40,810 nt of DNA, from NCBI GenBank assembly GCA_017505725.1, contig JAFVOR010000029.1, positions 1-40,810 on the forward strand, read 5' to 3'. A model generated the notes under the pieces. That model was not told the DNA's origin and searched no databases. It worked only from the letters and a program-made list of their open reading frames with translations. This document shows, in pieces, positions 1 through 40,810 of the stretch. Numbering within the stretch: the first letter of the stretch is position 1; each line of letters starts with the position of its first letter. Position numbers and translations under genes: made by a program. Source of the stretch: Alistipes sp. Its GTDB lineage: Bacteria > Bacteroidota > Bacteroidia > Bacteroidales > Rikenellaceae.

Positions 1-1
1 G

Positions 2-742
2 CATCCTCAGTATCAACCTTTGTTTGAGCCATTGAATGGCTGGAACTGGTGTCTTTCCAACCCTGAGGCTAAAACTGTTATTGCCGATTATATGGTGGAG
101 CTACTTGAAGATTTCGGCAATCCTAAATTCTTCCATATCGGCTGTGACGAGGCTCATCGCCCAAGTTGCCCTGAGTGTTCAAGCAAGCCATATTCTAAAC
201 TTCTTGTAGAGCATATTGAGTTTGCTCACAAGGTATTAGCCGAGCAGGGTGCTAGACCTATGATGTGGCACGATATGCTCTTGAAGAAGGGTGATGCGCG
301 TTGGAAGGGCTATAAGGCTAACGGAACAACTGAAACTGCCAAAGCAGCAGAGACGCTTCCGAAGGATATTGTTATATGTGATTGGTTCTACCGAACTGCG
401 CAGAAGAGTTACCCTTCTTACACCTATTTCCAATCATTAGGCTATGATGTTTTGGCTTGTCCTTGGCATAATGCCGATGGTATAGTAGCAGAGGCTAAGG
501 CTATTAAGGCGATTAACGGCTTTGGAATGCTCGGTACATTGTGGCACCACTATTATGGACCAGAATTGTCTCTGGCTTACAGAGTAACGGCAAACGCTAC
601 GTGGAATCCAACAAAACGAGCTGGAGGACGCAGTATATTCTCTACACATCTCAGACAAGTATCTTGGGATATGAAGTTAAAGAAATATGAGCAGTTCGGT
701 ATTCAGAATTACCAGATCCCTACAAATACCGCTACAAGATAA
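2..742 (+). CDS. GH20-family glycoside hydrolase (beta-N-acetylhexosaminidase-like), 3' part only
   Basis: The frame is open from base 2 to a TAA at 740-742, so the N-terminus lies outside the window and no start codon can be assigned. The motif HIGCDEAH (His codon at 134, Asp-Glu codons at 146-151) matches the H-x-G-x-D-E catalytic signature of GH20 enzymes, in which the Asp-Glu pair supports substrate-assisted hydrolysis of N-acetylhexosaminides. Aromatic segments typical of the substrate pocket follow (NGWNW, CDWFYR, LWHHYYG). About 247 residues are visible; full GH20 proteins are usually 500 or more, so the catalytic C-terminal half is what remains. Substrate and cellular location cannot be read because the signal region is missing. 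A strong terminator follows at once, so this is the last gene of its transcript. GH20 is the best fit; another TIM-barrel hexosaminidase family is less likely. Confidence 0.75.
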   Translation, partial: HPQYQPLFEPLNGWNWCLSNPEAKTVIADYMVELLEDFGNPKFFHIGCDEAHRPSCPECSSKPYSKLLVEHIEFAHKVLAEQGARPMMWHDMLLKKGDARWKGYKANGTTETAKAAETLPKDIVICDWFYRTAQKSYPSYTYFQSLGYDVLACPWHNADGIVAEAKAIKAINGFGMLGTLWHHYYGPELSLAYRVTANATWNPTKRAGGRSIFSTHLRQVSWDMKLKKYEQFGIQNYQIPTNTATR

Positions 743-764
743 AATTTGGTATATATAGATACAG

Positions 765-792
765 AAAAAGCACCTTTCGGGGTGCTTTTTTC
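765..792 (+). terminator. Rho-independent terminator of the GH20 gene
   Basis: An AAAAAGCACC arm and a GGTGCTTTTT arm flank a six-base loop, and the T-run ends the structure. It lies 22 bases after the GH20-type stop codon. Confidence 0.85.
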
Positions 793-793
793 T

Positions 794-825
794 TAGTGAG
801 TAGTGAGTAACGAGTAGTGAGTAGT
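794..825. repeat. Short tandem repeat, TAGTGAG unit
   Basis: About four and a half copies of a 7-base unit (TAGTGAG, one copy reading TAACGAG) run in tandem just after the terminator. It codes for nothing obvious. Other spacers in this window carry short tandem repeats of unrelated sequence. Confidence 0.7.
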
Positions 826-828
826 TGT

Positions 829-906
829 TTTGGCTATTAGCCATTGGCTTTTTTAATGGGAATTATATATAATTCCGTTTTTAATTAACCCTGCTACGCA
901 GGTTTT
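829..906. repeat. Interspersed hairpin-bearing spacer element (copy 1)
   Basis: This spacer starts with TTGGCTATTAGCCATTGGC, then a T-run, a perfect 18-base palindrome at 859-876 (GGAATTATA/TATAATTCC), and a hairpin CCTGC-TAC-GCAGG at 890-902 followed by TTTTT. The head (TTGGCTATTAGC, CCATTG, T-run) recurs at about 30727-30765, directly before the hairpin array there, whose first hairpin also has a TAC loop. The last hairpin plus T-run could work as a terminator. Confidence 0.5.
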
Positions 907-984
907 TCTTTCTCGTGGCTCGGAAAAAATAGATAAATTTAATTTTTCACTCGCTCCACAGCCTCAGTTCTCAATTTTAATTTG

Positions 985-992
985 TAATTTTG
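985..992 (+). promoter_or_regulatory. Putative -7 promoter element for era (TAATTTTG)
   Basis: TAATTTTG fits the Bacteroidetes -7 consensus TAnnTTTG and lies 21 bases before the era ATG. No clear TTTG is found at the expected -33 distance, so only half of the promoter is supported. Confidence 0.45.
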
Positions 993-1013
993 CACTCAAA
1001 ATTACAAATAAAG

Positions 1014-1898
1014 ATGCACAAGAGTGGTTTTGTAAATATTATCGGTAATCCGAATGTCGGAAAATCGACACTTATGAATGCTTTGGTGGGCGAAAGGCTA
1101 TCCATCATCACCTCGAAGGCGCAGACTACACGCCATCGTATTATGGGTATCGTCAATGGCGATGATTTCCAAATTGTCTACTCCGACACCCCCGGTATCC
1201 TGAAACCAGCATACAAATTGCAGGAGTCAATGATGAACTTCGTGCGAGGCGCGGTGAGCGATGCCGATGTGGTGTTGTATGTGACCGACACCGTCGAGGA
1301 GCAGGGCGAGCGTTCAGCCGAGATTGTCGAGAAGATTAAGCTGAGTGGCATTCCTACCATTGTGGTCGTAAACAAAATCGACCTCACCAATCAGGATAAG
1401 CTCGAGAAGATTGTAGCCGAGTGGCACGAGCGTCTACCCGAGGCTATTATCATACCGGCATCGGCCAAGGAGCAGTTCAATATCGAGGCAATTTTCGCAA
1501 AGATTCTCGAGAATCTGCCCGAGGGTGAGCCATACTACCCGAAGGATACCCTCACGGACAAGACTTTGCGCTTCTTCGCATCGGAGATTATCCGCGAGAA
1601 GATTCTCACCAACTACGACAAGGAGATACCCTACTGCTGCGAAATCGAAATCGAGTCGTACAAGGAGGAGCCGACAATCGACCGCATCTCGGCTACAATC
1701 TATGTGTCGCGCAACTCGCAGAAGGGTATCGTGATTGGTCACAAGGGCGAGCGACTCAAGAAGGTGGGACAGCAGGCGCGTGCCGATATCGAGGCATTCC
1801 TCGGCAAGAAGGTGTTCCTGCAGTTGTTCGTCAAGGTCAACGACGACTGGCGCAACAATGACCGCCAGTTGTCGCGTTTTGGATATAACGACATTTAA
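1014..1898 (+). CDS. era: GTPase Era
   Basis: Era is an essential GTPase that binds 16S rRNA near its 3' end and assists assembly of the 30S ribosomal subunit. The 294-residue product has all expected parts: G1 GNPNVGKS (11-18), G2 around T38/T39, G3 DTPG (58-61), G4 NKID (120-123), G5 SAK (150-152), and a C-terminal KH RNA-binding domain with GIVIGHKGERLKKVG (238-252). The ATG at 1014 is chosen because the conserved Era start MHKSGFVNIIGNPNVGKS begins there; an in-frame TTG at 990 would overlap the predicted promoter. Length matches the family. The TPR gene follows after 29 bases, so co-transcription is likely. Identification is secure. Confidence 0.97.
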   Translation: MHKSGFVNIIGNPNVGKSTLMNALVGERLSIITSKAQTTRHRIMGIVNGDDFQIVYSDTPGILKPAYKLQESMMNFVRGAVSDADVVLYVTDTVEEQGERSAEIVEKIKLSGIPTIVVVNKIDLTNQDKLEKIVAEWHERLPEAIIIPASAKEQFNIEAIFAKILENLPEGEPYYPKDTLTDKTLRFFASEIIREKILTNYDKEIPYCCEIEIESYKEEPTIDRISATIYVSRNSQKGIVIGHKGERLKKVGQQARADIEAFLGKKVFLQLFVKVNDDWRNNDRQLSRFGYNDI

Positions 1899-1901
1899 TT
1901 A

Positions 1902-1919
1902 GGGGCGTTAGAGGCGTTA
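1902..1919. repeat. Two 9-bp direct repeats between era and the TPR gene
   Basis: GGGGCGTTA is followed directly by GAGGCGTTA and fills most of the 29-base gap. No function is evident. Confidence 0.5.
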
Positions 1920-1927
1920 GGAAAAAT

Positions 1928-3913
1928 ATGCGTAGAATAGTAGTTATACTGATTGGAATAGTAGCCGTAGCACAAGTTGCTACGGCGCAGTACAATCGTG
2001 ACTACTTCTTCTACGTCGGCCGTCAGCAGATGATGCAGAACGACTTTAGAGAGGCAATCCGCACACTCAATGTACTGCTTCGCTTTGACGACAAGGCCTA
2101 CGAGGGCTATTTCTTGCGAGGTATAGCCAAATACAATCTCGACGACTTATTGGGCGCAGAGGCGGACTTTACGGAGGCAATCGAACATAACCCCGTATTC
2201 ACAACCGCCTATACCTATCGTGCCATAACTCGTTCACGATTGGGTAATTACGACGATGCACTGAACGACTTTCGCGAAGCAATAGAGCTCCGTCCCGATT
2301 TGCCAAGTCCATACTATAGTCGCGCAGTCACCCGTCTTCTCAATCAGCAGTTCGAGGAGGCTATCGACGATTTCGACAACTTCATCCGCTACGAGAAGAG
2401 GGTTGCCGATGCCTATATCAATCGTGGCGTGTGCTACCTTCACCTCAAAGACACCGTGCGAGCCTACGCCGACTTCGAGATGGGTATCCGCACCAACCGC
2501 GAGAGTCCCAATGGCTACAATCGTCGTGGAGTGTTGCTGATGCAGCAAAATCGATTCTCCGAGGCGGAGCAAGATTTCGATATGGCGGTAAAGTGCGATT
2601 CGATGTTGGCTATGAGCTATTTCAACCGAGCATTGGTCTACAACGAGACCAACCGCCCGATGCAGTCATTGGCGGACCTCGACCGCGTAATCAAACTCGA
2701 CTCGACAAGTTCGATAACCTACTTTAAGCGAGCCATAATTCGCACACGCATAGGCGATTACAACCGAGCTCTCGACGACTACAACAAGGTTGCCGAGTAT
2801 TCGCCCGATAATGTATTGGTCTACTACAATCGCGCTTTGCTATTGCAACAGCTTGGCGAGATAGAGCGAGCGAAGGCGGACTACACCAAGGCGATTGAGC
2901 TCTACCCCGACTTTGCGAATGCCTACCTTGGCCGCAGTTATCTGCGCTATCTGTTGCGCGACTACAAGGGAGCGCGTAGCGACAAGCAGATTGGCGAACG
3001 AAAGATTGCAGAGTACAAGGCACGTTTGAGCGACACAACCTACTCGATCTACGCCGACACAACTCGCAGATTCGACAAGTTACTCTCGTTCGATAGCAAG
3101 TTGGCGGGAGCATCATTCGAGCGTATCACATCGCGTCGCACCACCAACGAGCAGATGGCACTGCTGCCTCTATTCAAGTTTACATTCACACAGGACTCCA
3201 CCGCACAGACCGCTACAGCCAGCAAATTTCACTCGCAGCGTGCCGAGGATTTCATAGCGAATATCGGAAATCCGCTATTGGCTATATCTTGTCGTGAGAG
3301 CAACATTGCACCCGACTCGCTTGTTGCTATGAATCGCCGACTTAAAAGCACGGTACGCACAACTGCGAACGCCTCATTCGAGGATATATTCCTCTTGGCG
3401 ATATCGGAGTCATTGGTTAAGCAATATACAAATGCCATCAATAGCTACACATCGGCTATACAGGCCTCCCCTACCAATCCGTTCGTCTATCTGAACAGGG
3501 CTGCCACTCGAGCCGAGATGATTGACTTCATCTCCTCAATTGATAACGCATACCAACGGATATCTATCGAGAGCGACCCTGCACGACAACTCCACAACCG
3601 CTCGACTCGCAACTACAACTACGACGAGGCTATCGAAGATTTGACCAAGGCAATCAAACTCCACCCGGGCTTTGCCTACGCCTACTACAACCGTGCAAAT
3701 CTGCTCGCATTGTCGGGCAAGTTACCCGAAGCATTCGACGACTACACCAAGGCTATCGAGCTAAACGAGAACTTTGCAGAGGCCTACTACAATCGTGGTC
3801 TGATACAGATATTTATGAAGGATACCCGCAAGGGATGTCTCGACATATCGAAGGCGGGTGAGCTTGGCATCGAAGAGTCCTACGATGTGCTCAAACGATA
3901 CGCAACACATTAA
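1928..3913 (+). CDS. Exported tetratricopeptide-repeat protein
   Basis: A 661-residue protein with a signal peptide (basic MRR, hydrophobic core, probable cleavage after ATA before QYNRD), so it is periplasmic or outer-membrane associated. Residues about 25-350 hold roughly nine or ten TPR units with the usual pattern (A..YYNRA......Y..A..D..KAIEL.P). A stretch of about 140 residues without clear repeats follows (about 350-495), then three or four more TPRs (496-650), one interrupted by a Ser/Arg/Asn-rich loop near 540-560. TPR arrays are protein-binding scaffolds; no enzymatic motif is seen and the partner is unknown. The gene sits 29 bases after era and 21 bases before the MFS gene, which suggests one transcript. 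Function beyond scaffolding is not inferable. Confidence 0.85.
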   Translation: MRRIVVILIGIVAVAQVATAQYNRDYFFYVGRQQMMQNDFREAIRTLNVLLRFDDKAYEGYFLRGIAKYNLDDLLGAEADFTEAIEHNPVFTTAYTYRAITRSRLGNYDDALNDFREAIELRPDLPSPYYSRAVTRLLNQQFEEAIDDFDNFIRYEKRVADAYINRGVCYLHLKDTVRAYADFEMGIRTNRESPNGYNRRGVLLMQQNRFSEAEQDFDMAVKCDSMLAMSYFNRALVYNETNRPMQSLADLDRVIKLDSTSSITYFKRAIIRTRIGDYNRALDDYNKVAEYSPDNVLVYYNRALLLQQLGEIERAKADYTKAIELYPDFANAYLGRSYLRYLLRDYKGARSDKQIGERKIAEYKARLSDTTYSIYADTTRRFDKLLSFDSKLAGASFERITSRRTTNEQMALLPLFKFTFTQDSTAQTATASKFHSQRAEDFIANIGNPLLAISCRESNIAPDSLVAMNRRLKSTVRTTANASFEDIFLLAISESLVKQYTNAINSYTSAIQASPTNPFVYLNRAATRAEMIDFISSIDNAYQRISIESDPARQLHNRSTRNYNYDEAIEDLTKAIKLHPGFAYAYYNRANLLALSGKLPEAFDDYTKAIELNENFAEAYYNRGLIQIFMKDTRKGCLDISKAGELGIEESYDVLKRYATH

Positions 3914-3934
3914 ACACTTAAATATAAAATAGTT

Positions 3935-5347
3935 ATGACTCAAACAATTCAAAGAAAACTGAACGACTCTGCGTGGGCTCGTTGGAGTGCGATGGTTCTC
4001 ATCGCCTTGATGATGCTCTTTGCGCATATGTTCGTCGATGTGATCTCTCCAATCAAGGAGTTGATCCAGATTCAGCGTGGCTGGACATCGGATGTGTTCG
4101 GCACCTATGCAGGTTCGGAGTACCTGCTCAATGTGTGGGGCTTCCTCATTGTTGCAGGTATCATCCTCGACAAGATGGGTATTCGCTTCACAGGTTTGAC
4201 CTCGGCAATCATTATGGTTGTGGGTGCCTGCATCAAGCTCTATGCAGTGAGCGACCTCTTCATCGGCTCGGCACTTGAGGGCTGGCTCAACTCTTGGTGG
4301 GTTGCAATGCCTGCAAGCGCGAAGCTCGCTTCATTTGGATTTATGATCTTCGGCTGTGGCTGCGAGATGGCGGGTATCACAGCATCGAAGGCCCTGGCAA
4401 AGTGGTTCGAGGGTAAAGAGATGGCTCTTGCAATGGGTTTGGAGATGGCTCTCGCTCGCGTGGGCGTATTCGTTATATTCACCATATCACCACGCTTGGC
4501 TGGTATTGGCGGTATCGACCCTACTGTTGTTCGACCTGTTGCATTCTGCTCGGCATTACTCTTCATTGGATTGCTCTGCTACGCTATATTCTGCGTTATG
4601 GACAAGAAGTTCGACAAGCAGCTTGGTGCAGAGACTATTCAGGGCGAGAGCGAGGAGGAGTTCAAGTTCTCGGATGTTGTAAACATCTTCAAGAGCAAGT
4701 TGTTCTGGATTGTGGCGATGTTGTGCGTATTGTACTACTCGGCAATCTTCCCATTCCAGAAGTTTGCAGCAAATATGTTGCAGAGCAACCTCGGACTCAA
4801 TGCAACCACCGCAGCTGACATCTTCCGTTGGTTCCCTATCGGTGCCGCTTGCATCACCCCACTCCTCGGCTGGTTCCTCGATAAGAAGGGCAAGGGTGCT
4901 ACAATGTTGATTCTCGGCTCGTTGCTTATGATTGTATGCCACCTCACTTTTGCATTGGTATTGCCAGCATTCCCTAACAAGATTGTGGCATACGCAGCAA
5001 TCATCCTGCTGGGTATCTCGTTCTCGTTGGTACCGGCATCGTTGTGGCCATCTATCCCAAAGATTATGGACAAGCGCTTCTTGGGTAGCGCATATTCGTT
5101 GATCTTTTGGGTACAGAACTTCGGCTTGAGTGGCACACCTATGATTATCGGTTGGGCTTTGGAGAAGAGCAACCCTGGCGTTGCCGAGCAGATTGCAGCT
5201 GGCGTAGAGGGCGTTGCCTACAACTACACCCTTCCGATGTTGATGTTTGCATCGTTGGGCGGTTTGGCGTTGTTGTTCAGCCTCTGGTTGAAGGCTATGG
5301 ACAAGCGCAACGGCTATGGTTTGGAGTTGCCAAACATCAAGGAGTAA
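3935..5347 (+). CDS. Major facilitator superfamily transporter
   Basis: A 470-residue polytopic inner-membrane protein with about twelve hydrophobic segments, a central charged loop (about residues 215-245, QGESEEEFKFSD) between two halves, and the MFS loop motif LDKMGIRF after the second helix with a counterpart LDKKGKGA in the second half. The segment GISFSLVPASLWPSIPKIM followed by GSAYSLIFWVQNFGL resembles the MFSD1-like branch (lysosomal dipeptide uniporters in animals) more than sugar permeases; this is an impression from motif memory, so the substrate stays open. The ATG at 3935 follows the TPR stop by 21 bases and the gene ends at a strong palindrome. MFS assignment is firm, substrate is not. 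Confidence 0.9.
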   Translation: MTQTIQRKLNDSAWARWSAMVLIALMMLFAHMFVDVISPIKELIQIQRGWTSDVFGTYAGSEYLLNVWGFLIVAGIILDKMGIRFTGLTSAIIMVVGACIKLYAVSDLFIGSALEGWLNSWWVAMPASAKLASFGFMIFGCGCEMAGITASKALAKWFEGKEMALAMGLEMALARVGVFVIFTISPRLAGIGGIDPTVVRPVAFCSALLFIGLLCYAIFCVMDKKFDKQLGAETIQGESEEEFKFSDVVNIFKSKLFWIVAMLCVLYYSAIFPFQKFAANMLQSNLGLNATTAADIFRWFPIGAACITPLLGWFLDKKGKGATMLILGSLLMIVCHLTFALVLPAFPNKIVAYAAIILLGISFSLVPASLWPSIPKIMDKRFLGSAYSLIFWVQNFGLSGTPMIIGWALEKSNPGVAEQIAAGVEGVAYNYTLPMLMFASLGGLALLFSLWLKAMDKRNGYGLELPNIKE

Positions 5348-5364
5348 TCCGATTGATATAGAAT

Positions 5365-5395
5365 GATATAAGGTGGAGCTGCTCCACCTTATATC
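5365..5395. terminator. Perfect 15-bp palindrome between convergent genes (bidirectional terminator candidate)
   Basis: GATATAAGGTGGAGC and GCTCCACCTTATATC are exact reverse complements separated by one base. The structure lies between the MFS gene (+) and the glycosyltransferase (-), and the glycosyltransferase stop codon (5389-5391) is inside the right arm. There is no T-run, so it may stop polymerase weakly or act mainly in 3'-end protection. Confidence 0.6.
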
Positions 5396-6507
5396 GTTTG
5401 ATTATATACCTCAATCAACTTATCGCACATCGTAGCCCACGAGAAGCGCTTGCGTTCCGCAGGAAAATTCTCGGCAAAATGGGCTAATACATCTCCGTTG
5501 TAGAGTCGCTCGATTGCATCGGCTATCCCATCCACCGTCGGCTCGCAAACAAAGCCCACCTTGCCGTCAGTAACGATCTCGGGGAGTCCACCCACGCGAG
5601 TAACAACCATAGGCAGCGAGAAGTTGTAGGCAATCTGCGTCACGCCACTTTGCGTTGCGGTGCGATATGGCAACACCAAAGCATCTGCCACCGAGAAGTA
5701 GTTGCAGACATCCTCGTCCTTGACAAAACCCTCGTGGAGCACTACCCTCTCGCCAAGACGGTCGAGCACAGCGCTATATTGCTCCTTGTCGTTGTAGAAC
5801 TCGCCTGCAACAAGTAGTCGCAAATCTCTATTCTCGACACGCTCAAACGCCTCAAGAAGCAAATCCAATCCCTTGTAGTCGCGAATAAGACCAAAGAATA
5901 GCAGATAACGCTTGTCGGCATCAAGACCAAGTCGAGAACAAGCCTCGTTGCGCTCTACCCTCTCGCCAAAGTTCTCGAACATCGGATGGGGCGAGAATAT
6001 GGCTGGAGCTGAGGTGTAGGCTCTCAACTCGCCACCCACCTGCTCCGACATATAGACAAAGCCATCCACCGCACCAAGATAGTAGCGGTTGAACGGCTTG
6101 TCGATTAAATGGTGTTCGTGAGGCTCGACATTATCGATTTGGCACACCACCTTTGTCTTACCGTTTCGTCGGGCAAGTCGTGCGATAGTGCCGAAGCAAG
6201 GGGCCATAAACGGAGTCCAATACTTCATCAATATCATATCGGGAGCCTCTCTGCGCAAGCGTCGGCCGAGCTTAATCCAGTTGAGCGGATTGCAAGTGTT
6301 GACAACGCGCTCAATATGCAAATCGTGCGGCGGGGGCGTATCGAGAGTCTGACTCTTGCCCGGAAACAACAGCGAAGGGTATTGCAGCGAGAAGGTGTAG
6401 ACCTTAACCTCATCTCCGCGACTCTGGTACTCGCGAGCCATAGTCTCCATTATCGATGCCAAACCGCCACGATATGGGTGCGCAGGCCCTAATACTACAA
6501 TTTTCAT
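5389..6507 (-). CDS. Glycosyltransferase family 4 (GT-B fold)
   Basis: A 372-residue GT-B glycosyltransferase that would move a sugar from a nucleotide-sugar donor during envelope glycan synthesis, on the cytoplasmic side. The N-terminus has the GT4 glycine loop (PAHPYRGGLASIM). The C-terminal half carries LLFFGLIRDYKGLDLLLEAF, HEGFVKDEDVCNYFSVADALVLPY and PEIVTDGKVGFVCEP, the usual donor-binding elements. The start is placed at the ATG at 6507 (MKIVVLGPAHP); an upstream extension to 6582 would overlap the preceding XRE gene and lacks family similarity. It follows the XRE gene by 20 bases, so the two are probably one transcript. Sugar and acceptor cannot be told. Confidence 0.9.
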   Translation of the reverse strand: MKIVVLGPAHPYRGGLASIMETMAREYQSRGDEVKVYTFSLQYPSLLFPGKSQTLDTPPPHDLHIERVVNTCNPLNWIKLGRRLRREAPDMILMKYWTPFMAPCFGTIARLARRNGKTKVVCQIDNVEPHEHHLIDKPFNRYYLGAVDGFVYMSEQVGGELRAYTSAPAIFSPHPMFENFGERVERNEACSRLGLDADKRYLLFFGLIRDYKGLDLLLEAFERVENRDLRLLVAGEFYNDKEQYSAVLDRLGERVVLHEGFVKDEDVCNYFSVADALVLPYRTATQSGVTQIAYNFSLPMVVTRVGGLPEIVTDGKVGFVCEPTVDGIADAIERLYNGDVLAHFAENFPAERKRFSWATMCDKLIEVYNQTI

Positions 6508-6527
6508 ACCCTTATTATAATTTAGAG

Positions 6528-6734
6528 TTAATCCTCTTCGAATACAAGAATCTCGCCTGGCTGGCAATTGAGTTCGTGACATATAGCCTCAAGTGTCGAG
6601 AAACGGATAGCTTTACCCTTGCCGGTCTTTAGAATCGAAAGGTTGGCAGGTGTAATTCCGATGCGCTCGGAGAGCTGCGTAAGTGTCATTCTGCGACGCG
6701 CTAACATCAAGTCGAGTTTAACTTTAATTCCCAT
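6528..6734 (-). CDS. Small XRE-family helix-turn-helix regulator
   Basis: A 68-residue protein made almost entirely of a Cro/CI-type HTH (residues about 15-60): MTLTQLSERIGITPANLSILKTG holds the helix-turn-helix, followed by the stabilising FSTLEAICHELNCQPGEIL. It resembles the compact YozG-like single-domain XRE group. It starts with MGIKVKLD at 6734 and is followed after 20 bases by the glycosyltransferase, so it may regulate that gene or itself. A TAnnTTTG match sits only seven bases before the start codon, which implies a leader of a few bases at most. Confidence 0.88.
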   Translation of the reverse strand: MGIKVKLDLMLARRRMTLTQLSERIGITPANLSILKTGKGKAIRFSTLEAICHELNCQPGEILVFEED

Positions 6735-6741
6735 CTCTTGC

Positions 6742-6749
6742 CAAATTTA
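6742..6749 (-). promoter_or_regulatory. Putative -7 promoter element for the XRE/glycosyltransferase pair (TAAATTTG)
   Basis: On the minus strand TAAATTTG fits TAnnTTTG. It lies seven bases before the XRE ATG, so the transcript would be nearly leaderless. A good -33 TTTG is not seen. Confidence 0.4.
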
Positions 6750-6868
6750 GTAATATCCACCTACGAAGGTAGCGAAAAAAAGAATATCTACCAAATTCCG
6801 CACCAACTTTGCACACAACAAATGAGTAACAGATTGTGTTGTAAATGTAATTATTGAAGACATAAGGG

Positions 6869-6899
6869 TTGATTGTTCGCCCGATAATCACTAAATTTG
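6869..6899 (+). promoter_or_regulatory. Promoter of the acyl-ACP thioesterase gene
   Basis: TTG at 6869-6871 and TAAATTTG at 6892-6899 are separated by 20 bases, matching the Bacteroidetes -33/-7 arrangement. The predicted transcript start is about 15 bases before the ATG at 6922. Confidence 0.6.
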
Positions 6900-6921
6900 C
6901 GCAGTTCAAAATCAGTAATTT

Positions 6922-7653
6922 ATGGCAGAAAAGACAAACTATAAATTTACCGTTTCGCCCGAGAAGGTCGACTTTATGCTCCACGCGACCATCGAGTCGC
7001 TCTGCTCCGACATTCTCAATGTGGCAGGCACCGATGCCAAGCACAAGGGCATTAGTGCCGATGTGTTAATGCAGCAGAATCGTTCGTGGGTGCTTTCGCG
7101 TATGTCGGTCGAGATCGATCGTCAGCCCGCGCAATACGACGAGTACAACATCCTCACTTGGGTAAATCCGCACACCTCGCGCCTTATCTCAACCCGTAAT
7201 TTCGAGTTGAGTGACAACGAAGGCGTGCAATTTGGTCGTGCAGTGTCGCAGTGGTGCGTTATCGATTTCGAGAAGCGTATGCCTGTATCGTTGGAGGAGG
7301 TCGAGCACCTCTTCACAGACAAGTTCTGTGATGCACCATCCCCTTGCGAAGCTCCGCGTAAGGTTCGTGGCATTCAGCCAAGCGTGACTCGCACTCACGA
7401 GGTGCGCTATAGCGACATCGACTTCAACCGCCACGTCAACACTATGCGTTATATCCGTATGATGCTCAACACCCTACCGATTGAGTATCTGACAGATAGC
7501 CGCCCACTCCGCCTCGACATCCACTTTGCAAAGGAGTGCCGCCTTGGTGAAGTTCTAACCATTGGCTACGAACAACGCGACAACCTCTCGCTCTTCGAGA
7601 TCCGCAATGGCGAAGGCCAAGTCGCCTGCACCGCCGCGATTGAGTGGAGATAA
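6922..7653 (+). CDS. Acyl-ACP thioesterase
   Basis: A 243-residue double hot-dog protein of the FatA/FatB-like acyl-ACP thioesterase family. It hydrolyses acyl-ACP to free fatty acid and ACP in the cytoplasm and so can end fatty-acid elongation. The N-terminal hot-dog domain (about 1-130) carries LMQQNRSWVLSRMSVEI and the second domain carries RYSDIDFNRHVNTMRYIRMM (about 165-183), with the conserved Asn-x-His of the active site. Length is typical for bacterial members, which lack the plant transit peptide. The ATG at 6922 follows a good promoter. It is monocistronic and shares a bidirectional terminator with the gene facing it. Confidence 0.9.
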   Translation: MAEKTNYKFTVSPEKVDFMLHATIESLCSDILNVAGTDAKHKGISADVLMQQNRSWVLSRMSVEIDRQPAQYDEYNILTWVNPHTSRLISTRNFELSDNEGVQFGRAVSQWCVIDFEKRMPVSLEEVEHLFTDKFCDAPSPCEAPRKVRGIQPSVTRTHEVRYSDIDFNRHVNTMRYIRMMLNTLPIEYLTDSRPLRLDIHFAKECRLGEVLTIGYEQRDNLSLFEIRNGEGQVACTAAIEWR

Positions 7654-7693
7654 AAAAGATTGCCAAGGTTTTAGCCTTGGCAATCTTTTTTTT
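7652..7693. terminator. Bidirectional Rho-independent terminator
   Basis: An A-run plus GATTGCCAAGG arm pairs with CCTTGGCAATC plus a T-run around a TTTTAG loop. It serves the thioesterase (+) and the coiled-coil/LRR lipoprotein (-), whose stop is three bases beyond. Confidence 0.9.
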
Positions 7694-7695
7694 GC

Positions 7696-10602
7696 TTAGT
7701 ATGCAACATACAAATGTGACAGATCAGACCAATAACCCGTAGTTTTGTATGTATCAATTGCGGCTAATGGCACGTAGATTTTCGTTTTGTTATCATAACG
7801 AACATAAAATATTTCTTCATCGTTCTCTCCGTCGTATTCCCACATATTTGAGTCTTCTGGAGGTGTTATACAAGTAAAGTAAATCTCACTCAGATAACCA
7901 AATGAACTCGAGGTAATCTTTGCATTTTCGCCAAAGTAGACGCATTTCAAATTGCTGCAATTTCTGAATGCTAAAGAACCAACACTACAATTAATAACGC
8001 CTACCTTTGTAAGACTAGAGCAACCATTAAATGCTCTATTTCCAATATTCTCTACACTGTTAGGTATTATAACGCTTGACAATGTAGTACATCCGTAAAA
8101 TGCTTCTGTACCTATGGTGGTCACTTCACCGTCAAAGGTTATTACTCCCTGACCATCAGTATATGTATTATCAGTGATGTTTGCTCCAAATACAGAAGAA
8201 TCATATGGTGTTACAATTGCGCCATCCGATGATGTATAAACAATAGTTTTGGTATCACTCGCAGGATCATAAATCTTACTTCTATAAGTACTCCACGATT
8301 TTGCGGACTTATAGATTGGGATATATGCATATGGAACATAGACTTTACAGTTCGAAGCAACACTACTAAATACAGATCCTTCGAGCACAGGAGGTGCTGA
8401 GAGCATATTAACTACCGACAACTCCGAGCAACCCTGGAAAGCGTTGACACCAATAATTTTGACACTTGCGGGAATCGTTACAGATGTTAATGTTGTACAC
8501 CTCTGACAAAAGTATTCGTTTATTTTAGTGAGTCGTCCGCTAAACACGATTTTTCCTACGCCATTGAAATATGTATTTGAGATTACAGAATAATCGTTAT
8601 AAGGGGTTACAATTTTTCCATTACTTGTTGTATACTCCATAATTGTTTGTATTTCTAGCGCAATATACTCACTTGTAACAGAACTATTTCCATCTGATAT
8701 AGACAATCTTACACTCGCTGTTTGGGTGCCATCAAAGAAACTTTGAGACAAATTTTCGCCTGATACCTTCAGAGAAATAACACCACTAGATGCATCCTCC
8801 TCAAAAACTTCTATCGGCATATCAATAAATGACACCGCACGGGTTTGAGTGTATATTGCCTTAACCGTTATTGCGCTTTGCCACACCTTTGCCAACTCGG
8901 AGACAGCATCTTTTGGCGAGACCTCGAAATCAAGACCAATACAACTTGTAACACCATCATAGTTAACGGTCGCCTTTCCATCTTCATACTTAGGTATGTA
9001 TGAGATAGATTGTATGCGAGACAAAAGGGCAGAAATAGAATCTTTCAAATCGATAATATCAGCTAATAAACTTGCAATTTGTCCCTTGATTGCTGAAACC
9101 TCATTTTCAACCACAGATACACGAGTTGCAATTAATGCTATTTGATAGTTAAAAGTTGAGATTTCATTGTCAATACGGGTGCTTAAAGCTAATGCCTCAG
9201 ATGAACTGATTGAACCGTTATTACTAATAGCATCTCGTATAATTCGCTGGCAGATTTCCTCCATCTCGTTCTCAAAATCGCCTAAGCGCTGCTGCAACTG
9301 CACAATATCTGCTGAATTTTGTGCGATTGCCGCAGCGTTGTTATTGATTGCAACGGCATTCTTGGTAATAAGTTCCGCGTTCCTGGTAATGTTCTCTGCG
9401 TTAGTAGCAATGTCTGCAACATTCTTTGCAATGGTTGAAGATTGCAACGCCTCGACAGCACTCTTGTTCTCGGCAATCAATTTAGCATTCGCGGCAACCG
9501 CTGTTTGGCACTCCTCAATGTTTGAAGAGTTTGTGGCGATTGCCTGTGCGTTTTTAGCGATATTTGATGAATTTTCGATAATCTTACTTGCATTGTTAGC
9601 AACTGAGGTTTCCAAGTTGCTAACCTTTGATTTCAACTCCTCAATAGCAACATTGTTTGTGTTGATAAGCGACTTCAACTCATCCGAAAGGGCGCTGATA
9701 AGTCCTTCGAGATATACCTTTTGTGCTTCGAGTTTACTATTCGTTTCCTGCTCCATAGTAGCAAGCATTGCATCAATTTGTGCAATAGTGTAGTACTTCG
9801 CCAACTGCTCATTTACCCACTGTTTCATAGATGATTCAAGTGCAGAAATAGCACTCTGAATCGCTGCTGTGTATGCTGCTGTAATCTCCTCTTTGGCAGT
9901 TGAGATGGCAGATGTGTAGGAGTTTGTTATCTCGGTTACCGCCTCAGCAAGTTCGCCCTGTAAACCCTTTACTGCTGTAGCAATGTCGGTGGCAATCTTG
10001 GTATTGAGACGTGTTTCAAGTTCAGAGATAGATTTGTTAAGGTTCTCAATCTGAGTCTTAATTGTGGCAATCTCCGAACACAAAGCGTTGTACTGTTCAA
10101 GTGTTGAGAATGTGGCAGTTGCCCAATCTTTGGTGTTTTTGAGTTCGGTATCAACATAGTTTCTCAACTCCGTAATCTTACCCTCCAACTCGGTGTCTTT
10201 TGCTTGAAGTGTTGCGATGGTAGAGTTAATCTGAGAGAGTTCATTGTTCATCTCAGTTCGGAGTGCTTCCAATTGCGCCAACACATCTGCCTTTGCAGTC
10301 GAAATTTCACCCTGCAATGCCGTTTTCACCTCGTCAATCTTAGTATTGGTGTCCTCAATAGATTTCTGTAACTCCACAGCAGTACCCTGTAATGCTGTGA
10401 TGTAGTTTTTGAGTTCAACATCTGCTGCCTCCAAATCTGCAATGGAGGTGTTGATGTTAGCAATCTGTTCGTTGATGGTTGAAATAGTGGTGTTTTCAAA
10501 CTTGTCAAGGCGCGCACCTAATGCATCAAGTTCGTCATTGATTTTTTGACAACTTGGCAACAACATTGCCACTGCTGCAATCACAAGTAAAAGTTTCTTC
10601 AT
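7696..10602 (-). CDS. Surface lipoprotein: long coiled-coil stalk plus two BspA-type LRR modules
   Basis: A 968-residue lipoprotein with signal and lipobox LLPSC (Cys18). Residues about 20-535 are almost continuous coiled coil, starting with a DUF4988-like segment (INDELDALGARLDKFE). Residues 334-434 switch to a regular IxxNxxx heptad, the Asn-at-d pattern of trimeric stalks. A beta-rich domain follows (about 540-655), then two similar modules (656-777 and 788-968), each opening with YT(T/S)S(N/D)G.IVTPY and continuing into LRR_5 repeats (FQGCSELSVV, FYGCTTLSSV, FNGCSSLTKV) and a KVYVPYAYIPIYKSAKSW cap. BspA-like LRRs commonly bind host proteins or other cells. The likely arrangement is a lipid-anchored, perhaps trimeric, fibre with an LRR tip. 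The AT-richer LRR part suggests a separate history. The ligand is unknown. Confidence 0.85.
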   Translation of the reverse strand: MKKLLLVIAAVAMLLPSCQKINDELDALGARLDKFENTTISTINEQIANINTSIADLEAADVELKNYITALQGTAVELQKSIEDTNTKIDEVKTALQGEISTAKADVLAQLEALRTEMNNELSQINSTIATLQAKDTELEGKITELRNYVDTELKNTKDWATATFSTLEQYNALCSEIATIKTQIENLNKSISELETRLNTKIATDIATAVKGLQGELAEAVTEITNSYTSAISTAKEEITAAYTAAIQSAISALESSMKQWVNEQLAKYYTIAQIDAMLATMEQETNSKLEAQKVYLEGLISALSDELKSLINTNNVAIEELKSKVSNLETSVANNASKIIENSSNIAKNAQAIATNSSNIEECQTAVAANAKLIAENKSAVEALQSSTIAKNVADIATNAENITRNAELITKNAVAINNNAAAIAQNSADIVQLQQRLGDFENEMEEICQRIIRDAISNNGSISSSEALALSTRIDNEISTFNYQIALIATRVSVVENEVSAIKGQIASLLADIIDLKDSISALLSRIQSISYIPKYEDGKATVNYDGVTSCIGLDFEVSPKDAVSELAKVWQSAITVKAIYTQTRAVSFIDMPIEVFEEDASSGVISLKVSGENLSQSFFDGTQTASVRLSISDGNSSVTSEYIALEIQTIMEYTTSNGKIVTPYNDYSVISNTYFNGVGKIVFSGRLTKINEYFCQRCTTLTSVTIPASVKIIGVNAFQGCSELSVVNMLSAPPVLEGSVFSSVASNCKVYVPYAYIPIYKSAKSWSTYRSKIYDPASDTKTIVYTSSDGAIVTPYDSSVFGANITDNTYTDGQGVITFDGEVTTIGTEAFYGCTTLSSVIIPNSVENIGNRAFNGCSSLTKVGVINCSVGSLAFRNCSNLKCVYFGENAKITSSSFGYLSEIYFTCITPPEDSNMWEYDGENDEEIFYVRYDNKTKIYVPLAAIDTYKTTGYWSDLSHLYVAY

Positions 10603-10889
10603 AACAGTAAGTATTAGAATATGGTTTATAATGTTTGCGCTGTTATGACAAAAAGAAAGTGTGAGGTTGATTTTCGTCCATTAAGTAGAAGGTTGTGGCT
10701 AACCCGAAACAAACAAACGATACGATACCCCACACCTGTATACAGCATCAAATCGGTATAGGGCATACCAATAGCATATATACAAGAAATGAGCGTTAAT
10801 CGTTGTCCTTGTTTCGTTGAAAATTGCCACATTCTCTACTTTGGACAGTGCGAAAAACACTTTCAATATGTCCGCAGTCTACAATGACT
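10603..10889 (-). promoter_or_regulatory. Long 5' leader of the coiled-coil/LRR lipoprotein, possibly structured
   Basis: This 287-base stretch lies between the predicted transcript start and the lipoprotein ATG. It contains a small hairpin GGTAT/ATACC (10755-10769) and a longer-range pairing GGTTGTGG (10691-10698) with CCACACC (10730-10736). A 68-codon frame across it on the minus strand looks non-coding. A leader this long is unusual among genes in this window and may hold a regulatory RNA structure; no known riboswitch is recognised. Confidence 0.35.
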
Positions 10890-10895
10890 GCACTA

Positions 10896-10926
10896 CAAAG
10901 TTAGAAACTTATTTTAAAACTCACAA
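10896..10926 (-). promoter_or_regulatory. Promoter of the coiled-coil/LRR lipoprotein
   Basis: On the minus strand TTG (10926-10924) and TAACTTTG (10903-10896) are 20 bases apart, a good Bacteroidetes promoter. Its -33 element lies inside the T-run of the upstream M16 terminator, so the two signals are merged. Confidence 0.55.
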
Positions 10927-10953
10927 AAAAAGGAGCGAGAAAATTCTCGCTCC
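10925..10953 (-). terminator. Rho-independent terminator of the M16 peptidase gene
   Basis: On the minus strand GGAGCGAGAA pairs with TTCTCGCTCC around two bases and is followed by a run of seven T. It is preceded by a short ATGCAAA-type tandem repeat. Confidence 0.88.
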
Positions 10954-10958
10954 CAATT

Positions 10959-10982
10959 TTGCATTTTGCATTTTGCATTTTG
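10959..10982. repeat. Short tandem repeat, TTTTGCA unit
   Basis: A little over three copies of a 7-base unit (TTTTGCA on the plus strand) lie between the M16 stop codon and its terminator hairpin. Confidence 0.65.
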
Positions 10983-10986
10983 AATT

Positions 10987-13806
10987 CTACTTCTCGGGAC
11001 GCATTACGATATAAGCCATATTGTTATCCTTGAGGATCTTGGCTGCGAGAGCCTTCAAATCGTCGTAGGTCAACTCCTCGACTGCCTTCTTGTACTCGAC
11101 GAGAGAATCCATACCACGATAGTTGTAGAGGTCGAGCCAATCAATCCAAGTACCATTCTGCTGGATTTGATTCTCGTACTCCTTCAACAAATACTTGCGA
11201 GTCTTCTCTACATCTTCCTTATTAGGACCATCGGTAGCAATCTTCTTAATCTCATCGATTACAATCTGGCTCAACTCGTCAGCCATCTGCTCGTTGGTGT
11301 CGAACATTACGATAAGCTGATACCAAGGCTTGTAATCGGCATATACGCGACCACCTACGCCTACGCTGTATGTACCACCCTTCTCCTCGCGGATAGATAC
11401 GGTGTAGCGGCTACGAAGTACCTGCGAGAGGACATTCATTGCAACGCGATTCTTCATTGTGTAGTCGATAGGACCGGTGTAGATGCGAGTTACGCCAACC
11501 TTTGGCTGCTGCATCTTAACCTTAAAGTCATTTACAACCTCGCCCTTTACAGTCTGCACGCCATCGTCAACCTTCTTCGAGAGTTTCTTCGATACAGGGA
11601 GTGAGCCGAGATACTTCTCAACAAGTGGCTTCAAAGTTGCCAAATCGACATTACCTACGATATAGGTTGTGAAGTTTGCTGCATTCGAATACAAAGCCTT
11701 GTAAGCAGGCTCGATAAGCTCGAACTTAATCTTATCAAGCAACTCTGGTGTAACCTGCTGACGGCGGAAGTGGTTGCCATAGAGTGTCTTCTGACGCTGA
11801 ACACCCGAGATGTAATCAGGGTTTGTCTGCAGGTTCTGTACATAAGGCTTCAACTGATTCATTGCAACATCGAAATCCTCCTTCGAGAATCGAGGCTCGG
11901 TAAACTGCAAGTAGATAAGCTGCATCAAAGTCTCCAAATCCTTTGGCGAAGCCATACCCTGAATACCTGTCTCGTAGTCATCTGGCGAAACACGAAGGCT
12001 TACGCTCTTGCCTGAAAGTTGCTTGCGGAGATCAGTAGCCGTAAACTTCGATACACCCATACGACCCATAAAGGTTGAGAGGAATGCCGAAGGCCAATAC
12101 AACTCGTCGCTCAATGATGACTGTCCGAAGTGTGCAATCATTGACACCTGTATCTCGTCTGCCTTGAACTTGGTAGGCTTAACAACCACCTTCATACCAT
12201 TTTTGAGAGTCCATTCAGTAGTACCATAAGCCTCATTCTTCGACTCCTTCTTCACGGCCGAGCCCTTCAACTTCTTGTCAGGCGAGATAAGCGGCTCCTT
12301 AACGGTGTTATCGGCATAAGGTGCAATTTCTGCCTTCTTGACCTTTGCTAAAACCTCTGCCAACTGCGCCTCGGTAGGATTTACCAAACCTTCCTTCTTT
12401 GGAGCCTGTGCAATCACTACGTGATTGTGGTCGGTGATATACTGCTGCATAACCTGGTTAATCATCGGCAACTGAATGTTGGCAATGATTGTGCTATCCA
12501 ACTTCCACTCGGTCTCTGCATCAGGCATAGGCGTGTTCTTGTGGAAAGCATCGAGGTAACGGCGAACATACTGACCATTCTTGCGGTCGTTGCGGTTGTT
12601 GTATGCAACCTCCTGCATCTTCATCACATTGTTCTTCGCACGCTCCAACTCGCCCTCGGTAAAGCCGTGACGACGAATACGCTCCAACTCGGTATATGCA
12701 GCCTCAAAACCTGCCAACATCTTGCCGTCCTGTGTATTTACGCCAACAGCAATAGCCGCAAATGTTGGGCATATACCTACTCCACCATCGTTGAAATATG
12801 CGCTTGTGAATGGTGCGTTAGGCTTCATCGAAATCTCGCGAAGACGAGCATTTGCCATATCCTCGGCAAGTGCAGCAACAAGGCTCAACTGCTCTGCAAT
12901 AACAGTGTTGTTATACTGCTTTGGCAACGCCTGACGCTTGATGAAGAGTGTAGCGCTTGTCTCGGTCATCTCTGGATCCTCAAACATCGAGATAATAGGC
13001 TCCTGGTTGTCAGGAATTACGATATGCTCCTTCTGAGGTGCATCGGCTGGTGATGCAGGAATATCAGCCATCAACTTCTGCAACTTAGCCTCAATCTCGT
13101 CAACATTGATATCACCAACGATAACTACAGCCTGCAACTCAGGGCGATACCACTTCTTGTAGAAGTTCTCGAGCGAAGTGTGGCTAAACGACTTCAAGCC
13201 ATCGAGGTGACCGATAAGGTTGCGGTGCTCATAGCGAGTACCCTTACCGAGAGCCTGCAACATCTTGATTGTACCGCGCCACGACGCGCCGTCACGCATA
13301 CGCAACTCCTCCATAATAACACCTCGCTCAGCGTCAATCTCCTTTGGCTGCAAAGCGATAAAGTGCGACCAATCGTGAAGAATAAGGAGTGCCGAGTCGA
13401 CGATTCCTGGACGGATTGTTGGTACATCCTTGAGGAGGTACTGAGTGTAGTCCCACGATGTACCAGCATTGAGGTTTGTACCGAACTTAACACCTACAGT
13501 CTCGAGGTACTCGATAAGCATCTTGCCCGGCAAGTTCTTTGTACCATTGAATGCCATATGCTCGAGGAAGTGAGCCAAACCCTGCTGGTCGTCATCCTCC
13601 TGAATAGCACCCACATCGTGCGAGATGTAGAAATCTGCCAAATTCTTCTGCTTGTCGTTGTGACGAAGATAGTACTTCATTCCATTGGGAAGTGTACCCA
13701 CACGAACAGCCTTGTCCGCAGGGATAACCGGAATCTGTTGCGCCGGTTGCGCTGTCACCACCATTGCAACTAACAACGCGATGACGGATGTAAATAATCT
13801 TTTCAT
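10987..13806 (-). CDS. M16-family (pitrilysin/insulinase-like) zinc metallopeptidase, exported
   Basis: A 939-residue protein with a signal peptide (MKRLFTSVIALLVAMVVTAQ), so it acts in the periplasm or at the envelope. The inverted zinc motif HFLEH is at residues 79-83 (His79, Glu82, His83), with the further acidic ligand in ERGVIMEE (160-167). Two M16 halves are visible: the active N-terminal half, and a second half from about residue 510 (TTEWTLKNGMKVVVKPTKF) with the R/Y-type substrate-binding segment VSIREEKGGTYSVGVGGR. M16 enzymes of this clamshell type degrade unfolded peptides. Length is normal for the two-domain Bacteroidetes form. It has its own terminator and a 306-base upstream spacer, so it is probably a single-gene unit. 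Confidence 0.95.
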   Translation of the reverse strand: MKRLFTSVIALLVAMVVTAQPAQQIPVIPADKAVRVGTLPNGMKYYLRHNDKQKNLADFYISHDVGAIQEDDDQQGLAHFLEHMAFNGTKNLPGKMLIEYLETVGVKFGTNLNAGTSWDYTQYLLKDVPTIRPGIVDSALLILHDWSHFIALQPKEIDAERGVIMEELRMRDGASWRGTIKMLQALGKGTRYEHRNLIGHLDGLKSFSHTSLENFYKKWYRPELQAVVIVGDINVDEIEAKLQKLMADIPASPADAPQKEHIVIPDNQEPIISMFEDPEMTETSATLFIKRQALPKQYNNTVIAEQLSLVAALAEDMANARLREISMKPNAPFTSAYFNDGGVGICPTFAAIAVGVNTQDGKMLAGFEAAYTELERIRRHGFTEGELERAKNNVMKMQEVAYNNRNDRKNGQYVRRYLDAFHKNTPMPDAETEWKLDSTIIANIQLPMINQVMQQYITDHNHVVIAQAPKKEGLVNPTEAQLAEVLAKVKKAEIAPYADNTVKEPLISPDKKLKGSAVKKESKNEAYGTTEWTLKNGMKVVVKPTKFKADEIQVSMIAHFGQSSLSDELYWPSAFLSTFMGRMGVSKFTATDLRKQLSGKSVSLRVSPDDYETGIQGMASPKDLETLMQLIYLQFTEPRFSKEDFDVAMNQLKPYVQNLQTNPDYISGVQRQKTLYGNHFRRQQVTPELLDKIKFELIEPAYKALYSNAANFTTYIVGNVDLATLKPLVEKYLGSLPVSKKLSKKVDDGVQTVKGEVVNDFKVKMQQPKVGVTRIYTGPIDYTMKNRVAMNVLSQVLRSRYTVSIREEKGGTYSVGVGGRVYADYKPWYQLIVMFDTNEQMADELSQIVIDEIKKIATDGPNKEDVEKTRKYLLKEYENQIQQNGTWIDWLDLYNYRGMDSLVEYKKAVEELTYDDLKALAAKILKDNNMAYIVMRPEK

Positions 13807-13951
13807 TTTTATAACAAAAATTGAATTGTAGTTATCTCTTTTGTCTGCCCATTATATATCCTAACGCAGTTTTCGCCCATTTTATTGTCCCATTTTCTCA
13901 ATTAGACGCATCCCACAAGGTGAAAACTACAAACATAATTGCAATTTCGTA

Positions 13952-13985
13952 CAAATATACCAATTCTTTCGATTTCTGATGCAAA
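13952..13985 (-). promoter_or_regulatory. Putative promoter of the M16 peptidase
   Basis: Minus-strand TTTG (13985-13982) and TATATTTG (13959-13952) are about 22 bases apart, at the long end of the accepted spacing. The leader would be about 140 bases. Confidence 0.35.
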
Positions 13986-14038
13986 AAATTGGATTTTTTT
14001 GATTTTATTATTGCCAAAACATTCGGCATCAGATACAG

Positions 14039-14084
14039 CAGAGGCTGACTACAAGCCCAACTACGGACTTTTCAGCCAGCCTCT
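14039..14084 (-). terminator. Inverted repeat after the DUF5689 gene, possible operon terminator
   Basis: AGAGGCTGGCT and AGTCAGCCTCT (minus strand) form an 11-bp stem with one mismatch, and an inner AAGTCC/GGGCTT pairing fits inside. There is no T-run, so termination is uncertain. Confidence 0.4.
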
Positions 14085-14112
14085 TTGTGTTAGTTGCTAA
14101 TAACGGAAACGA

Positions 14113-15549
14113 CTATTGCGAATCGTCATCCTCGGTGAGATACTGCGGCAGGAGCCACGACTCCTTCGGGGTATTCTTGAGGCACCATACCACCCAATCA
14201 GCCCACTCGTTCCACTTCTCCCAGGCAGGAGTTCCATCGTCAGCAGGCTTATTAGCCAAATACTTAGCCTCCCATATCTCAACCTGCTCGGCGTGAGCAG
14301 CGTCATCTGTGAGTGGCTTGAGCGAATATTTAGGGAAGCTATTCTCAACCGAAGTCAAGTAGCTGCTCCACAACGGGTGTTCCTCCTTCGGCTCTGTCTC
14401 AAAACCGAAATCCTCGTAACGATTTATCGACAACTGGTAAGTTGCATACTGATAGTTCCAATTGTGAGCATAGATGCTGAAGATTGCAAGTACATCGCCC
14501 ACTGCACCATCCTTCGGAATGAAGTTGCCCGCAAAACGCGAATAACCACTTGTACGCACGGTGTATACACCAGCCTCGTTGGTTGATGCAGGAATACCAT
14601 CGTTGTAGGTAACAAGTATACTACCATACTGAGCAATACCATCTACGCTATAAGCCATCTTGTACCAAGGCTTCTGCACCACCTGAGTTGGCGAGCCACC
14701 AATGCTGTTAGGGATACCTGCCGAGCAGAGCCACTGCGGATAGATGTTATCTCCAATACCTGTAGTCTCACCGGCCTCGTTGTTTGCACCGGCGTAGCGC
14801 ACTGTAAGACCCTTGAATCGAATCAAGCGACCAAGATACTTTGCGTTCTGGAACAACTTACTGTACGAACCATTGTCAACCACAAGAATGTCGCAATCGT
14901 CAGTAGTACCCTCTTTCAAGGTAGCCTTCTCACCAAGGAATACGTGTTCGCGAACCTTGCGCTGACTTACAATATTCGAGTTAGCATAGTACTTGTACGC
15001 TCCCCACGAGTTGTAGCTTGTGGTTGGGATATCTCCAACCGACAACATCATACGGAAGTTACCGAGGTACAAACCGCGCAACTTAACATAGACCCAACGA
15101 GTCTCACCTGTTGTAAGATCGCAAGGATAGTCAAGGAAAAGACCATTCGTAAGCTTGAGCTCGATTGCAGCAGTACCGTCGAAGATATGGAGCGACTTGT
15201 AGATATTACCCTCCTCGTCGTTCGAGATAACCTTTCCTTTGATATAGTAGTTGCCGGTATCGTACCACCTTTGCTTAATCTCCCAATCGGTACACTCCAT
15301 CTCGGGATTTGTAACGAAACGGAGGTAGCGAGTCTCCTCCTGATTGTTGGTACTTCCGCTATTCTGTACATCACCGTACAACTCCTTAAGCTTTGCAATG
15401 GTGATATGCTTCACACCCGGATTCACCGCCTCGAAGAGGTCATCTGTGAATACTGTAGGTGCTTTTGGTGCCTCGAAATCGTTGTAGCAAGCGGTAAAAA
15501 TCAAACCGATCAATGCTACCAAAATCATCTTATATTGTCTCATAATCAT
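14113..15549 (-). CDS. DUF5689-domain surface lipoprotein
   Basis: A 478-residue lipoprotein with a short signal and lipobox IFTAC ahead of YNDFEAP. Residues about 45-270 match my memory of DUF5689, a Bacteroidetes domain with an OB-like core (YYIKGKVISNDEEGNIYKSLHIFDGTAAIELKL). The C-terminal 200 residues form a beta-rich, aromatic region ending in an acidic tail. Two ATGs, at 15549 and 15543, both lead into the signal sequence. The gene follows the TonB receptor by 23 bases and is the last of the nuclease/TonB run. By position it could be the receptor's surface partner, the place SusD takes in glycan loci, but it is not SusD-like. The ligand is unknown. Confidence 0.8.
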   Translation of the reverse strand: MIMRQYKMILVALIGLIFTACYNDFEAPKAPTVFTDDLFEAVNPGVKHITIAKLKELYGDVQNSGSTNNQEETRYLRFVTNPEMECTDWEIKQRWYDTGNYYIKGKVISNDEEGNIYKSLHIFDGTAAIELKLTNGLFLDYPCDLTTGETRWVYVKLRGLYLGNFRMMLSVGDIPTTSYNSWGAYKYYANSNIVSQRKVREHVFLGEKATLKEGTTDDCDILVVDNGSYSKLFQNAKYLGRLIRFKGLTVRYAGANNEAGETTGIGDNIYPQWLCSAGIPNSIGGSPTQVVQKPWYKMAYSVDGIAQYGSILVTYNDGIPASTNEAGVYTVRTSGYSRFAGNFIPKDGAVGDVLAIFSIYAHNWNYQYATYQLSINRYEDFGFETEPKEEHPLWSSYLTSVENSFPKYSLKPLTDDAAHAEQVEIWEAKYLANKPADDGTPAWEKWNEWADWVVWCLKNTPKESWLLPQYLTEDDDSQ

Positions 15550-15572
15550 TTATCAATTTATCGGTTTGACCT

Positions 15573-18533
15573 CTAGAAACGGAAGTAGACATTCACGAAG
15601 CAGGTTGTACCAAGCATATAGAAGTACTTCGAGTCGAAGTGTGTGTAATAGGTGGTCGAAGGATTCGACTGTCCTGGCATTGTACCACGCACCTTACGCA
15701 TACGCATCTGCTCGTAACCACCTGTGCGAATGTTCTTGTTGTTCAATATATTCTTGACCTCTGCACTGAAACCGATTGTGTACTTGCGACCGATATACCA
15801 GTTCTTACCGAGGCTGGCTGCCAAAGTGTAGGCGTGACCAAGCTCCTCCTCTGCACGCATTGCCTTAATCTGTCGCGAAGCCCACGCCCTCTGATCGATG
15901 TTGCTGCTCTCGCTGGTGAGCACATCAATAAATGGCTTCACAGCGTTATCGGTACGATATGCAGGGTTCATCGAGAGATACAACTTGTCATAGAAGTTGA
16001 AGTTGATCGATGCAAACCAATTCTTTGGTCCACGGAAGTCGAGGCCTACATTGAGGGCTAACTGCGGAGTGCTCTCCACATAGAATCCCTTCCAGTTCAC
16101 CTTATCCTCGAGCTTCACCTTGTTGCTATTGTCGACTGTCTGCACAAAGTTTGGATTCGAAGTGTAGCGGTAGTCACCATAGTTGAATGCCGACTGGAAT
16201 GCCAAACCACCCCAGATTGGAACGCGAACAGCAAGCTCAACGCCCATATAACGCTTGTCGATATTACTCATAGCGAAGTTGGTGAACGACGACTGGGTAT
16301 CATCGTAGAACGAAATTACCTTCGAAGCGTTGGTCATCTCGGTGAAGTAACCTGCAACGCGAGCTTGGATATATGGCAAATTGAGGTTGTAGACCAACTC
16401 TGCGCTGTAAGCCTGCTCCGGAGTCAAACCAGGGGTAACAGTATTACGGGTACGAGGCGAGACGAATGCCGAATTGAATGTTGGAGCATCCTGCACAGCA
16501 CCCAGATTCAACGCCAAGTGGTGAGCCTGCGAGAAGCGGTATGAGAATGTCGCCTTTGCCTTGTAGGTCAAGAAGTTCAAGTGCTTCGAATCACCCTTCG
16601 AATCGTTGATAAAGAGACCCTTGCGCAAAAGTCCGTGACGCCACAAACCTGCGTAGCCTACCTCGCCACCGACATTCATCTCGAAACCACCGGCGCGGTA
16701 CTGATACATAGCCCAAGCCTGAGCCTGACGCACGTGTGCATAGTAGTCATACGAGAACTTGTCACCCTCACGAACGATGCGTGCGTGACCGTGCTCGTTG
16801 TAGTAGTCGAGGTCGTTTTGGTAGGCAATTGGGTTGCTACCCATATCGCGCTCTGCAAACTTATCGACATCCACCCAGAAGTCACCGCCAAGCAAATCCT
16901 TAATCTTGTCGTAGTACTCGGTGCGATTCACTCGAGCCTTAACACCAGCCAAGAGGTGGTGATTAGCACTGAAGTCGTGCGAGATATTCGCTGCAAAGTT
17001 GTAGTCGATCTGGTCGGTATGACGCTCCTCGATCATATAGTTCGAACGATGTCCCTCGGCATATGGCGAAGCCGCACCATTTTTGTTCGAGTTGATCATA
17101 TTGTCGAAATCGATGCGACCATTCCATATCGCGCGAGCATCGGCTGCACCCTGTAAGTATGAGAATATCTGGTCGTTGCTCGATGGGGTAAAGATTCCAT
17201 TAACCGCCACACCTGTAGCACCCGAGCGAAGAGCATAAATTGCCTCGTGGAGCAGACCCTGCTTAGCAAGTTCCGACGAGTTTGGTGCGAGGAAGTTTGC
17301 GAAACCATTCTCGGTGAGAATCTGCGAGGTGTAGTTCGATGGCAAGTAACGATAGTAGTCAGGTCGTGGGTCTGCACCATCTTTCCAAGTGAGCGCCGAG
17401 TAGCCATTAAAACCGAAACGCACCGATGTAGCTGCGGTCAAGCGGGTCTTCTCGTTGATGTCGTAGTAGTAGTTGAGCATTACGATAGGCTCGTGCGAGC
17501 GACGGACACGGGTATTACGCAACTTACCGTTCTGATAACCAACATTCGGATTGTAGTAGTTGCTACCGAACATATCGTAAGCCTCCTGAGTCGACGCCTG
17601 CTGCGCACCACGCTGCTGCGGAGTACCGAGCACCATCAACGAAAGGCGATGCTGCTTATTGAACTGCTTCTCTGCTGCTGCAAAGTAACCATACGAGTTG
17701 TAGTAAACACCATCTACATAGCCGTTACCACCCTGACGAGTCGAAGCCGAAAATGCAAACGACCAACCATTGTCGAGCTGACCTGTTGCGTACGACACGA
17801 TAGCACGGAAGTTGTACATCTGGTTACCGCCTGATACGCTTGCACGGAAGCCCTTACGCATCTGCGATGCACGAGCGTTGATGTTGGTTGTACCGCCAAA
17901 ACCGCCTACACCGTAGTCGGTTGCTGTCAAGCCGGCAGTGGTCTCCTGATTACGGGTCGCGTCGTTCATACCGCTCCACAACGACCAAGGGCCATAGCCA
18001 GTCAAAGCGTCGTTGAAACGAATACCATTGAGGTATACATCGGTGTACTTCGAGTCGTAACCACGCACATTGAATCGCATCTCGCTAAAACGATACGAAG
18101 CGATGTTGTTGTAGAGGTCCTTCGAAGCCGAAAGGGTCGATGGCAAAGCCTGTGTATCCGATGCCGACGAGTCGTTGTCCAACTCTGCAAAGATTGCATC
18201 GTCGAGCACCTCACCCGAAACAGCCTTAGGAACTACGATTACAGCGTTGATATCCTTAACGCCATTCTCGACCTTAACCACGATATCGAGATTCTCGAAC
18301 TCGGGAGCAGCAAACGAGAGTTTGTAGTCACCTGCAGGCACGCCCTTCAACTCGAAGTAACCCTCATCGTTGGTCTGCGCCTTGTAGGTTGTACCCTCAA
18401 TCGTTACTGCAACATTTCCGACAGCAGTTCTGCCGTTGCGCGACAGCACCCTACCCTTCAATCCGCTCTCTTGTGCAAAGGCGGTCGATGCGAGCATTGC
18501 CATCGTTGCAATAAGTAAAAATTTCAGTTTCAT
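15573..18533 (-). CDS. TonB-dependent outer-membrane receptor with N-terminal carboxypeptidase-regulatory-like domain
   Basis: A 986-residue outer-membrane protein. It has a signal peptide (cleavage near AFAQ), a CarboxypepD_reg-like beta domain (about 22-105, GLKGRVLSRNGRTAVGNVAV... DEGYFELKGVPAGDYKL), a plug with FNVRGYDSKYTDVYLNGI (about 155-175) and GVGGFGGTTNI, and a large 22-strand-type barrel ending in aromatic VYFRF, the usual BAM signal. It would import a bulky ligand using TonB energy. It sits between the EEP nuclease (28-base gap) and the DUF5689 lipoprotein (23-base gap), so its ligand may be a nucleic-acid product. The barrel is clearly related to the shortened receptor at 34964-37417 (both share the GYQNGK-R-N-RVRR segment). 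Confidence 0.92.
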   Translation of the reverse strand: MKLKFLLIATMAMLASTAFAQESGLKGRVLSRNGRTAVGNVAVTIEGTTYKAQTNDEGYFELKGVPAGDYKLSFAAPEFENLDIVVKVENGVKDINAVIVVPKAVSGEVLDDAIFAELDNDSSASDTQALPSTLSASKDLYNNIASYRFSEMRFNVRGYDSKYTDVYLNGIRFNDALTGYGPWSLWSGMNDATRNQETTAGLTATDYGVGGFGGTTNINARASQMRKGFRASVSGGNQMYNFRAIVSYATGQLDNGWSFAFSASTRQGGNGYVDGVYYNSYGYFAAAEKQFNKQHRLSLMVLGTPQQRGAQQASTQEAYDMFGSNYYNPNVGYQNGKLRNTRVRRSHEPIVMLNYYYDINEKTRLTAATSVRFGFNGYSALTWKDGADPRPDYYRYLPSNYTSQILTENGFANFLAPNSSELAKQGLLHEAIYALRSGATGVAVNGIFTPSSNDQIFSYLQGAADARAIWNGRIDFDNMINSNKNGAASPYAEGHRSNYMIEERHTDQIDYNFAANISHDFSANHHLLAGVKARVNRTEYYDKIKDLLGGDFWVDVDKFAERDMGSNPIAYQNDLDYYNEHGHARIVREGDKFSYDYYAHVRQAQAWAMYQYRAGGFEMNVGGEVGYAGLWRHGLLRKGLFINDSKGDSKHLNFLTYKAKATFSYRFSQAHHLALNLGAVQDAPTFNSAFVSPRTRNTVTPGLTPEQAYSAELVYNLNLPYIQARVAGYFTEMTNASKVISFYDDTQSSFTNFAMSNIDKRYMGVELAVRVPIWGGLAFQSAFNYGDYRYTSNPNFVQTVDNSNKVKLEDKVNWKGFYVESTPQLALNVGLDFRGPKNWFASINFNFYDKLYLSMNPAYRTDNAVKPFIDVLTSESSNIDQRAWASRQIKAMRAEEELGHAYTLAASLGKNWYIGRKYTIGFSAEVKNILNNKNIRTGGYEQMRMRKVRGTMPGQSNPSTTYYTHFDSKYFYMLGTTCFVNVYFRF

Positions 18534-18561
18534 ACCTTTTATTTATAATGTTTATCTTCTC

Positions 18562-19608
18562 TTACTTCGAAATGTAGATGTAGACAGGGAAGTGGTCGCT
18601 ATAACCGTTCTGGAAGTTTGAGCCGACGAACGAACGCAACGGATAGTTCTTGTACTGACCCTCCTGCTGAATCATATAAGGACGGTTGAAGATGTTTCCG
18701 TAGAACTTTGCGCCCTCCTTCTTCTGAATCTTCAATGCTCCGGTCGAGCCCGTAGCCAAATTCTCCGATACTACGATATTGTCGAACAAATTCCACGAAT
18801 CACGATAACCCAAAGTGCCATAACCAGCCTTCAACATCGAGTAGAACGGATTATACATATCGTTTGGCTGCAATCCTCCGATCTTACCCTTCTTGTCACC
18901 CTTTGCGCCAAGCACCTCTACAACGCTTGCATCGGTGGCATCATCGTTGAAGTCGCCCATAATAACAACCTTGGTGTTAGGATTCACCTTGCGCACCGAG
19001 TCGCAGATGTGCTTACACTGCGCTGCTACGTGGTCGCGCGAATACTGCGAGCGCTCCTTTCCACCGAGACGCGATGGCCAGTGCGACACGATAAAGTAGA
19101 ATGGCTCGCCCTCAATCTTACCCCACATAGCAACGAGGTCGCGAGTGAAGAATGTTGGTCGACCAGGAAACGACACACGATGCGCCTCCGAGCCCTCCAA
19201 CTGGAACTTGTCGGGACGATAGAAGAAGGCGCAATCGACACCGCGACGGTCCGGCGAGTCGTAATGAACGATGCGATAGTTTGCCTTTGCCAATCGTGGC
19301 GTTGCAATCAAATCCTCCAATACGAGGCGATTCTCAATCTCCGACACACCGATTACTGCAGGGAAATTCTTATCCTCAGCAGCGATGTCGAACAATACGC
19401 GCGACATATTGTCAAGCTTACAGTTGTAGCGGTAGGTGGTCCACTTGCGCGCACCCTCAGGGAGATACTCCTCATCGTTCTTGTTCGGATCGTTGATTGT
19501 GTCGAACAGGTTTTCGAGGTTGTAGAATACCACCTTGTAAGGCTTCTGCGCAAAGACCATTGCGGCTACTGCCACAACACACAAAAGGGTTAAAAGCGTT
19601 CTTTTCAT
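18562..19608 (-). CDS. Exported endonuclease/exonuclease/phosphatase (EEP) family protein
   Basis: A 348-residue EEP-superfamily enzyme with a signal peptide (MKRTLLTLLCVVAVAAMVFAQ), so it acts in the periplasm or outside. The metal and catalytic motifs are all present: VVFYNLENLFD (first Asn), GVSEIEN (metal Glu), SHWPSR (catalytic His), GDFNDD (Asp and Asn) and the terminal SDHFP (Asp-His pair). The family cleaves phosphodiester or phosphomonoester bonds in DNA, RNA, inositol phosphates or lipids. Sitting between the NUC1 nuclease and the TonB receptor, a role in cutting nucleic acid fragments further is the simplest idea. Length is normal for exported Bacteroidetes members. The substrate is inferred from context only. 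Confidence 0.9.
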   Translation of the reverse strand: MKRTLLTLLCVVAVAAMVFAQKPYKVVFYNLENLFDTINDPNKNDEEYLPEGARKWTTYRYNCKLDNMSRVLFDIAAEDKNFPAVIGVSEIENRLVLEDLIATPRLAKANYRIVHYDSPDRRGVDCAFFYRPDKFQLEGSEAHRVSFPGRPTFFTRDLVAMWGKIEGEPFYFIVSHWPSRLGGKERSQYSRDHVAAQCKHICDSVRKVNPNTKVVIMGDFNDDATDASVVEVLGAKGDKKGKIGGLQPNDMYNPFYSMLKAGYGTLGYRDSWNLFDNIVVSENLATGSTGALKIQKKEGAKFYGNIFNRPYMIQQEGQYKNYPLRSFVGSNFQNGYSDHFPVYIYISK

Positions 19609-19639
19609 ATGATTAAAATTAATATAAATTTATACAATT

Positions 19640-20917
19640 TTATAGGCCCCAATCCTTCAAGTTCTTCTGATTCTTGACCGCCTCGGCAATCGATGGGTGC
19701 AAGTTTCTAAAGAATGTAAAGCCCGAACGTCGCTCAATCTCGGCTACCGTAGTGGCGGCTTGCTGAGGAGTGTCATACTGTGCACTCTCGCTATTCTCAT
19801 AGACAAACGCTATGCACTGCAACTCGTTGGCCGATGTGATGTTCGATATATGTTTCTTACTATTTCCCAACTTTGTACGCAACAGGAGCTTGTATGCGTG
19901 TGATGGCACGGTTGCAGTCACACCACTCTTCGACACAGTGCGCTTTGCACCCTCGAACAGCGTACCCGTAACCACGAACAGCGTATCCGGAACCACCCAA
20001 CCTCGCACCTTGTTTTCGATTGTAACCCACGAGCCGCCATTAAAGTCATACTCCTGCGGCATAATATTTACCGAATAGAAGGTCTGCGCATTGGTATTGA
20101 AGGTGTTGTAACGCGATGCCGATGGCAAGATATGGCCACGAGCATATCCACCGCCATATGTTGAGCGAGCAGGCCACTGCTTCGATTGAGGAATCACAGG
20201 GTCGGTATAGTCGTAACGCACTACCCTATAGCCTCCGTTTGACGAATATTCGCAGACGGCATCGTCGTAGGCCCAAGCATCGGTGCGACCATTATTGTTG
20301 GCTGCTGTGTAAGTTCCGCGCTGCATATATGTAGAGTGCAGAGGGTAAGCCACCCAATGTGAGCACAACTTGCCCAAATCGTAGCACACCGAGTAGTTGC
20401 GCACTCGCTGACCATTCATCAGCGTTGTATAGTAGGTCTTGTGGAGCAAATCTACCCCATCACGATAGGCGGGCTGCTCACCCCAAGTGTGATCGTAATC
20501 GGGATCTTTGGTCTTGGCCAACTGACGAATAGTGAAGCTCGCGGTGTAACCATCCGTAAAATCGATTTCCACCTCGGCACTACGCTCGCTCTCCGAATTA
20601 TTCATCTCGAATCGCACCTGGAAATCCTCACCAACTGCGCCAACAGACTTAACTATCGAGCAGAACTCTGCACCTCTCACCACTTTTGCCCTCCACATAT
20701 ATGCAGGGTCGCCCTTGGTCTTTCCCGACAAAATGGTAGTTTGGTATGTTATCACGGAGTTGGGCAACGATGCGCCCGACTTGTATGGTGTCCACTCCGA
20801 CTCTACGCAAGCCGTAAAACCAAATACAAGCATCAACATAGCGACAATGCTAAAGTTGATGCTTCTAATTCTAAAATTTATATTTCTCAAACTCTTCAAA
20901 ATTATATCAATTGTCAA
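19640..20917 (-). CDS. DNA/RNA non-specific endonuclease (NUC1 type) lipoprotein
   Basis: A lipoprotein of up to 425 residues with lipobox GFTAC. Residues about 50-125 look like a BACON-type beta domain, and the nuclease domain follows: RGHILPSASR holds the catalytic His of the DRGH motif (the Asp is Ala here), and NIMPQEYDFNGGSW...N supplies the Asn metal ligand region of the beta-beta-alpha-Me fold. Such enzymes cut DNA and RNA without sequence preference. No ATG gives a full signal peptide: the frame opens with TTG at 20917, but a TAATTTTG promoter match (20904-20897) overlaps that part, so TTG at 20890 is a better start; the first ATG (20839) leaves no basic n-region. It lies 31 bases before the EEP gene. 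Confidence 0.85.
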   Translation of the reverse strand: MTIDIILKSLRNINFRIRSINFSIVAMLMLVFGFTACVESEWTPYKSGASLPNSVITYQTTILSGKTKGDPAYMWRAKVVRGAEFCSIVKSVGAVGEDFQVRFEMNNSESERSAEVEIDFTDGYTASFTIRQLAKTKDPDYDHTWGEQPAYRDGVDLLHKTYYTTLMNGQRVRNYSVCYDLGKLCSHWVAYPLHSTYMQRGTYTAANNNGRTDAWAYDDAVCEYSSNGGYRVVRYDYTDPVIPQSKQWPARSTYGGGYARGHILPSASRYNTFNTNAQTFYSVNIMPQEYDFNGGSWVTIENKVRGWVVPDTLFVVTGTLFEGAKRTVSKSGVTATVPSHAYKLLLRTKLGNSKKHISNITSANELQCIAFVYENSESAQYDTPQQAATTVAEIERRSGFTFFRNLHPSIAEAVKNQKNLKDWGL

Positions 20918-20940
20918 TTTTCAATTGTCAATTAAATTTA
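20908..20940. repeat. Imperfect direct repeat AATTGACAATTGA
   Basis: Two near-identical 13-14 base units built from TTGACAATTGA (minus strand) lie just before the NUC1 coding region, and the adjoining TAATTTTG may be its promoter. Confidence 0.55.
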
Positions 20941-20944
20941 GTAC

Positions 20945-20971
20945 CCAAGGCAGGTAATCAGCCTGCCTTGG
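20945..20971. terminator. Perfect 10-bp inverted repeat after the BACON lipoprotein gene
   Basis: CCAAGGCAGG and CCTGCCTTGG enclose a seven-base loop. No T-run follows on the minus strand, so this may be a partial terminator or an intra-operon processing site that sets relative expression of the genes downstream. Confidence 0.5.
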
Positions 20972-20985
20972 ATTATATTGTCTTA

Positions 20986-22635
20986 CTATCTGTAGGTGAT
21001 AGTCATCGACTTGATGTAAGCACGAGTCTTCGAAGTTGTACCTGTAGAGGTAAACTTGATTGCATCAGCCTCACCTGTCCAAGTACGAGTGCTTGCCTCA
21101 GCCGAAAGAGATCCGGTGTCACAGCCCAAATAGTACATATTATTGTCGAATACAAAGTCGATAGATGTGATAGTCTTGCCGTTAGCATCTACGTCCAAAA
21201 CTGCTCCATTCTGATACATACGGATACCGTTTGATGCATCATAGTATGCAGGAGCAGTGCCAGCGCCGCCCTTGCTGAATACCAACGAAACATTCTCATC
21301 TACCTCGAATGTTCTACCATCTACATTCTCTGCATTTGCAAGGCCCAAAGTATTGAATACGATCGACACGGTCTTCTCCTCGCCAACTTCGCCCGAAGGA
21401 GCAGCCTTCTGAGCAACCTTGATAGTCACGCTCTCAACACCCTCAGCCGAAAGAGTGATCTCGCCCTCGCGAGCAGCACCCTCATTAGCCGATACAGAGT
21501 AGGTCAAAACATTGCCATTTACCTCTGCAAATGTAACAACTGTACCATCAGGGGTTGCTGTTACACTATCAAGAGCAGCAACAGTGATGTTGTGAGTTGC
21601 ATTAGTAACACCTTCAGCAGGAACATTCGAGATATTCTCAGCCTGGAGAACAGGGTGACTTGCATCAACCTCTACGCTCACAGTTACCATATTTGCGTAG
21701 ACGGTACCCGAGATACCTACCATATAACCACGAGCAATGATGTATGCACCATTCAAACCATTCAACTGATTTGCAAGAGCAGTTGGTGCGTAAGAGATAG
21801 AACCCTTGTAGTCATCATAACCATCGTGACCCTCAATATTGAGGTTGTAGTTGTTATAACCCTTATTGCTATCCTTCACTACGAGCTGACCCTTCATCTC
21901 TGCGTATACAACCGAGAGGTTCTTTGCATAGGTGTCGAGTGCTGCATAGGTGCTGAGGTCCAGTGGAGTACCATAACCTACATTGATAGTCTCGCCGGTA
22001 GGAGTGATTGTAGCATCCTTACCGAACTGCAACAAACCACCGTAAGTGGTAACTGCACCCGAAACATTCAAAACTGTACCTACAGCAGGGATAGTTGCGC
22101 CATTGCCCAAATAGGTCAAGATGCAACCACCGCTGTTGTCGGTCATTACAAAGCTCTGCGAGCTTGCTGCAACAACCCAAGCACCCTGGATGTCGTAGTC
22201 ACCGGCTGCCTTGATAGACGCGATACCGCCCTCTACTATCTCACCACCAGCATTCTGGTAGATGGTAGCAGTTGCATTAGCTGTCGAAGTGTAAGGCATA
22301 CCCTCAAGAGTAGCCGGCTTGCTTGCAGTGAAGCTAACTTCAATACTGCGCACTACCGGAGATGCCGGAACGGTAACGGTAACATTGGCGTTGCCCTTAC
22401 CCAACTCTGGAGAGATAGTCACACCTTCAACATCGCAAGTTGCAACCCACGATGCGTTCGATGTAACGCTAAATGTCTTGGTGTCACCCTCCAACAAGAC
22501 TGCAGTTTCTGCAGGAGAAATTGTGATCTCAGCAGGGCTTGTTGTGTCCTCTGCACCACCATCCTCAGGTGTACAACCCACGCCAAAGAGCATTGCTGCT
22601 CCGGCTACAAACGCAAAAAATCTTCTTGCTTTCAT
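20986..22635 (-). CDS. BACON-domain lipoprotein with OB-like domain
   Basis: A 549-residue lipoprotein (lipobox FGVGC). Residues about 33-127 form a BACON-type Ig-like domain (ETAVLLEGDTKTFSVTSNASW). Residues about 135-320 look like the OB-like DUF5689/YhcR type (DYDIQGAWVVAASSQSFVMTDNSGGCILTYLG), a fold often found near nucleic-acid-binding proteins. A second BACON-like repeat (about 325-410, HNITVAALDSVTA) and a C-terminal beta-sandwich (about 420-549, ending YIKSMTITYR) follow. No catalytic motif is seen. As the first gene of the nuclease/TonB run it may bind polymer at the cell surface. BACON was named for presumed carbohydrate binding, so glycan binding remains possible. Confidence 0.8.
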   Translation of the reverse strand: MKARRFFAFVAGAAMLFGVGCTPEDGGAEDTTSPAEITISPAETAVLLEGDTKTFSVTSNASWVATCDVEGVTISPELGKGNANVTVTVPASPVVRSIEVSFTASKPATLEGMPYTSTANATATIYQNAGGEIVEGGIASIKAAGDYDIQGAWVVAASSQSFVMTDNSGGCILTYLGNGATIPAVGTVLNVSGAVTTYGGLLQFGKDATITPTGETINVGYGTPLDLSTYAALDTYAKNLSVVYAEMKGQLVVKDSNKGYNNYNLNIEGHDGYDDYKGSISYAPTALANQLNGLNGAYIIARGYMVGISGTVYANMVTVSVEVDASHPVLQAENISNVPAEGVTNATHNITVAALDSVTATPDGTVVTFAEVNGNVLTYSVSANEGAAREGEITLSAEGVESVTIKVAQKAAPSGEVGEEKTVSIVFNTLGLANAENVDGRTFEVDENVSLVFSKGGAGTAPAYYDASNGIRMYQNGAVLDVDANGKTITSIDFVFDNNMYYLGCDTGSLSAEASTRTWTGEADAIKFTSTGTTSKTRAYIKSMTITYR

Positions 22636-22786
22636 AATTTTTGGTTTTTGTTAGTTAAATTAATAAAAGTTAAAAATGTGTATAAAAAAGGTCTATTCAA
22701 GCTACAATTTACAACCAACGCTTCAATAACTGTGCGAATATACAATAATTTTCATAAACAAACCACTCTTTCACCTTATTTTTTTT

Positions 22787-22794
22787 CAAAAATA
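22787..22794 (-). promoter_or_regulatory. Putative -7 element for the nuclease/TonB operon (TATTTTTG)
   Basis: Minus-strand TATTTTTG fits TAnnTTTG and lies 151 bases before the BACON lipoprotein start. The nearest TTG upstream is about 25 bases away, farther than usual. Confidence 0.3.
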
Positions 22795-22832
22795 AATTAA
22801 CACACACCCATTTCGACTACAATGGAAAAAAC

Positions 22833-22865
22833 AAAAAAAAGTTGGAGCAATCATTGCCCCAACTT
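22833..22865 (-). terminator. Rho-independent terminator of dnaA
   Basis: On the minus strand GTTGGGGCAAT pairs with ATTGCTCCAAC with one mismatch, followed by a run of eight or more T/T-rich bases. It begins about nine bases after the dnaA stop. Confidence 0.85.
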
Positions 22866-22873
22866 CCATCTCT

Positions 22874-24286
22874 TTAATTTAGCAGTATCTTTTCGATCTG
22901 CTCAACCTGCTGACGGAACATCTTCTCGGTCTCCATTAGATTCGATATCGTCTTGCAGGAGTGTAGCACCGTCGCGTGATTGCGACCACCAATCGCTGCT
23001 CCGATATTGGTCAGTGGCTGTTTGGTATGCTTCTTTGCGAGATACATCGCCAACTGACGAGCAATGGCAACCTCGCGAGTACGCTCAGACGAACTTAGAC
23101 GCTCCTTGTCAACACCCATTTGTTCACAAATAGTGGTAAGAATATGATCGATTGTAATCTCCTTCTGATACATCGAGACATAGACCTTGAGCACCTCCTT
23201 CGCCAGCGTCGTTGTGATGCGCTTATTCATAAAAGTGGCATTGGCCACAAGCGAAGAGATCGCACCCTCTATCTCTCTGATATTCGCAGAGATATTCTCG
23301 GCCAAGTAAGAAACCACTTCATTTGGAATATCAGCATTGAGCTGATTAGCCTTTGTGCGAATAATCTTAACCTTTGTCTCGTAGTCAGGTACTCGAATCT
23401 CGGCCGACAAGCCCCACTTGAAACGGGTGAGCAATCGCTCCTCGATATCTTTCAACTCCACTGGTGGTTTATCCGAAATAAGCACAAGTTGCTTACCCGA
23501 CATCTGCAGGTGGTTGAATATATTAAAGAAGGCATTTTGCGTACCCGGTTTGCCCGACAACTCCTGAATATCGTCAAGGATAAGCACATCCACAGCCTGA
23601 TAGTAGTGGATAAAGTTCGGAATGTCGTGATTTATGGTTGCAGCCTGGAACTGAGCCTGAAATTTGCTCATCGCCACATACAACACCTGCAACTCGGGGA
23701 ATCGCTGACGCACCTCGTTGCCGATGGCGTGCGCCACGTGAGTCTTACCAAGTCCCGAATCTCCATAGATATAGAGAGGGTTGAATGGCGTATGGCTACC
23801 AGGATTAACCGATATAGACATAGCTGCCGAACGCACCAAACGATTACACTCTCCCTCGATAAAATTATCGAATGTATAATTTTTATTGAGCTGAGGCTCA
23901 ATTCGCAGACGATTTATGCCTGGAATTACAAAAGGATTTCGTATATTTGACGTGTCAGTTGGCTGACTGAACGACTGCTCAGATACAGTAGCATCACTCT
24001 CGCTCGGAACAGCTATCGGATGATTGCTCTTTGGGATAGCATAATAGAGGCGGGTTTCACTACCGAAATGCTGCGCGATAATCGGTTTCAACACCTGACT
24101 GTAGTTACTCTCGATAGTTCTCGCAAAGTCGCGATCCGGCACCTTGATTCGAAGTCTCGCACCGTCGAACTCGAGTGGCTCTATCGGAAGAAACCACTGC
24201 GCAAACTCTTCGGCCGAGGTCTTCGCCTTAAGCTGACTGAGACAAATTTGCCAAGCATCGGTGTATGTTGCGGCTGTTGCAAACAT
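22874..24286 (-). CDS. dnaA: Chromosomal replication initiator DnaA
   Basis: DnaA binds DnaA boxes at oriC and opens the duplex to start replication. The 470-residue protein has domain I (about 1-85, AWQICLSQLKAKTSAEEFAQWFLP), a linker (86-130), the AAA+ domain with Walker A GDSGLGKTH (175-183) and Walker B LILDDIQ (235-241), RLLTRF (284-289), and the C-terminal DNA-binding domain with the signature GGRNHATVLHS (433-443). Start at 24286 gives MFATAATYTDAWQ, a normal N-terminus. It is monocistronic, with its own terminator, and divergent from the phosphohexomutase gene. No cluster of DnaA boxes is seen beside it, so oriC is not shown to be here. Confidence 0.98.
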   Translation of the reverse strand: MFATAATYTDAWQICLSQLKAKTSAEEFAQWFLPIEPLEFDGARLRIKVPDRDFARTIESNYSQVLKPIIAQHFGSETRLYYAIPKSNHPIAVPSESDATVSEQSFSQPTDTSNIRNPFVIPGINRLRIEPQLNKNYTFDNFIEGECNRLVRSAAMSISVNPGSHTPFNPLYIYGDSGLGKTHVAHAIGNEVRQRFPELQVLYVAMSKFQAQFQAATINHDIPNFIHYYQAVDVLILDDIQELSGKPGTQNAFFNIFNHLQMSGKQLVLISDKPPVELKDIEERLLTRFKWGLSAEIRVPDYETKVKIIRTKANQLNADIPNEVVSYLAENISANIREIEGAISSLVANATFMNKRITTTLAKEVLKVYVSMYQKEITIDHILTTICEQMGVDKERLSSSERTREVAIARQLAMYLAKKHTKQPLTNIGAAIGGRNHATVLHSCKTISNLMETEKMFRQQVEQIEKILLN

Positions 24287-24493
24287 AAATTACTGATTAA
24301 TAATGTTTTGGGCTATAATATCAAGTCAAATCAAACGGAGCTCGTTGTTTGACATTGCAAAGGTGAGAATAAAATTGTGGAAAAAAAAATGGCGCAACTA
24401 TTGTTTATTTAATATTATTTACTATGGGCAAAGAAAATGATTTTTGACTCTAAATTTTAACTCGCTGATACACTTTATTAAAAATAAAATTGC

Positions 24494-24501
24494 TATATTT
24501 G
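24494..24501 (+). promoter_or_regulatory. -7 promoter element of the phosphohexomutase gene (TATATTTG)
   Basis: TATATTTG is an exact TAnnTTTG match, 65 bases before the ATG at 24567. The -33 region has only TTTA. The preceding 24287-24490 stretch is AT-rich and otherwise empty apart from one near-match to a DnaA box at 24376-24384. Confidence 0.5.
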
Positions 24502-24566
24502 CAGAGATAAAAATTCGAATAAATTTCACAAAATATATAAACAAAACTTATCAAAAAACTGTTAAT

Positions 24567-26312
24567 ATGGATAACTTACAGCAATTGGTTATGTCGAAGG
24601 CCGAGAAGTGGCTCGGTCCTGAGTTTGACGAGGCTACTCGCCAAGAGGTTCAGAGTCTGATTGATAACAACCCTAAGGAGTTGGTCGAGAGTTTCTACAA
24701 AGACCTGGAATTTGGTACAGGCGGCTTGCGTGGCATTATGGGAGTAGGTACAAACCATATGAACAACTACACCGTAGGCTTCGCAACACAAGGCCTTGCA
24801 AACTATCTCAAGCTCAACTTCCCTAACGAGGAGATTCGCGTTGCCATCGCACACGACTCGCGCAACAACTCGCGCACCTTCGCCGAGCACGTTGCAGACA
24901 TCTTCGCCTCGAATGGCTTCAAGACATTCCTCTTCGACGAGTTGCGCCCAACTCCGGAGCTCTCGTTCGCAATTCGCGAGTTGAACTGCCAATCGGGTGT
25001 TATGGTCACTGCATCTCACAACCCGAAGGAGTACAATGGCTACAAGGCTTATTGGAGCGACGGTTCGCAGGTAACCGCTCCGCACGATACTAATATTATT
25101 AAGGAGGTCGAGAAGATCACCGAGGTGTCGCAGGTATTGACGGGTCTCAACCCCGAGAATATCACCATCCTCGACGAGGAGTTCGACAAGAAGTATCTCG
25201 CCAAGATCAAGGAGCTGCAGCTCTCGGCCGATAGCGTTGAGCGTTTCCACGATATGAAGATTGTCTACACCCCACTCCACGGTGCAGGTGTACGACTCAC
25301 CCCTGCTTCGCTAAAGAACTTCGGCTTCACAAACATCATATCCGTACCGGAGCAGACCGTTTTGGATGGTAACTTCCCTACCGTAGCTTCGCCAAATCCA
25401 GAGAACCGCCCTACAATGAAGATGGCGATCGATTTGGCAGAGAAGGAGGGAGCAGACCTCGCTATGGCAACCGACCCAGATTCGGATCGTATCGGCTTGG
25501 CACTGCGTAACTCGAAGGGCGAGTATGTCTTGCTCAACGGAAATCAGACTTTGGTGCTTTTGGTATGCTACCAGCTCACTCGCTGGGCAGAACTCGGTCG
25601 TATCAAGGATGGCGACTACATCGTTAAGACCATCGTAACCTCAATGATGCCTGACGCAGTAGCCGAGGCTTATGGCGTGAAGTGCTACAACTGTCTTACA
25701 GGTTTCAAGTATATTGCAAAGATTATCCGCGAGAACGAGGGCAAGGCGCAGTACATCGGCGGTGGTGAGGAGTCGTTCGGTTACCTCGCAGGCGACTATG
25801 TACGCGACAAGGATGGCGTGTCGGCTTGTTCGTTGGCTGCCGAGGCTGCCGCTTGGTGCCGCGACACAAAGGGCGTTACACTCTACGAGTGGTTGCAGGA
25901 CCTCTATGTTAAGTTCGGTTTCTATCGCGAGGGTCTCGTAAATGTAGTTCGCGAGGGCAAGGATGGCGCAGAGCTTATCCAGAATATGATGGTTGAATAT
26001 CGCGCAAACCCTCCGCAGTCGATTCTCGGCTCGAAGGTGGTTGAGATTTACGACTACAAGACTCTCGAGCTGAAGAACACTGTAACCGGCGTGGTGTGCC
26101 CTATCCCTGAGATTGAGGACAAGAGCAATGTACTGCAGTGGGTTACCGAGGATGGCACAAAGGTTTCGGTGCGCCCTTCGGGCACAGAGCCAAAGATCAA
26201 GTTCTACTTCGGTGTGAAGGCTACCCTGCCATCAGTCGAGGAGTTCGACAAGGTAGAGGCTGAGCTCGACGCTAAGATTGAGGCAATCAAGGCTGAACTC
26301 AAATTGGTATAA
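24567..26312 (+). CDS. Phosphoglucomutase/phosphomannomutase (alpha-D-phosphohexomutase)
   Basis: A 581-residue cytoplasmic enzyme that interconverts hexose 1- and 6-phosphates through a phosphoserine, feeding nucleotide-sugar synthesis. The four family motifs are present: TASHNP with catalytic Ser150 (148-153), metal-binding DPDSDR (303-308), sugar-binding GEESFG (400-405) and phosphate-binding RPSGTEPK near the C-terminus (about 543-550). The length fits the long PgcA-like subgroup with an N-terminal extension. The ATG at 24567 gives MDNLQQLVMSKAEKWL; the frame is open upstream to 24444, but that part is AT-rich and contains the promoter. The G1P dehydrogenase follows after 20 bases, so the two are probably co-transcribed. 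Confidence 0.95.
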   Translation: MDNLQQLVMSKAEKWLGPEFDEATRQEVQSLIDNNPKELVESFYKDLEFGTGGLRGIMGVGTNHMNNYTVGFATQGLANYLKLNFPNEEIRVAIAHDSRNNSRTFAEHVADIFASNGFKTFLFDELRPTPELSFAIRELNCQSGVMVTASHNPKEYNGYKAYWSDGSQVTAPHDTNIIKEVEKITEVSQVLTGLNPENITILDEEFDKKYLAKIKELQLSADSVERFHDMKIVYTPLHGAGVRLTPASLKNFGFTNIISVPEQTVLDGNFPTVASPNPENRPTMKMAIDLAEKEGADLAMATDPDSDRIGLALRNSKGEYVLLNGNQTLVLLVCYQLTRWAELGRIKDGDYIVKTIVTSMMPDAVAEAYGVKCYNCLTGFKYIAKIIRENEGKAQYIGGGEESFGYLAGDYVRDKDGVSACSLAAEAAAWCRDTKGVTLYEWLQDLYVKFGFYREGLVNVVREGKDGAELIQNMMVEYRANPPQSILGSKVVEIYDYKTLELKNTVTGVVCPIPEIEDKSNVLQWVTEDGTKVSVRPSGTEPKIKFYFGVKATLPSVEEFDKVEAELDAKIEAIKAELKLV

Positions 26313-26332
26313 TCCGTATACTTATATATATT

Positions 26333-27676
26333 ATGACAGCAAAGGAGCGTATATCAAAAGCGTTGGCAATTGCTACGGATACAAAGGTTTTCGAGATGGA
26401 GAGTAACATTCTCCATCTCGCCCCCAAAATCTTCAAAGAGCAGTTTGGTGATGCACGAGCAATTGTGATTGCCGACAAGAACACTTGGCGAGTTGCGGGA
26501 GAGCAGGTCTACAACCACCTTGTGGAGGCAGGTATCGACACCACTACGCACATCATCCAAAAGGATGAGTTTCACGCTGAGTGGTGCTATGTAATTGAGG
26601 TTGAGGAGGCTGCCAAGCAGGCGGGTGCCATTATGGTATCTGTCGGCTCAGGTGTTATCAACGACCTCTGCAAGCTCGGTTCGCACCACCTTGGCCAGCA
26701 GTATCTTACCATCCCTACAGCCGCATCTGTAGATGGATATTCGTCATTTGGTGCGTCCATCAGCTACGAGGGATTGAAGCAGACATTCGAGTGCCCTGCA
26801 CCCGTGGCAATCCTGGCAGACATCGATGTTATAGCCGCAGCACCTAAGGAGATGACCGCAGCTGGTTATGCCGACCTCGCAGCCAAGATTCCTTGCGGTG
26901 CAGAGTGGATGATTGCCGACATTATGGGCACCGAGCCACTCATTCCGGAAGCTTGGCATATGTTGCAGGATGTTCTCGACGAGCAGCTCTCAAATCCTGA
27001 TGGAGTTGCCGCTTGTGACAAGAAGGCTATTGCAGACCTCTTCGAGGGACTTACATTGAGCGGTTTTGCAATGCAAGCAGCCCGTTCAAGCCGCCCTGCA
27101 TCGTGCACCGACCACCTCTTTAGCCACTACCTCGATATGACGGGACACACCTATAATGGCAAGTTACAGTCGCACGGCTTCCAAGTCGCTATCGGCACAC
27201 TCACAATGTGTGCGGTGTTCGACGCATTCCTTGAGATGGATCTGCGCGAACTCGATATTGAGAAGTGTGTAGAGGCTTGGCCATCGCTCGAAGAGGAGCA
27301 GCAGCGAGCACTCGAGATCTTCAAGGACTTCGTCTCGCCGGAGTTGGGTTACAAGGAGATCACCACAAAGTATAACGACAAGGAGACCGTTCGCGAGCAG
27401 CTCACTATGTTCAAGAAACATTGGCCACTCCTCAAGGCACAATACCGCAAGCAGGTCTACCCGTTCGAGAAGATGCAAGAGTGTTTCCGCAAGGTTGGTG
27501 CTCCGACCGATCCATCCGACATTGGCGTAACTCGTCAGCAGTTGAAGGATATGATGCCATTCGTGCAGTTGATGCGTTGGCGTATGAACCTGCTCGATTT
27601 GGCGCGTCGCGGAGGTTTCTATGACGAGCTCGTCGAGAAGGTCTTTGGCAAAGGTGGAGCTTGGGAGATAGCCTAA
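26333..27676 (+). CDS. sn-Glycerol-1-phosphate dehydrogenase (AraM/EgsA-like)
   Basis: A 447-residue member of the iron-containing-alcohol-dehydrogenase fold, glycerol-1-phosphate dehydrogenase type. It would reduce dihydroxyacetone phosphate to sn-glycerol 1-phosphate with NAD(P)H. The dinucleotide loop GSGVINDLCK (105-114), the family motif PTAASVDGYSS (128-138) and likely metal ligands Asp181, a His in HLFSHYLDM (261/265) and His281 in SHGFQVAIGT are visible. The stereochemistry is that of archaeal lipids; bacterial homologues such as B. subtilis AraM are known. It starts 20 bases after the mutase and is followed after 35 bases by two glycerophosphodiesterases, suggesting a glycerophosphate module. 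About 100 residues longer than archaeal enzymes, mainly at the C-terminus. Confidence 0.88.
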   Translation: MTAKERISKALAIATDTKVFEMESNILHLAPKIFKEQFGDARAIVIADKNTWRVAGEQVYNHLVEAGIDTTTHIIQKDEFHAEWCYVIEVEEAAKQAGAIMVSVGSGVINDLCKLGSHHLGQQYLTIPTAASVDGYSSFGASISYEGLKQTFECPAPVAILADIDVIAAAPKEMTAAGYADLAAKIPCGAEWMIADIMGTEPLIPEAWHMLQDVLDEQLSNPDGVAACDKKAIADLFEGLTLSGFAMQAARSSRPASCTDHLFSHYLDMTGHTYNGKLQSHGFQVAIGTLTMCAVFDAFLEMDLRELDIEKCVEAWPSLEEEQQRALEIFKDFVSPELGYKEITTKYNDKETVREQLTMFKKHWPLLKAQYRKQVYPFEKMQECFRKVGAPTDPSDIGVTRQQLKDMMPFVQLMRWRMNLLDLARRGGFYDELVEKVFGKGGAWEIA

Positions 27677-27711
27677 ATAGTTTCTGTAGATAACTCAAAT
27701 AAATTACTGAT

Positions 27712-28542
27712 ATGAAGAGATTTATAAAGCTAACAATGCTTGCTATTGCCCTTGTCTCGGCAACCGCAACATATGCACAGCAGCAGGAGATTCGAGTATT
27801 CTCACACAGAGGTGGTCGTATGGAGTTCGACGAGAACACTATGGCCGCATTTCAGGCGAGCTACGACGCTGGCTACCGAGGTTTTGAGGTAGACATTCGT
27901 CTCACCAAGGATGGCGAGATGGTAATTACCCACGACCACACCTTGGAGCGCACTACCAATGGCAAAGGCATTGTTGAGGAGAAGAGTGCCGATGAGTTGC
28001 GCGCCCTGCTCACAAAGAAGGGCGGAAAACTCGCTTTCTTACCGGAGTTGCTCGAGTGGCTTAAGGACAAGGAGGGCTTGTATGTAGAGTTCGAGATGAA
28101 GACCAAACCTGTTAACCTCTACCCCGAGGAGCGCTTGCAGGCATACTGCGACCAGCTCTATGCTATGGTTATGAAGGATAAGCCGGCAGATGCCGACTAT
28201 GTATTCACATCGAGCGACTATCGCGGCCTCCGCTATTTGCAGCAGAAATACCCTGGTGTTCAGCTGCTTATGATCACCAGCAAGCCACTTAACGAGTGGA
28301 CAATCAATTTGGCGAAATCGTTGGGCATCAACCGTATTGGAGCAAAGATGCCTGGCACAACCAGAGACGCAGTAAAGAAGGCCCACAAGGCTGGCCTAAT
28401 CGTAAGTCTTTGGCCAGGTTACACCACCGCCGATTTCGTGCTTGGCGCATACCTCGGAGCCGACTATATGTGCACCGATATTCCATTGCAGGTAAAGAAG
28501 TTTGCAGCCGAAAAGACACCTTGGCTAAATGTTAAATATTAA
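27712..28542 (+). CDS. Exported glycerophosphodiester phosphodiesterase, GDPD family (first copy)
   Basis: A 276-residue TIM-barrel enzyme with a signal peptide (MKRFIKLTMLAIALVSATATYAQ), so it is periplasmic. It hydrolyses glycerophosphodiesters, products of phospholipid deacylation, to glycerol phosphate and an alcohol. The GDPD motifs HRGG with downstream EN, EVDIRLTKDG (metal Glu and Asp) and THDHTLERTT (catalytic His) are all intact. The typical FE.K barrel strand (VEFEMKTKP) and a C-terminal LWPGYTTADF are also present. It lies 35 bases after the G1P dehydrogenase and 16 bases before a second GDPD with about the same layout, so the pair are tandem paralogues. Confidence 0.93.
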   Translation: MKRFIKLTMLAIALVSATATYAQQQEIRVFSHRGGRMEFDENTMAAFQASYDAGYRGFEVDIRLTKDGEMVITHDHTLERTTNGKGIVEEKSADELRALLTKKGGKLAFLPELLEWLKDKEGLYVEFEMKTKPVNLYPEERLQAYCDQLYAMVMKDKPADADYVFTSSDYRGLRYLQQKYPGVQLLMITSKPLNEWTINLAKSLGINRIGAKMPGTTRDAVKKAHKAGLIVSLWPGYTTADFVLGAYLGADYMCTDIPLQVKKFAAEKTPWLNVKY

Positions 28543-28558
28543 CCAAATACAAAAAAAG

Positions 28559-29380
28559 ATGAAACACATTAAGTTATTTTTGATTGCAGTTCTTTCGATC
28601 GTATCGACTACTGCATTTGCTCAGAAGAGCGAGATTATTCTTTTGGCACACCGTGGAGGATGTGGCGAGGGTATGGAGAATGTCGAGAGCACATTCAAGA
28701 AGAGTCTTGCAGCGGGTATTCGCGCATTCGAAATCGATGTTCGCATCACCAAGGATGGCAAGATCGTATTGCAGCACGACAACACTCTTAAGCGTACCGC
28801 TGGCATCGACAAGCACGTCGAGGATATGACCGAGAAGGAGTTGCGCGAGGTGACTCTCAAGGATGGTTCGAAGCTCTTGTTCTTCGACGAGCTTTTGAAG
28901 CTGTTGAAAGATTATCCTGGTTTGTTCCTCGAGATTGAGATGAAGAGCTCGAAGTATAGCGACGAGTTCCTCTACAGCTCGGGATACTCTGACAAGGTTG
29001 CCAAGATGGCATTGAAAGCGAAGCCGGCAGAGTCGACCTATGTATTCACATCGTTCGACACTCGCCCATTGCGCTACATCAAGGAGCACTATCCAGAGTC
29101 GGAGACAGGACTCATCACAGGCAATGGCGTAAATCACGAGACTATTGCAATCGCATTGGCTATCGGCGCAAAGCGTATGGCAGCTCACATCAACAAAACA
29201 TCTCGCGCAGATATGGATCGTGCACATCGCAAGGGTCTTCTTGTCAACTTGTGGCCAGGCAAGAGCGATGACTCGCTTCTTCGTGCTTGGGCTTTGGGCG
29301 CAGATATCCACTGCACCGACTACCCTTCTCATATGCTCGACTACGCCAAGAAAAACTATCCTTGGTTGACTATCAAGTAG
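28559..29380 (+). CDS. Exported glycerophosphodiester phosphodiesterase, GDPD family (second copy)
   Basis: A 273-residue paralogue of the gene before it, also exported (MKHIKLFLIAVLSIVSTTAFAQ). The catalytic set is intact: AHRGGCGEGMEN, FEIDVRITKDGK and QHDNTLKRT. The ATG at 28559 starts exactly at the signal peptide; an earlier ATG at 28529 overlaps the upstream stop and adds ten residues that do not fit. It differs from the first copy in the barrel loops (SSKYSDEFLYSSGYS), so substrate preference may differ. Translation is spaced 16 bases from the first copy, and a strong terminator ends the transcript. Confidence 0.93.
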   Translation: MKHIKLFLIAVLSIVSTTAFAQKSEIILLAHRGGCGEGMENVESTFKKSLAAGIRAFEIDVRITKDGKIVLQHDNTLKRTAGIDKHVEDMTEKELREVTLKDGSKLLFFDELLKLLKDYPGLFLEIEMKSSKYSDEFLYSSGYSDKVAKMALKAKPAESTYVFTSFDTRPLRYIKEHYPESETGLITGNGVNHETIAIALAIGAKRMAAHINKTSRADMDRAHRKGLLVNLWPGKSDDSLLRAWALGADIHCTDYPSHMLDYAKKNYPWLTIK

Positions 29381-29400
29381 TGGTTTCGTATGGATAGAAC

Positions 29401-29435
29401 AAAGGCTGTCGCACCGAGTGTGACAGCCTTTTTTG
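29401..29435 (+). terminator. Rho-independent terminator after the GDPD pair
   Basis: AAGGCTGTCGCAC pairs with GTGTGACAGCCTT (one G-T wobble) and is followed by a T-run. It ends where the convergent SDR gene stops, so it may act on both strands. Confidence 0.85.
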
Positions 29436-30227
29436 TTATAACTTTGCGAGTAGTCGCTTCACTGCGGGTATCTTCAATATCGGAAGAATGGTATGGGCCG
29501 GGAGCAACCAACAAGCAAAGACTGCAATTTTCGAGAACAAGCCGGGAATTACGGCTCTTCGGCGACGCTCCAAGGCTCTGATTCCGCACTTGGCCAACCT
29601 CTCGGCCGACATCATCAAACCAAGACGACGCAACCACTTGCGAGGCTTCTCTTTGAGATTGTAGAGCGGAGTATCCACTGCACCCGGATAGACTGTTGTA
29701 ACAGTAACATTGTGAGCTCGAAACTCATACCATAACGACTGCGCAAAGCTCTTCAGATAGGCCTTCGTGGCAGCATAATAGGATATTGTGATATATGGCG
29801 TCCACGCAGTCATCGACGACATAATCAGGATGCGTCCCTCTCCTCTGGCGCACATATCCTCACCGAACAATCTACACAATTTGGCAGGCGTAATGCAGTG
29901 CAAATTGGTGATAAAGTCTGCCATTGTCGGCTTGGTGTGGAGAAATAATCCGAACTGCAAAATTCCCGCATTACTAACAAGCGTCGACACCTCCAAATCG
30001 TGCTCCTTGCACCACGCATATATCTGCTCGGCAGAGTCGGCTTTCGAGAGGTCGGCGTACAACGCAACCGCCTCTACACCAAAGCGTTGCTTGAGGTCTG
30101 CAGCAACCTCTTCGTTACGCTCTTCTTGGTTGCTTACCACGATGATATTCTCGCCTTTTGCGGCAAATTGCTCGGCATAGCAGAGGCCTATTCCCGATGA
30201 TGCTCCTGTAATTAAAGTGTATTTCAT
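29436..30227 (-). CDS. Short-chain dehydrogenase/reductase (SDR)
   Basis: A 263-residue classical SDR with NAD(P)-binding TGASSGIG (7-14), the NAG motif in LVSNAGILQFG, the catalytic Ser in MSSMTAW and the YxxxK pair in SYYAATKAYLKSF. The C-terminal 60 residues include a basic and then hydrophobic segment (RRRRAVIPGLFSKIAVFACWLLPAHTILPIL), which suggests membrane association, as in lipid or steroid-type reductases. The substrate is unknown. It is transcribed toward the GDPD genes and probably alone. Its best -7 promoter match is four bases before the start codon. Confidence 0.9.
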   Translation of the reverse strand: MKYTLITGASSGIGLCYAEQFAAKGENIIVVSNQEERNEEVAADLKQRFGVEAVALYADLSKADSAEQIYAWCKEHDLEVSTLVSNAGILQFGLFLHTKPTMADFITNLHCITPAKLCRLFGEDMCARGEGRILIMSSMTAWTPYITISYYAATKAYLKSFAQSLWYEFRAHNVTVTTVYPGAVDTPLYNLKEKPRKWLRRLGLMMSAERLAKCGIRALERRRRAVIPGLFSKIAVFACWLLPAHTILPILKIPAVKRLLAKL

Positions 30228-30231
30228 AGCG

Positions 30232-30239
30232 CAAAATTA
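30232..30239 (-). promoter_or_regulatory. Putative -7 element of the SDR gene (TAATTTTG)
   Basis: Minus-strand TAATTTTG fits the consensus but lies four bases before the ATG, implying a leaderless transcript if used. Confidence 0.3.
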
Positions 30240-30287
30240 TCTATTTTTCGGCAATTTTGCTCTCAATTCGCCAACTTTTTAATAATT

Positions 30288-30315
30288 TTGCGGCGAAAAT
30301 CAACTTTTAACTTTG
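30288..30315 (+). promoter_or_regulatory. Promoter of the DUF486-type gene
   Basis: TTG at 30288-30290 and TAACTTTG at 30308-30315 are 17 bases apart. A second TAATTTTG at 30283-30290 overlaps the upstream element. The ATG is 21 bases downstream. Confidence 0.5.
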
Positions 30316-30335
30316 CACATTTAACTTTCAAATAT

Positions 30336-30701
30336 ATGGTACGAGGATTATCTGCAGTAGGTCTATTGATTTGCTCAAATCTGTTTATGACATTGGCTTG
30401 GTATGGCCAGGTGATGTTCAAGAGCAAATTCGAGCGCATAGGAGTGGTTGCAGTCATATTCATCAGTTGGCTGGTGGCATTCTTTGAGTATTGCTTTATG
30501 ATTCCTGCCAACCGTATCGGTAGCGAGGTCTACGGTGGCCCATTCAACATCTGGGAGCTAAAGGTTATTCAGGAGGTCGTTTCGTTAACGGTCTTTGCGA
30601 TTGTCGTGCAACTCATTATGAAGAACGAAGCCCTCCGCTGGAATCATCTTGCAGGTTTTGCCTGCCTCGTCTTGGCGGTATTCTTTATTTTCAAGAAATA
30701 G
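30336..30701 (+). CDS. Small four-helix membrane protein, DUF486/DMT-like
   Basis: A 121-residue inner-membrane protein with four hydrophobic segments (GLSAVGLLICSNLFMTLAWY; VVAVIFISWLVAFFEYCFM; IQEVVSLTVFAIVVQLIM; LAGFACLVLAVFFIF). The NRIGSEVYGGPFNIWELKVIQEV segment and the overall layout match the DUF486 family, distantly similar to half-size drug/metabolite transporters. The ATG at 30336 (MVRGLSAVG) follows a good promoter; the 16-residue upstream extension overlaps it. The stop codon lies inside the terminator hairpin. No function is established that I know of. Confidence 0.82.
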   Translation: MVRGLSAVGLLICSNLFMTLAWYGQVMFKSKFERIGVVAVIFISWLVAFFEYCFMIPANRIGSEVYGGPFNIWELKVIQEVVSLTVFAIVVQLIMKNEALRWNHLAGFACLVLAVFFIFKK

Positions 30702-30729
30702 ACGAGTTCAGCTCGTCTATTTCTTTTTG
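30693..30729 (+). terminator. Rho-independent terminator of the DUF486-type gene
   Basis: A perfect 14-bp stem (AAGAAATAGACGAG with CTCGTCTATTTCTT) around a five-base loop ends in a T-run. It contains the TAG stop codon of the gene. Confidence 0.88.
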
Positions 30730-30764
30730 GCTATTAGCTGTTAGCTATCATCCATTGTTTTTTT
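30727..30764. repeat. Interspersed hairpin-bearing spacer element head (copy 2)
   Basis: TTGGCTATTAGC, CCATTG and a T-run resemble the spacer at 829-856. In both places hairpin modules follow directly. Confidence 0.45.
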
Positions 30765-30981
30765 TAGGAGTCGGGCTACGCCCTTGATAGGAGGCGCAAT
30801 TCGGAGAATTGCTTTTATAGGAGGCGTAGTCTGCGACTACTTGATAAGGTGCGACAGATTAGTTTTTCAGCGAAAATCACACCAAGCCGACCTGTCGGCA
30901 TCTCCTATAATAGGCACAAGCCTATCTCCCATAAAGGAGCTCTGCTCCGCCTCCTATCAAGCACCGCAGGTGCACCTCCTA
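30765..30981. repeat. Palindromic array of box-hairpin modules ('fishbone' element)
   Basis: Seven short hairpins lie next to a conserved box TAGGAGGC: on the left half box then hairpin, on the right half hairpin then inverted box. Hairpins are 30773-30783 (loop TAC), 30796-30812 (GGA), 30826-30840 (TGC), 30886-30899, 30910-30925, 30936-30948 (TCT) and 30961-30973 (GCA). The boxes pair across the element: 30784-30795 with 30949-30960 is a perfect 12-bp match, 30814-30823 with 30926-30935 matches 9 of 10, and 30765-30770 with 30976-30981 matches 6 of 6. Hairpin arms differ between modules and do not match their opposite numbers. No long gene is supported here; an open frame across it is repeat sequence. 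Confidence 0.75.
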
Positions 30982-31002
30982 TCTAATCCTATTTTCCGCA
31001 CT

Positions 31003-31037
31003 CAAAAAACACCCTCCGCAGAAATTCTGCAGAGGGT
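31003..31037 (-). terminator. Rho-independent terminator of the TIR gene
   Basis: On the minus strand ACCCTCTGCAGAA pairs with TTCTGCGGAGGGT (one mismatch), followed after one base by six T. Confidence 0.85.
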
Positions 31038-31064
31038 AAAATCTGAAAGCCAAAAGCCTAATTC

Positions 31065-32015
31065 CTAAAAAGCGGAGACAGCGCGCACATAGTGGTCGCC
31101 GTGCTTATGGTTGCGGTAGGCGTGTCCGTCACTCAAATCGACAAGCCACGCGTAAAACTCATTATATTCTGTCGACGACCAATACTTCTTAAAATCATCT
31201 TTGTTCTTTAATTCTTTGCCTTTTGCAGCCAATGTACGATTTACTGCGTCGTGAACAGCATCATCGAGGGTAAACCTATACAACTCCTCGATAGCCGGCA
31301 AATACCATCCTTCGCCCAAATCGGCGCACCAAGCAAAGGCGGGGTATTTCTCACGCCAACCATCAATCTGTTTTACCTTCGACATATTATTCGCACCATT
31401 ATGCTTATCATCAGCACCGATTAAGCGACTCCATTCGCTCTTTTCTGACAACATAAGTCTTTCTGACGACTCCGTCAGACTTACAATCTTTCCGTGCTTA
31501 CCATCGGCAGAGACCTCGAATACCACGCCTTGCTTCTTACCGTCATCGTAGTAGTCGCCAACTTTGTAGGTTTTGGTTTGTACGACTTGCTGAATAGGTT
31601 TAGATATTCCCAAATCTATATCGAGTAGTTTTGCAACATTTTCCGCCACACTACCAAAGAGGGTTTCCGGCTGCGGAAAAGCGTCTATCCAATTCAGATT
31701 TTTAAGATAGTACTTCTTTGCCCCCTTAAAGGCTTCGTCGGCAATACGGAATGTAAGTATTGGTTTCTTATCCTCGCTAGCAATCTCAATTTCACGGTCC
31801 ACTTGGTCTGACTTGTTGAAATTCTCCGAGAATACCACAACCATCATTCTGCTATAATCCAACGCCTCGACAATTGCTTTTGCCCATACCACTCCACGCG
31901 GTATATCACGATAAGCGACAAAACAACGGATTTTGCGCTCTTCGAGGTAGGCACACAAACCCTCCACGACTTTTTGATCGTAAGATGAGTAGCTTATAAA
32001 AACATCGTATTTCAT
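31065..32015 (-). CDS. TIR-domain protein with C-terminal DUF1566-like domain
   Basis: A 316-residue protein without signal peptide or membrane segment, so cytoplasmic. Residues 1-135 are a bacterial TIR domain: YDVFISYSSYDQ (3-14), FVAYRDIPRGVVWAKAI (32-48), MMVVVFSENF (57-66) and SDQVDREIEIA (69-79), where Glu75 lines up with the catalytic Glu of NAD-cleaving TIRs such as SARM1. Residues about 150-316 match DUF1566: YKVGDYYDDGKKQGVVFEV, GEGWYLPAIEEL (234-245), YWSSTEY and a terminal HYVRAVSAF. The same domain forms the small lipoprotein at 37468-37917. The start at 32015 is favoured because a good promoter ends 22 bases upstream; a longer frame to 32078 would contain that promoter. Bacterial TIRs often act in phage defence; the fusion's function is unknown. 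Confidence 0.88.
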   Translation of the reverse strand: MKYDVFISYSSYDQKVVEGLCAYLEERKIRCFVAYRDIPRGVVWAKAIVEALDYSRMMVVVFSENFNKSDQVDREIEIASEDKKPILTFRIADEAFKGAKKYYLKNLNWIDAFPQPETLFGSVAENVAKLLDIDLGISKPIQQVVQTKTYKVGDYYDDGKKQGVVFEVSADGKHGKIVSLTESSERLMLSEKSEWSRLIGADDKHNGANNMSKVKQIDGWREKYPAFAWCADLGEGWYLPAIEELYRFTLDDAVHDAVNRTLAAKGKELKNKDDFKKYWSSTEYNEFYAWLVDLSDGHAYRNHKHGDHYVRAVSAF

Positions 32016-32037
32016 TTGTTCGGGTACTTTCGAAACA

Positions 32038-32068
32038 CAAAAGTAAAACTTAATTTTGAAATGCACAA
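32038..32068 (-). promoter_or_regulatory. Promoter of the TIR-DUF1566 gene
   Basis: Minus-strand TTTG (32068-32065) and TACTTTTG (32045-32038) are about 19-20 bases apart. The leader would be about 15 bases. It interlocks with the argS promoter on the other strand. Confidence 0.6.
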
Positions 32069-32086
32069 AAAAAATCACTATCTTTG
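32055..32086 (+). promoter_or_regulatory. Promoter of argS
   Basis: TTTG at 32055-32058 and TATCTTTG at 32079-32086 are 20 bases apart, a full consensus match. The ATG is 37 bases after the -7 box. Confidence 0.7.
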
Positions 32087-32123
32087 CGCACGATTATAGA
32101 AATTGGAAAAACAGCAAACAAAA

Positions 32124-33905
32124 ATGAATATAGAACAACACATTAGCAGCGTAGTAAAGGCGGCTGTAGAGGCTCTCTATGGTGAGGTTGCCGACTCGCA
32201 GATTCAGATTCAAAAGACTCGCAAGGAGTTCGAGGGCGACTACACTCTCGTAGTTTTCCCACTCGTAAAGATGGCTCGCAAAGCACCCGAGGCAGTGGCA
32301 ACCGAGATTGGCGAGAAGGTCGTAGCTTCGGCTTCGGAGTTCAGCTCGTTCAATGTAATCAAGGGTTTCTTGAATCTCTCGCTCGACCCTGCATTCTGGG
32401 CAGAGCGTTTTGGAGAGTTATCGGCAGACGAGAACTATGGCGTAGCACCTTCGACAGGTCGCACCATTATGATTGAGTACTCGTCACCTAACACCAACAA
32501 GCCGCTCCACCTCGGACACATCCGCAACAACCTTCTCGGTTACTCGGTAGCGCAGATTTTGGCGGCTAACGGCCACAATGTCATCAAGGCAAACCTTGTG
32601 AATGATCGTGGTATCCACATCTGCAAGTCTATGGTTGCGTGGTTGCGCTACGGCAACGGTGCTACGCCCGAGTCGACAGGCAAGAAGGGCGACCACCTTG
32701 TAGGCGACTACTATGTGGAGTTCGACAAGCACTACAAAGCCGAAATCAAGGAGCTCATCGAGGGCGGAATGAGCGAGGAGGATGCCAAGAAGCAGGCTCC
32801 GATTCTTCTCGAGGCTCAGGAGATGCTCCGCAAGTGGGAGGCAAAGGATGCTGAGGTTAGAGCACTTTGGGAGAAGATGAATGGCTGGGTTTACGATGGT
32901 TTCGATGTAACATACAAGACTCTCGGCGTAGATTTCGACAAGGTTTACTACGAGTCACAGACCTACATCCTTGGCAAGGGACTCGTCGAGGATGGTTTAG
33001 CAAAGGGTATATTCTTCCGCAAGGAGGATGGCTCGGTATGGATCGACCTCGAGGCTGATGGCCTTGATCAGAAGTTGTTGCTCCGTGGCGATGGCACATC
33101 GGTATATATGACACAGGACCTCGGCACTGCATTGCAGCGCTTCGAGCAGAACGCTTTGAATGGCATCATCTATGTCGTAGGTAACGAGCAAAACTACCAC
33201 TTCCAGGTATTGAAGCTCATCCTCAAGAAGTTGGGCTATGAGTGGAGCGACGACATCTACCACCTCTCCTATGGTATGGTGGAGTTGCCAGAGGGCAAGA
33301 TGAAGTCGCGCGAGGGCACCGTTGTCGATGCTGACGACTTGTGCGAGGCTATGATCAACACTGCACGCGAGATGTCGCAGGAGTTGGGCAAGTTGGATGG
33401 CTGCACCGAGGAGGAGGCTTCAGCAATCAGCTCGATGGTAGGCTTGGGTGCATTGAAGTACTTTATCCTCAAAGTCGATCCTAAGAAAACAATGCTGTTC
33501 GACCCACGAGAGTCAATCGACTTCAACGGCAACACAGGTCCATTCATCCAGTACACCCACGCTCGTATCTGCTCTGTACTCCGCAAGGCTGCCGAGCAGG
33601 GCATTGCGTTCGAGGGCGAGAAGATAGCTTACGAGTTGCTACCAGAGGAGATTTCGCTCATCAAGATGTTGTGCGACTACCCTACTACCGTAGCGGCTGC
33701 TGGCGAGGCGTTCGCACCATCAATCATTGCGGCATACACCTACGAGTTGTGTAAGACCTTCAATGGTTACTACCACGACCACTCAATCCTCCGCGAGGAG
33801 AACGAGGCTGTAAAGAAGATGCGCTTGCAGTTGGCACAGCAGGTTGCCCGCGTAATCAACCGCTCGATGCGTTTGCTCGGAATCGATGTTCCGGAGCGAA
33901 TGTAA
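32124..33905 (+). CDS. argS: Arginyl-tRNA synthetase
   Basis: A 593-residue class I aminoacyl-tRNA synthetase that charges tRNA-Arg. It shows the N-terminal Add1 domain (about 1-105), SPNTNKPLHLGHIRNN with the HIGH-type motif HLGH (129-132), VNDRG, the KMSKS-equivalent GKMKSREG (about 390-397), and the C-terminal anticodon-binding domain ending in RVINRSMRLLGIDVPERM, a typical ArgRS end. The ATG at 32124 is chosen over an in-frame TTG at 32103, because the conserved start MNIEQHISSVVKAAV begins there. obgE follows after 42 bases through a small direct repeat. Divergent from the TIR gene with interlocked promoters. Confidence 0.97.
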   Translation: MNIEQHISSVVKAAVEALYGEVADSQIQIQKTRKEFEGDYTLVVFPLVKMARKAPEAVATEIGEKVVASASEFSSFNVIKGFLNLSLDPAFWAERFGELSADENYGVAPSTGRTIMIEYSSPNTNKPLHLGHIRNNLLGYSVAQILAANGHNVIKANLVNDRGIHICKSMVAWLRYGNGATPESTGKKGDHLVGDYYVEFDKHYKAEIKELIEGGMSEEDAKKQAPILLEAQEMLRKWEAKDAEVRALWEKMNGWVYDGFDVTYKTLGVDFDKVYYESQTYILGKGLVEDGLAKGIFFRKEDGSVWIDLEADGLDQKLLLRGDGTSVYMTQDLGTALQRFEQNALNGIIYVVGNEQNYHFQVLKLILKKLGYEWSDDIYHLSYGMVELPEGKMKSREGTVVDADDLCEAMINTAREMSQELGKLDGCTEEEASAISSMVGLGALKYFILKVDPKKTMLFDPRESIDFNGNTGPFIQYTHARICSVLRKAAEQGIAFEGEKIAYELLPEEISLIKMLCDYPTTVAAAGEAFAPSIIAAYTYELCKTFNGYYHDHSILREENEAVKKMRLQLAQQVARVINRSMRLLGIDVPERM

Positions 33906-33910
33906 AAAAG

Positions 33911-33940
33911 TTTTCAGTTTTCCGCTTTCAGTTTTCCGTT
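33911..33940. repeat. Direct repeat in the argS-obgE gap
   Basis: TTTCAGTTTTCCG occurs twice in close succession. It fills most of the spacer and has no visible role. Confidence 0.55.
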
Positions 33941-33947
33941 TAGAATT

Positions 33948-34964
33948 ATGGCAGGCTCTAATTTTGTCGATTATGTAAAGATTTTCGCTCGTTCCGGTCA
34001 CGGAGGAGCAGGCTCTGCACACTTCCGTCGCGAGAAGTTTGTCGCCTTCGGTGGTCCCGATGGGGGCGACGGCGGTAAGGGTGGTTCAATCATATTGCAG
34101 GGCGACCAACAATATTGGACTCTTATCCACCTAAAGTATCAGCGTCACCAATTTGCCGAGGATGGAGAGTGTGGCTCTGGCGCTCGTTCACACGGAAAAG
34201 ATGCAAAAGATATCATTATCCCCGTACCACTCGGCACGGTTGCCAAGCAACTCATTACCGATGAGGAGACAGGCAAGACCTACACCGAGGTTGTGGGTGA
34301 GGTGACTGAACACGGTGAGCAACTGGTACTCCTGAAGGGCGGACGAGGAGGCTTGGGCAACTGGCACTTCCGCACCGCAACAAATCAGGCGCCACGCTAC
34401 TCGCAACCGGGAGAGGATGGCGCAGAGGGTGCATTCATCCTCGAGTTGAAGGTGTTGGCAGATGTCGGCTTGGTGGGATTCCCTAATGCCGGCAAGAGCA
34501 CCCTGCTCTCGGTTGTATCGGCAGCAAAGCCAAAGATTGCTAACTACGCATTTACCACCCTTGAGCCAAACCTTGGTATCGTTGAGGTACGCGACGGTCG
34601 TTCATTTGTTATGGCGGATATCCCTGGAATTATCGAAGGAGCGCACGAGGGCAAAGGCCTCGGAACTCGTTTCTTGCGCCATATCGAGCGTAACTCGAGT
34701 CTGCTCTTTATGATTCCGGCAGATAGCGACGACATCAAGCGCGACTACGAGATTTTGCTCGGCGAACTTACGCAGTACAACCCTGAACTTCTCGACAAAA
34801 ACCGCATCTTGGCAATCACCAAGTGCGATATGCTTGACGACGAGCTTATCGAGGAGATGAAGGCTCACCTACCCGAAGGTGTTAAATCGATATTCATATC
34901 TTCGGTTGCAGGTTTGAACATCCAGAAACTGAAGGATATGCTCTGGGAGGCACTCCACGAGTAA
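33948..34964 (+). CDS. obgE: Obg-family GTPase (ObgE/CgtA)
   Basis: ObgE is an essential GTPase that works in 50S ribosome assembly and stress control. The 338-residue protein has the glycine-rich Obg fold (about 1-158, [22 protein letters not shown]) followed by the G domain: G1 GFPNAGKS (177-184), G3 DIPG (224-227), G4 TKCD (291-294) and G5 SSVAG near the end. It lacks the C-terminal OCT-type extension some Obg proteins carry, as expected for the short form. The ATG at 33948 gives [17 protein letters not shown]. Its TAA stop shares one base with the start of the next gene, so the TonB-type receptor is probably translationally coupled to it, an odd partnership. Confidence 0.97.
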
Positions 34965-37417
34965 TGCGACGCACACGCTACATACTTATCACACTATTTA
35001 TACTATGTTATAGAGGTCTATCCGCACAGGAGTTCGACCTCTATGATTTTAGGTACTACAAACGATTTGACACCATCGAGGAGCTACTCGCACCCGAGGG
35101 CGACTCCGTTGTCGTTGCAAAGTTTCAGCTCAACCGCAAATTTTCGACCAGGGCACTCGACTATAATCTCTCGGCTGTACGATATTCTCGTCGGGGCGTA
35201 ACGAGTCACGACCGCACAACCTATCTGAATGGCGTGGAGATTCCCTTCCTCGGAGGCTTGGCAATTCGCACCTTGCAACTCAACGAAGAGCGCACTGCAA
35301 CGACTACAAGGCTACGCATAGACACCTTGCAAAGGGAGCAAACTTCGGCGGGTTTTGCATTCTCTTCACGAGGAATGCCCTACTCGGTGTCATTCTCAGA
35401 GGCGCACAAATTCGACAATGGGTGGTCGCTTGCTGCGAGTCTAACCGCCCGAACAGGCCGCGACCTACACATCGAGGGTATATTCGGCAATTCGTTAGAC
35501 ATCAACGCCATAGCATCCAAAAGATGGAGAGATAAACACACTCTTTCGGTTGCGCTCTTTGCAAAACCCTCGATGCAAAGTAGCCGACTTGCCTCCACCG
35601 AGGAGGCTTTTCGCCTGACGGGAAATCGTCTCTACAACCCTGCGTGGGGCTATCAAAACGGAAAGATTCGCAACTCGAGAGTTAGAAGAGATTTCTTGCC
35701 CACAATGTTTGCCGGCTACAAGTGGCAAATCGGCGACAATACCCACTTGGATGTTGCACTCGTCATCACTGCGGGTATCAACAAATATAGTGCACTCGAG
35801 TGGTACGACGCACAAACTCCAGCACCCGACAACTATCGCTATATGCCGAGCTTTTTCGTCGATGAAAACGATATATTCTCAGCAGTCGAGGCAGCTTGGG
35901 TGAGCGGCGATACTCGATATACGCAGATAGATTTCGACCATCTAATAGCCACAAACCGCTTGAATAACGGCAAGGCTATCTACGCCATTGCCGACCGTGC
36001 GAAACGCACCTTCAGTGGCTCGGTACGCATCGGTGCAACCACTGCACTCGAGAAAGGTACTATATCATACGGTTTCGACATCAACCTATCCAACCATCGC
36101 AACTACAAGCAGATGCAAGATCTGCTCGGCGCGAAATACACTCTCGATTTGGACTATTTCCTGCTCGATGACGATAGCTATGGCAACTCACTTCAGAACA
36201 ACATAGCAACGCCAAATAGGCGGATAGCAAAGGGAGACCGATTCGGCTACGACTATGCCATAAACGAACGATATCTCGCAGCATTTGCCGCCTATACCCT
36301 TTCGACCAATAGACTCAATCTCGACATTGCAGCCGGAGTGGGCTATTGTGACATTGCAAGAAGGGGATTCTATCGCAAAGAGCTTTTTGCCGACAACTCG
36401 CTTGGTCGCTCTCGTCTCATAAAGCTTTCGCCCTACACATTGCGTGCAAAGGCTGGCTATCTGATTGCCGATAACCACTTTGTGGAGGCGATAGTCGTAA
36501 GTGAAGCTAAGGCGTGCGACGGAGAAGATCTATTTCTGCAGAGCCAATATAACAACCGTATAATTGAGAATCCTAAACCGAGAAGCGAACATAGCATAGA
36601 GCTTCGCTACCTCTTTCAAAGAGCAGATTTCTCGGTAAGCTCCACCCTATTCTTCGCGGCAAGTTTTAACAATACGAAAGTTCGCCACCTCTACGATGAT
36701 CTCTCGGGCGAATATGCTGATGTTGTGGTGAGTGGCTCAAATCGCCTGCGTTATGGCGTAGAGATTGAGACAGAATACCGTTTTGCCGACCATTTTCGTC
36801 TTTTCGGAGCGGCTGCAACAGCACGATACCAATATGCAAACAACTCTCTCGTAACCATCTATAGCGACAAGTCTAACCTTCTGATTGCCAACCACGCAGA
36901 GAGTCGAACTAAGGGATTGTCACTTGGCAATATGCCTCAGATTGCCATCACTGCAGGGCTATCCTACTACAACAAGGGTTGGTGGGCTAATCTCAACTTG
37001 AATTATGCGGGATTGCGCTATATAGAGCCATCCGAGATGATGCGTACCGAGCGAGTGTTGGCTATGGCTGTTTCGCCCGAGCAACTTGCAACTCTGCTCG
37101 AGCAGGAGCGACTGCGCGATGCCTTCACGCTCGACCTCTCGCTATCGAAAACACTCTATTTGAGTCGCTTGAGCAAAAAGATTTACTCCACCTCTGCCGT
37201 ACCTCGCTTCGAGGATAAGCACCCAAAGAGTCGCCTTATCTTCCGCATCGGAGTGCGCAACCTTCTCGGCTCAACCAATATTGTATATAACGCCTACGAA
37301 AGTTCTCGCCTTCAACGATATAAACTCGCTGGCGAATATATCTACAACCGTCAAGCATCACGCTATCTCTACGCCTACCCTCGCACCTTCTACGCCTCGG
37401 CTACATTTGCTTTTTAG
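34964..37417 (+). CDS. Shortened TonB-dependent-receptor-like outer-membrane protein
   Basis: An 817-residue exported barrel protein (signal [22 protein letters not shown]) ending in ATFAF, with aromatic C-terminal signal for outer-membrane assembly. It is a paralogue of the receptor at 15573-18533: NPAWGYQNGKIRNSRVRR corresponds to NPNVGYQNGKLRNTRVRR, and KYSALEW...PDNYRYMPS to GYSALTW...PDYYRYLPS. The N-terminal carboxypeptidase-regulatory-like domain is missing, and the plug region is short: only SAVRYSRRGVTSHDRTTYLNGVEIP (about residues 60-90) matches the plug, and the glycine-rich GGFGGTTNI segment is replaced. It may not be a normal gated receptor. It overlaps obgE by one base. A bidirectional terminator follows. 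Confidence 0.85.
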   Translation: MRRTRYILITLFILCYRGLSAQEFDLYDFRYYKRFDTIEELLAPEGDSVVVAKFQLNRKFSTRALDYNLSAVRYSRRGVTSHDRTTYLNGVEIPFLGGLAIRTLQLNEERTATTTRLRIDTLQREQTSAGFAFSSRGMPYSVSFSEAHKFDNGWSLAASLTARTGRDLHIEGIFGNSLDINAIASKRWRDKHTLSVALFAKPSMQSSRLASTEEAFRLTGNRLYNPAWGYQNGKIRNSRVRRDFLPTMFAGYKWQIGDNTHLDVALVITAGINKYSALEWYDAQTPAPDNYRYMPSFFVDENDIFSAVEAAWVSGDTRYTQIDFDHLIATNRLNNGKAIYAIADRAKRTFSGSVRIGATTALEKGTISYGFDINLSNHRNYKQMQDLLGAKYTLDLDYFLLDDDSYGNSLQNNIATPNRRIAKGDRFGYDYAINERYLAAFAAYTLSTNRLNLDIAAGVGYCDIARRGFYRKELFADNSLGRSRLIKLSPYTLRAKAGYLIADNHFVEAIVVSEAKACDGEDLFLQSQYNNRIIENPKPRSEHSIELRYLFQRADFSVSSTLFFAASFNNTKVRHLYDDLSGEYADVVVSGSNRLRYGVEIETEYRFADHFRLFGAAATARYQYANNSLVTIYSDKSNLLIANHAESRTKGLSLGNMPQIAITAGLSYYNKGWWANLNLNYAGLRYIEPSEMMRTERVLAMAVSPEQLATLLEQERLRDAFTLDLSLSKTLYLSRLSKKIYSTSAVPRFEDKHPKSRLIFRIGVRNLLGSTNIVYNAYESSRLQRYKLAGEYIYNRQASRYLYAYPRTFYASATFAF

Positions 37418-37423
37418 AGAACA

Positions 37424-37450
37424 AAAAAGCGGTCCTAAGACCGCCTTTTC
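37424..37450. terminator. Bidirectional Rho-independent terminator
   Basis: An A-run and GCGGTC pair with GACCGC and a T-rich tail around a CTAA loop, between the receptor-like gene (+) and the DUF1566 lipoprotein (-). Confidence 0.85.
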
Positions 37451-37467
37451 ACAGATAGAATGTTCGT

Positions 37468-37917
37468 TTAGAACCTTCTAACAGCACGAGCCCAACAAGG
37501 CATTCCTTTAGTGCCGTGATTATCATTACCATTCTGCATATTCACATAGCGACCATAATCCGGACCATTCTCTTCACACGACCAATAGAATGAAGCGTGC
37601 AGACCTGCTCCGAGCGATGCTAAGATCTCTCTGACGCCATAAACTCTGCCCAACTCCTCTATCGAAGGTGCATACCAGCCTTCGCCCTGCGAATTGCACC
37701 AACTATTTGCTGACTCCCAAATCAGCTCCTCGTCAGGCTCGGTAAGACCTACGATTGTGCCGTGATGCGCACCCTCTTCGAGTGCAATAACCACTCCCTC
37801 TACACCACCAACATTGTAGTGGTCGCCAATCTTATATGTCTGCAAATCGTCACCATCATTCGGAGCGCACGCCACTGCTGCAAACAAAACCGATAATGCT
37901 AAAAACAATCTCTTCAT
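37468..37917 (-). CDS. Small DUF1566-domain lipoprotein
   Basis: A 149-residue lipoprotein (MKRLFLALSVLFAAVAC lipobox) whose mature part is one DUF1566-like domain: YKIGDHYNVGGVEGVVIALEEG, HHGTIVGLTE, GEGWYAPSIEEL, FYWSCEENG and terminal ARAVRRF. The order and spacing match the C-terminal half of the TIR fusion at 31065-32015, so the two share a common ancestor domain. The ATG at 37917 is preferred over a GTG six bases earlier. It starts 12 bases after the LRR lipoprotein gene and is probably co-expressed with it. DUF1566 domains are C-type-lectin-like in my memory, and the ligand is unknown. Confidence 0.82.
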   Translation of the reverse strand: MKRLFLALSVLFAAVACAPNDGDDLQTYKIGDHYNVGGVEGVVIALEEGAHHGTIVGLTEPDEELIWESANSWCNSQGEGWYAPSIEELGRVYGVREILASLGAGLHASFYWSCEENGPDYGRYVNMQNGNDNHGTKGMPCWARAVRRF

Positions 37918-37929
37918 CGTCACAAAGTT

Positions 37930-40347
37930 TTAGAAGTCGTAGCCTGTGATTTGATCTGCAATTCTATTCCAATAAGATGCAGACTTATATGCCTCTACTG
38001 ACTCTCTTGGAACATACAACTTGGTGAGCGAACTTGTAAAATGGCTACCATATGTAGTGCTTGGTGGGACAGTAGGCCTACAATAGACCTCTTTAATAGA
38101 GTCACACCAAAAGAATGTACCATCATACATATGACTCACCGTACTCGCAATATCTACATATTCTAAATTGTAGCATCGTTCAAAGGCTCTTTTACCTATG
38201 TAAGTCACCCCCTCCGAAATAATAACTTTCTTTAACGAGCCACATCCACAAAACGCATACCCGTTCAAACTTGTTACACCTTGTGGAATAGTTAGTTCTG
38301 TTACAGCCTCACCATTCACATACATAATAGAACTATTTCCCGCAAACATTCCATCATCGCCACAATCAAATTGACAATATGTAGATAAATCAGAGATATA
38401 TACATTCGTATATTTACCAAAACCAGACGAATCACAATCTTTTACAATGCAATTGCCAATATGTATATTGGTTGCACTTGGTAGCGCATTTCTACCCAAC
38501 ACCGAAAGATTATCGCCAAGAACAAGATCGGTTAAAGTTCCCTCTTTGTTAAGTGCGTAAAACACATAATCTCCAATGCTTGTAATAGCATCCCCAATTA
38601 TCAATTTCGAGAAATTTGCTCCTTTCAACCAACCTATAGCTGGATATGAAGTACTTGTATAATCTTTCTCGATAAGTTGTTTGCAGTTGATAGTTAATTC
38701 GCCTGTGCAACCATAGAATGCAGACTCTCCAATCAATGTAACACTCTCTGGAATATTTATACTCTTAAGTTTTGTATTATACGCAAAGGCTGACTTGCGA
38801 ATCTCTTCAACACTTTTCGGCAACACTATATTTTCCAATGACTTGCAATCTTCAAACGCCGACACGCCGATATACGATGTACCCTCTTCAAAGTTTACTC
38901 GTTGCAAACTTTTGCAGTCAGAGAAGGCTTTCTCGCCTATATTAGCACCAGGAATTGTTATTTCTATCAAACCGCTTTCGCTAAATGCGTATGTTTGAAG
39001 AGTAGCTAGTCCTTCTGCAAGTAGTACTGTTTTGAGATTTGAACATTTTTCAAATGCGTGTGAACCAATTTGGTAGCGGCCATACTCATTACCTACGGCA
39101 TAAGTAACTGATTCCAACGAATAACAACCGCTAAATGCGTAATCGTCAATATTTGTATATCCGTTAAACACTACGCTTTGCAATGTCGGGTGCTGGTAGA
39201 ATGCTCTGTACTTGATATTTTCCATACTCTTTGGGAAAACAATCTTCTCCACCTTCGAATTGGTAAAAATATTTTGATCAACTATTTTTACACCCTCCGG
39301 AATGACGAGTTCCTTACCTACCGATGGAGCAACAGCCATTATCTCACCATTATAGACAAACATAGAGTAGTTGGTAGAGTTCGGGCTGATGATATATTTG
39401 AGGTTTGTACAACCCTCAAATGCATCGGGAGCGATATAGGTTACACCCTCCGGCAAGTAGATGCTCTCCAAAGTGGTGCAATCCTTAAACGCCTGCGATG
39501 GGATAGAGGTAACATAGTTATCGAAGCGGATAGAGCCATAGCCCTTCTCCACATCGTAGGAGTGGCTGATAAGATCACCGCCAAAGCCATTCTGATTGTA
39601 GAGTTTGATTTGAGTGTCGAAAACGGTGGTGTAGAGCACCTCGTTTGCAGCAACAGTAAGTTGCATAATACCAGCGTTAGGGTCTTGTGTAACCTTAATC
39701 TCGTAGGACTTATTATTTTTCGACTTGATAGCCACAACGCCTGAACGCTCCTCCTCTTTCGGGTTGGATGCCGCTGTGATAAAGAAGCTATTTTCGCCCG
39801 CAGAGCCGCTACTCTTCGAGGTTGAGAGCCAATCTGCATAGCAAGTAACTGTCCAATCGGTCTTAGCGAGGAATGCAATTTGCACCGTACCACCACCATA
39901 CTCCATATGAGGTGCGGTGTTGGTGTTGTTGATAAACTCGATGTCGTCGCTGTCGGCATTGAACGACTGCTTGACCGTAATTTCGTAACTCTTGTGGTTG
40001 CTCAACTTGATGGCTACCACGCCCTTACGCTCCCTTGCGGTAGTGTTAGGCTCGGCTGTGATTACAAAACTGCCGCTACCTGCTTCGCCCTCATCCGGCG
40101 AAACAGAGAGCCAATCGGCATAGACCGAAACGCTCCACGAGAGAGCCGCCGTGAAGGAAATCTTGACAGTACCGCCCTCGTGCGAGATTGTTGGGGCGGT
40201 GTTGGTGTTGTTTGTAAAGTTCAAATCCTCATCGCCAATTGGGCCCGGCTGCTCGGTTGGAGGATTCTGATCATCATCGGTCGAACTGTCGGTGCATCCG
40301 TATGCAACCATTCCGACAAGCGCAAGTAAAAGTAACAACTTTTTCAT
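37930..40347 (-). CDS. Surface lipoprotein with two BACON domains and BspA-type LRRs
   Basis: An 805-residue lipoprotein (lipobox VAYGC, then an acidic, proline-rich linker SSTDDDQNPPTEQPG). Two BACON domains follow, about 42-128 and 135-222, and are near copies of each other (ISHEGGTVKISFTA... ADWLSVSP; MEYGGGTVQIAFLA... ADWLSTSK). A linker (225-278) shares its layout with the LRR entry module of the protein at 7696-10602. The rest (about 278-800) is LRR_5 repeats of about 23 residues (IPSQAFKDCTTLESIYLPEGV), ending in a KLYVPRESVEAYKSASYW cap. It likely acts in adhesion at the cell surface. The LRR part is AT-richer than the BACON part. It heads a two-gene transcript. Confidence 0.88.
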   Translation of the reverse strand: MKKLLLLLALVGMVAYGCTDSSTDDDQNPPTEQPGPIGDEDLNFTNNTNTAPTISHEGGTVKISFTAALSWSVSVYADWLSVSPDEGEAGSGSFVITAEPNTTARERKGVVAIKLSNHKSYEITVKQSFNADSDDIEFINNTNTAPHMEYGGGTVQIAFLAKTDWTVTCYADWLSTSKSSGSAGENSFFITAASNPKEEERSGVVAIKSKNNKSYEIKVTQDPNAGIMQLTVAANEVLYTTVFDTQIKLYNQNGFGGDLISHSYDVEKGYGSIRFDNYVTSIPSQAFKDCTTLESIYLPEGVTYIAPDAFEGCTNLKYIISPNSTNYSMFVYNGEIMAVAPSVGKELVIPEGVKIVDQNIFTNSKVEKIVFPKSMENIKYRAFYQHPTLQSVVFNGYTNIDDYAFSGCYSLESVTYAVGNEYGRYQIGSHAFEKCSNLKTVLLAEGLATLQTYAFSESGLIEITIPGANIGEKAFSDCKSLQRVNFEEGTSYIGVSAFEDCKSLENIVLPKSVEEIRKSAFAYNTKLKSINIPESVTLIGESAFYGCTGELTINCKQLIEKDYTSTSYPAIGWLKGANFSKLIIGDAITSIGDYVFYALNKEGTLTDLVLGDNLSVLGRNALPSATNIHIGNCIVKDCDSSGFGKYTNVYISDLSTYCQFDCGDDGMFAGNSSIMYVNGEAVTELTIPQGVTSLNGYAFCGCGSLKKVIISEGVTYIGKRAFERCYNLEYVDIASTVSHMYDGTFFWCDSIKEVYCRPTVPPSTTYGSHFTSSLTKLYVPRESVEAYKSASYWNRIADQITGYDF

Positions 40348-40400
40348 AGCATTTGATTTTATGGGTTAAATAATTATTTATAACTAATTGAATATCAACG

Positions 40401-40436
40401 AAATACCCCCCCCCGAAAAATCAGGGAGGGGTATTT
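40401..40436 (-). promoter_or_regulatory. Leader hairpin with a nine-base G tract
   Basis: AAATACCCC (40401-40409) pairs with GGGGTATTT (40428-40436), extended by CCC/GGG after one mismatch. One arm is a run of nine C on the plus strand, nine G in the minus-strand transcript (40406-40414). It lies 54 bases before the LRR lipoprotein start. No T-run follows, so it is not a canonical terminator. Confidence 0.5.
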
Positions 40437-40488
40437 GCTATACCCTTATTAAAATATGTATTTCACTCTGTGAGGTTTTTGTTCCTTA

Positions 40489-40496
40489 CAAAGATA
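40489..40496 (-). promoter_or_regulatory. Putative -7 element of the BACON/LRR lipoprotein (TATCTTTG)
   Basis: Minus-strand TATCTTTG is an exact TAnnTTTG match in the gap after the response regulator. No -33 match is seen, so support is partial. The leader would be about 135 bases and contain the G-tract hairpin. Confidence 0.4.
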
Positions 40497-40543
40497 GTAA
40501 TTTATTTTTATAAATATGTATAAGTATCGAAAAATTTACAAGA

Positions 40544-40810
40544 TTACTCCTCGTAGCGGAAGCCTACGCCCTTGTAGGTAGAGATGTGGTTGTCGCCGAT
40601 CTTGGTGCGAAGATGGCGGATATGAACATCGAGAGTGCGAGAGCCAACCACTACATCCTGACCCCACACCGCATTGAAAATCTCCTCGCGGGTAAATACT
40701 CGTTGCTCGGAAAACAGGAGTCGCAATATCTCGAACTCCTTGACTGCGAGGCGCACCTCCTCGCCACTATCAGCAACAAAAGAGTGTTGCTCTTCGTTAA
40801 GGCGATGCGA
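40544..40810 (-). CDS. OmpR/PhoB-family response regulator, C-terminal DNA-binding part only
   Basis: The minus-strand frame is open to the window edge, so the receiver domain and start lie outside. About 88 residues are visible. They form the end of the linker and a winged helix-turn-helix: EVRLAVKEFEILRLLFSEQ, FTREEIFNAVWG, the recognition helix SRTLDVHIRHLRTKIGD, and the wing ISTYKGVGFRYEE. This is the standard trans-reg C domain of two-component regulators. A GTG inside the frame (40754-40756) is not a credible start because clear homology continues upstream of it. The target genes are unknown; the adjacent LRR lipoprotein is transcribed in the same direction. Confidence 0.92.
   Translation of the reverse strand, partial: SHRLNEEQHSFVADSGEEVRLAVKEFEILRLLFSEQRVFTREEIFNAVWGQDVVVGSRTLDVHIRHLRTKIGDNHISTYKGVGFRYEE

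Follow-up and report, generated by a model that had tools for sequence, protein, structure and literature searches.

The array of short boxes and hairpins at positions 30765 to 30992 of the window (the whole 40,810-nucleotide stretch analysed here) is one copy of a dispersed, intergenic, non-coding DNA repeat family in gut Alistipes-like bacteria. Its box is a heptamer, GATAGGA, plus 3 nt, repeated with a period of 10 nt and interrupted at a fixed register by hairpins of 11 to 17 nt, which have arms of 5 to 7 bp and loops mostly of 3 nt. The best reading is a DNA mosaic repeat like the REP, BOX, and NIME elements, in a new architecture, and we consider it fairly probable that the family is such a dispersed, non-coding mosaic at the DNA level, built of period-10 boxes and fixed-register hairpins, with whole units lost or gained and with the long nested pairing across the array (the spine) as a by-product. 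The most valuable remainder is the head-to-head polarity of the arrays together with the replacement of their boxes.

The array and its locus

Two convergent genes flank the array: on the left one for a DMT_6 family protein (30336-30698, plus strand), and on the right one for a TIR and Lcl_C domain protein (31065-32018, minus strand). A terminator-like hairpin (31010-31038, minus strand) stands 3' of the right-hand gene, immediately outside the array, and the array is located beyond this terminator. The kilobase around it holds four terminator-like sites, compared with 1.0 in shuffles, two of the four inside the left-hand gene, and a scan for sigma-70-type promoters around the array found none above chance. 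The right-hand gene product fuses a TIR domain (TIR_2, with a weaker match to ThsB_TIR) to Lcl_C and is possibly a defence protein. The 3' part of its gene, together with the adjoining side of the array, is similar at other loci (L001 and L002 over 694 bp at 74.9%, L001 and L003 over 829 bp at 72.5%). By eye, the segment from about 30702 to 32085, which holds the array and the TIR/Lcl_C gene, is absent from genomes G047 and G110; there argS begins immediately after the DMT_6 gene, so both array and TIR/Lcl_C gene are missing.

Forward boxes precede reverse boxes in the array, with hairpins e-d-c in the left half and b-x-g-a in the right. The outer forward box TAGGAG (30765-30770, plus strand) is followed by hairpin e (GGGC-TAC-GCCC, 30773-30783), which has the same position in 10 other aligned copies, with different loops and, in L058, one broken arm. 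Forward box TTGATAGGAGGC (30784-30795, plus) precedes hairpin d (GCAATTC-GGA-GAATTGC, 30796-30812), which also scores as terminator-like on the plus strand, and then come box TTTATAGGAGGC (30814-30825, plus), hairpin c (GTAGTC-TGC-GACTAC, 30826-30840), which has compensatory variants elsewhere (GCAGTC/GACTGC in L058, ATAGTC/GACTAT in L030), and a degenerate innermost forward box, TTGATAAGG (30841-30849, plus). The right half consists of hairpin b (GCCGAC-CT-GTCGGC, 30886-30899; GCCAAC/GTTGGC in L021 and L032), a reverse box placed by the RNA fold of the plus strand (30900-30909, minus), hairpin x (ATAGGC-ACAA-GCCTAT, 30910-30925), a reverse box read directly from the sequence (30926-30935, minus), hairpin g (GGAGC-TCT-GCTCC, 30936-30948), reverse box GCCTCCTATCAA from the stem search (30949-30960, minus), hairpin a (GCACC-GCA-GGTGC, 30961-30973), a word that recurs between other boxes in other species, and the outer reverse boxes CTCCTATCTAATCCTAT (30976-30992, minus).

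An earlier note on this DNA had described a fishbone of nested stems with opposed hairpins stacked at each junction. All six hairpins that it named are present at its coordinates; its list left out the seventh (30886-30899) and the boxes at 30841-30849, 30900-30909, and 30987-30992. Its stems are there as well: 30784-30795 pairs with 30949-30960, in a perfect helix that reaches 14 bp (30783-30796 with 30948-30961), 30814-30823 pairs with 30926-30935 at 9 of 10 positions, and 30765-30770 pairs with 30976-30981 at 6 of 6. The observation itself is confirmed. The third junction is ambiguous, since the partner of box 30814-30825 may be either 30926-30935 or 30900-30909, the latter in the minimum free energy RNA fold of the plus strand. 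Both strands fold far better than dinucleotide shuffles (z of -6.7 and -5.0 for the plus and minus strands as RNA, and -6.5 and -8.3 with DNA parameters), with none of 200 shuffles per strand and parameter set folding as well.

The hairpins and the spine differ in what has been maintained. Hairpin pairs (n = 39) are standard in 96.2% of cases, and four of them have changed on both sides, whereas shuffles averaged 1.4 (0 of 500 shuffles as high) and slid controls gave none, a result in agreement with the note's proposal that arms are free to change as long as they pair; further pair types in the hairpin alignment numbered 7, below the shuffle mean of 7.7. These four pairs come from one alignment, and retention of hairpins in spite of changed letters was judged by eye in others; at one site (site C), the same array in two species has a hairpin compensated from GGAC/GTCC to GGGC/GCCC. 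Spine pairs (n = 27) are standard in 88.7% of cases, with two changed on both sides versus 1.4 in shuffles, which 218 of 500 shuffles equalled. For five box pairs, partners from the same locus paired no better than swapped ones (fractions of permutations at least as good of 0.26, 0.73, 0.10, 0.64, and 0.15, with 10, 6, 7, 8, and 10 copies), in a comparison of low power because the boxes vary little among copies. The covariation counts for hairpins and spine and the swap comparison all use few, related copies, with helix b of L027 misaligned in the alignment.

Wobble pairs are not in excess in either structure. The spine has 21 G.T and 30 A.C oppositions, and 71 distinct hairpins have 2 and 4, both penalised equally, the low number of mismatches being partly by construction because the detector rewards Watson-Crick pairs; since G.T does not exceed A.C, nothing points to RNA wobble on the strand that was read. 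Given a spine that lacks covariation and pairs no better with its own partners than with swapped ones, the long-range pairing is what any inverted pair of one-box arrays yields. It looks like a by-product of one box used both ways, the ribs behave as real hairpins, and selection of the fishbone spine for its structure finds no support. The array may form cruciform or single-stranded DNA hairpins.

Copies, unit turnover, and box replacement

Copies elsewhere in the genome, which the note had named as a check, were found. A 266-bp query gave 54 BLAST matches in its own genome, 46 of them at E≤1.3e-8, a number that includes the window itself and several fragments of a single locus, and 11 copies could be aligned (five from the own genome, five from G005, and one from RGIG9445), 10 of them beyond the window. 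Across the genus, 4 of 61 genomes, the own genome included, have a match at E≤0.001. A box-N15-24-box pattern occurs in 8 of 268 genomes of the family, all of them among 180 genomes from the own genus, with none in the 88 others, and some of these matches are box-only or coding-like (G144, one in G005, and several in G058, for example); the one match in G144 has no hairpin and appears to be coding. Within the order, the own genome apart, 1 of 197 genomes matched, with a coding-like match of the kind seen in G144. Reversed-pattern controls gave 1 match in 61 genomes, 2 in 268, and 2 in 198. The word GCACCNNNGGTGC followed by TTGATAGGA was found in 20 stretches, 19 of them from herbivore-gut Alistipes sp. 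MAGs and the twentieth from a Rubripirellula MAG with no visible array. Phages and plasmids gave no match, no viral contig carried the exact pattern, and Rfam returned no family at gathering score, its four weak matches lying far below at chance level. The family searches were BLAST and pattern searches in genomes that are incomplete MAGs.

Spacings between boxes show the modular build. Among 137 distinct same-strand GATRGGA neighbours less than 45 nt apart (an earlier count of 217 took overlapping loci repeatedly), 63 are spaced by 10 nt, 10 by 24, 25 by 25, and 11 by 27, and only 3 by 7, the spacing of contiguous heptamers. The register of the hairpins between boxes is nearly constant in three box types. 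All 11 copies have e-d-c in the left half, while on the right six copies have b-x-g-a, one has b-g-a, two have b-a, and two have just a, so that of the 10 further copies 4 lack two or three right-hand hairpins and 1 lacks one. Such unit-by-unit differences suggest that whole units have been gained or lost, for which the simplest route would be recombination between identical boxes, or slippage between them. The note's idea of a site grown from box-hairpin units thus appears to be right, with spacings of 10 without a hairpin and of 24, 25, or 27 with one, and with right halves that differ by units.

Grouped by hand, there are about 10 distinct hairpin words between GATAGGA boxes and about 20 over three box types. 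Among the 47 distinct hairpins with 3-nt loops, the loop is TNC in 14 and GNA in 7; GNA loops are stable, and the counts hint at such loops on the C-rich strand, without being decisive for a loop code. By eye, what follows most hairpins is TTGAT or TTAAT and no T run. We also observed a second composite repeat (L012, L014, L020, and L034), in which a frame (CAAGGCGCAAC or similar, up to GCGC) encloses different box arrays at each locus, and, at about 1355-1450 of L008, the words GGGCT, GCACC, and GCAAT with a further box, TATGGCG, beside an ordinary GATAGGA unit. Between its genes, the own genome carries a great many imperfect tandem arrays with periods of 7, 9, 10, and 14 and with units such as AATTTTT, TTTTGCA, GTTTTCC, CTAACGACC, and CCCTTACTAG.

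One hairpin word persists where boxes change. GCACC-TGC-GGTGC is flanked by GATAGGA boxes in G000, G005, G057, and G058, by ACTGGGG boxes in G049 and G047, and by TAAAGGGTAG boxes in G035 and G038. This 13-mer occurs in 15 of 61 genomes; its context, judged by eye at up to four loci per genome, looks coding in G016, G031, G048, and G060 and resembles a single hairpin in G011, G025, and G029. Beside the same left-hand gene, three species have arrays with three different boxes. The G005 site (L202; fold z -4.1) has kept the outermost unit around an interior box TAGGGATAA, and the G057 site (L199; fold z -6.3) has an array with a GAATGGCA box that includes GGGCT-GAA-AGCCC; by eye and by folding, the same new box is present in the forward and reverse arms of both. 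Identity of the site across species was defined by the left-hand gene and, by eye, a trailing CCCTCCGC hairpin. The left-hand gene has other neighbours in G058, G049, G139, G003, and G035 and no match in G135, and its matches in G011, G144, and G038 lay outside the neighbour comparison. A further head-to-head array, with a TAAAGAGTAG box, folds at z -5.0 (L092).

At sites A, D, E, and F, each matched on one flank only, an array stands beside a gene in one species and is absent beside the matching gene in another, and the upstream neighbour of the G005 copy L032 is not the same in G000. By eye, near-identical interior arrays of TAGGGATAA occur at different G005 and G057 loci (L040, L202, and L026), a similarity that suggests recent movement between loci or species.

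Head-to-head polarity and its possible origins

In GATAGGA arrays, the direction of the boxes switches from forward to reverse 28 times and from reverse to forward once. Forward-then-reverse arrays make up 27 of 44, many of them related copies, and one-strand arrays make up 16 of 44, among which the window array was counted because its left boxes diverge too much, or are spaced too widely, for the pattern. A search free of any box, for tandem arrays of period 8 to 11 with strong skew, found that opposed neighbouring arrays have the G-rich member first in 22 of 25 cases (p 1.6e-4). Arrays with kindred units account for 14 of these 22 and for all 3 exceptions (14 of 17, p 0.013), and the own genome gave 11 of 14 (p 0.06); 160 kb of stretches from four box-less genomes held 6 arrays and 0 pairs. 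G-rich arrays also lie further to the left in their gaps than C-rich ones, at 0.29 versus 0.59 of the gap in G000 (p 2e-4) and 0.38 versus 0.60 in other array-bearing genomes (p 0.0014), with lone arrays taken alone showing no significant positional polarity. One array of GGGTAAA boxes (about 1590-1700 of L017) reads, by eye, C-rich first, contrary to the rule.

The sense strand is G-rich near 3' ends in 35 of 46 arrays (p 5e-4) and near 5' ends in 11 of 32 (not significant, p 0.11), and tandem gaps have 29 G-rich-sense and 25 C-rich-sense arrays (p 0.68). We therefore reject a choice of strand by transcription; together, these counts indicate that polarity tracks gap geometry and not transcription. 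A first count placed 15 of 41 arrays in convergent gaps, compared with 8 of 61 background gaps (Fisher p 0.008), on crude ORF calls that misfiled the window array as tandem though its gene neighbours converge; this enrichment was not reproduced in a second count (13 of 78 skewed arrays against 80 of 388 gaps, p 0.53).

As a simple rule that lends itself to counting, the polarity would help to separate models of transposition, slippage, and end growth. In the mosaic reading that we favour, short hairpins are set at one fixed register into a period-10 box array, whole units would be lost or gained, and a forward G-rich block followed in many arrays by a reverse C-rich block lets one strand fold as a fishbone. 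It is probably as single-stranded or cruciform DNA that the hairpins act or are copied. The arrays occupy intergenic gaps and would spread within and between genomes, and their polarity would come either of strand-specific growth or of a G-rich end like that of a transposon.

Neutral debris of slippage, with short tandem repeats and quasi-palindrome correction acting without selection or dedicated machinery, is an unlikely source that still deserves weighing. The intergenic space is indeed full of arrays of period 7, 9, 10, and 14, boxes vary by species, and copying from arm to arm would yield near-perfect hairpins. However, fold-back on either strand should produce G-first and C-first pairs equally, in contrast to the 22 of 25 seen, and the same hairpin word is kept between different boxes in several species.

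A MITE-like transposable palindrome, with inverted ends TAGGAG...CTCCTA, a transposase in trans, and a diverged interior, seems to us improbable. Transposon ends usually start G-rich, which would account for the polarity, and the inverted ends are present in the 11 copies (97% of cells pair, with L004 and L027 each carrying one mismatch), which occupy unrelated loci; one-flank comparisons in which a gene has an array next to it in one species and its counterpart in another has none point the same way. Yet the terminal repeats are indistinguishable from another box, one-strand arrays are common, the polarity persists across differing boxes, and the 11 copies show no target-site duplication (36 for own flanks, swapped mean 35.0). 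The Y1_Tnp search identified no transposase: mobilisation of the RAYT/IS200 type was rejected after none of 14 genus genomes (78 to 98% complete) had a Y1_Tnp domain (PF01797) over the cut-off, the weak matches in 4 of the 14 including a best one in an ORF that by eye reads as DprA. TTGAT and TTAC, which stand beside the hairpins and resemble RAYT/IS200-type target motifs, had suggested this kind of mobilisation.

In a further speculation, which we consider a long shot, the head-to-head rule would be a fossil of strand-specific growth, with G-rich 10-nt repeats added or copied back at only a single type of 3' end before these ends are joined; the machinery of each species would set its own box, and hairpins would mark pauses or joins. 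Fusion sites of eukaryotic telomeres have the same form, (G-rich)n-(C-rich)n. If true, this would be a bacterial repeat-adding process unlike slippage or transposition. A reverse transcriptase as the repeat adder was rejected, as RVT_1 was found in 4 of 9 array-bearing genomes (G000, G058, G139, and G047) and in 5 of 9 without a box-pattern match, which is no association.

The weakest alternative, a functional structured RNA or a bidirectional terminator-like element at 3' ends, is very doubtful: both strands fold strongly, hairpins covary, hairpin d is terminator-like, and terminator-like CCCTCCGC hairpins lie next to the array at this locus and, judged by eye, at L021, L024, L030, and L032, but the spine does not covary beyond shuffles or pair in a locus-specific way, wobble is not in excess, the array lies outside the right-hand terminator, most hairpins have, by eye, TTGAT or TTAAT after them instead of a T run, the scan for sigma-70-type promoters and Rfam at gathering score were negative, and tandem gaps show no strand preference relative to transcription. 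The note's structured RNA with a selected nested spine is not supported on these grounds, and the array is unlikely to be an RNA.

Relation to known repeat systems

The literature searched, as far as its available parts go, contains no description that we found of this box-hairpin architecture. In PMC3733652, REPs have one conserved palindrome per family with a GTAG or CGTC tag, and REP/BIME elements are, like ours, short intergenic hairpins in many copies that are often clustered. They differ in that our family has about 10 hairpin words between GATAGGA boxes versus one tagged palindrome, and no RAYT (Y1) transposase over the cut-off in 14 genomes. An unpaired GTAG or CGTC is not the rule here, the hairpins mostly being preceded by GGC, GTC, TTC, or GC after TAGGA, and GTAG is present in the TAAAGGGTAG box of G035 and G038.

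NIMEs are made up of dRS3 and RS, the dRS3 inverted repeat (ATTCCC-N8-GGGAAT) being the constant part. Like them, our arrays are intergenic mosaics in which a short repeat alternates with other sequence; in contrast to them, the direct box is constant and the hairpins vary, and the exact dRS3 pattern was found in 0 of 210 loci. STRRs are the heptamer repeats of cyanobacteria, and STRR and TAACTGA heptamers are contiguous, head to tail, whereas our unit is a heptamer plus 3 nt, interrupted by hairpins and often head to head, with 63 of 137 spacings at 10 and 3 of 137 at 7. The intergenic position and sporadic distribution of heptamer direct repeats are shared, and TAACTGA repeats also occur in five Bacteroidetes (PMC4679880). 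MITE-type terminal inverted repeats (TAGGAG/CTCCTA) are present in the 11 copies and target-site duplications are not, and, among few, related copies, the covariation expected of structured RNAs is seen in local helices and not in long-range ones.

In PMC3049150, which also names the neisserial intergenic mosaic elements, the pneumococcal BOX has the order boxA-boxB(n)-boxC and is over-represented between convergent genes. BOX shares with our family a modular build, a variable number of inner units, and the ability to form stem-loops, and one of our two counts agrees with its convergent-gene excess; compared by description, our family differs in having no visible boxA/B/C order, a 10-nt period, and a head-to-head arrangement. 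The hairpin word that recurs between unrelated boxes, the replacement of boxes with matching arms, and the polarity are not obviously predicted by the REP, BOX, NIME, and MITE models compared. The family lacks the tested defining features of REP and NIME repeats, and in kind it is close to REP, BOX, and NIME repeats.
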